This document shows, piece by piece, positions 1 through 40,534 of a DNA stretch of 40,534 bases. How positions within the stretch are numbered: position 1 is the first letter of the stretch; each line of letters starts with the position of its first letter. The stretch spans positions 1-40,534 of the forward strand of contig CAILKW010000726.1 of assembly GCA_903834845.1 (NCBI GenBank). The letters are read 5' to 3'. The stretch comes from an uncultured Bacteroidia bacterium (lineage in GTDB: Bacteria > Bacteroidota > Bacteroidia > Bacteroidales > Prolixibacteraceae). The translations under genes and the position numbers were made by a program. The notes beneath the pieces were generated by a model. That model did not search any database, was not told the origin of the DNA, and saw only the letters and a program-made list of their open reading frames with translations.

Positions 1-3000
1 CCGTTGCCAGGTGTAACTATATATGTGAAAGGTACTACCACTGGAACTATTACCGATATTGACGGCAATTTCAGCTTGGCTGTACCTGCGGATGCTAAAA
101 TTCTGGTATTCTCATTTATAGGGATGAAAACGCAGGAATTTCCTATTTCAGAAAAAACAATTTTTAATGTTATTATGTCGGAGGCGTTGGTAACCATGGA
201 TGAAGTTATAGCTGTGGGGTATGGTGTGCAAAAGAAAGCTAGTGTTGTTGGTGCGATTACCTCTACAACCAGCAAAGAGCTGGTTCGGTCGGGAGGTGTT
301 ACGAATATGGCCATGGCCCTTACAGGTAAACTGGCTGGGGTTACGACCATTCAAACAACCGGACAGCCCGGAAAGGAAGATCCTAAAATCTACATCCGTG
401 GTCAGGGAACCTGGAATGGCGGGCTGCCTTATATTTTGGTTGATGGTGTTGAACGTAAAATGAACGACCTCGACATGAGTGAGGTGGACAACATATCGGT
501 ACTGAAAGATGCTTCGGCAACTGCGGTTTATGGGGTGAAAGGAGCCAATGGCGTTATCCTGATTACCACCAAACGCGGATCAATAGGGAAACCTCAATTG
601 AGTGTTTCCGCCAATTCAACCTTAAGGTGGCCAGCCGGATTAATGCCAAAACTTGATTCCTACGATATGTATATGGTAAAGAACTCGGCCATTGAGCGTG
701 AAGTTCCCTTGTTGGAAGCCATGTGGGGTGATTATACTCCGCTGGCAGTTGTTCAGCGTTACCGCAACCAGCAAAGCCTGAAATACCCCGAAGCTTATCC
801 GAATGTGGACTGGCAAAAGGAAATGGTTAAACCCTATACCATGGACCACCGGGTAAATATGAACGTTTCGGGAGGTACCGATTTTGCCAAATACTTTAGT
901 TCGCTGGCTTACAGCACACAGGGTGACTTGTTGAAGGTGCCTGACAATGGCCGGGGTTATACCCCTGGTTTTGGATACGACAAGTTTAACTTCCGTACCA
1001 ACCTCGATTTAAACCTTACCAAAACCACTTCCCTGAAATTTAACCTCGCAGGTGTTTACAGCCAGTTGAAGTCTAATCGGTCCGCTGTTTTAGATATATC
1101 CTATATTTTAAGTGCCCAGTATGCTTTGCCTCCCAATGCTTATCTACCGCAATATGCTGACGGCCGCTGGGGAGTGAGCACCAACGGCGATGTTCGCATG
1201 GTGAATTCTGTAGCGGTAATGGCCAATTCGGGATATGACAAGACGGTAACTACCGATTTAACATCGGATTTGGGTATCAATCAAAAACTCGATTTTATTA
1301 CCCAGGGACTGAGCGCTAGTGCCAATTTATCGTTCGACAACCATTTCGAAGCTATTAAATCGATTGTTGATGGATCCTGGCCAACCAAATACATTAACCC
1401 AGCCATTGAAGACATGCCTGCCGGTGGTGATCCTAATTCATACATCATCCTCGGGCCGGTTGCCGGTATCAACCAGTTTGTCTGGGTTTACCGGCCCTGG
1501 TCTTTGGCGGACGAAAATGCAGACAATTCATTGAGTACGCTGCGCCGCCGTTTGTATTACCAGGCACAGCTTAGCTATGCCCGCAGTTTTGGCAAACACG
1601 ATGTAACAGCTACTAGTGTTTTTACACGGGAACAACTGGCTACCGGCAGCGAATTTCAGCGTTACCGGGAAGATTGGGTTGCCCGTGCCACTTACAATTT
1701 CGATAACCGCTATTTTGCCGAGTTTAACGGTGCCTACAACGGTTCCGAAAAATTTGGCCCTGCATACCGGTTTGCTTTCTTCCCATCAGGTGCTATGGGC
1801 TGGACCATATCGAATGAAAAATTCATGAAAAGTACCTCAGGTTGGCTCAATAAATTGAAATTGCGTTATTCTTACGGAAAAATTGGAGATGACGGTGGTT
1901 TAAGCCAACGCTGGATGTATGCCACACAATGGAATTATGGTGGCAATAATGGAGGTCAGCTACCAATTAGCCAATATTTTCCTACATCTGCTGCTCAGCG
2001 AAGTCCATACATCATGTATAACGAACAATCAGTAGGAAATCCCGACATACAATGGGAAACCGCTCTAAAGTCGAACCTGGGTCTCGAAATGTCGGTATTA
2101 AATAATATGCTTTCAGGTAATTTCGAGTATTTTACTGAAGACCGCACCAACGTGATGGTAGCAGGTTTAAGTCGTATTCTTCCTGCCTATTTTGGAACTG
2201 AAGCGCCAACAGCCAACGTTGGACGTGTGACAAAAAAAGGGTATGAAATTGAGCTTCGGTTCAACAAGAACCTGAATAACTGGCACCTTTGGGCCGAGGC
2301 AAGCATGACCCATGCAGTCGATAAAATCATGGAAAAGGAAGAACCTGAGTTAAAAGACCCACACCTTTTGGCAAAAGGTTTTCAGATTGACCAGACCCGA
2401 ACGACCATTAGCACCGGATTTATTCAAACCTGGGATGAAATTTATGGCACTACACCTTTTGTATCAAGTGATGGTCAAAGATTACCTGGCAACTATTCAA
2501 TCATTGATTTTGATGGGGACGGGGTTATCGATGGGGCCAAAGATACAGCCCCTTATGGCTATTCAAACCGTCCGCAAAACAATTACAACTTGTCTCTCGG
2601 AGTAGACTACAAGGGTTGGAGCGGGATGGTTCAGTTCTACGGCGTAAACAATGTGACACGATATGTTTCCTTCGAAAATTTCGTGAGCAATATCGATATT
2701 GCTTATCAGCAAACTCTTGACCATTGGTCAAAAGAAAATCCGGATGCCAGTTATTTTATACCCCGCTGGAAAACACCAGGAGGCCAAAATAACGCTCAGA
2801 TTTTTCATTACGATGGTTCTTACCTTCGTTTAAAGACTGCTGAAATAGCCTATACTTTTACAGGTGCAGGGTTGAAACGTTACGGCATGTCTGGACTAAA
2901 ACTGTACCTGAACGGGAACAACCTGTTTTTCTGGTCAAAAATGCCCGATGACAGGGAACAAGCAAATAATTCGAGCCTCGGCCTCTCTGGCGACAGATTC

Positions 3001-3054
3001 GGAGCTTATCCGACTTCAACGCGAATTAACGTGGGTATAGATATTAAATTTTAA
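1..3054 (+). CDS. SusC/RagA-like TonB-linked outer membrane protein (5'-truncated by window start)
   Basis: Starts inside a CarboxypepD_reg-like domain (PLPGVTIYVKGTTTGTITDIDGNFSL); plug motifs DEVIAVGYGVQKK, YILVDGVERKMNDLDMSEVDNISVLKDASATAVYGVKGANGVILITTKRG; ends in beta-barrel ...RINVGIDIKF. The listed start at 4 is a TTG inside the domain, so the real start lies upstream. Confidence 0.95.
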   Translation, partial: PLPGVTIYVKGTTTGTITDIDGNFSLAVPADAKILVFSFIGMKTQEFPISEKTIFNVIMSEALVTMDEVIAVGYGVQKKASVVGAITSTTSKELVRSGGVTNMAMALTGKLAGVTTIQTTGQPGKEDPKIYIRGQGTWNGGLPYILVDGVERKMNDLDMSEVDNISVLKDASATAVYGVKGANGVILITTKRGSIGKPQLSVSANSTLRWPAGLMPKLDSYDMYMVKNSAIEREVPLLEAMWGDYTPLAVVQRYRNQQSLKYPEAYPNVDWQKEMVKPYTMDHRVNMNVSGGTDFAKYFSSLAYSTQGDLLKVPDNGRGYTPGFGYDKFNFRTNLDLNLTKTTSLKFNLAGVYSQLKSNRSAVLDISYILSAQYALPPNAYLPQYADGRWGVSTNGDVRMVNSVAVMANSGYDKTVTTDLTSDLGINQKLDFITQGLSASANLSFDNHFEAIKSIVDGSWPTKYINPAIEDMPAGGDPNSYIILGPVAGINQFVWVYRPWSLADENADNSLSTLRRRLYYQAQLSYARSFGKHDVTATSVFTREQLATGSEFQRYREDWVARATYNFDNRYFAEFNGAYNGSEKFGPAYRFAFFPSGAMGWTISNEKFMKSTSGWLNKLKLRYSYGKIGDDGGLSQRWMYATQWNYGGNNGGQLPISQYFPTSAAQRSPYIMYNEQSVGNPDIQWETALKSNLGLEMSVLNNMLSGNFEYFTEDRTNVMVAGLSRILPAYFGTEAPTANVGRVTKKGYEIELRFNKNLNNWHLWAEASMTHAVDKIMEKEEPELKDPHLLAKGFQIDQTRTTISTGFIQTWDEIYGTTPFVSSDGQRLPGNYSIIDFDGDGVIDGAKDTAPYGYSNRPQNNYNLSLGVDYKGWSGMVQFYGVNNVTRYVSFENFVSNIDIAYQQTLDHWSKENPDASYFIPRWKTPGGQNNAQIFHYDGSYLRLKTAEIAYTFTGAGLKRYGMSGLKLYLNGNNLFFWSKMPDDREQANNSSLGLSGDRFGAYPTSTRINVGIDIKF

Positions 3055-3064
3055 AGACTGAACG

Positions 3065-4894
3065 ATGAAAAAGATATTTACAAAAATAAAAACAGCGATA
3101 GCTTTTGCAGCTATTGCCGGAGGATTTCTCTTAGGCGGTTGTAAAGAATATCTCGACCAGGCGCCTGAAGCTTCAGTTAATCAGGAAGATGCATTTAAAA
3201 ATTTCACCAGCTTTCAGGGTTTTGTCGAAGGGTGTCAAAATCAGGTGGTTGATGTAGTGCGGACGGTTGACTTCGGCGACTATAATCTGGTTGATGAAAC
3301 TCGGAGGGCAGTAACCTTTGTGATGGGAAATGGTTTTGACAGTGGCGATTACTGGAGCTGGCAGGGTGGTTATGGATCCTATTTTGGAAGAACCGGTGCT
3401 TATAATTATACAAACATGCAAGATCCACTTAGTCCAAATGCAAAAAGCACCTGGTATGGTGGGTGGTACGCAATTCGCAGGGCCAACCTGGGTCTGGCCA
3501 ACCTGGATAAACTGGTGAATGCCACACAGGAAGAAAAAGATCTGATAAAAGGACAACTGTTATTTTTCAGGGCTTACTTTTATTTCACCATGATGCGTGA
3601 CTGGGGTGGGTTACCCTATTTGGACAAAGTGTTGGAGCCTACCGAGGAGATGAAATATCCCCGTTTGAACTACCTTCAGACTGCAACGAAAGCGGATGCC
3701 GATTTTGCTGAAGCTGCCAAATTATTACCCCTGGATTGGGACAAAATTGCGGCAGGGCAAAAAACCCTTGGCAATAACCGGCAACGGATCAACAAGATTA
3801 TGGCATTGGCCTTCCAGGCCAAAAACCTGTTGTATGCAGCTAGCCCTTTGATGAACAAGGAATCGACCGGTAGCGCTACCTATAATGTTGAACTTTGCAA
3901 AAAGGCGGCAGATTTGTTCGCGCAAGTAATTAGCACCAGCGAACAGTCCGGTATTTATACCCTTCAGCCCTGGGCTACCTATTCCGATATTTTTTACAGG
4001 GTTTCACCATCAAAGGATCTTCCCGGAGGTGCCGAGGTGATATTTAATGCCCCTTTTTATTTAACGGCATCGGGGAACACTAAAAATGACTGGGGGCTTC
4101 CCAACTGTGGATTTATAGCACAGACAGTTGGTGTGTGTGCCAATTATGTGAAAAACTGGGGGATGAAAAACGGTTTGCCCATCAGCGACCCTGCCTCGGG
4201 CTTTAACCCTGCCGACCCATGGAGCAACCGCGACCCACGGTTTTATAAGGCTATCGTGGTAGACGGGGATAAAGTATGCAACGCCACCTCCTCGGGAGGC
4301 GATCAGTTCTTTCAATCATCAAATAATGCAAGGCATCGTAGTGCGTCTAACAATATCACAGGCTTTATGTCGAATAAATATTGGGGTTTAACCTGTAACA
4401 AATTTGACAATGCCTGGCAAAACCAGAATTACCATTTTTTATGTCCTATTCTGCGTTTGGCCGATGTTTACTTGTTGTATGCTGAAGCTGTATTGCAAGG
4501 GTACGGTACACCTCAAAGCAGTGCTTCGGGAAGTATTACCGCTGTAGCTGCTGTGAATAAGGTTCGTGCCCGTGCAACGGTTCCCGATCTTGATGCGAAG
4601 TTTACCGCTTCAAAAGATGTTTTTATGGAACAGATTGTATTGGAACGCGCGGTGGAATTGTCCTTTGAAGCCCATCGCTGGAATGATTTACGCCGCTGGC
4701 TGAAAAATGGCGATCCGAGATACCTGGATAAAACCGAATTGCTGTTCGATCGTGACCCGGTTACCAAAAAGCCGATCAATATTCAGGAACGCCTGATGAT
4801 TCAGCGTGTTGTTTCGGATAAGCACAACTGGTTGCCGTTCCCCGTCAATACGGTCACGCTTTACAAGGAGTTCAAGCAGAATCCGGGTTGGTAA
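3065..4894 (+). CDS. SusD/RagB family nutrient-binding outer membrane lipoprotein
   Basis: Lipobox GGFLLGGC; SusD features (RANLGLANLDKL, KGQLLFFRAYFYFTMMRDWGGLPYLDKVL, VLERAVELSFEAHRWNDLRRW); directly follows SusC. Confidence 0.95.
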   Translation: MKKIFTKIKTAIAFAAIAGGFLLGGCKEYLDQAPEASVNQEDAFKNFTSFQGFVEGCQNQVVDVVRTVDFGDYNLVDETRRAVTFVMGNGFDSGDYWSWQGGYGSYFGRTGAYNYTNMQDPLSPNAKSTWYGGWYAIRRANLGLANLDKLVNATQEEKDLIKGQLLFFRAYFYFTMMRDWGGLPYLDKVLEPTEEMKYPRLNYLQTATKADADFAEAAKLLPLDWDKIAAGQKTLGNNRQRINKIMALAFQAKNLLYAASPLMNKESTGSATYNVELCKKAADLFAQVISTSEQSGIYTLQPWATYSDIFYRVSPSKDLPGGAEVIFNAPFYLTASGNTKNDWGLPNCGFIAQTVGVCANYVKNWGMKNGLPISDPASGFNPADPWSNRDPRFYKAIVVDGDKVCNATSSGGDQFFQSSNNARHRSASNNITGFMSNKYWGLTCNKFDNAWQNQNYHFLCPILRLADVYLLYAEAVLQGYGTPQSSASGSITAVAAVNKVRARATVPDLDAKFTASKDVFMEQIVLERAVELSFEAHRWNDLRRWLKNGDPRYLDKTELLFDRDPVTKKPINIQERLMIQRVVSDKHNWLPFPVNTVTLYKEFKQNPGW

Positions 4895-4929
4895 ACTACA
4901 GTCTTTCACATAAAACATACAGAATGCAT

Positions 4930-7900
4930 ATGAAAAATATATTTCTTATATATCTGGTTCTTTTTGTCTTTACGTTAGGCGTAGTACAAGCCCAACCCAA
5001 AGCGAAACAGCCAACAGTAACGATCGAATCAGTGATCAAAGATGATCAGGGTCGACCTGTAGAGGGGGCCAAAATCTATGGCAAGGAGGGAGCAATTATT
5101 GTAAACAGCGATGCCAAGGGGCATTTTAAGATCAATGTACCGGAATCCACCGAACTTTTGATTGAGTCAGACGGCTATGAATCGCAGGTGGTGAGCCTTG
5201 AAGCAGCCCCTTCGGGGATAAGCTTAAAATCATCACCCTTTCTCAGGGGTGAAAACGACGATGTTAAAGTTGCTTTTGGTACCGTTAAGAAGGCTGATCT
5301 GCTGGGAGACATCTCGGTAATCAAACCCCCGGAGTTTATCGGATACGACAATACACAGTATGTTCCTGATGCCATTACCGGTCGCGTAGCCGGGATGTTG
5401 GGCAGCAACAACATTCGCGGACTTGGCGATGCTATGGTTGTACTGGACGGGATCCCGCGCTACTCGAAGATTTCGGACATCAACCTGAACATGGAGGAGA
5501 TCGACCAGATCACTGTGTTGAAGGATGCAGGCGCAGTGGCCCTTTACGGCACCCAAGCCCGCAACGGGGTGATTGTGATCACCACCAAGCGCGGCAAAGC
5601 TTACAAGCGTGACATAAATGTGTCGTTGCAGTACGGCATGGCCAAACCCAAGGCCCTTCCGCAATACCTTGGATCGGCCGATTATATGGAATTGTACAAC
5701 GAGGCCTCCGTTAACGACGGTCTGCCAGCCAAATACGATGCGACAACCATTAACAATTACCGCACAGGTAACCCTTACCGTTACCCAAGTGTCGATTATT
5801 ATTCGCCCGATTACCTGAAGTCGTTCCGGACCTATTCAAAATTAATGGCCGAGTTTTCGGGTGGTAATGAGAATACACAGTTTTATGCTAACCTGGGTTG
5901 GGGCCGCGACGGTAGCCTGCTGAATTTCGGTCAGGGTAAAGAGGCCAACAACAACAGGTTCAATGCCCGTGCGAATGTCGATTTCAAGATCACCGATTTC
6001 ATCAGGAGTAATGTTGACATTGCCGGTATCTTCGATTTTAATAAATCGCCCAAAGGAAGTTATTACAGCGACGCCTCCACACTGCGTCCGTACCTGTTCA
6101 GCCCGCTGTTGCCATTCGATTTGATGGAGCGCAAGAATGTAGCACTTCAGGCTTTGGTTAATGCACGCAAAAACCAGGTTGGGGATCAGTACCTGTTGGG
6201 CGGAACCCAGCAGAACCAGAGCACCCCGTTTGCCGATGTATATGCCGGGGGCATCAACCAGCCGGTTCGCCGTACGATGCAGTTCAACAACGGGATCAAC
6301 GTTGACCTGGGTATGCTCACCAAGGGCTTGTCGCTGAAGACCAACATGAGTTTCGACTTTTACAACTATTACAACCAGGAAATAGCCAATACCTATTCGG
6401 TTTACGCACCGGTTTGGTCGGCCACTTCGGATTCGATCACAGCACTTACGCAGTATGGTACCGATGCCCGTCCGGGCACCCAGAATGTGAGCTCACCCGA
6501 CTTTTTGCGCCGTATGGCCTATTCTGCCCAGATCGATTATAAGCGCAGTTTCGGGATGCACAACGTGGATGCCACCCTGCTCGGATATGCCGGTACCATC
6601 AAGCTCAAAGGAACACTCCAGCCCGACAAGAATACGCATGTGGGCCTGCGTCTGGCGTATAACTACAACAACAAGTACTATGCCGATTTCAGCAGTGCGT
6701 ATGTGAGTTCAAACCAGTTGCCCCAGGGCAACCGGGGTGCTTTTTCACCCACACTTTCGCTGGGCTGGGTGATCAGCAAGGAAGGCTTCCTGTCGGATAA
6801 CAAAAACATCGGTTACCTGAAGCTGAAAGCCTCGGCCGGAGTGGTTAACACCGACATGAGCCTGGGAGGTTTTTACTATTACGAAAGCGTGTATGGCGGT
6901 CAGGGCAGTTATTCCTGGTCCGACGGGGCATGGAGCAACGGCGGTATCGGATCGACCCGCGGAGCGAACAGTTCACTTGGCTTCGAGCAGCGGCAGGAGT
7001 TCAACGTGGGACTTGAAGGACAATTCTTTAACCGTTCGGTATTGATTGATGCCAATGTATTCAACACCCGTATCGCCAATAAATACACCCGCAGGGGAAC
7101 TCTGTACCCAACTTATTACAGTGACTTTATGCCATGGGACAATTACGACATCGACGGATACAGTGGCGCCGAGCTGGGCATTGCTTACTCGAAGAAAGTA
7201 GGCGATTTTGGGTTCGACCTTGGCGTAACGGGCATGTACTGGAACTCGAAAGTGGTCCAGAAAGACGAGATCTATTCGGAAGAGTACCTGTACCGCAAAG
7301 GAAACCCGGTCGACAGCTATTTTGGCTATGTTTCAGAAGGCCTTTTCACAGATGCAGCAGACATTAAGGACCACGCGTTCCAGACTTTTGGCGTTGTCAA
7401 ACCGGGCGACATCAAGTACAAGGACCAGAATGGAGACAAGGTGATCGACAGCAACGACCAGGTAAAAATTGGGCGGTGGAACGCACCGTTGACCTACGGG
7501 TTAAACCTGAAGCTGACGTACAAGGACTTCAGTTTGTTTGCCATCGGCACAGGCAGTAACGGAGCGGATGCCTTTTTGGGCGGACCGTACTACCGTCCCG
7601 ACGGCGATGTGAAATACTCGGTTATCGCCAATGAGCGATGGACACCGGCAACCAGTTCAACGGCAAAGTATCCGCGCTTAAGTTCCAAGACCAACACGAA
7701 CAACAACCAGACCTCCACGTTCTGGCAGTATGCCAACAACTCGTTCTCGTTGAACCGGGTCCAGCTCACTTACGAGATGCCCGAAAGCATCTGTAGCAAG
7801 CTGTCCATGAAAACCCTGGGCATTTATGTGAGCGGTTCGGGCATTGGCACGATCTCGAAACAGAACGATGTTCGTTACCTGAGTGTAGGTGTGGAACCAC

Positions 7901-7941
7901 AGTACCGTTATTTCACCCTGGGTTTGCGCACCATGTTTTAA
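4930..7941 (+). CDS. SusC/RagA-like TonB-linked outer membrane protein (second copy)
   Basis: DGIPRYSKISDINLNMEEIDQITVLKDAGAVALYGTQARNGVIVITTKRG. The ORF opens at 4888, but MKNIFLIYLVLFVFTLGVVQAQ at 4930 (or MHMKN at 4924) is the likely signal-peptide start and avoids overlap with the upstream SusD. Confidence 0.94.
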   Translation: MKNIFLIYLVLFVFTLGVVQAQPKAKQPTVTIESVIKDDQGRPVEGAKIYGKEGAIIVNSDAKGHFKINVPESTELLIESDGYESQVVSLEAAPSGISLKSSPFLRGENDDVKVAFGTVKKADLLGDISVIKPPEFIGYDNTQYVPDAITGRVAGMLGSNNIRGLGDAMVVLDGIPRYSKISDINLNMEEIDQITVLKDAGAVALYGTQARNGVIVITTKRGKAYKRDINVSLQYGMAKPKALPQYLGSADYMELYNEASVNDGLPAKYDATTINNYRTGNPYRYPSVDYYSPDYLKSFRTYSKLMAEFSGGNENTQFYANLGWGRDGSLLNFGQGKEANNNRFNARANVDFKITDFIRSNVDIAGIFDFNKSPKGSYYSDASTLRPYLFSPLLPFDLMERKNVALQALVNARKNQVGDQYLLGGTQQNQSTPFADVYAGGINQPVRRTMQFNNGINVDLGMLTKGLSLKTNMSFDFYNYYNQEIANTYSVYAPVWSATSDSITALTQYGTDARPGTQNVSSPDFLRRMAYSAQIDYKRSFGMHNVDATLLGYAGTIKLKGTLQPDKNTHVGLRLAYNYNNKYYADFSSAYVSSNQLPQGNRGAFSPTLSLGWVISKEGFLSDNKNIGYLKLKASAGVVNTDMSLGGFYYYESVYGGQGSYSWSDGAWSNGGIGSTRGANSSLGFEQRQEFNVGLEGQFFNRSVLIDANVFNTRIANKYTRRGTLYPTYYSDFMPWDNYDIDGYSGAELGIAYSKKVGDFGFDLGVTGMYWNSKVVQKDEIYSEEYLYRKGNPVDSYFGYVSEGLFTDAADIKDHAFQTFGVVKPGDIKYKDQNGDKVIDSNDQVKIGRWNAPLTYGLNLKLTYKDFSLFAIGTGSNGADAFLGGPYYRPDGDVKYSVIANERWTPATSSTAKYPRLSSKTNTNNNQTSTFWQYANNSFSLNRVQLTYEMPESICSKLSMKTLGIYVSGSGIGTISKQNDVRYLSVGVEPQYRYFTLGLRTMF

Positions 7942-7959
7942 CCATTAAAGCTTTACATT

Positions 7960-9735
7960 ATGAGACAAATAAAAATATATTATCTGTTACTGATCGTTGT
8001 TTGGCTGAGTTTTGCAGGATGTTCGAGCCTGCTTGACCCCGAGAATGACAATCACGATACCTTCAACCGGGTTACCTACGATCCGGCCTATGCCGAAGGA
8101 CTGCTGATGAATGTTTACAGCAAGCTGCCTTCCGCCGGTTTCAGTTTTAACGATGTGGCCACCGATGATGCGATATCTAACGACAAGTTCAACGGATACC
8201 TTCGTATGGCCACCGGTCAGTGGTCGGCACAGTACAACCCGGTGAGCAACTGGGACAACCTGAACAAGGGGATCCTGTACCTTAATCTGTTTATTCCACA
8301 GATTGAGAAAGAAACCTGGTCGTGGACCAATGAGGACATCAACAAGATGTTTAAAGCCCGTTTGACAGGCGAAGCTTATGCCCTGAGAGGTTTGTTCCGT
8401 TACCACTTGTTGCAGACCATCGCCGGCAAGTCGGCCAGTGGTAAAATGTTGGGTATACCGTTGTGGAACGAATTCCTTGATGAGAAGGCCAATTTTAACA
8501 TGAGTCGTGCAGAGTTTACAGTTACTGTTGCGGCCATCAATGCCGATTTCGATAAGGCTGCGAGCTACCTCCCAATGGATTTTCTCAATGTTAGCACCGC
8601 GGCTCAGATGTTGCCTGCCTTTTCGACTGTCAACGTTACGGATTACAATACGGTATTCGGACAGGTAAGCAACCAGCGGATCACCAAACGTATTGTACTT
8701 GGGTTCAAGGCCCGCGCCGCCTTACTGGCTGCCAGCCCTGCTTTCAATACGGCCAACGACCAGAACCTTTGGGTGAATGCAGCCAATGCCGCGGCCGATG
8801 TGCTGAACCAGATCCCTTCCACGCCCGGTCTTTCCGGGTTGGATGCCAACGGTCATATTTTCTTCCAGGCTGCCAGGGTCGATGCGGTTTCGGTAACGGC
8901 CGATGCCAAGGAAATGTTGTGGAGGGGCCCGTCGAACGGACTGACCAACACGCTGGAAAAAAGGATGCTTCCCCCGGGGCTGAACGGCAACGGCGAAGTA
9001 AACCCGAGCCAGAACCTGGTTGATGCATTCCCGATGAAAAACGGTTACCCGATTGGCGATGCCGCCAGTACCTACAATTCGGCAAACCCGTATGCCAACC
9101 GCGACCCGCGCCTTGCACTGTATATCCTGCATAACGGGGCCACGCTTCAGGGCAAAGTGATCAAGACCGCAGTTGGCGGGGGCGTAAATGCCACAGACTC
9201 GGTGACCACTTCGACCCGCACGGGCTATTACCTGCGCAAGCTGATCCGTGAGGACATCGTATTCTCGGCCGATGGAACGGCAACCACCAAGAAACACTAT
9301 GCGGTGCACATGCGCTACACCGAACTGTTTTTGAACTATGCCGAAGCTGCCAACGAAGCCTGGGGCCCAACAGGTGTTGGGGCTCTTGCCACTTACAGCG
9401 CCAAAGACGTTGTAGCTGCCGTCCGCAAACGTGCCGGCATTACCCAGCCCGATGCGTACCTGAACACAATCACCACCAAAGAGGCGATGCGTGCGCTGAT
9501 CCGCAACGAACGCCGCCTGGAATTGTGCTTCGAAGGGTTCCGTTTTTGGGATATCCGCCGCTGGGGCCAGCCGCTGACCGAGGCTGCCAAAGGTGTTGCC
9601 ATAAATATCACAGCTACCACGTTCAACTATGTTGATGTTGAACCACGTGTCTATCAACCCTATATGCAATATGCCCCGCTTCCTCAGCAGGAAGTATTGA
9701 AATTCCCTGCATTGGAACAAAACGCAGGCTGGTAA
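7960..9735 (+). CDS. SusD/RagB family nutrient-binding outer membrane lipoprotein (second copy)
   Basis: Lipobox WLSFAGCSS; LTGEAYALRGLFRYHLLQ; RNERRLELCFEGFRFWDIRRWG; C-term FPALEQNAGW. Confidence 0.95.
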   Translation: MRQIKIYYLLLIVVWLSFAGCSSLLDPENDNHDTFNRVTYDPAYAEGLLMNVYSKLPSAGFSFNDVATDDAISNDKFNGYLRMATGQWSAQYNPVSNWDNLNKGILYLNLFIPQIEKETWSWTNEDINKMFKARLTGEAYALRGLFRYHLLQTIAGKSASGKMLGIPLWNEFLDEKANFNMSRAEFTVTVAAINADFDKAASYLPMDFLNVSTAAQMLPAFSTVNVTDYNTVFGQVSNQRITKRIVLGFKARAALLAASPAFNTANDQNLWVNAANAAADVLNQIPSTPGLSGLDANGHIFFQAARVDAVSVTADAKEMLWRGPSNGLTNTLEKRMLPPGLNGNGEVNPSQNLVDAFPMKNGYPIGDAASTYNSANPYANRDPRLALYILHNGATLQGKVIKTAVGGGVNATDSVTTSTRTGYYLRKLIREDIVFSADGTATTKKHYAVHMRYTELFLNYAEAANEAWGPTGVGALATYSAKDVVAAVRKRAGITQPDAYLNTITTKEAMRALIRNERRLELCFEGFRFWDIRRWGQPLTEAAKGVAINITATTFNYVDVEPRVYQPYMQYAPLPQQEVLKFPALEQNAGW

Positions 9736-9773
9736 GCTGAAGATTATAAAGTATAATTTATAAAATTACGAAT

Positions 9774-10808
9774 ATGAGAAATACAATAAAAATAGCGTTT
9801 CCGGTACTTCTGCTTCTGGCCTTGTTTTCATGCAAGAATCAGGATTGGGATTTTCCGGACTACAGATTTTCAAGTACCTACTTTCCTTACCAGACTCCGG
9901 TACGAACCCTGGTATTGGGCGATTATGATGAGGTAGACAACACCAAGGACAACAAACTTCAGTTTTCGATAGGGGTTGTCATTGGCGGGTTGTACGACAA
10001 CGTTAAGGACCGTAAAGTGGGTTATGTCCTGGACGAGGCCCTGACCCAGAAACTTTACAGCTCGGCAGGCGACACCCTGGTACCGCTTCCGCAGGCTTAT
10101 TACACCCTTTCGCCAACTGGAACCATGGTGGTTCCCAAAGGCAGCATGCAGGGCTATATTGATGTTCAGCTCAAAGATGCGTTTCTGAACGATCCGCGTG
10201 CATTTACAAGGCGTTACGTGATTCCGTTGAAGCTAATCAGCACCGAGACCGATTCGATTCTGAAGGGGAAGACGTTGAAGGCTAATCCTGACCCCAGGAT
10301 AGCCAGCGATTGGACAATTGCACCCAAGGATTACACCCTTTACGGGATCAAGTTCGTCAACCCATATCATGGTAAATTTTTGTACAGAGGTAAAGATGTG
10401 CTGACCAATGCTGCTGGTGGCAAGGTTGATGAGGTTGTTTCCCACAAGCTTTTTCTGGAACAGAATCCCGTGGTCGCACTAACCACCACGGGCAGAACCC
10501 AGGTTGAGTTAACCGCTGGTGTTCGCCGCACCCCAGGCAGCCCGGGGAATTTCAAGGCCAGGCTGACCTTCGATGCACAAGGCGTTACTTGTACGATCAC
10601 CACGGCTCCGGGTTCGGCCTATCCGGTTACCGGAACAGGCAAGTTCGTTAAGGAAGGCGATGAATGGGGCGGAAAAAAACGCAACACCATTATCCTGGAC
10701 TACAAGATAACCGATGCTGCAAAAGGCGAGTTTCACCAGGTGAACGACACGCTGGTAATGCGCGACCGCGCCGTGATTTTGGAAACATTTACCCCGGTGA
10801 TTAAATAA
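9774..10808 (+). CDS. DUF1735/DUF4361-type (BT_3987-like) surface lipoprotein, putative glycan-binding
   Basis: Lipobox LLALFSC; DNKLQFSIGVVIGGLYDNVKDRKVGYVLDEAL plus YYTLSPTGTMVVPKGSMQGYIDVQLKDAFL resemble the DUF1735 domain; sits after SusCD. Confidence 0.75.
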   Translation: MRNTIKIAFPVLLLLALFSCKNQDWDFPDYRFSSTYFPYQTPVRTLVLGDYDEVDNTKDNKLQFSIGVVIGGLYDNVKDRKVGYVLDEALTQKLYSSAGDTLVPLPQAYYTLSPTGTMVVPKGSMQGYIDVQLKDAFLNDPRAFTRRYVIPLKLISTETDSILKGKTLKANPDPRIASDWTIAPKDYTLYGIKFVNPYHGKFLYRGKDVLTNAAGGKVDEVVSHKLFLEQNPVVALTTTGRTQVELTAGVRRTPGSPGNFKARLTFDAQGVTCTITTAPGSAYPVTGTGKFVKEGDEWGGKKRNTIILDYKITDAAKGEFHQVNDTLVMRDRAVILETFTPVIK

Positions 10809-10857
10809 AAGCAAAACCTGTTTGGAGTAACGAAACAGGTAACAGTTGATCAGATAT

Positions 10858-10896
10858 TCACTGTATTTGTCCGCAACTTGCGGACAAATACAGTGA
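10858..10896. repeat. 39-nt inverted repeat: two perfect 19-nt arms around one central base
   Basis: tcactgtatttgtccgcaa-c-ttgcggacaaatacagtga; the right arm is the exact reverse complement of the left. No T-tract follows. Confidence 0.95.
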
Positions 10897-11086
10897 TGTT
10901 ATTAGTTTGATTGAAAGGCTTATAGGATGCCAGTAGGTGTCCCCTGATATTGTCAACTAATTGAAAAATAAATTGTAAGGTTGACCTTCGCCAATTAATT
11001 ATTAATCCCTACAGTTTTAACCTGATAGAAAGTAAATTAAAATGGGAAAACTATTGTTTTTTTCTTCCGTATTTGGAATAAAGAGT

Positions 11087-12559
11087 ATGAAGATGATCGT
11101 TGCAACAACTTTATTGCTCATGGTAAGTGGCTGCAAAAAAGATAACGAGTATATGCCTGTAGTGATAACTACTGGTATTAGTGCTATAACAGAAAACACT
11201 GCTACTTCGGGAGGGAATGTAACTACGGGAACGAATATAACAGCTCGTGGTATTGTATGGAATACTTCCACAAATCCTAGTATGAACATGAATCAGGGGA
11301 AAACAACGGAAGGCACCGGAACAGGCAATTTCGTTAGTAATCTTACTTCACTTACGCCAAATACTACTTATTATGTACGGGCTTATGTCTCTAACAGTTC
11401 AGAAACTATTTATGGTAATCAAATAAGCTTTAATACCAATGAGTCTCATGCACAAAATTCTGTTTATTATATAGAACCCCCAAAGCAAACTGATCCAATT
11501 ATGTACCAAGCCAATGGTACATTTTCCATAGGTTTAAATAAAAATCAGGATTTTACGTTAAATCTTACTTCTGACATAATTGGCTCTATTCATATTTGTG
11601 GGGGCAGACACATCAGGGTATATGGGAATGGGCATAAGGTTAGTGGTTTAATAAGGTTGTTAAACAATGGCGGGTCAAGTAATTCCAGCGCCACTACAGG
11701 AGGAGGGGATGTTGGCGAAGGCGGGTCGTTTTACATCGAAGGTGTTTATTGGCCAAAACACCAATATTTATATGGCTCAGCCGGTGCTATACAGGATTGT
11801 ATAACTATTTACAACAACGGCGATGCCCAGTATAATGATGGGAGAAATGTGAAATGTGTAATTATTCAGCGGTGTCGGGCAAAAGGTATCTGGGGTAGTA
11901 ATGGGGCAATGGGGCACGGAGATTTCTTTCAGGTACAAGGTGGTGGTACTGCTCCACTACTTTTGGGATACACCTATATTTCAAACTGCACTGTTTCAAC
12001 GGGATATACAGGTTTTCAATACTATAAGTATAAACCAGGGGGTAGTGGCACATTGTACGACAATCCAAGGATGCGCATGGTAAATGTTAACTGGGAACCT
12101 TATTTTTACACTGATCCTTCCAAGGAATGGTGCAATATAAAAACAGATGGCTCACCAATACAAGGACCGTATTTTGCCATAGGACTCGACAACGACCCGA
12201 ATAGCCAGCCTGGCCCCGGACTTCATATGGCAGTTCTTGAAACATACGCTCAAAAGATTGAGAGAAATGGAGGAGAAAGAAAAGTTTTTAACCCGAATAA
12301 CGATATTGCAAACAATACTGTTTATGAAGACAGGCCAGGAGGCACCACAATAATTCTGAACGACAGGATTACCAGGACAAAATCAGCTTTTATGGCTGGC
12401 GCCATTAAAATAGGCAGCCCCGCACAGGGCGATTTTATGTCTGAATCAGAATTTAACCCTGCAACATGGAAGAATATCGGAGTTCCAGGGGGACCTGTAT
12501 TTTATGTCAGTTATCAGGATGGCAAATTGCCTGAGGAATTAGGAATTCCATTTCATTAA
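11087..12559 (+). CDS. Lipoprotein with FnIII-like domain and beta-helix/pectate-lyase-like C-terminal region
   Basis: Lipobox LLLMVSGC. The ORF opens at 11042, but MKMIVATTLLLMVSGC at 11087 is a better signal peptide. FnIII-like ITENTATSGGNVTTGTNITARGIVWNT...LTPNTTYYVRAYVSNSSETIYGNQISF; then IHICGGRHIRVYGNGHKVSGLIRLLNNGGSS, typical of parallel beta-helix proteins. Confidence 0.6.
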   Translation: MKMIVATTLLLMVSGCKKDNEYMPVVITTGISAITENTATSGGNVTTGTNITARGIVWNTSTNPSMNMNQGKTTEGTGTGNFVSNLTSLTPNTTYYVRAYVSNSSETIYGNQISFNTNESHAQNSVYYIEPPKQTDPIMYQANGTFSIGLNKNQDFTLNLTSDIIGSIHICGGRHIRVYGNGHKVSGLIRLLNNGGSSNSSATTGGGDVGEGGSFYIEGVYWPKHQYLYGSAGAIQDCITIYNNGDAQYNDGRNVKCVIIQRCRAKGIWGSNGAMGHGDFFQVQGGGTAPLLLGYTYISNCTVSTGYTGFQYYKYKPGGSGTLYDNPRMRMVNVNWEPYFYTDPSKEWCNIKTDGSPIQGPYFAIGLDNDPNSQPGPGLHMAVLETYAQKIERNGGERKVFNPNNDIANNTVYEDRPGGTTIILNDRITRTKSAFMAGAIKIGSPAQGDFMSESEFNPATWKNIGVPGGPVFYVSYQDGKLPEELGIPFH

Positions 12560-12774
12560 GGAACAACAGTGGTAAATGAAGTTACACATACAGTCGTTGT
12601 AACCGACAATTTATAGAAGGTCTTCTTAGCTAAACGACATTGATTTAAAATTTATGAACCTCAAAACTATCGGATGTACCTACTTGGTGTCAATTTCGTT
12701 TGCAGGTTTACATGAATGGCCACTAAAGATCAAATTTTTCAAAAGAACCAATAAACCTGATATAACTGATTGAA

Positions 12775-14040
12775 ATGAACAAACCATCAACCCATTTTCG
12801 CTGGATCATACTGAGCCTACTTTTTGTAGCTACCACCATTTTATACATTGACCGTTCAGCTTTAGGTATCCTGGCTCCGGAACTTCAGAAAAGCATTGGC
12901 TGGTCGGAAGAGCAATACGGCATCATCAACAGCGTGTTTATGATTGCTTATGCGCTGTGTTTTATCCTGATGGGCCGTTTGATTGACGTTATCGGAACCC
13001 GGAAAGGTTATTTGGTTTCAATCGGTATTTGGAGTATCGCTGCGCTTGGCCATTCACTGTCCCAGTCATGGGTGGGCTTTGCGGTTGCCCGTTTTTCTTT
13101 GGCAGTTGGTCAATCGGGCAGTTTTCCGTCAGCCATTAAAGCGGTTGCCGAGTGGTTTCCCAAAAAGGACCGGGCATTGGCAGTCGGGATTTTCAATGGC
13201 GGATCAAACATGGGCACCATACTTTCCCCGTTAATTATTCCGGTTTTGGTTCTGAATTTCAACAACTGGCGGGTTGGTTTTCTTTGGACATTTCCCATCA
13301 GTATCGTTTGGGTGTTGCTTTGGCTCAAATATTTCAGGAAACCAGAACACAGCCTGAATGTTTCGACAGAAGAACTTCAGTATATCAATTCAGACAGTAG
13401 TGAAAACGAAAATACCGAAAGAGTAGGATGGAAAGATATTCTTCCCCATCGTGGAGCCTGGGCGATTGCTGTGGCTAAATTTATGGCCGACCCCATCTGG
13501 TGGTTCTACCTATTTTGGGGCGCCAAATTTCTGAACGAAAAGTTTGGGTTGAACCTGAAAGAAATCGGGCTGCCATTTTTTACCATCTATCTGGCTTCTT
13601 GGGGATTGGGAATTTTCCTGGGATGGTTCTCGTCGAAGTTGATGAAAATCGGTTTTAGCCTGAATAAAGGCCGTAAGCTTGGATTGTTGGCCTGCGCATT
13701 GTTTGCCGTTCCGGTGGCTTTGGTTCCGCACACCGAAAATATTTGGCTGGCTGTTGGGCTAATTGCCCTTGCCGCCGGTGGTCACTGTGGCTGGTCGGCC
13801 AACGTATTCAGCCTAATGTCGGACATTTTTCCGAAGAAAGCAACCGGTACAGTTGCCGGTTTTGGCGGATTTGCAGGAGCTGTTGGTGGAGCCATCGTAG
13901 CCTTTTCGGTGGGCAAAATCCTTCAAAATATTGGTCCGGATGGTTATGCTATTCCGTTTGCAGTTGCCGGATGCGGATACCTGATTGCTTTGCTCATTAT
14001 CCACCTTTTGGTGCCTAAAATTAAAACGATAAATATATAG
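12775..14040 (+). CDS. MFS transporter, hexuronate/anion:cation symporter-like
   Basis: Multiple hydrophobic helices; ILYIDRSALGILAPELQKSIGWSEEQYGIINSVFMIAYAL, GQSGSFPSAIKAVAEWFPKKDRALAVGIFNGGSNMGTILSPL are typical of ExuT-like MFS. Confidence 0.88.
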   Translation: MNKPSTHFRWIILSLLFVATTILYIDRSALGILAPELQKSIGWSEEQYGIINSVFMIAYALCFILMGRLIDVIGTRKGYLVSIGIWSIAALGHSLSQSWVGFAVARFSLAVGQSGSFPSAIKAVAEWFPKKDRALAVGIFNGGSNMGTILSPLIIPVLVLNFNNWRVGFLWTFPISIVWVLLWLKYFRKPEHSLNVSTEELQYINSDSSENENTERVGWKDILPHRGAWAIAVAKFMADPIWWFYLFWGAKFLNEKFGLNLKEIGLPFFTIYLASWGLGIFLGWFSSKLMKIGFSLNKGRKLGLLACALFAVPVALVPHTENIWLAVGLIALAAGGHCGWSANVFSLMSDIFPKKATGTVAGFGGFAGAVGGAIVAFSVGKILQNIGPDGYAIPFAVAGCGYLIALLIIHLLVPKIKTINI

Positions 14041-14045
14041 ATCCC

Positions 14046-15839
14046 ATGAACACTTCTATACTACTCCTTTGCTTTGTATTCTTAAACCATGGATTGCCAT
14101 TACACGCTCAAAGCAAACACAATTATTGGAATCACCAAACAACTTTGCGTCCAGCAAGGATGCCTTTACCTGATAACATAGAATTGATACAACGTATCGA
14201 TCTGGATAAAGAGGGAGATCCTGATATACTTAAGTATACCATACTAAATGGCATACCAGTAATGTGGATTGATGACAATGACAACATGAAATGGACAGAT
14301 ATTGAAGGTGATATGGCCGGTGATTGTTTATGCATTGATAGAAACAAAGATGGATTATTTGCAGGCCCTGAAGATATCAGTATCGACTTTGTTGATTTTG
14401 ATAACAATGGTAAAGCCAATATGCAATGGGTTGTTGAAAACGGGAAGGCCGATATACGTTATAAAATGGATTGGATAAAAAGTAACATCATGGCTTTCAT
14501 TGATGAAGACCAGAAAGGTGTATTCAATTACATCGACTGGAACTTGCTAACCATGCGGCATTGGGAAAGAAACGGGCATAGCAATTTTTTTACCGATTAT
14601 CAGGGCAATACCACTTTTACAAAGGTGTGTACACCTTCATATCGTCTTTCTGATCTTCGATATAGTTGGGAGAATCCTTTTATCTTCTGGGACTTTGATC
14701 ATGATGGGCTTTCAGAAATGGCATTGCGAATGATTGATGCTCCGGAAGTAAGAAAAGATGGGGACGATCCGGTTTTTAAGAATGAAAAGAGTGAAGTTGA
14801 TGTTCGGTTTACGAAAAAGATTAGTTATGTAGCTGTATCCTATGATTTTGATAACGACAACGGACAGGGGAATGAACTTGATTTTGATATGACGCTTTGT
14901 TTCGAAGGTGATGGGTTTACATACGACGATCAGGTCAACAAATTTAAAAACATGAAAGGTTTGCCTGAAGCAAATCAATTATTATACGACAGTAGTTGGC
15001 GCAAGATCGATGAACTTATTTTTCCTAACCGTAAAACCGCACTTAATTTAACCTATAAAAGAGGGAAATGGAAAAGTTGTCGCTTTGTTTTCGATGAAGA
15101 CGATGATTGTAACCGATGGGAACGTGTTGAATTGTATGATCCAAAGCAACTATTTAGGATAGGCAAAAATATTGGGGGTATTGATAATAATCCTCAGGCT
15201 GATGCAGTTGGAGACAGGGGGGAATTTGATAAGGATTTTTCAGGGAAAGGCAATCTTTATATAGGCGCTTTTGATGGAAAAATCCACCTCTATGGGGCTG
15301 AGTGGGGAGCCTGGAGGATAGACCAAACAGCAACCTCGTTTCAAGGTTATGGAGGCTTATATGAACATTGGAACACTGAAAGATTACAGCATGCACCTGA
15401 TAAATTTGGAACTGTAAAATATACAGATACAAACAATAATGGTTTTATTGATTTGATTCAGTATGATTTAGACGGAGATACCATTTTTGAGGAATCGGTA
15501 TCGTTAAAAGACTTAAATATTGATGACCGCCGTCCTGTAATTTCAACGTCAGGGATGAGTTATCCGGATTATCAGAAGCTTTTCAAGTCAATTACTGACA
15601 AGGAATGGGAAAGGGCTCAATTTGCTATTTCACTCGCAGAAAATAAGGGGCAAACAACTAAGTGGTATGCCTTTTGGAAAAATCCACGCACTCTTCAGGA
15701 GAAATACGATTATGCCTTCTGGCTCAATTTTTACATTTACCAGGATTTGAGACAATTGGCAAAAACTTCGGGAGAAAACTTCTTGGTCAGTCAGATTGAT
15801 AAAGCCTATTATTCGGGAGATTGGCATCGAATCAAATAA
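14046..15839 (+). CDS. Secreted protein of unknown function with Asp-rich (Ca-binding-like) motifs
   Basis: Signal peptide MNTSILLLCFVFLNHGLPLHAQ; repeated DxDxDG-type motifs (DRNKDGLF, DFDHDGLSE, DTNNNGFIDLIQYDLDGDTIFEE). Confidence 0.7.
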   Translation: MNTSILLLCFVFLNHGLPLHAQSKHNYWNHQTTLRPARMPLPDNIELIQRIDLDKEGDPDILKYTILNGIPVMWIDDNDNMKWTDIEGDMAGDCLCIDRNKDGLFAGPEDISIDFVDFDNNGKANMQWVVENGKADIRYKMDWIKSNIMAFIDEDQKGVFNYIDWNLLTMRHWERNGHSNFFTDYQGNTTFTKVCTPSYRLSDLRYSWENPFIFWDFDHDGLSEMALRMIDAPEVRKDGDDPVFKNEKSEVDVRFTKKISYVAVSYDFDNDNGQGNELDFDMTLCFEGDGFTYDDQVNKFKNMKGLPEANQLLYDSSWRKIDELIFPNRKTALNLTYKRGKWKSCRFVFDEDDDCNRWERVELYDPKQLFRIGKNIGGIDNNPQADAVGDRGEFDKDFSGKGNLYIGAFDGKIHLYGAEWGAWRIDQTATSFQGYGGLYEHWNTERLQHAPDKFGTVKYTDTNNNGFIDLIQYDLDGDTIFEESVSLKDLNIDDRRPVISTSGMSYPDYQKLFKSITDKEWERAQFAISLAENKGQTTKWYAFWKNPRTLQEKYDYAFWLNFYIYQDLRQLAKTSGENFLVSQIDKAYYSGDWHRIK

Positions 15840-15848
15840 TCTTAAGGT

Positions 15849-16655
15849 ATGAAAAATTCAGTGAGGGATGTAATGCGATTATTTTTAACACTTCTGTTGA
15901 TTGTTCTGGTTACGAATTTGAGCTATTGTCAACCGAGAATTTTGCTGGATAATTTCTATAACAATGAATTTGATATGAAAACAGGAAAATCTTACCATTA
16001 TTTATGGGACGACTTTGAGGTGAGCGGATTTTCTGAGCTGGGAAAACTATTTATAGATCGAGGTTGTGTATTGTCTTTGTTGAAAGAAAAACCTAATCAG
16101 ATGAATCTGAAAGGTTCTGCAGTTTATATTATTGTTGACACTGACACCAAAATGGAAACGGAATCTCCAAATTTTATGGATGTTAAATCAGCAAACGAAA
16201 TTGCAACCTGGGTAAAAAAAGGAGGAGTTTTGATGATAATGGCAAACGATAAAGACAATTGTGAACTGGATAGTTTAAACTTACTTGCTAAAAAATTTGG
16301 CATTAAATTCAATAAAGACGTTTTGCACTCGGAATCACCAGTGCCAAAAGATCAACCGAGGAATTTCGGCAGTTGTGCGTCAGAAATTCTACCAAATCAT
16401 CAATTGTTCAATAATGTTCATAAGATTTTTATCAAGGGAATTGCTTCTATGAATTGTGAAAAACCTTCACATGCATTTCTTATTGAGCATGGAAAAACTT
16501 TGATGGCAGAATCATCATACGGAAAGGGGAAGGTTATCGCGATTGGCGATCCTTGGCTATATAACGAGTATATTGATCATTGGAGCTTACCTGATGAATT
16601 TGATAACTATCAGGCAGCTAAAAATTTAGTTAGCATATTGTTAAATATAAAATAG
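15849..16655 (+). CDS. Secreted ThuA/GATase-like (DUF4350-like) protein
   Basis: Signal peptide; ILLDNFYNNEFD...YHYLWDDFEVSGFSELGKLFIDRG...GSAVYIIVDTDTKMETESPNFM...WVKKGGVLMIMANDKDNCELD...FGIKF resembles the domain often attached to GH105-type rhamnogalacturonyl hydrolases. Confidence 0.6.
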   Translation: MKNSVRDVMRLFLTLLLIVLVTNLSYCQPRILLDNFYNNEFDMKTGKSYHYLWDDFEVSGFSELGKLFIDRGCVLSLLKEKPNQMNLKGSAVYIIVDTDTKMETESPNFMDVKSANEIATWVKKGGVLMIMANDKDNCELDSLNLLAKKFGIKFNKDVLHSESPVPKDQPRNFGSCASEILPNHQLFNNVHKIFIKGIASMNCEKPSHAFLIEHGKTLMAESSYGKGKVIAIGDPWLYNEYIDHWSLPDEFDNYQAAKNLVSILLNIK

Positions 16656-16660
16656 AAAAT

Positions 16661-17830
16661 ATGAATAGTAGAGAACGAATTCAAATTACACTTGCACACA
16701 AGGAAGCCGACCGTATTCCATACGATTTGGCCGGAACAACGGTAACAGCAATAACCAGAAATGCTTATTTAGGGGCAATGCAACTTCGGGGATTGTCAAC
16801 CGAAATTGGTGATGATGAGATTGACCCCATTCAGCAAATTGTTACTCCGGCAGAAGAAAACCTGATTTTGTTGAAGTCGGACACTCGGAGGTTAGGGGCT
16901 CAGCGCATTACCGATTTCAGGAATAGCAAGCGAGTGAATGGAAACCTGGTAGAAGTGACCGATTTTTATGGATGTAACTGGAAATTCGAGCAAGGGCACG
17001 ATTTGTATTTTCACCTGGTATCCTCGCCGATTGAAAAAGCAGATTCATTGTCAGGAAACTTGCATTTGCTCCCACAAACCGATTGGGACAGCTACACCAA
17101 AATACTCCGTAACAATTTAAACGAACAGATTGGTAAAGTAGGCGATTTCTGTGGAATAGCCGATCGTAACACTGCCGGACTGACTGAAAACAGCTTGCGC
17201 ATCCGTGGTTACGAAAACTGGTTTATGGACACGATGATTGACCCCGATGGTGTGGAATCTTTGTTCGATCGTATTGTTGACGACAAGTTGCGCTATTGGG
17301 ATGCCATTATTGATTGGGCCATTGAAACCGGAAATACCGATAAAATTCAGGTGATTTCAGAGTGCGACGATTTGGGATCGCAAGCAACAACGATTCTCGA
17401 TCCGGATACTTTGCGGCAAATGGTTATCCCTCATTTTAAAACCATTTTTACGCATGTCAAAAAACGTTTGCCACACGTAAAAACCTTCATGCACAGTTGT
17501 GGCGCTATTCGCGAGATTCTTCCTGATTTGGTTGATGCCGGATTAGATATCCTGAATCCCGTTCAATTTACCGCAACCGGAATGGATTTAAAAGAGTTGA
17601 AACGTGATTTTGGCGACGTACTCACTTTTTGGGGAGGGGGAGTTGACACTCAATCAACGCTAAATAATGGCAGTCCACAGCAAGTTGCAGACGAAGTAAA
17701 ACGCATTATCGACATCCTTGCTCCGGGCGGTGGTTTCGTGTTTGCTCCTGTACACAATGTTCAAGACGACGTGTCGCCAGAGAACTTCTGGGCTATGTGG
17801 GACACCCTTCAGCTATACGGCAAATATTAA
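16661..17830 (+). CDS. Uroporphyrinogen decarboxylase (URO-D)-superfamily protein, MtaA/CmuA-like methyltransferase fold
   Basis: NSRERIQITLAHKEADRIPYDLAGT opening, FMHSCGAIREILPDLVDAGLDILNPVQ, LTFWGGGVDTQSTLNNGSPQQVADEVKRIIDIL. Confidence 0.85.
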   Translation: MNSRERIQITLAHKEADRIPYDLAGTTVTAITRNAYLGAMQLRGLSTEIGDDEIDPIQQIVTPAEENLILLKSDTRRLGAQRITDFRNSKRVNGNLVEVTDFYGCNWKFEQGHDLYFHLVSSPIEKADSLSGNLHLLPQTDWDSYTKILRNNLNEQIGKVGDFCGIADRNTAGLTENSLRIRGYENWFMDTMIDPDGVESLFDRIVDDKLRYWDAIIDWAIETGNTDKIQVISECDDLGSQATTILDPDTLRQMVIPHFKTIFTHVKKRLPHVKTFMHSCGAIREILPDLVDAGLDILNPVQFTATGMDLKELKRDFGDVLTFWGGGVDTQSTLNNGSPQQVADEVKRIIDILAPGGGFVFAPVHNVQDDVSPENFWAMWDTLQLYGKY

Positions 17831-17847
17831 TCAGTTAAAACTAAACC

Positions 17848-19410
17848 ATGAATAAATCAAAAATCGTTTTCATTCTTTTACTCACATTTTGCCTAAATGG
17901 CTTTGCCGGGCAAAAAGGAAGAACATTGAAAAATCCACTCTTTGTCTTTAACAACGGATTGAACAAACAAGACTTGCCGTTTATCCCTTACGATGAACAG
18001 GCCACTATGTTGAAAAAATATGGGTTCGATGGAATCGAACATCGCGAAACTTCGGGAATGATGGAGTTGAAAGAAGCCCTTGGGAAACAGGGACTGAAAA
18101 TTTGCGCCGACTATCTCAAAATCGACATCGACCAGAAAGAACCTTACCTTCCGGAGTGGAAAGAAGTTATACCCAAGCTGAAGGGGACCGGAATCATTCT
18201 TTGGTGTCACCTGCATTCGGCTAAATTTAAACCATCTGACGAGGCGGCCGATACGGAGGTCGTACCCATCCTTCAGGAACTGGCCGATTTTGCTAAACCT
18301 TATGGTGTGAAACTGGCTATTTATCCGCATATCTGGTTTCTGGCCGAAAAAGCTGAAGATTCCTACAGGATTGCCCAAAAGGTAAATCGCGAGAATGTGG
18401 GTGCAGTGTTTAACCTGCCACACTTTTTGAGAACCGATTCTGAAGAGAATATCGACAAAGTTATCAGTCTGATTCTGCCGAAGCTATTTGCAGTTTCTAT
18501 CTGTGGGGCCGAAGGCGGCGATACCAATGACATGGATTGGGATCGGTTAATCCAGCCTTTGGGGAAAGGCACTTTTGATGTTTACCGTTTGGTGGAATTG
18601 TTGGCTGACAAGGGCTTTCAGGGATCTTTTGGTTTGCAATGCTATGGACTAAAGGACGTTCCGGAAAACTATCTTTCACAAAGCGGCGAAGTCTGGAAGT
18701 CATTCAAACAACGGTATGCTCAACCCCTAAATTCGTTAGATTCTAAGGAAAAGAGCAGTGGGTGGAAATTGTTGTTCGATGGAAAATCCACCAAACAATG
18801 GCGGGCTATCAACGAAAAATCGTTTCCGAAAGTTGGTCGGAAGGTTGAAAACGGGGAATTGTGTATTTCCGGCGATAATGTTCTGGCCGAATCGATTAAT
18901 ACCGGTGATATTGTCACGGAAAAGATGTATGGCAATTTCGAACTGGTGTGGGATTGGAAAATGCTGACTAAAGGTGGAAACAGTGGATTGAAATATTTTG
19001 TGATTGAAGGATTGTCAGTAAACCACAAACATGGAGAAGGGCCTGAATATCAATTGTTAGATGATAAAAACCACCCTTGGATGCTTGAAGGAAAAATGAA
19101 ACCTAACGATTTTCATACCGTTGGTTCCCTGTACGAATTGTATGCAGCATCGGCCGATAAACGCCCCAGCCCACTTGGTTTGTGGAACCAAAGCAGGATT
19201 GTGAGTAACAATAATCATATTGAACACTGGCTAAACGGCCAAAAAGTATTGGAATATGAACGCGGCAGCAGCGATTTTAAGGAACAGATCGCCAAAAGTA
19301 AAATGGCAGGAATACCCGGTTTTGGTTTAGCCAAAGAAGGTCATATTTTGTTGCAGGATCATGGAAGTATAGTTCATTTCAGGAATATAAAAATCAAGGA
19401 ACTTAAATAA
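17848..19410 (+). CDS. Secreted fusion: sugar phosphate isomerase/epimerase-like TIM barrel + C-terminal DUF1080 (3-keto-disaccharide hydrolase-like)
   Basis: Signal peptide MNKSKIVFILLLTFCLNGFAGQ; TIM-barrel part MLKKYGFDGIEHRE...LKICADYLKID...GVKLAIYPHIWF...NVGAVFNLPHFLR; DUF1080 part SSGWKLLFDGKSTKQWR...NFELVWDWKMLTKGGNSGLKYFV...HFRNIKIKEL. Confidence 0.85.
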   Translation: MNKSKIVFILLLTFCLNGFAGQKGRTLKNPLFVFNNGLNKQDLPFIPYDEQATMLKKYGFDGIEHRETSGMMELKEALGKQGLKICADYLKIDIDQKEPYLPEWKEVIPKLKGTGIILWCHLHSAKFKPSDEAADTEVVPILQELADFAKPYGVKLAIYPHIWFLAEKAEDSYRIAQKVNRENVGAVFNLPHFLRTDSEENIDKVISLILPKLFAVSICGAEGGDTNDMDWDRLIQPLGKGTFDVYRLVELLADKGFQGSFGLQCYGLKDVPENYLSQSGEVWKSFKQRYAQPLNSLDSKEKSSGWKLLFDGKSTKQWRAINEKSFPKVGRKVENGELCISGDNVLAESINTGDIVTEKMYGNFELVWDWKMLTKGGNSGLKYFVIEGLSVNHKHGEGPEYQLLDDKNHPWMLEGKMKPNDFHTVGSLYELYAASADKRPSPLGLWNQSRIVSNNNHIEHWLNGQKVLEYERGSSDFKEQIAKSKMAGIPGFGLAKEGHILLQDHGSIVHFRNIKIKELK

Positions 19411-19432
19411 ACCCAATTAAAAATATAACCCA

Positions 19433-20755
19433 ATGAAATCAACAAGACGAACATTTCTGAAAAATACAGCATGGGGAACTGCCGGAACGCTTGTCATTCC
19501 GACCATTCTTCCGTCAAGTGTTTTTGGGAACTCAGCGCCATCAAATCGTATCAATATCGCTGTTATCGGATGTGGCCGCCAGTCGGTTACTCCCAATATA
19601 CCTCAACTTTTGGCATCACAGCATGCCCAATTGGTTGGTGTTTGCGATTTGGATGCCTGGCGGTTGGGCAATGCGGTGAAACAGGTGAACAACGAATATT
19701 CGAAGCAAAAAGGAACAGCTTACAATGGGTGCAAAAGCTACAGCGACTATCGCGATGTGATGCGGAATAAAGATATTGATGCCGTTATGATTTCGCTGCC
19801 CGACCACTGGCATGTGCCAATGGCCATTGAAGCAGCCCGTGCCGGGCAACACATATCGCTAGAAAAACCAATTTCAACATGTATCGGTCATGGCCGCAAA
19901 CTTGTTGAAGCCATCAAAAAGCACAAAGTCATCACCCGTAACGATAGTGAATTCCGCACCTTGCCTAAATTTTCGCGCGCTGTCGAATTGGTCAGAAATG
20001 GAAGGATTGGGAAAATACAACGCATTTACGTAGCTGTTCCTCCTGAATCAAATGGACCGGCATTACCGCCTCAACCCACGATGCCAGTTCCAACAGAGTT
20101 AAATTATGACATGTGGTTAGGACCCGCCTGGGAAGTTCCTTATACTGAAAAACGTGTTCATGCCATTAAAGCCTATGGCCGCCCGGGATGGATGAGGGTC
20201 AGCGATTATTGTAACGGCATGATCTCGAACTGGGGAGCTCACCTGATGGGAATTGCGCAATGGGGCCACAATACTGAATATACTGGTCCGGTTTCAATTG
20301 AAGGTACTGGTGATTTTGATAAAGGGCTTTGGAATACGATGAACCGCTTCGATATCAAATATCAATTTGCCGATGGAGTGGAGGTTTTCTTCAAGATTGA
20401 ACGGCCTTATGTTCGTTTTGAAGGTACTGAAGGTTGGATTGAAATTGAATACATGGATAAACTAACTGCCAGTTCGCAGTCTATCCTTGATTCTGAAATC
20501 GGGCCAAACGAAATGCAGATTCGTGATTTGCCCAGCGATAAAGACGATTTTCTGCTGGCCATTAAAGCCAACAAACCATCGCTTGAGCCACTTGAAACTG
20601 CTCACCGAACCATTTCAATGTGCCAGTTGGGTCTGATCTCTGTCAAAACTGGAGCGAAATTGACATGGGATCCTGCTAAAGAAGAAATCATTGGCGATAA
20701 TGCTGCTACTGCAATGTTGGATATTCCAATTCGTGAGAAGTATTTCAAATTTTGA
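19433..20755 (+). CDS. Gfo/Idh/MocA family oxidoreductase, Tat-exported
   Basis: Twin-arginine signal STRRTFLKNTAWGTAGTLVIP; INIAVIGCGRQ Rossmann motif; AARAGQHISLEKPIS (EKP motif). Confidence 0.93.
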   Translation: MKSTRRTFLKNTAWGTAGTLVIPTILPSSVFGNSAPSNRINIAVIGCGRQSVTPNIPQLLASQHAQLVGVCDLDAWRLGNAVKQVNNEYSKQKGTAYNGCKSYSDYRDVMRNKDIDAVMISLPDHWHVPMAIEAARAGQHISLEKPISTCIGHGRKLVEAIKKHKVITRNDSEFRTLPKFSRAVELVRNGRIGKIQRIYVAVPPESNGPALPPQPTMPVPTELNYDMWLGPAWEVPYTEKRVHAIKAYGRPGWMRVSDYCNGMISNWGAHLMGIAQWGHNTEYTGPVSIEGTGDFDKGLWNTMNRFDIKYQFADGVEVFFKIERPYVRFEGTEGWIEIEYMDKLTASSQSILDSEIGPNEMQIRDLPSDKDDFLLAIKANKPSLEPLETAHRTISMCQLGLISVKTGAKLTWDPAKEEIIGDNAATAMLDIPIREKYFKF

Positions 20756-20786
20756 AATATTACGGATAACTTATACCCAAAATATT

Positions 20787-22781
20787 ATGATTTTACAGAA
20801 AACATTATTGATTGCTTTTTGTATTGTGGCTATACTATCCTCTAGGGCGAGTGATTTTAAATTGAACTCTCCAGATAAAAATATCACGATTGAAGTCATC
20901 CTGAAAGAGAAAATTTATTACTCGGTTTCGTTCAAAGGTGATCGTGTATTGGAATCCTCTCCATTGACATTGAGCCTTGAAAATACAATGCTTGGGGCAA
21001 ACCCAATAGTTGTCAATTCAAAACAGACAAGCATTGACCAACTAATCAAAACTGTTTGGGGAAGCAGAAAAGAGATTCACGACCACTACAACCAACTTGC
21101 AATTGATTTTGAAGGTGGTTTCTCTGTTGAATTCCGTGCGTACGACAGTGGGGTAGCTTACCGGTTTGTGACTCGCCTGATAGAAAAACAAGTGATTGTA
21201 AAAAATGAAGAAGTCGCTTTTCGGTTCAATTTTGGTGTTTCGGCCTGGATGCTCGACTCAAAAAGTTATGAAACGAATTACAAATTGCAGAATTTAGATG
21301 TTCAAAACATTCAGAATTTCAATAATAACAAGGACAAAATCTTCCTTCCTGTATTTATACAGCCAACATCAAAAGTGAAAATTGCCATTACCGAAGCCGG
21401 GCTTCACGAATACCCCAGCATGTTCCTTGACCGGGGCAACGACTACGAAAACTATCTGTTGGGGACATTCGAGAAGTATACGCTGACAACCAAAACCGGC
21501 GGCTTTAGTAATTATTCACAAGTGGCTGATAAAGTGGCTGATTACATTGCCGTAACCAGCGGCACACGCGATTATCCTTGGCGTTTGCTGGTAATCAGTG
21601 ACGACGACCGCACCTTTGCCGACTGTGACCTAGTTTACCAACTCTCCACACCCTGTGAATTGAAAGAAACAGATTGGATCAAACCGGGCAAAGTGGCTTG
21701 GGAATGGTGGAATGACTATGTGGTGGAAGGACAAAATTTCAAAGGTGGAGTGAATACCCAAACTTACCTATATCATATTGATTTTGCAGCTAAATATGGA
21801 TTGGAATACATCCTAATAGATTGGCTATGGACATATAAATATGATCTTACCCTTTTCAATCCGGAAGTTGATCTGAAAAAAATAATTGACTATGCTAATT
21901 CAAAAGGGGTAAAAGTTATTTTGTGGTGCCCGGGACATATCTTACATAAGCAACTCGACAAAGCTTTGGATTTGTTTGCTTCACTGGGTGCCGCCGGAGT
22001 GAAAGCCGACTTCTTCGGTCGTGAGGATCAGACTGTCATTAAAATGTATGAAGACATCGCCAAAGCAACGGCAGCGCACAAAATGCTGATCGATTTTCAC
22101 GGCGCAACCAAACCTACTGGGTTGTCCAGAACCTATCCGAATGTGATCAACTACGAGTCCGTAGCCGGAAACGAGTGGAACAAGCTGAGTGATAACAAAG
22201 TAACCATTGCCCATAAGGTGATGCTTCCATTTACCCGGGGATTACAGGGGCCGATGGATTTTACTCCGGGAGGAATGCGCAACCTGCAATCGGGTCACAA
22301 TCTTCGTTTTACCTTGCCGGTGGTTCATGGAAGCAGATGTAACGAAATGTCACTGTTTGTTTTATACAACGAGCCGCTGAAAATGCTGTGCGATGCACCC
22401 TCGGTCTATGAGAGAGAGCCCGAAATCACCCGTTTTATTTCAAAAATACCGACCGTTTGGGATGACACCAAAGTACTGGAAGCTAAATTTGGACAATACC
22501 TTGTTGAAGCCCGTAAAACAGGCAATACCTGGTACATCGCAGGAATGACCGGAGAAAAGGCTAAGGAAGTTACGCTCGATTTCTCATTTCTGGGCGAGGG
22601 TACTTTCAATGCTCAAATCCTGAAAGATGGACCAAATGCAGATCGTGTGGGAACTGACTACCTCTTTGAAACCAAACAAATCACCAACACTTCGAAACTG
22701 ACCGTCCAGATGGTTACGGGAGGTGGGTTTATCATAAAAATAAATTTGAAACATCAAAATGAATCAGAGTATGAATATTAA
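20787..22781 (+). CDS. Glycoside hydrolase family 97 protein (alpha-galactosidase/alpha-glucosidase family)
   Basis: MILQKTLLIAFCIVAILSSRASDFKLNSPDKNI start at 20787; GKVAWEWWNDYVVEG, LEYILIDWLW, AAGVKADFFGREDQ, MLIDFHGATKPTGLSRTYPNVINYESVAGNEWNK, LPFTRGLQGPMDFTPGGM are GH97 motifs. Confidence 0.92.
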   Translation: MILQKTLLIAFCIVAILSSRASDFKLNSPDKNITIEVILKEKIYYSVSFKGDRVLESSPLTLSLENTMLGANPIVVNSKQTSIDQLIKTVWGSRKEIHDHYNQLAIDFEGGFSVEFRAYDSGVAYRFVTRLIEKQVIVKNEEVAFRFNFGVSAWMLDSKSYETNYKLQNLDVQNIQNFNNNKDKIFLPVFIQPTSKVKIAITEAGLHEYPSMFLDRGNDYENYLLGTFEKYTLTTKTGGFSNYSQVADKVADYIAVTSGTRDYPWRLLVISDDDRTFADCDLVYQLSTPCELKETDWIKPGKVAWEWWNDYVVEGQNFKGGVNTQTYLYHIDFAAKYGLEYILIDWLWTYKYDLTLFNPEVDLKKIIDYANSKGVKVILWCPGHILHKQLDKALDLFASLGAAGVKADFFGREDQTVIKMYEDIAKATAAHKMLIDFHGATKPTGLSRTYPNVINYESVAGNEWNKLSDNKVTIAHKVMLPFTRGLQGPMDFTPGGMRNLQSGHNLRFTLPVVHGSRCNEMSLFVLYNEPLKMLCDAPSVYEREPEITRFISKIPTVWDDTKVLEAKFGQYLVEARKTGNTWYIAGMTGEKAKEVTLDFSFLGEGTFNAQILKDGPNADRVGTDYLFETKQITNTSKLTVQMVTGGGFIIKINLKHQNESEYEY

Positions 22782-24039
22782 ACTTATTTTTTGTTTGCTA
22801 ATTTTCATTTCTCAGGCCAATATTCTTTCAGCTACAGAGAAAAATAAACAGAGAAAAATAGAGTCTCCGGAATTTAAGGAACGTGGAGGTTTACCCAATT
22901 TTTTCAAGAAGGCTTTTCATGGTGACTCTATTAACGTTGCATACTTCGTCGGGAGTATAACGGCCCAGGGAGGATATCGGGTATTGTCATTCAATTGGTT
23001 TCAAGAGCAATTTCGCAAGGCGAAATTTCATCAGGTCAATGCGGCTATTGGAGGGACAGGCTCAAAATTCGGAGTATTCCGGTTACAGGAACATGTGCTG
23101 AAATATAAGCCCGATTTGGTTTTTGTGGAATTTGCCGTCAACGATGGAAGGCAAGTCAGAGACCAGATTTTACGGTCGATGGAAGGGATCGTAAGGGGAA
23201 TCTGGAAACAAAATCCTAAAACCGACATTTGTTTTGTTTATACCATGTGTGGAGAGTTTGTCCCGATATTGAAAAATCAACAATTGCCAATACAGGTTAT
23301 GGCGATGGAAGAAGTTGCTCAGCATTACGGCATACCGAGTATTAACTACCAAATTGAAGTATCGAAAAGGCTTCAGGATCATTCATTAATCCTGATGAAC
23401 AAAGAAAAGCAAGTTAACGGAATACCGGTTTTTTCACCCGATGGCGTTCATCCGTACGTTGAGACCGGGCATGCAATCTATTTTGATGTGCTGAAAAGGT
23501 CGTTTGCTAAAATGGATCAACACCAAAAGGCCAAAACACATAAGCTCATCAAACCGCTTTACCCCAATTTCTTTGCTAATGCACACATGATTGAACCCGG
23601 TCAGGCTTCGTATTCCGGAGACTGGCATATGCTGGACACCACCAGTACCGCGGTTTCCGGATTTAAAAAACTCATCAGTCATGTTGCGCAATCACACCAG
23701 ACGGGAGCTACCATGAACCTGAAGTTTAAAGGACCGGCGATTGGCTTTTGCGATATAATAGGCCCAGATGCTGGGAGGGTTATTGTTGAAATTGACGGAA
23801 GTGTGAAGGATACCCTCTACCGGTTTGACAAATATTGCACCTATTTTCATTTGAATTATTACATTGTTGAAAATCTGAAAGATGCAATACATGATGTGGT
23901 TTTCTGTGTGCTGGCCGATCCAATTGATAAAGTTAAAATTTTAAAGCAGATAGGAAATGAGATGAAAAACCCGGACGACTTTAAAGAGAACAACTGGTCG
24001 GTGAGTAAAATTCTGATCAATGGATTTCTTTTGCCTTAA
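22759..24039 (+). CDS. SGNH/GDSL-family hydrolase (putative carbohydrate esterase)
   Basis: Signal peptide; YFVGSITAQGG, NAAIGGTGSKFGVFRLQEHVLKYKPDLVFVEFAVNDG, FSPDGVHPYVETGHAIY (D-x-x-H). Start could be 22759 or 22771. Confidence 0.82.
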   Translation: MNQSMNIKLIFCLLIFISQANILSATEKNKQRKIESPEFKERGGLPNFFKKAFHGDSINVAYFVGSITAQGGYRVLSFNWFQEQFRKAKFHQVNAAIGGTGSKFGVFRLQEHVLKYKPDLVFVEFAVNDGRQVRDQILRSMEGIVRGIWKQNPKTDICFVYTMCGEFVPILKNQQLPIQVMAMEEVAQHYGIPSINYQIEVSKRLQDHSLILMNKEKQVNGIPVFSPDGVHPYVETGHAIYFDVLKRSFAKMDQHQKAKTHKLIKPLYPNFFANAHMIEPGQASYSGDWHMLDTTSTAVSGFKKLISHVAQSHQTGATMNLKFKGPAIGFCDIIGPDAGRVIVEIDGSVKDTLYRFDKYCTYFHLNYYIVENLKDAIHDVVFCVLADPIDKVKILKQIGNEMKNPDDFKENNWSVSKILINGFLLP

Positions 24040-24078
24040 GTTTCATTGACTCTGTAATCCATATCAAATCTGTAAATC

Positions 24079-26214
24079 ATGAAATTAAACCGAAAAATCA
24101 TTGCTGTTTTTGCTGCTTTACTGGCCATCTTTTTCTTCTCTATTGGAAATGAAACACAGGCTGCTGTCACGAAAATTTACGTTTCCACATCAGGGAACGA
24201 CACAAATTCAGGAACGAAAGAATTACCGCTGGCAAGCCTCAACGGAGCTGTCAACCGGCTGCTGACCTTGAGGAAGCTACAAACTTTTGCAGATCAGGTT
24301 GAAGTCATTATTGGTAATGGCGAATATTTTTTAACTGAACCTGTTGTGCTAAATTTCGACGATTCGGGAACCGAAAAATCGCCGGTTATCTTCAAAGCTG
24401 AGGAAGGCGCACATCCGGTTTTTTATGGTGGCAAAAAAAATCAGGGATTCGGGAAATTATCGGAAAAGCTTTGGCGGGCAAAAATACCGGAGGTCGCTGA
24501 ATACGACTGGTACTTTGAGCAATTGTATGTGAATGGCAAACGGGCTGTGCGGGCTAAATCGCCCAATAGTGGCCTCTATTCGCTGAACGATGTTTCCGAA
24601 ACGATTTTGGATAAAGGAAAAGGAAAGTTTCCTGAGCTGGCTGCTCAACGGTTGACGCTTTTCCCGGATGGGGCAGCGAAAGTTGCATCATTTACGAAGG
24701 GAGATTTTAGGGATGCAGTGATAACGTTTTATCATAATTGGGACAATACCCGCAAGCAAATCATTGGTTTTGACCAGGCCTCATCAGCCGCTTTCACTGT
24801 CGGACAGGGTATGAAACCCTGGAATAGCCTGAACAAAAAGACCCGGTATATCATTGAAAATTACAAGGCTGCGTTAGATACTTGTGGGGAGTGGTACCTT
24901 GACCGGACAGGTTATTTGTACTACATGCCTTTTCAGGGTGAAACGATTCAAAATCTGGAGGTAATGGCTCCGGTCACCGACCATTTTGTGATTATTCAGG
25001 GTGACGAAAAGACCGGAAGAAAGGTAGAAAATATCCGGATCGAGGGTCTTTCGTTTCAGGTTTCAGGATATAAAATGCCGGATGGAGGAAATGAACCAGC
25101 TCAGGCAGCTGCCCCTGTTGCCGCGGTTGTTCTGGCCGATTTTACCAAAAATATTCAGTTTGTAAATTGTGAGATTGCACATACAGGCATCAATGCCATC
25201 TGGTTTCGAAAAGCCTGTACCGATTGCAGTATTGAACATTGCTATTTGCATGATTTAGGTGCCGGGAGTATTAAAATAGGCGATTTTGTTCGACCTGAAA
25301 AGGCTGAAGATCTTACCCAGAATATTGTTGTCGACAACAACATCATCCGTTCGGGTGGTTTTGTTTTTCCGTGCGCAGTTGGAGTTACCTTGCTTCATGC
25401 CAGCGACAATCAGATCACGCATAACGAAATTGCTGATTTCCGCTATTCCGGCATTTCAGTAGGGTGGGTGTGGGGATATGCCTTCAGCCCGTCGAAACGG
25501 AACAAAATTGAGTTCAATCACATCCACAATTTGGGTTGGGGCGAATTATGCGATATGGGCGGGGTATATTGCCTCGGCGAATCAGAAGGGACTACCTTCA
25601 GCAACAATGTGGTTCATCATGTTTACTCATTCGATTATGGCGGCTGGGGACTTTATACCGACGAAGGTTCGACTGGCATTGTCATGGAAAACAACCTGGT
25701 GTACAATTGCAAAAGTTCCGGTTTTCATCAGCACTACGGAAAAGAAAACATTGTCAGGAACAATATTTTTGCCAACAACCTAAAAGCCCAGCTTCAGGCA
25801 ACACGGATGGAGGATCATTTGTCGTTTTCGTTTACCAATAATATTATTTGGTTTTCGACAGGCGATTTGCTGAGCAGCAACTGGGACAAAATCAAGCTTC
25901 AGTCCGACAAAAACTGCTATTGGGATACATGCACAAAAGATATCCGCTTCGGAAAGCTGTCATTTGCAGAATGGCAAAAATCGGGGAAAGATGCTCATTC
26001 ACTCATTGCCAACCCGCAATTTGCCGATCCTTCAGCCTTTGATTTCAGAATAAAAAACAAGGCAGTCCTGCGCAAAATAGGGTTTAAGGTTTTTGATTAT
26101 TCACAGGCTGGTGTTTATGGCTCGGATGAGTGGAAAAAGCAGGCCGTTTTTGATCAGGCAATTGCTAAATTATTCGATGAGGCCATTATCCGGAATGAAA
26201 AACGGGTTCAGTAA
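24079..26214 (+). CDS. Right-handed parallel beta-helix protein, GH141-like
   Basis: Signal peptide; IYVSTSGNDTNSGTKELPLASLNGAVNRL, GEYFLTEPVVLNFDDSGTEKSPVIFKAEEGAHPVFYGG; many NNxI/HNxI turns; CDMGGVYCLGES and GLYTDEGST near the C-terminus. Confidence 0.78.
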   Translation: MKLNRKIIAVFAALLAIFFFSIGNETQAAVTKIYVSTSGNDTNSGTKELPLASLNGAVNRLLTLRKLQTFADQVEVIIGNGEYFLTEPVVLNFDDSGTEKSPVIFKAEEGAHPVFYGGKKNQGFGKLSEKLWRAKIPEVAEYDWYFEQLYVNGKRAVRAKSPNSGLYSLNDVSETILDKGKGKFPELAAQRLTLFPDGAAKVASFTKGDFRDAVITFYHNWDNTRKQIIGFDQASSAAFTVGQGMKPWNSLNKKTRYIIENYKAALDTCGEWYLDRTGYLYYMPFQGETIQNLEVMAPVTDHFVIIQGDEKTGRKVENIRIEGLSFQVSGYKMPDGGNEPAQAAAPVAAVVLADFTKNIQFVNCEIAHTGINAIWFRKACTDCSIEHCYLHDLGAGSIKIGDFVRPEKAEDLTQNIVVDNNIIRSGGFVFPCAVGVTLLHASDNQITHNEIADFRYSGISVGWVWGYAFSPSKRNKIEFNHIHNLGWGELCDMGGVYCLGESEGTTFSNNVVHHVYSFDYGGWGLYTDEGSTGIVMENNLVYNCKSSGFHQHYGKENIVRNNIFANNLKAQLQATRMEDHLSFSFTNNIIWFSTGDLLSSNWDKIKLQSDKNCYWDTCTKDIRFGKLSFAEWQKSGKDAHSLIANPQFADPSAFDFRIKNKAVLRKIGFKVFDYSQAGVYGSDEWKKQAVFDQAIAKLFDEAIIRNEKRVQ

Positions 26215-26244
26215 AATCTTAATAAACAGAAGAAAGAAGTAACT

Positions 26245-28569
26245 ATGAAAGCATCTCATTCCCTCATTATTCTATTATTTGTCTTATCTGCTTTGTCATG
26301 CGAAGCACAAAATACTTCTTTAAAGAATGATATGCTGAAAGAAGTAAATGTTTTGATGGGTTCAGGAGCAAACGGAGCAGTTATTCCGGTGGCTGTCGTT
26401 CCTCATGGAATGGTTCAACTAGGACCTGATACCCGAAATTCAGGGAGCGGCTATCATTATGACGACCGAACGATCATCGGATTTTCGCACACACACAAGA
26501 GTGGCGGCGGATGCGGTGATTTCCAGGATATTCTGCTTCAGCCTACAACAGGGGAACTGAAATTCAATCCGGGGAATGAAAATGAACCGAATTCCGGGTA
26601 CCGGTCGCGGTTCAGCCATCAGGAAGAACATGCAGAACCGGGTTTATACCAAGTAAAGCTCTTGGATTATAACATTGATGCGGCGTTAACTGCAACGAAA
26701 CGCTGTGGCTTTCATCAGTACAGGTTTCCTTCAGGAAAAGATGCACACATCATATTAGACCTGGTTCATGGCAATGCCGGGGCTTGTACCGTCGTTCCGG
26801 AAGACAGTTATGATACAACGACAGTAGCATTTTTAAGGGTTATTGATGATCACCGGATCGAAGGATATAGAGTGTCCAGTGGATGGGCCGATTCGATGCA
26901 TGTCTATTTCGCGATGGAGTTTTCAAAACCATTCAGAAAGCATGGTATCGAATCAAACGGCGCATATCGGCCGAATGCGATGGAATCTTCAAGCCTCCAC
27001 ATTAAAGCGAATTTCGACTTTGACGTAGACAAGGATAGCACCGTTTTGGTGAAAGTTGGCATATCTCCGGTAAGTACCGCCAATGCCTGGTTGAACCTAA
27101 AAGCTGAAATCTCCGGATGGAATTTCCGCGATGTGGTTGAACAAAACAAGTCGGAATGGAGAAAAGAACTAAGCCGGTTCAGCGTTGAAGGAGGGAAAGA
27201 AAAACAACGCAGAATGTTTACGACAGGTCTGTATAATGTCCTCATTTATCCCATGTTGTATATGGATGTCAATGGGGATTACCGGGGGCCTGACCATCAG
27301 GATTACCGGGCAAACGGATACAACCATTACTCCGGATATATTGGAACCTGGGACGTTTTTCGGGCAGCCAATCCGTTGCTGACATTGATGGATCCTGAAG
27401 TGGCCAACGACTATGTAAAAACAATGCTATCGCATTTTGAAATATGTAAACTGCTACCAGTTTGGGTAGTTGCCGGCGAAGAGACACATACCATGCAGGG
27501 GTTTCATTCCGTTCCAATATTTGCTGACACTTACTACAAAGGAATCCGGAATTATGATGTACAGAAGGTCTATGAAGCAGTCAAGGCAACGGCGATGAAA
27601 GATACTTTTGGCCTGGATATGCGGAGGTTCGTAGGATTACTCCACTATAAAAAACACAATTATGTGCCAGCCAATCTGGAATACGAATCTGTCGCAAAAA
27701 CTCTGGAATATGCTTACGATGATTGGACTGTGGCTCAGTTTGCCAAATTGTTGGGACATCAGAAAGATTATGAATATTTTATAAAACGAGCAGAAAATTA
27801 TAAGAACGTGTTTGATAAAAGCACCAATTTTATGAGAGGGCGGATGGAGGATGGATCATGGCGCACTCCATTTGACCCGTTTTCTTCAAATCACCGGTTC
27901 GACGATTTTATGGAAGGAAACGCCTGGCAATGGACGTTTTTTGTTCCACACGATCCGGTTGGGCTTGCTAAATTAATGGGAGGGAAAGAAGTGATGGCTA
28001 AGAGGCTCGATTCCCTGTTTATGGTAAAGCCACAAAAAAAATACGTTTTCGCTTCAGGCGACATGAGTGGGATGATTGGTCAATATGCTCATGGCAATGA
28101 AATTAGCCAGCATATTCCCTATTTGTATAATTATCTGGGGCAACCCTGGAAAACGCAGGAAAGGGTGCGGATGATTATGACCTCTCAATATGATAATACT
28201 CCGGAAGGATATTGCGGCAACGAAGATACGGGGCAAATGTCGGCCTGGTATATCTTCAGCGCAATGGGCTTTTATCCGGTAAATCATGGACAAGGGCAAT
28301 ACGTCATTGGCACACCCTTGTTCGACCGGGTGGAATTTAATCATGGAATGGGAGGGAAGCTGATTATTGTTGCCAGAAATAACAGTGAGAAAAATTTCTA
28401 TATCCAATCGGTCAGGCTAAATGGCAAAGCATATACAAAAACCTGGTTTCAACAAAGTGATTTGTTCCATCAAGGTAACGTAACCATCGAATTTGAAATG
28501 GGGGACAAACCCAATTACTATTGGGGGATAGGAGCGGCAAATTGTCCTTCGTCCATGTCAAAGCAGTGA
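26245..28569 (+). CDS. Glycoside hydrolase family 92 (alpha-mannosidase-like)
   Basis: GFSHTHKSGGGCGDFQDILLQP, YSGYIGTWDVFRAANPLLTLMDPE, FMRGRMEDGSWRTPFDPFSS, EGNAWQWTFFVPHD, GYCGNEDTGQMSAWYIFSAMGFYPV. Confidence 0.95.
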   Translation: MKASHSLIILLFVLSALSCEAQNTSLKNDMLKEVNVLMGSGANGAVIPVAVVPHGMVQLGPDTRNSGSGYHYDDRTIIGFSHTHKSGGGCGDFQDILLQPTTGELKFNPGNENEPNSGYRSRFSHQEEHAEPGLYQVKLLDYNIDAALTATKRCGFHQYRFPSGKDAHIILDLVHGNAGACTVVPEDSYDTTTVAFLRVIDDHRIEGYRVSSGWADSMHVYFAMEFSKPFRKHGIESNGAYRPNAMESSSLHIKANFDFDVDKDSTVLVKVGISPVSTANAWLNLKAEISGWNFRDVVEQNKSEWRKELSRFSVEGGKEKQRRMFTTGLYNVLIYPMLYMDVNGDYRGPDHQDYRANGYNHYSGYIGTWDVFRAANPLLTLMDPEVANDYVKTMLSHFEICKLLPVWVVAGEETHTMQGFHSVPIFADTYYKGIRNYDVQKVYEAVKATAMKDTFGLDMRRFVGLLHYKKHNYVPANLEYESVAKTLEYAYDDWTVAQFAKLLGHQKDYEYFIKRAENYKNVFDKSTNFMRGRMEDGSWRTPFDPFSSNHRFDDFMEGNAWQWTFFVPHDPVGLAKLMGGKEVMAKRLDSLFMVKPQKKYVFASGDMSGMIGQYAHGNEISQHIPYLYNYLGQPWKTQERVRMIMTSQYDNTPEGYCGNEDTGQMSAWYIFSAMGFYPVNHGQGQYVIGTPLFDRVEFNHGMGGKLIIVARNNSEKNFYIQSVRLNGKAYTKTWFQQSDLFHQGNVTIEFEMGDKPNYYWGIGAANCPSSMSKQ

Positions 28570-28652
28570 TACTTTAAACAATAAAATTGGGATTAAATAT
28601 TGACAATGAATGAAAAACATAATATTTACAAATCAACATTAAATTACAAAAA

Positions 28653-29354
28653 ATGAAACGATCAGAAATTAATGAAATTATGAAAAATGGTCTCAATTTT
28701 ATTGAGAAAGAAATGAAATTCCTGTTGCCACCATTTGCAAAGTGGTCACCTGACGACTGGCATCAGAAAGGCGAAGAATCTGTCGAAATTATTGACCAGC
28801 AGCTCGGTTGGGACATCACTGACTTTGGTTCAGAAAATTTCAGTGAAGTTGGTTTATTGCTTTTTACTATTCGCAACGGAAGCTTTGAGGAACTAAAAAA
28901 AATCAACGGAAAGATTTATGCTGAAAAGGCCATGATCGTTCAGGAGGGGCAGATAACACCTATCCATTTTCATTACCAGAAAATGGAAGACATCATTAAC
29001 AGGGGTGGCGGGGAACTGGTCATCCAGCTCTGGAATTCAACTGTTGATGAGTGTTTGGACTTAGATTCTGACGTCATCGTTAGCGTTGATTCGGTTAAAA
29101 ATAAAGTAAAAGCAGGAGGAACAATTACTTTAAAGCCTGGCGAGTCAGTTTGCCTTCCACAGCGGTTATACCATAAATTCTGGGGAAAGAAAGGAACTGG
29201 AACTGTATTCGTAGGAGAGGTCAGCCGTGTAAATGACGATTACGTGGATAACCATTTCTACGAAAAAGTGGGGCGTTTTGCTGAAATCGAAGAAGATGTT
29301 GAACCGCTCCATTTATTGTACGGTGATTATTCAAATTATTACAAATGTAAATGA
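28653..29354 (+). CDS. D-lyxose ketol-isomerase family protein
   Basis: MKRSEINEIMKNGLNFIEKEMKFLLPPFAKWSPDDW; EKAMIVQEGQITPIHFHYQKMEDIINRGGGELVIQLWN; GGTITLKPGESVCLPQRLYHKFWG cupin-type metal-binding motifs. Confidence 0.85.
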   Translation: MKRSEINEIMKNGLNFIEKEMKFLLPPFAKWSPDDWHQKGEESVEIIDQQLGWDITDFGSENFSEVGLLLFTIRNGSFEELKKINGKIYAEKAMIVQEGQITPIHFHYQKMEDIINRGGGELVIQLWNSTVDECLDLDSDVIVSVDSVKNKVKAGGTITLKPGESVCLPQRLYHKFWGKKGTGTVFVGEVSRVNDDYVDNHFYEKVGRFAEIEEDVEPLHLLYGDYSNYYKCK

Positions 29355-29375
29355 GGGTAAAGAAATACAGCATAT

Positions 29376-30107
29376 ATGAATAAAATAAATAAGAAAAGGA
29401 TCAGACTAATTTGGATGGTTTCTGTTTTGTCGGGTATCTGTTTTTTGGGATATGGGGGATATTCACAAAATAACCCGGCATCATTGGTAGGATTGAAAAA
29501 GACAGATCGTAATCCACCTGATTCAGTAAAGTATTTTATTGGAAGAAACGAAGTATTTAAAAATTTGCCAAATGATACAGACGAGGTGATAATGCTTGGG
29601 AATTCGCTGACGCATAACTTCGAATGGCATGAAATATTCAAAAATGTGAACATTAAAAACCGGGGCATCAATAGCGATATCACAAGAGGTATCCTACAAC
29701 GCTTAAATGAGGTTGTTGAAAGTAAACCTAAAAAAATATTTATCGAGATTGGGGTAAATGATTTATTACATGGACTTACAATTGATTCTGTATATGATAA
29801 TTATAAATTAATTATCCAGACGATTAAATTAAAAAGTCCAAAGACACGGATATACATACAAAGTGTTCTTCCTAATAACTGGAAAATTTATAACACAGAT
29901 AAGCCGGTAATCAATAGTGTCATCATTTTGAATGACAAGCTCAAAGATTATTGCCAAAACAATGGTCTGATCTATATTGATCTGTACTCAAAATTTCTTT
30001 TTGAGCAACGACTTAACCCTATTTATGACTGCGGTGATAAACTTCACTTGAGTGGAAAAGGGTATCTGTTATGGTGTAGCCTAATTAAAGAATATATCTA
30101 CGATTAG
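29376..30107 (+). CDS. SGNH/GDSL-family hydrolase
   Basis: VIMLGNSLTHNFEWHEIF, NIKNRGINSDITRGILQRL, IFIEIGVNDLLHG, DKLHLSGKGYLLW (D-x-x-H). Confidence 0.85.
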   Translation: MNKINKKRIRLIWMVSVLSGICFLGYGGYSQNNPASLVGLKKTDRNPPDSVKYFIGRNEVFKNLPNDTDEVIMLGNSLTHNFEWHEIFKNVNIKNRGINSDITRGILQRLNEVVESKPKKIFIEIGVNDLLHGLTIDSVYDNYKLIIQTIKLKSPKTRIYIQSVLPNNWKIYNTDKPVINSVIILNDKLKDYCQNNGLIYIDLYSKFLFEQRLNPIYDCGDKLHLSGKGYLLWCSLIKEYIYD

Positions 30108-30149
30108 CGCGCTAACTTTTATTCACACATCAAATTTAATTTATAGATT

Positions 30150-31151
30150 ATGCCATTAGTAATTGATAAAAATGAAGTCCTGGCTATTTATTCTGAAGCA
30201 GCTCAGCAGAAATGGGTCATTCCCTGTTTTTGTTCTGAAAACCTGACAACAACTGAAGCCATACTTGCAGCAGTAAACGAATATGGAAATAGTATTCAAA
30301 TTTCGAATTTGCCGGTTACCATTGCCATCACCAATCTTTATTCACATAGAAGCCAGAGTGTAAATTACACCCACACGCAAAACTGGGAAGTTGGATTAAG
30401 ATTATTTATTGAAGATCTGAAGGTGTTAACCACTGAATGCAGTCCTTTCAGGAATTTGCGTGTAATGCTCCACCTTGACCATATTCAACATGATACCGAT
30501 CGCGAGTTGTTGAGTTGGGATATGAAGCAATTTTCATCCATCATGTATGATGCATCTGGCTTAGGTCTGGATGAAAATATTAAACTAACCCGGCAGTTTG
30601 TTGAAAAACATGGGCATGAAATTGTAATAGAAGGAGCATGCGATGAAATTATTGATTTTGGAAGTGGAGGCAATGAATTAACTTCTCCTGAAAATGCAGA
30701 AAAATACCTGAATCAAACGGGTTGTGATTTTATTGTAGCTAATTTAGGTACTGAACATCGCGCCAATTCATCAGAATTGCACTATTACGGTGATTTGGCA
30801 AGGCAGATAAAATCAAGAATTGGAGAACGAATTGTACTTCATGGAGCGTCTTCTGTTGGATCCGATCAAATACGAAAACTCTTCGACGATGGCGTCTGCA
30901 AAGTAAACATCTGGACCATCCTTGAGCGTGACAGTACAAATAAACTCTTGGAGCAACTTGTTTCCAATGCATCAAAAGTAGTTGGCAGTTCATTTGTGAA
31001 AGAGATGCAATTTCAAGGGTTACTTGGCGACAGTATTGACTCGGAAAGCAATAAATCGATCGACTATTATACCACACTCTACCGGCAATCCATCATTTTT
31101 GAAGAAATGAAAAAGATTGTTACCAGTTACCTTTCCATCTGGTATTTATAA
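30150..31151 (+). CDS. Class II fructose-bisphosphate (ketose-bisphosphate) aldolase family protein, divergent
   Basis: WVIPCFCSENLTTTEAILAAV, VMLHLDHIQHD metal/catalytic motif, IVANLGTEHRA, IVLHGASSVGSDQIRKLFDDGVCKVNIWT. Confidence 0.83.
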   Translation: MPLVIDKNEVLAIYSEAAQQKWVIPCFCSENLTTTEAILAAVNEYGNSIQISNLPVTIAITNLYSHRSQSVNYTHTQNWEVGLRLFIEDLKVLTTECSPFRNLRVMLHLDHIQHDTDRELLSWDMKQFSSIMYDASGLGLDENIKLTRQFVEKHGHEIVIEGACDEIIDFGSGGNELTSPENAEKYLNQTGCDFIVANLGTEHRANSSELHYYGDLARQIKSRIGERIVLHGASSVGSDQIRKLFDDGVCKVNIWTILERDSTNKLLEQLVSNASKVVGSSFVKEMQFQGLLGDSIDSESNKSIDYYTTLYRQSIIFEEMKKIVTSYLSIWYL

Positions 31152-31196
31152 TTTACTGCGAAAGAAAATGACAATCTAACTAAGGCAATAATCAAC

Positions 31197-32705
31197 ATGA
31201 GTTATTTAGGTTTAGATATTGGTACAAGCGGCTGTAAGGCTGTTGTTTTTAACGAATACGGCGAAGAAATCGCTGCTGCTTTCAGAGAATATCCGTTAAT
31301 TACACCAAAGGAAGGTTGGGTAGAACTTGATTCGGAAGAGGTTTGTACCAGGTGTTTCGAGGTCATCAAAGAAGTTGCCTTAAAAACGACCGCAGATCCT
31401 GTTCAGGCTATGGGAATTTCTTCACAGGGTGAAGCGTTTACTCCTGTCGATAAAAATGATACGATACTGGGGAACGGGATGGTCTCTTCAGATACCAGGG
31501 CATCGAAGATTGTGGGTGAGTTCTGTGCTGAATTTGGCGCTGAAAAATTGTATTCCATCACCGGTCACACGGCTTATCCCATGTTTTCGCTGTTCAAGCT
31601 GATTTGGATCAAACAAAATAAGCCTGAACTATGGAAAATAACCGCAAAATTCCTGTGTTTTGAAGATTTAATGCATCTGAAACTTGGTCTTGATCCGGCG
31701 ATTGGATATCCTTTGGCCGGAAGAACGATGATGTTCAATGTCATTGATCATCAATGGGACAAAGAAATCCTGGCATCGGTTGGATTGGAGCCCGGTCAGC
31801 TGGCCAGACCTTTACCATCAGGATCAATCGTGGGAACTATTTCGGCAAAAATTGCGTCTCAGCTTGGTTTGCCTGATCAGGTAGTTGTCGTTGCAGGAGG
31901 TCACGATCAGTCTTGTGGCGCACTGGGTGCCGGAATTGTTTCGAAAGGAATGGCAATGTATGCCACCGGTACCGTTGAATGCATTACACCAGCATTTGAA
32001 AAGCCTGTTTTTGGAGATAATCTTTTCAGAAACAATTACTGTACCTATGATTTTGCTATTCCGGGTATGTACACAACTGTTGCTTACAGTTTGACCGGCG
32101 GAAATATTCTAAAGTGGTACAGGGACGAGTTCGCATTTCAGGAAAAGGAAGTTGCAAAGCAAAGCGGACGAAATATTTATGAAGTCATCCTAGATTCGTT
32201 GCCTGAGAAGCCGTCAAAATTATTGGTGTTGCCGTATTTTACCCCTACCGGAACACCTTATTTCGACAGTTCAATAACAGGTGCGATTATTGGGTTGAGG
32301 TTTAATACTTCACGGGAAGAAATATTGCGGGCCTTATTGGAAGGTGTTGCGTTTGAAATGCGCCTGAATTTATCGATTCTCGAAAAATCGGGAATTGTGA
32401 TTGATGAATTACGGGCAATCGGTGGCGGAGGTAAAAGTAAAGTATGGACACAATTAAAAGCCAATGTGTTGAATAAGCCAATTACAACCGTTGCAGTAAC
32501 CGAGGCAGGCTGTTTCGGTGTGGCAATACTTGCTAAATCTGCTGTTACCGGCATTACGATTGACACAATTGTATCGGAATGGGTAAAAACTTCCCAAACG
32601 ATTTTTCCTCAGGAAGAATTTGCTGAATACTACGAAAAGCAATTCCAGACGTACCTGAAATTATATCCGGCATTAAAATCAATAAAATACAAGGATGAAC
32701 AGTAA
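31197..32705 (+). CDS. FGGY-family carbohydrate kinase (xylulokinase-like)
   Basis: MSYLGLDIGTSGCKAVVFNEYGEEI; AMGISSQGEAFTPVD; VVVAGGHDQSCGALGAG; RALLEGVAFEMR...ELRAIGGGGKSKVWTQLKANVLNKPI. Confidence 0.92.
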   Translation: MSYLGLDIGTSGCKAVVFNEYGEEIAAAFREYPLITPKEGWVELDSEEVCTRCFEVIKEVALKTTADPVQAMGISSQGEAFTPVDKNDTILGNGMVSSDTRASKIVGEFCAEFGAEKLYSITGHTAYPMFSLFKLIWIKQNKPELWKITAKFLCFEDLMHLKLGLDPAIGYPLAGRTMMFNVIDHQWDKEILASVGLEPGQLARPLPSGSIVGTISAKIASQLGLPDQVVVVAGGHDQSCGALGAGIVSKGMAMYATGTVECITPAFEKPVFGDNLFRNNYCTYDFAIPGMYTTVAYSLTGGNILKWYRDEFAFQEKEVAKQSGRNIYEVILDSLPEKPSKLLVLPYFTPTGTPYFDSSITGAIIGLRFNTSREEILRALLEGVAFEMRLNLSILEKSGIVIDELRAIGGGGKSKVWTQLKANVLNKPITTVAVTEAGCFGVAILAKSAVTGITIDTIVSEWVKTSQTIFPQEEFAEYYEKQFQTYLKLYPALKSIKYKDEQ

Positions 32706-33921
32706 AAAAACGAACAAACTGGTTTTATTTGGAGCCGGAAAAATCGGAAGATCGTTTATCGGTCAATTATTCAGTTGCGGGGGTTACGAGGTTGTTTTTA
32801 TTGACATTAATGAACAAATGATCAATGAATTAAACAGGCGCACCAACTATAACGTAATTATCAGGGGTGAAAAGGAAGAACACATAAATGTCAGGAATGT
32901 CCGTGGTGTTAATGCACGGGATGAACAAACAGTGGTAGATGAGATTGCAAGTGCTGAAATCCTGGCAGTTTCAATTGGACAAAACGGATTACCGGGAATA
33001 ATACCACTCCTTGCGAAAGGTTTGTTAAAACGATATTCCGAAGACCCCAAACAGGCATTGGACATTATCATTGCTGAAAACCTTCGCAATGCCGCTGATT
33101 ATTTCCGGAGTGAATTAATCAAACTTTTACCAGAGAATTACCCCTTTGAGCAATTGGTCGGATTAATTGAAACCAGCATTGGCAAAATGGTTCCGATCAT
33201 GTCGAATAAGGATGTTGAAGAGGATGTTTTACAAGTATTTGCGGAGTCATATAATATCCTGATACTGGACAAAAAGGCATTTAGAAATCCTATACCGCAA
33301 ATTGCAGGGTTGTCACCTAAAGAAAACATAAAGGCATGGGTTGACCGTAAGTTGTTCATTCATAATCTGGGACATGCCACCGCTGCATATTTGGGATATA
33401 TCTGCAACCCAAATTTTAAATATCTGTATGAAGCCCTTGAAGTACCTGAAATATTCATTGCGGTACGCGAAACCATGTTGCAGGCAGCAACCATTTTGCA
33501 TAAGAAATATCCTGCTGATTTTACCCTGGAAGCATTGACTGATCACGTAGATGACCTTCTCTTTCGTTTCAAGAATAGATCATTGGGTGACACCATTTTT
33601 AGGGTTGGTTGTGATCTGACCCGTAAACTTGGATCTAAGGATCGACTTGCCGGAGCAATACATTTGGCGCTGGAAGTAAAACTCCCATACGACAGGATTC
33701 TCTTTAGTTTAATTTGTGGATGCTATTTTCGGGCAACTGACGAAAACGGGCAAATGTTACCGGGAGATATTGAGTTTGCCAGGATATTGAATCTGGGATT
33801 GACTGAGGTACTGACAAACATCTGTTGGATCGACGAAATTAAGGATAACCTTTTGAAGGTTATTAAAAGGTATGAAGGTGAAATGTTTAGCACACAAAAA
33901 TTGTTATCTGAAGTAGTTTAA
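32695..33921 (+). CDS. Mannitol-1-phosphate 5-dehydrogenase-like polyol/uronate dehydrogenase
   Basis: LVLFGAGKIGRSFIGQLFSCGGYEVVFIDINEQMINELNRRTNYNV; IIAENLRNAADYFR; LIETSIGKMVPIM; KLFIHNLGHATAAYLGY. Start overlaps the FGGY stop (ATGAACAGTAA), suggesting translational coupling. Confidence 0.85.
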   Translation: MNSKKTNKLVLFGAGKIGRSFIGQLFSCGGYEVVFIDINEQMINELNRRTNYNVIIRGEKEEHINVRNVRGVNARDEQTVVDEIASAEILAVSIGQNGLPGIIPLLAKGLLKRYSEDPKQALDIIIAENLRNAADYFRSELIKLLPENYPFEQLVGLIETSIGKMVPIMSNKDVEEDVLQVFAESYNILILDKKAFRNPIPQIAGLSPKENIKAWVDRKLFIHNLGHATAAYLGYICNPNFKYLYEALEVPEIFIAVRETMLQAATILHKKYPADFTLEALTDHVDDLLFRFKNRSLGDTIFRVGCDLTRKLGSKDRLAGAIHLALEVKLPYDRILFSLICGCYFRATDENGQMLPGDIEFARILNLGLTEVLTNICWIDEIKDNLLKVIKRYEGEMFSTQKLLSEVV

Positions 33922-33943
33922 TAATATCTAAAATCGATAAAAG

Positions 33944-36178
33944 ATGAGATCATTAATTTGCTTAATACTAAGCATTGTCTTGCTGTTTTTAGTTACAGGT
34001 ACAACAAACGGACAGTATGGAATTGGTAAAAAATTGCAATCTGCAAAAGCAGGTTTTGTGTCACTCGACGGGCAGGTTTTGCCCAAGGGAAACCTGGTTG
34101 AAGCTGATGGCGCCATCCATCAGTTCAATTCACCTGTGTTGCGACTGGTACGTACAAAGTCAAAATCCCCCAAAGGTGCTGTTTTGTTGCTTCCGGGAGG
34201 TGGATACGAACTCATCAATGCGAAAAACGAGGGTGAAAACGTATCCCGGTTCCTGAATGCGGAGGGTTTTGATGTTGCTATCCTTGAATATCATGTTGGC
34301 ACCGGTTCCGGGATTCGCAACCTGGCCTTGGCTGATGCCCTGAAAGCGTTCCGGCTTCTTAAAACAAGTCAGAAGACACTTGGGTTTCATGGTGATCGTC
34401 TGGCAATCATGGGTCTTTCTTCCGGTGGTCATCTTGCTGCACGAACAGTCCAAAAACTCGGAGAAAAGGAACAACCCGATGACCTGATCCTTATTAGTCC
34501 AACCAATCTGGATGAAACTACAACCGGAACGGTGTTCCCTGCCGTAATGCCTCCGGTTCTGCCAACTGCACGGCTTTTCACGTCATTTTCTGCCAACGAC
34601 AATAGTCCGTGGATTAAAAGTTGTGAACAATACACCAAAATTTGGAAGGGTTACGATGGTTTGGCATCTTTCCATTTATTGCCTGATAGTGCCGGTGTTT
34701 CGTATAGCGATACCGATCCAGTTGATAGCAAACTTAAACTGGCAGGCCTGCTTAAAACATTTCTTGAAGAGAAGCCCGAAATTTCAGTTTCATCACAAAA
34801 TCCTGCGGTGGTGCCTGTTGCCGGATATGCAACAAAACGACATGCCGAAAAATTAGCTCTTGTTGCCAAAGAAAAGTTTGACCTGATCATGATCGGGAAT
34901 TCAATCACCAATAATTTCGACAAACCTGAATATCAACTTGTGTGGAACCAGTTTTTTACACCGCGAAAAGCATTGAACCTTGGATACTCTGGATATCGCA
35001 CCGAAAACATTATCTGGAACATTCAAAACGGGGAACTTGATGGGCAATCGCCCAAAGTGATTGTTTTGGAAATAGGTACTAATAACATTGACGAAAAAAA
35101 TTACCCGACACGCCATACAGCCGGTCAGCTTGCCGGAGGCATCGGAGCCATTGTAAAGTTGTTGTGCGAAAAGTGTCCTGATGCCAAAATTATCGTGCTG
35201 CGGTGTTTCCCGGGGTGCTACGGTGGTCCGAATCCCACTTCCCATCGTGTAATTCTCGAACGCGCTTCCGGTCTGGTTTCCAGACTTGCTGACGGAAAAC
35301 ATATTTTCTATTGCGATGTGAACCATGTGTTCCTCAATCTGGATGGATCGATCAACCGTGATATGATGCCCGACTGGCTGCACCCAAGTCCTGCCGGGGC
35401 AAAAGCCTGGGCGCAGGCCATGGAACCTTTGCTTTCAGAGCTGATGGGCGACAAATCCCTGGATACGGTAATTCCGTCTAATTCAGCTATTGTTCCGGCA
35501 TCGAAACTGGAGAATGATTCTTATAATTGGTGGGATCGCCATGCTGAAGTCTTACGCATCAAAGATTCGATCAACCCTGAAATTGTTTTGATTGGTAACT
35601 CTATCACCCATTTCTGGGGAGGAGAGCCACGGTTGAAATATGCAGACGGAAGACCCCGGATCCCGAATTGTCCAAATACTTGGGCTTCACTGTTTGACAA
35701 CTACCGCGTGCTGAACCTCGGCTTCGGTTGGGACCGTACGCAAAACGTGCTTTGGCGCCTCGACCACGGAGAACTTGACGGGCTTCACCCACGAACGGTC
35801 ATCATCCATATCGGCACCAACAATACCAGCCAAACCCAAAATGCACGGATGAACACTGCCACAGAAATCGTCGAAGGAATAAAAGCCATTTGTCAAAGGG
35901 GCCGATCCAAAGTTCCCGGGGCAAAAATCATTTTGATGGCGATAATGCCACGAGAGCAAAGCCCAACCCATCCGCGCCGGATACTGATCAACGAGATTAA
36001 CCAGAAACTGGAACTGTTTGCAAAAGAAAACAACATCACGTTAGTGGACATCGGGTCGAAAATGCTTGCTCAGGATGGCACACTTCCCAAAGACATCGCC
36101 AACGATTTCTGTCATCCAACAGAAAAAGGCTATCAGATTTGGGCTGATGGCATTCGTTCACTTATTTCTGAACCCTGA
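33944..36178 (+). CDS. Three-domain secreted esterase: alpha/beta hydrolase + two SGNH/GDSL domains
   Basis: Signal peptide; LLLPGGGYE and MGLSSGGHLA (GxSxG); SGNH-1 MIGNSITNNF...LNLGYSGYRTENI...EIGTNN...DWLHPSPAG; SGNH-2 LIGNSITHFWGG...LNLGFGWDRTQNV...HIGTNN...DFCHPTEKG. Confidence 0.88.
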   Translation: MRSLICLILSIVLLFLVTGTTNGQYGIGKKLQSAKAGFVSLDGQVLPKGNLVEADGAIHQFNSPVLRLVRTKSKSPKGAVLLLPGGGYELINAKNEGENVSRFLNAEGFDVAILEYHVGTGSGIRNLALADALKAFRLLKTSQKTLGFHGDRLAIMGLSSGGHLAARTVQKLGEKEQPDDLILISPTNLDETTTGTVFPAVMPPVLPTARLFTSFSANDNSPWIKSCEQYTKIWKGYDGLASFHLLPDSAGVSYSDTDPVDSKLKLAGLLKTFLEEKPEISVSSQNPAVVPVAGYATKRHAEKLALVAKEKFDLIMIGNSITNNFDKPEYQLVWNQFFTPRKALNLGYSGYRTENIIWNIQNGELDGQSPKVIVLEIGTNNIDEKNYPTRHTAGQLAGGIGAIVKLLCEKCPDAKIIVLRCFPGCYGGPNPTSHRVILERASGLVSRLADGKHIFYCDVNHVFLNLDGSINRDMMPDWLHPSPAGAKAWAQAMEPLLSELMGDKSLDTVIPSNSAIVPASKLENDSYNWWDRHAEVLRIKDSINPEIVLIGNSITHFWGGEPRLKYADGRPRIPNCPNTWASLFDNYRVLNLGFGWDRTQNVLWRLDHGELDGLHPRTVIIHIGTNNTSQTQNARMNTATEIVEGIKAICQRGRSKVPGAKIILMAIMPREQSPTHPRRILINEINQKLELFAKENNITLVDIGSKMLAQDGTLPKDIANDFCHPTEKGYQIWADGIRSLISEP

Positions 36179-36264
36179 CAGAACCAAAAATTCAATATCA
36201 ATACGATATCGACAGTATTAAGTTACTGAAATCCAATAGTGGAAAAGATTTACAATATTAAGAA

Positions 36265-38933
36265 ATGAAAAAAATATTATTCTGTCTTATTCTTGGGTCG
36301 TCCTTAATTAATGCGATTGCTGGCCAAAGTAATGTTGCATTTTATGTATCCCCGCAAGGGAAGGATACAAATCCCGGCACTTTAGACAAGCCCTTTGCAA
36401 CGATTGAAAAGGCGCGTGATATTGTTCGGGCAGAGCTAAAGTCAAATAAAAATGAACCAATCACGGTTTTTTTACGCCAAGGTACTTATAATCTCAAAAG
36501 GAGCTTCGAACTGAATGATCTTGATTCGGGGAGTGAAAACTCGCCTGTTGTTTACAGCGCATATCCCAATGAAGAAGTTCGTTTCACTGGCGGAATTTCA
36601 ATTCCGGTTGAAAAGGCAAAAAAAGTTACCGATAAAGCAATTCTGTCAAAGCTGGTTGTGGCTGCGAGGGATAAAATTCTTCAGGTAAACTTAAAGTCAT
36701 TGGGAATCAGCAACTATGGAGTCCTTCACCCCAGAGGATTTGGCCGCCCTTATCAACCGGCATCAATGGAACTTTTTTGTAACCGCGAGGGAATGCAACT
36801 TTCCCGCTGGCCGAATGATAGTTTAGTCCGAATTGGTACAGTTCTCGATCCTGGTTCTGTACCCAGGAATGGCGATTATTCACATCGTGGAGGCAGGTTT
36901 ACTTATGATGTCCGGCGGCCTGCCCGATGGACGAAAGCCAAAGATATCTGGATTTCAGGTTTTTTCAACACGGGTTATGCTGATGATGCCGTAAGGATTG
37001 CAAATTTGGATTTGAACAACAAAACAATTACCACCGAACAGGAGACCATGTACGGTTTTGCTGGGAGCAAAGAATTCCAGAGTTGGTACGCTTTTAATCT
37101 TCTGGAAGAAATTGACCGGACCGGTGAATATTTTATCGACAGGGTGCGTGGTATCCTTTACTTTTTCCCTCCAGCAGAAAACTTGCAGACTATTGAATTA
37201 TCGGTTTTGGAAGGACCCCCGGTCGTTATTGAAAATGGTTTGCACATTCATTTCCGGAATATCACCTTCGAATGTTCCAGGGGAATGGGAATGTATATTG
37301 AAGGTGGCAAGGCTGATTTTGTTGAAAACTGTGTTTTTCGGAATCTTGGTTTGGTAGCGGTTTGTATTGGGAAAGGGATTCTTCCGTTTAAGGATTTACA
37401 GCATTCAGGAACAGGAACACCCACATCGCGCCTTTTGGGAAACATCAGCGCCCATAGCTATGACCATACTACTTTCAACCGTGAAGCCGGTACAGACCAT
37501 GTCATTTCAGGTTGTCATATTTACAATACAGGTTCCGGGGGAATCAGCCTCAGTGTCGGCAACAGACTGACTCTTGAAAAAGGGAACAACAGGGTTGAGA
37601 ATTGCCGGATTGAAACCGATAACGCCAAACTGCGCGAAATATTTTACAGTTCGCTCTACTTTACCAAAATGTACCCCATGCTATGGATGGATGTTGACGG
37701 ACAATACCGGGGTGGCCGATCAAAAAGTACATACAGCAAAAGGGTATAACTATTACGGTGGTCACATGGGATTTTGGGATGTTTACCGGGCAGCCTATCC
37801 ACTCCTGATGATCACCAATCCTGATGTGGTAAATGACGTTGTAAAAACAAGTCTGGCATTTTATAAGGACTGTGGGCAACTTCCGGTTTTACCCGTTTTT
37901 GGTGTTGAAACATACCAGATGACTGGCTTGCATGTGATGCAGTTTATTGCCGATTGTTATTCCAAAGGAATTCGCAATTATGATGCCGAAGCCGTATATG
38001 CTGCCATGAAAAACACCATGTTGCGAGACACCACCGGCTTTTCGATGCGCTATTTCACCGGATTGAAAAACTACAAAAAGTATGGTTACGTGCCGGCCGA
38101 TCTCGAAATGGAAGCTACCGCACGCACCCTTGACTATGCCTATAACGACTGGGGCATAGCCCAAATTTCCAGGATGTTAGGCAAAACCGACGATTACCAA
38201 TATTTTATTAAAAGAGCCGAATCATACAAAAAATGTGTTTGACCCGTCAACCGGTTTTATGCGCGGAAGATTAGCCGATGGAAGTTGGCGCACTCCTTTC
38301 GACCCTTATTCTTCAGGACATCGCAGGGATGATTTTTGCGAAGGAAATGCCTGGCAATGGTCATTTTCAGTGGCTCATGATGTAAGAGGACTGGCAAAAC
38401 TATACGGCGGAAACAACAAATTTTGCGATAAGCTTGACAGCCTGTTCAAGGCATCGTCCAAAATTGCAGGCAAAAATGCATCAGGCGATATATCTGGCTT
38501 GATTGGGCAGTACGCGCATGGAAATGAATCAGGTCATCATATCGTTTATATGTACAACGAATTGGGTGAACCAAAAAAACGCAACGTTATGTGAATCAAA
38601 TATTGACAACACTCTATGATTCCACTCCTGATGGAATTTGTGGCAATGAAGACACAGGGCAGATGAGTGCCTGGTATATTTTTAGTTCATTGGGGTTTTA
38701 CCCGATGAACCCAGTTTCAGGTAAGTACCAGATGGGGGCACCACTTTTTGATAAGGCTAAATTCAATTACCTTCAGGAAGGGTTTTTCAATAAAAGCAAA
38801 CAACTTGTCGGAATCCAATATCTATGTGAAAAAAGTTACTCTGAACGGTCAGAAATTAGACCGTACTTATATCCCATTTAAAGAACTATTAAATGGAGGT
38901 GAGCTTGTGTTTGATATGACTGGTAAAGACTAA
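36265..38933 (+). pseudogene. Chimeric pseudogene: beta-helix (GH141-like) N-terminal part fused to GH92 C-terminal remnant, with several frameshifts
   Basis: ORF 36265-37749 starts as a beta-helix protein (VAFYVSPQGKDTNPGTLDKPFATIEKARDIV) but ends in GH92 sequence (ETDNAKLREIFYSSLYFTKMYPMLWMDVDGQYRG). GH92 homology continues in other frames in ORFs 37574-38242, 38235-38594, 38591-38881 and 38748-38933. Confidence 0.9.
37600..38933 (+). pseudogene. GH92 remnant (about the C-terminal 60%), split over three frames
   Basis: Segments align in order to the intact GH92 at 26245-28569: GFWDVYRAAYPLLMITNPDV, DYQYFIKRAESYK/VFDPSTGFMRGRLADGSWRTPFDPYSS, GICGNEDTGQMSAWYIFSSLGFYP, NIYVKKVTLNGQ. Confidence 0.9.
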
Positions 38934-38945
38934 AAAACAAAAATC

Positions 38946-39050
38946 ATGATATTCCTTAAATCCATATCAGGCTTTCGGGGTGCCTTAGGCAGCTCTTTTG
39001 GTGAAGGATTGAGTCCTCTGGATGATTCAAGCTGTTTAGATGTCCTTTAA
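38946..39050 (+). pseudogene. 5' stub resembling a phosphoglucomutase/phosphoglucosamine mutase-type gene
   Basis: ATG at 38946: MIFLKSISGFRGALGSSFGEGLSPLDDSSCLDVL*. The KSISGxRGxxGxxxGEGLSPLD pattern is typical of the N-terminus of Bacteroidetes phosphohexomutases. Confidence 0.5.
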
Positions 39051-39296
39051 AAGTGTTCCAAAGTATAAAATCCCGGACAGAGAATTAGGACTGCTTTACC
39101 CCTTCATGAAGATAGTCATACACTATACTGTTTGGCTTATGCCTGTCCCTACATTGAGAGGAAAGGCGACTGTCCACTCAAGGCTATTGTACAATTGCCT
39201 TTTAAACAAAAGGTATTATCGATCAATGGCTTGAGCAAAGAAGAAAAAGAAATTATTTTGGAGCATCACAAAGCATGTTCAATAAAAAGAGAATAG
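39040..39296 (+). pseudogene. Small Cys-containing protein of unknown function, split by one frameshift
   Basis: Frame of 39040: MSFKSVPKYKIPDRELGLLYPF; then frame of 39105: HEDSHTLYCLAYACPYIERKGDCPLKAIVQLPFKQKVLSINGLSKEEKEIILEHHKACSIKRE* to 39296. A 1-nt deletion in 'taccccttcat' would explain the change. Confidence 0.5.
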
Positions 39297-39330
39297 TTAG
39301 TGTTTTAATTTAGGTTCGTTTGTTTAGTTC

Positions 39331-39363
39331 ACCCCCTTTGCCGGAAACGGCGAGGGGGGTTTT
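39331..39363 (+). terminator. Rho-independent terminator
   Basis: accccctttgccg-GAAA-cggcgaggggggt followed by ttt: 13-bp stem (two G-U pairs), GNRA-type tetraloop, T-run. Confidence 0.85.
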
Positions 39364-39478
39364 CGTAATGGTATTTCGGGTAGGGTTCCGAACCAAGATC
39401 ACTTATACATCAGATATTCAATAATAAAACAATATTTTTGGTAGATATTAAAAACAAACGAAAATTTCTGGAAAAAAA

Positions 39479-39514
39479 CTATGTGCCTAATATTTAAACC
39501 TATGTGCCTAATAT
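39479..39514. repeat. Two direct copies of ctatgtgcctaatat, 21-nt period
   Basis: ctatgtgcctaatat at 39479-39493 and 39500-39514, separated by ttaaac. Confidence 0.9.
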
Positions 39515-39537
39515 GTTAAAAAAAACACTTAGGTAAA

Positions 39538-40534
39538 TTAAGCCATTCCCTCCTCAAGCCACTCCACAATATTCCTTTTCTTTTTCGAAAAATTAATACC
39601 AATCAGCGTAATAGGTTTACCATCAGATAAATAAGGTATTGCATATCCTTTTTCTTTGATCTGGGCAATAGCAACCTTGGCTGGTTGGTCCATTTTGAAC
39701 TCGAAAATATAGATATGGTCACGGTTCACGATTACAGAGTCGATGCGGCCTTCGTTCATGTGTACCTCATTGTGGATTTCAGCCCCGAGCAAGCGGAAAA
39801 CCGAATAGATTATATTCTGGTAGTTTTCCTCCATATTGCTGCGGTTGGAGTATGGGATGGCTGCTATGTGGCTTTTCAGTATGCGCTGAATATCTTTTGT
39901 ATTGTTTTTAATCAATGCCATCTGCAACTGTTTAATTTCTGATGTAACCACATCGAGGCTTCGTTCAGCCATCGAACTTACCAAATGCTTTTCAAATGCA
40001 GTTTCAATTTCCATATTCGGGAACCGTAGATAATAAACAGGCTCGTCCATAAGCATTTCCACCCTATCGATAGTAAGGTAGCCCGTTTGTAGCAAAAGCG
40101 GAGCTACCATCATTTGGGTCACATCAAACGAATCAAGTATCACGCTATCCACCGGACGGAACAAAGTATCAAAAAAATCGATGTTCTGTCGTTTTAAAAC
40201 CTTGAAGATAAAGGATGGCCTGCCAGTTGAGAACCAGAAATTATTGAATCTGCCACCTTCATTAATAAACATTCCCAACGACACAGGGTTATATACGGTT
40301 AGCGCATTTTCATGGAAGCGGAATCCATTGTACCATTTTTGTATTTTTTCACGGTATTCGGTCCTGTCAACTCTGTTTTTGTCAGCCAATTCATCTATCT
40401 GTTCGCCAAAGTAATGTTCCACCTCTTCCTGGGTGTAGCCGTACATGGTTGCAAATGGCTCACTAATGGTGATATCGCGGAGAGTGTTGAGTTTGGAGAA
40501 AACCGATACTTTCGAGAATTTGGTCACACCGGTC
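39538..40534 (-). CDS. AAA-ATPase-like / PD-(D/E)XK nuclease superfamily protein (5' end outside window)
   Basis: TGVTKFSKVSVFSKLNTLRDITISEPFATMYGYTQEEVEHYF, IQKWYNGFRF, VYNPVSLGMF, nuclease-like C-term GRIDSVIVNRDHIYIFEFKM. Frame stays open to the window edge; the GTG at 40527 is not the real start. Confidence 0.88.
   Translation of the reverse strand, partial: TGVTKFSKVSVFSKLNTLRDITISEPFATMYGYTQEEVEHYFGEQIDELADKNRVDRTEYREKIQKWYNGFRFHENALTVYNPVSLGMFINEGGRFNNFWFSTGRPSFIFKVLKRQNIDFFDTLFRPVDSVILDSFDVTQMMVAPLLLQTGYLTIDRVEMLMDEPVYYLRFPNMEIETAFEKHLVSSMAERSLDVVTSEIKQLQMALIKNNTKDIQRILKSHIAAIPYSNRSNMEENYQNIIYSVFRLLGAEIHNEVHMNEGRIDSVIVNRDHIYIFEFKMDQPAKVAIAQIKEKGYAIPYLSDGKPITLIGINFSKKKRNIVEWLEEGMA

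Follow-up and report, generated by a model that had tools for sequence, protein, structure and literature searches.

A secreted fusion of a metal-ligand-less xylose-isomerase-like barrel and a DUF1080 domain beside a Tat-type oxidoreductase in a Prolixibacteraceae PUL

Glycosidic bonds can be cleaved by successive oxidation, elimination, hydration and reduction, a route described only recently, for which the barrel eliminases tested to date need Mn. The barrels of AtOGE, the C-glycoside eliminases (CGE) and AtHYD act on 3-keto-glycosides and 2-hydroxy-3-keto-glucal. BT2156–BT2160 of Bacteroides thetaiotaomicron is presumably a disaccharide/3-keto locus with DUF1080 and Gfo/Idh/MocA proteins in the periplasm. 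The genetics of this 3-keto locus have been reported (PMC9007349, PMC11300592), with BT2157 termed a 3-ketotrehalose hydrolase, and Caulobacter genetics support a DUF1080 protein being the periplasmic 3'-ketolactose hydrolase (PMC9007349). A hydration-deficient B. thetaiotaomicron lyase variant, H275N, was used in a study of 2-hydroxy-3-keto-glucal (PMC13273386), and the xanthan backbone has been put forward as the target of a planctomycete DUF1080 protein (PMC5673643). In AtOGE, Mn is bound by His132, Asp163, His189 and Glu233, the catalytic residue is His134, and the H134A and H189A variants have little or no activity, H189A retaining <0.1% (PMC10628242).

Here we analysed a 40,534-nucleotide stretch from an uncultured Prolixibacteraceae bacterium (contig CAILKW010000726.1; hereafter, the window), in which one open frame on the + strand (17848–19410; ATG start, 520 aa) encodes both a barrel and a DUF1080 domain. 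The protein begins with a putative Sec-type signal peptide, MNKSKIVFILLLTFCLNGFAG (17848–17910, +), read by eye from the sequence; comparison of all fusions revealed a hydrophobic N terminus in each. Pfam and fold matches identified a xylose-isomerase-like TIM barrel of a metal-ligand-less subfamily (17935–18717, +), with AP_endonuc_2 (PF01261) at residues 55–266 scoring 67.7 bits against a cut-off of 31.1, and a DUF1080 or 3-keto-glycoside eliminase/hydratase-like domain (18727–19407, +), with 3keto-disac_hyd (PF06439) at residues 305–517 scoring 144.2 bits against a cut-off of 26.8. The DUF1080 half has no signal peptide of its own. The conserved part of unfused exported DUF1080 proteins starts with N-x-L-x-x-x-E, and unfused barrels terminate a few residues beyond W-K-x-Y-K-K-R-Y; at the fusion junction these two ends lie about 3 residues apart, a clean join. 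AlphaFold modelled the whole chain with a pLDDT of 92.7 and a pTM of 0.87, so the arrangement of both domains is predicted with confidence. A first-pass annotation of this DNA had described a signal peptide, a TIM barrel and a C-terminal DUF1080 domain in one protein and had proposed structure prediction of both domains; the open frame, Pfam and inspection confirm the description, and the prediction returned a confident fold. Chance or misassembly is ruled out because the same fusion occurs in five genomes, and misassembly is further disfavoured because the fusions form a single clade in each domain tree and the model is confident across both domains. The fusion is real, was correctly described and comes from a known kind of pathway.

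We found six fusions, in searches that included a genome-contig scan able to detect close relatives only: that of the window, one on another contig of the same genome (C247, 70% identity), one in Mariniphaga sp. Bin2_8 (G008, about 80%), and those of G021 (69%), G365 and G167, the last host belonging to another family of the same order. The first-pass annotation asked how often the fusion occurs: rarely, since only 4 of the 140 family genomes carry it, with five genes between them, and one further gene lies in another family. The barrel subfamily is present in 26 of the 140 family genomes (a few through distant matches only) and, outside the family, in one other genome only among 295 class and 396 phylum genomes, samples that overlap. 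Two further copies of the subfamily were seen in an Emticicia MAG, and barrels standing alone behind a hydrophobic leader peptide are retained in many genomes. DUF1080 occurs in 135/140 family genomes, many of which hold over ten copies, and 32 times in the window's own genome. The fusions form one clade in the barrel tree, with strong support (100/99), and in the DUF1080 tree, with weaker support (90/77). Repeated independent fusion is not supported by these single clades, and the trees are most simply read as a rare fusion with a single origin. Two other candidates differ in architecture: in one (G358:C9; L118:2013–3695), near a GH92 gene, an esterase-like alpha/beta hydrolase is linked to a xylose-isomerase-like barrel of another kind; the other is a Haliea DUF1080 protein with an NHL match (L035).

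For the DUF1080 half, a structure search returned 3hbk as the closest solved fold (47% identity, TMt 0.90), followed by 4jqt and 3u1x, all three entered as putative hydrolases. The BT2157 structures 8tda, 8rr2 and 9fbe align with TMt values of 0.74–0.75 at an identity of only about 29%, and carry the PDB titles 3-keto-2-hydroxy-glucal hydratase or 3-keto-glycoside eliminase/hydratase. His505, in a QDHG motif (19360–19362, +), corresponds to BT2157 His275, as mapped via the 9fbe chain; this chain, solved with a glycal, has QDNG where 8rr2 and 8tda have QDHG, and probably represents H275N. Both His505 and the EYQ-LDD motif are retained in the fusion. With a score above the PF06439 cut-off, a modelled fold like that of BT2157 and the hydration histidine in place, this half can be assigned to the putative DUF1080 eliminase/hydratases. 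Tandem double-DUF1080 proteins of 450–460 aa, resembling 4jqt, were seen in loci of several relatives (L003, L058, L063 and others).

The barrel half matches IolI (1i60, TMt 0.72) and the A. tumefaciens hydratase AtHYD (8ro4) in a structure search with the model; a profile search of the PDB found no solved structure of the subfamily itself, the best match being IolI at 50 bits. Alignment with other barrels of the same genome revealed that all four superfamily metal ligands, E/D/H/E, are replaced: Tyr159 stands for the first ligand Glu/His, next to His161 at the AtOGE His134 position (18322–18330, +); Asn189 stands for the ligand Asp, close to His192 (18412–18423, +); Ser217 for the ligand His (18496–18498, +); and Gln264 for the last ligand Glu (18637–18639, +). 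Across 25 relatives, spanning 31–79% identity to the window protein, Y159, H161, E167, N189, H192 and Q264 are all invariant, and position 217 is Ser, Asn or Thr. The other xylose-isomerase-like barrels of the genome mostly carry E/H, D, H and E at the ligand sites, and most have E-x-H or H-x-H where the window barrel has Y159-x-H161; in G140, a barrel within a BT2158-type cluster likewise retains E/D/H/E. His161 was assigned to the AtOGE His134 site by aligning the Y-P-H, E-x-H and H-x-H motifs rather than from a solved structure. Because HMMER opens a two-residue gap beside Y159 relative to IolI, placement of Y159, which relies on the common E-x-H/H-x-H motif, is slightly less certain than that of the other three sites.

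Only 26 of the 290 columns in the barrel alignment are invariant. Three fixed exchanges at metal sites are therefore unlikely to have arisen through drift, and the presence of Y159, H161, E167, N189, H192 and Q264 among these columns indicates that the barrel pocket is under selection. A decayed barrel is rejected on the same count, with three of the four exchanged positions among the 26, and from the alignment it is more likely that the metal site was re-tooled than that it is dead. Of the hallmarks of the metal-dependent eliminases and hydratases (AtOGE, CGE), the barrel has the fold and the catalytic histidine and lacks the four ligands, so it cannot work by the Mn-dependent mechanism of AtOGE. 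The first-pass annotation had taken the barrel for a working isomerase-like lyase or hydratase of known type, and had named loss of active-site residues in one domain as evidence against its proposal; the exchange of all four ligands (Y159, N189, S217 and Q264) is precisely such a loss for the barrel. This failure of the metal test is the most interesting part of the fusion. We know of no metal-free catalysis in the xylose-isomerase-like fold.

Starting 22 bp after the fusion's stop (19410), a 440-aa Gfo/Idh/MocA oxidoreductase (19433–20755, +; PF01408 and PF19051) carries a Tat-like motif, STRRTFLK, whose R5, R6 and F8 show little or no variation among 22 homologues. Coordinates, Pfam and motif all agree with the Tat-type enzyme originally described at this spacing. 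The PF01408 Rossmann domain scores 65.8 bits against a cut-off of 24, and E144, K145 and H270 are invariant in the 22 homologues; when catalytic residues are checked, both the Lys of the EKP motif (Lys145) and His270 are kept in the oxidoreductase, as is the hydration histidine of the DUF1080 half (His505). Against NF058561, the BT_2158 equivalog model, the oxidoreductase reaches 126.1 bits, far below the cut-off of 750, which places it in a different subfamily from BT2158; its proposed C3 oxidation is accordingly drawn from superfamily and context.

A Gfo/Idh/MocA gene directly adjoins the fusion in 6 of 6 cases, and for unfused barrels it is the next gene or one ORF away in 20/25, the remaining five being without a nearby Gfo gene or cut by a contig end. 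As the 56 Gfo/Idh/MocA genes of the 8.2-Mb genome make up ~1% of its genes at most, this adjacency is far above chance. BT_2158-family glycoside 3-dehydrogenases occur in the barrel clusters of G357 (855 bits) and G002 (852 bits; cut-off 750), and the G357 cluster also holds DUF1080. Emticicia (L033) shows the unfused counterpart of the fusion, with separate genes for DUF1080, Gfo and the barrel, all three in a row. In addition to DUF1080 and Gfo, this Emticicia locus (L033:142–10625) encodes two barrels of the metal-less kind, a fucosidase-family protein and a PQQ dehydrogenase carrying a cytochrome domain; the PQQ dehydrogenase is a possible alternative periplasmic oxidant.

Two cassette partners were absent from the first-pass annotation: an MFS transporter of the sugar-acid (galactonate-transporter-like) group (12775–14040, +) and a URO-D family protein (16661–17830, +), both assigned by Pfam and conserved in synteny. 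The transporter scores 215.9 bits against NCBIfam TIGR00893, under the cut-off of 395, and no signal peptide was seen in the URO-D sequence. G021 and G365 share the order MFS – URO-D – fusion – Gfo, as does, with another Gfo type, C247 of the window's own genome; in the window, two extra genes lie between MFS and URO-D. Unfused clusters have the order MFS – URO-D – Gfo – barrel in G381 and G402, with the MFS gene on the other side in G006, and GH88 or an aldo/keto reductase adjoins the cassette in some genomes. The second fusion of the same genome (L066:10147–11757; G000:C247) comes with MFS, URO-D, an aldo/keto reductase, GH88 and the different Gfo type. The URO-D protein, members of which occur in many relatives' barrel/Gfo cassettes, has an HxC motif (HSCG) and carries HN at the site where MtaA-type methyltransferases presumably have their third Cys.

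The cassette lies in a PUL, with SusD genes at 3065 and 7960 and TonB-receptor plug proteins at 4 and 4888; GH97 and GH92 are both present by Pfam, as first annotated, together with SusC/SusD pairs. What connects GH97/GH92 and the oxidative route to one glycan is their co-location. Following GH92, genes for a D-lyxose isomerase, a class II aldolase, an FGGY kinase and a mannitol-dehydrogenase-family protein (28653–33921) suggest that mannose/ketose or sugar acids are broken down downstream of the PUL. A beta-helix ORF (36265–37749) runs into a GH92 fragment at its end, and more GH92 pieces follow in other frames, 38235–38594 corresponding to GH92 positions 240–348; the region 36265–38900 represents either a second GH92 that is truncated and frameshifted or errors of assembly. 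The window also encodes a secreted, Asp-rich protein of 597 aa with DLDxDGDPD-like repeats (14046–15839), for which we found no Pfam or PDB match and only a poor predicted structure (pLDDT 50.7); 4 of the 41 related genomes contain homologues of 46–57% identity, one of them a second copy in its own genome (G000:C516).

We favour, with confidence and doubt about evenly balanced, a model in which the fusion is an exported enzyme of an oxidise–cleave–rehydrate glycoside route whose barrel works metal-free on the same keto-sugar; its reactions, substrate and product are what we infer. The Tat-exported Gfo/Idh/MocA enzyme would oxidise the glycosyl C3 in the periplasm, and the DUF1080 half would cleave the resulting 3-keto-glycoside by elimination and hydration, like BT2157. 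The barrel half would act without metal on the oxidoreductase's keto-sugar, or only bind it, with His161, His192 and Glu167 as candidate acid–base residues and Tyr159, Asn189 and Gln264 binding the sugar at the former metal position. Its step may be an epimerisation, or else whichever of elimination and hydration DUF1080 performs poorly on this linkage. The MFS transporter would import the sugar so released, and its cytoplasmic processing would involve the URO-D protein; the transporter family and GH88 hint weakly that the product could be a sugar acid. More tentatively, the barrel could be a metal-independent catalytic branch of the fold acting on 3-keto-sugars, making the fusion a bifunctional periplasmic enzyme that passes a reactive keto-sugar or glycal between its sites. 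As for the overall interpretation first put forward, membership of the 3-keto-glycoside pathway is borne out by the BT2157-like DUF1080 half with its histidine, the adjoining Gfo gene and the BT_2158-family enzyme in two relatives' clusters; the periplasmic location is supported by predicted signal sequences, and the PUL setting also holds, but the barrel as an isomerase-like enzyme of known type does not, given the loss of its metal ligands.

The barrel might instead be a non-catalytic sugar-binding or docking pseudoenzyme that holds the keto-sugar or docks Gfo, leaving cleavage to DUF1080 alone. All four metal ligands are gone, and the barrel usually adjoins a Gfo gene even where DUF1080 is missing, as would suit a Gfo partner protein; however, all 25 relatives share His161 at the AtOGE His134 site, His192, Glu167, Tyr159 and Gln264, and stand-alone barrels with leaders persist in many genomes, beyond what a scaffold needs. 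We consider this explanation possible but doubtful. Much less credible is the originally annotated model left unchanged, with both domains active in known ways and the barrel a metal-dependent isomerase or eliminase. Superfamily and Pfam membership and the presence of AtHYD among the structural relatives speak for it, but E/D/H/E is exchanged in every relative (Y/N/Q, with S/N/T at 217), and AtOGE keeps <0.1% of its activity after losing a single ligand in H189A (PMC10628242), which makes this model highly improbable.

A different division of labour would have the barrel as the catalytic half, outside the 3-keto pathway, and DUF1080 as a CBM66-like carbohydrate-binding module or an ordinary hydrolase. 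DUF1080 does overlap CBM66 models, and action on the xanthan backbone has been proposed in a planctomycete (PMC5673643). Yet His505 and the EYQ-LDD motif are kept, a Gfo/Idh/MocA gene stands beside every fusion, and unfused relatives cluster with BT_2158-family enzymes, once together with DUF1080, so that we regard this arrangement as unlikely. 

An exported branch in which the catalytic histidine is conserved and every metal ligand exchanged allows a direct test of whether the fold can do this chemistry without metal, and the fusion and its MFS/URO-D cassette point to pathway steps after cleavage.

Compared with the described systems, the DUF1080 half resembles BT2157 (8tda, 8rr2, 9fbe) in fold, PF06439 family, QDHG histidine and secretion; BT2157 stands alone, whereas the window domain is preceded by a barrel and a linker only a few residues long, has no signal peptide of its own and is about 29% identical. 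The barrel shares its fold, a histidine at the catalytic position and an oxidoreductase in the gene cluster with AtOGE, the C-glycoside eliminases and AtHYD. AtOGE and the C-glycoside eliminases use Mn held by His/Glu-Asp-His-Glu (PMC10628242), whereas the window barrel has Tyr-Asn-Ser-Gln and is exported. Like the glycoside 3-dehydrogenase BT2158 (NF058561), the oxidoreductase is an exported member of the Gfo/Idh/MocA superfamily with the catalytic Lys and His, but it differs in scoring 126 bits against the cut-off of 750. Unlike BT2156–BT2160, the window locus combines fused genes, a metal-less barrel and URO-D and MFS partners within a GH97/GH92 PUL.

Follow-up and report, generated by a model that had tools for sequence, protein, structure and literature searches.

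GH92 enzymes such as BT3130, BT3965 and BT3990 are Ca2+-dependent exo-alpha-mannosidases. The locus described here (36265–38933) resembles them in a catalytic domain that can be followed from profile position 27 and carries the EGNAWQW and GNEDTGQMSAW motifs, but it lacks the N-terminal beta-sandwich domain and its frame is broken four times. Its N-terminal 449 residues belong to the fold family of the GH141/BT1002-type right-handed beta-helix proteins and PDB 9rx2, whereas the C-terminal third, which presumably holds the catalytic aspartates, is missing; the GH141 membership of its full-length relatives is itself putative. A third point of comparison is provided by ordinary bacterial fusion or deletion pseudogenes with frameshifts (singleton frame transitions; PMC3711429). 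The locus is like these in having recent indels, no conserved frameshift site and a lesion that is found in no homologue, and it differs from them in that two unrelated enzyme genes are fused in frame ahead of the frameshifted part. We conclude that the chimera is a genuine young pseudogene of this ordinary kind, which probably originated when about 1.7 kb spanning a beta-helix/GH92 junction was deleted.

The window, i.e., the whole stretch of DNA analyzed, is an entire contig of 40.5 kb from a fragmented assembly (8.2 Mb, 851 contigs, 6% contamination) of an uncultured Bacteroidota-type bacterium. It contains a polysaccharide-utilisation cluster on the + strand with SusC/SusD-type genes, GH97, a beta-helix protein, GH92, and GDSL esterases, as well as a D-lyxose isomerase, an FGGY kinase, and a mannitol dehydrogenase. 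The chimeric locus is the final gene of this run, at its 3′ end. An Rfam search of positions 36000–40534 gave no match. The neighboring genes that matter for the comparison are:

24079–26214, + strand: intact beta-helix gene of another subfamily (~23% identity to the beta-helix of the chimera), presumed in the initial annotation to be its paralogue
26245–28569, + strand: intact GH92 gene, 54–58% identical to the GH92 remnant
33944–36178, + strand: intact GDSL/alpha-beta hydrolase esterase gene, directly upstream of the chimera

The 5′ half of the locus is an open reading frame that closes at a stop downstream of the first frame change:

36265–37749, + strand: chimeric ORF of 494 aa, consisting of a beta-helix N-terminal part and a short in-frame GH92 stretch
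36265–37611, + strand: beta-helix part (residues 1–449 of ~715), 73% identical without gaps to the C56 paralogue
37606–37614, + strand: fusion junction between beta-helix NCRI and GH92 IETDNAKLREIF, with an Ile codon common to both sides

Judged by eye, the N-terminus resembles a signal peptide. The closest relative of this half is not the beta-helix gene at 24079–26214 but C56, an intact 715-aa beta-helix protein encoded on another contig of the same genome (L029, positions 5165–7309, – strand). Identity to C56 drops from 26/30 to 2/30 residues across nt 37611, showing that beta-helix homology ends sharply at residue 449, and GH92 similarity begins in the same frame at nt 37609. The chimeric beta-helix/GH92 structure proposed initially is thus confirmed, and the passage between its halves is continuous in frame as described, even though only about 35 homologous GH92 codons are read before the first frame change. 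Because the Ile codon is common to both sides of the junction, any microhomology there amounts to only a few bases. In the relatives examined, the beta-helix frames are separate genes (mostly ~680–750 aa). The beta-helix relatives show similarity to PDB 9rx2 and a weaker one to the GH141 protein BT1002; the profile match to 5mqp (E 2.6e-20) lies mostly in the N-terminus, and 9rx2 was matched better. The catalytic aspartates of BT1002 are D523 and D564 (PMC10154630), which align by motif with D508 and D546 of C56 in a region where the alignment is weak. Both positions lie past the cut at residue 449, so that the chimera has no counterpart of the GH141-type catalytic Asp pair.

GH92 homology extends from 37609 to 38933, where the natural stop lies, and changes frame four times on the way (frames 1, 2, 3, 2, 3):

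37609–37713, + strand: GH92 piece 1, frame 1, starting at catalytic-domain profile position 27 (homology, Pfam)
near the G4 run at 37709, + strand: frame change 1
37718–38230, + strand: GH92 piece 2, frame 2, with 54% identity to 26245–28569 and 57% to G070
38228–38233, + strand: frame change 2, at an A6 run
38235–38579, + strand: GH92 piece 3, frame 3, carrying the EGNAWQW motif (Pfam, homology)
38573–38579, + strand: frame change 3, at an A7 run
~38582–38767, + strand: GH92 piece 4, frame 2, carrying the GNEDTGQMSAWY motif (Pfam, homology)
near the T5 run at 38783, + strand: frame change 4
~38772–38933, + strand: GH92 piece 5, frame 3, ending at the natural stop (Pfam, homology)

All four frame changes fall where the initial annotation had placed them (at 37709, 38228, 38573, and 38783), and aligning the remnant to the GH92 at 26245–28569, as it had suggested, gave a match far from chance (E 4e-105) in the order of frames listed. 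The five pieces score above the curated cut-off for the PF07971 catalytic domain and cover profile positions 27–463 in three frames, whereas PF17678, the GH92 N-terminal domain, is absent at the locus. No single continuous GH92 reading frame exists, and there are no nonsense codons inside the pieces. Both catalytic motifs are kept in the remnant; the catalytic acid (Glu) and base (Asp), with roles as in PMC5930347 and PMC10167667, were mapped by motif only. The GH92s of the relatives examined are separate genes of mostly 730–1000 aa. Compared to intact homologues, both genes are truncated at the junction, and the second is also disrupted by four frame changes.

These lesions could in principle be sequencing errors, and the junction an assembly chimera. 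Each frame change coincides with or adjoins a run of 4–7 identical bases, nonsense codons are lacking, and the assembly is fragmented and partly contaminated, as such an explanation would have it. However, contigs C459, C184, and C660 form a chain in which each of the two joints is an exact 141-bp overlap; this points to a de Bruijn assembly with k=141 and thus to short reads, which would produce few homopolymer indels. A false join in such an assembly would presumably need common sequence, yet the 20-mers spanning the junction do not recur in the own-genome DNA fetched, except in the C56 homologue just upstream. The four indels lie within 1.1 kb, whereas 15 other near-full-length GH92s of the genome have no stop, a stop occurs in only 2 of the 98 SusD matches, the remaining long genes on this contig are open, and the beta-helix half keeps three 7-base runs intact. 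The assembly contains neither the complementary halves nor a second near-identical or unfused copy of the region. Contig C459 breaks off within a GH92 N-terminus and was considered as the missing half, but it was rejected because its exact 141-bp overlap with C184 assigns it to a different GH92. The lost pieces are thus not present elsewhere in the assembly, because the genome has no orphan C-terminus of a beta-helix and the GH92 of C459 continues on other contigs. That single GH92 gene is split over G000:C459, C184, and C660 (L092, L093, and L095), reflecting k-mer ends of the assembler rather than biology. As in the initial annotation, we consider sequencing error unlikely, and the same holds for chimeric assembly; with the chance of either being quite small, the lesions are treated as real.

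The initial annotation traced the pseudogene to a duplicate of the pair at 24079–28569. This origin is rejected: the two beta-helices are only ~23% identical and the GH92s 54–58%, and in protein trees the beta-helix of the chimera and C56 form a fully supported sister pair, whereas the GH92 remnant groups with a GH92 from another genome in the genus (moderate support, 84/88) and not with that of the window. Pairs of the same arrangement do exist in congeners. In G010 (L177, 4942–9259) and G011 (L178, 137–4551), a beta-helix gene is followed on the same strand by a GH92 gene only 1–2 bp away, and a third such pair, interrupted by the contig end, is found in G015 (L179). The subfamilies of these pairs differ from those of the chimera. 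Beta-helix followed by GH92 is a recurrent two-gene module in these congeners, and the existence of such pairs in other subfamilies makes an ancestral neighbor pair plausible.

The simplest origin, we infer, is the loss of ~1.74 kb plus spacer from a neighbor pair. The beta-helix and GH92 genes would have been adjacent in this order, and one deletion (~266 beta-helix codons, ~313 GH92 codons, and the spacer) would have created the fusion, removing the GH92 N-terminal domain together with the beta-helix C-terminus, in which the catalytic region probably lies. The GH92 remainder, left without a frame of its own, would then have gained, or already had, single-base-type indels at short homopolymers. 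The extent of this loss agrees with the initial estimates of 1.5–2 kb across the junction (~1.7 kb is supported) and of about 310 GH92 N-terminal residues (~313 by alignment).

An intact ancestral pair combining these two subfamilies, for which a search among relatives had been recommended, was not found in samples of relatives, the family, the order, and the phylum. A first scan of GTDB contigs returned nothing, and a second identified 80 loci with relatives of this beta-helix, none of which (0/80) had a GH92 within the fetched flank; this zero was checked by positive controls. The C56 beta-helix has no GH92 neighbor, and a plasmid collection gave only weak GH92 matches. The failure to find such a pair would also fit a larger rearrangement or recombination that joined two non-adjacent genes. 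We think this route doubtful, although it keeps some modest probability, since the strand and order of the two halves equal those of the congener pairs and the junction is in frame. Deletion between neighbors thus remains our preferred origin.

The age of the pseudogene was assessed from its substitutions, which show no excess amino-acid change and no nonsense codon in either half. The protein-tree tip of the GH92 remnant (0.56) is within the range of near intact GH92s (0.52–0.66), and that of the beta-helix half (0.19) is close to its intact sister (0.17). Of 73 sites that are otherwise invariant, the remnant differs at 5, compared to 1–11 in intact genes. In simulations, the lack of nonsense codons was compatible with neutral change of up to ~0.05 per site, which is an upper bound only; neutral decay limited to this extent means that the pseudogene is young. 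Because relaxed selection leaves no trace in the amino-acid record, the case for decay is carried by the indels and the truncation. The initial description of the locus as now decaying therefore applies only in the sense of a very recent process, without detectable relaxation in its substitutions.

The order of events is less clear-cut. All four indels are in the GH92 half and none of them (0/4) is in the beta-helix half, even though the halves are of about equal length and have similar homopolymers. This distribution would be explained by a two-step variant of the deletion model, in which the GH92 was already a frameshifted pseudogene when a later, very recent deletion joined to it a beta-helix gene that had been functional until then. 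However, the imbalance does not reach significance (one-sided chance 0.06–0.08), and substitution is equally low in both halves. We regard the two-step order as quite possible, although somewhat short of an even chance.

From its sequence, the ORF is expected to yield at most a secreted truncated beta-helix with a non-functional tail and no enzyme activity, because the GH141-aligned catalytic segment and the GH92 N-terminal domain are missing. In GH92s of solved structure, this domain contributes to the active site (PMC5930347). Absence of excess amino-acid change in both halves and retention of the GH92 catalytic motifs would also be expected of a functional multidomain protein, or of programmed frameshifting, with the fusion under selection. 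None of the relatives examined has a beta-helix-GH92 fusion, which could have identified a real domain combination, or any frame change; no stop or frame change occurs at the corresponding places in the homologues listed, so that no conserved frameshift site is seen. A set of four shifts that go both ways does not fit recoding, and with both the GH92N domain and the C-terminus of the beta-helix gone, a selected fusion is very improbable. Equally hard to credit is a truncated beta-helix that is still made and secreted for a selected non-catalytic role (e.g., glycan-binding), a role that, if true, would account for 449 untouched codons next to a frameshifting GH92 part. The young pseudogene remains the better reading of the locus.

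Other features were observed in the window and the genome. Positions 39105–39540 are a dispersed segment that occurs in at least nine other places of the genome (74–88% identity) and in several of its copies adjoins AAA-ATPase/PDDEXK_9-type genes. A small ORF (LAYACPYIERKGDCPLKAI...) within the segment is 61–62 aa long with an ATG in L182 and L184; here, the aligned frame has no ATG. This ORF matched no Pfam or NCBIfam entry. A short repeat (ctatgtgcctaatat...) at 39473–39525 is also found on several other contigs, including three tandem copies on G000:C420 (1247–1570; spacing ~130–140 bp). SusD_RagB matches with an in-frame TAG at G000:C174 3005–3292 and C737 3938–4309 are further possible pseudogenes.

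For annotators, the locus is a warning, since an automatic pipeline would probably annotate a 494-aa 'beta-helix/GH92' protein and two or three short GH92 genes in this place. It raises no new question; its value is as a clear young case in which a polysaccharide-utilisation cluster has lost a gene.
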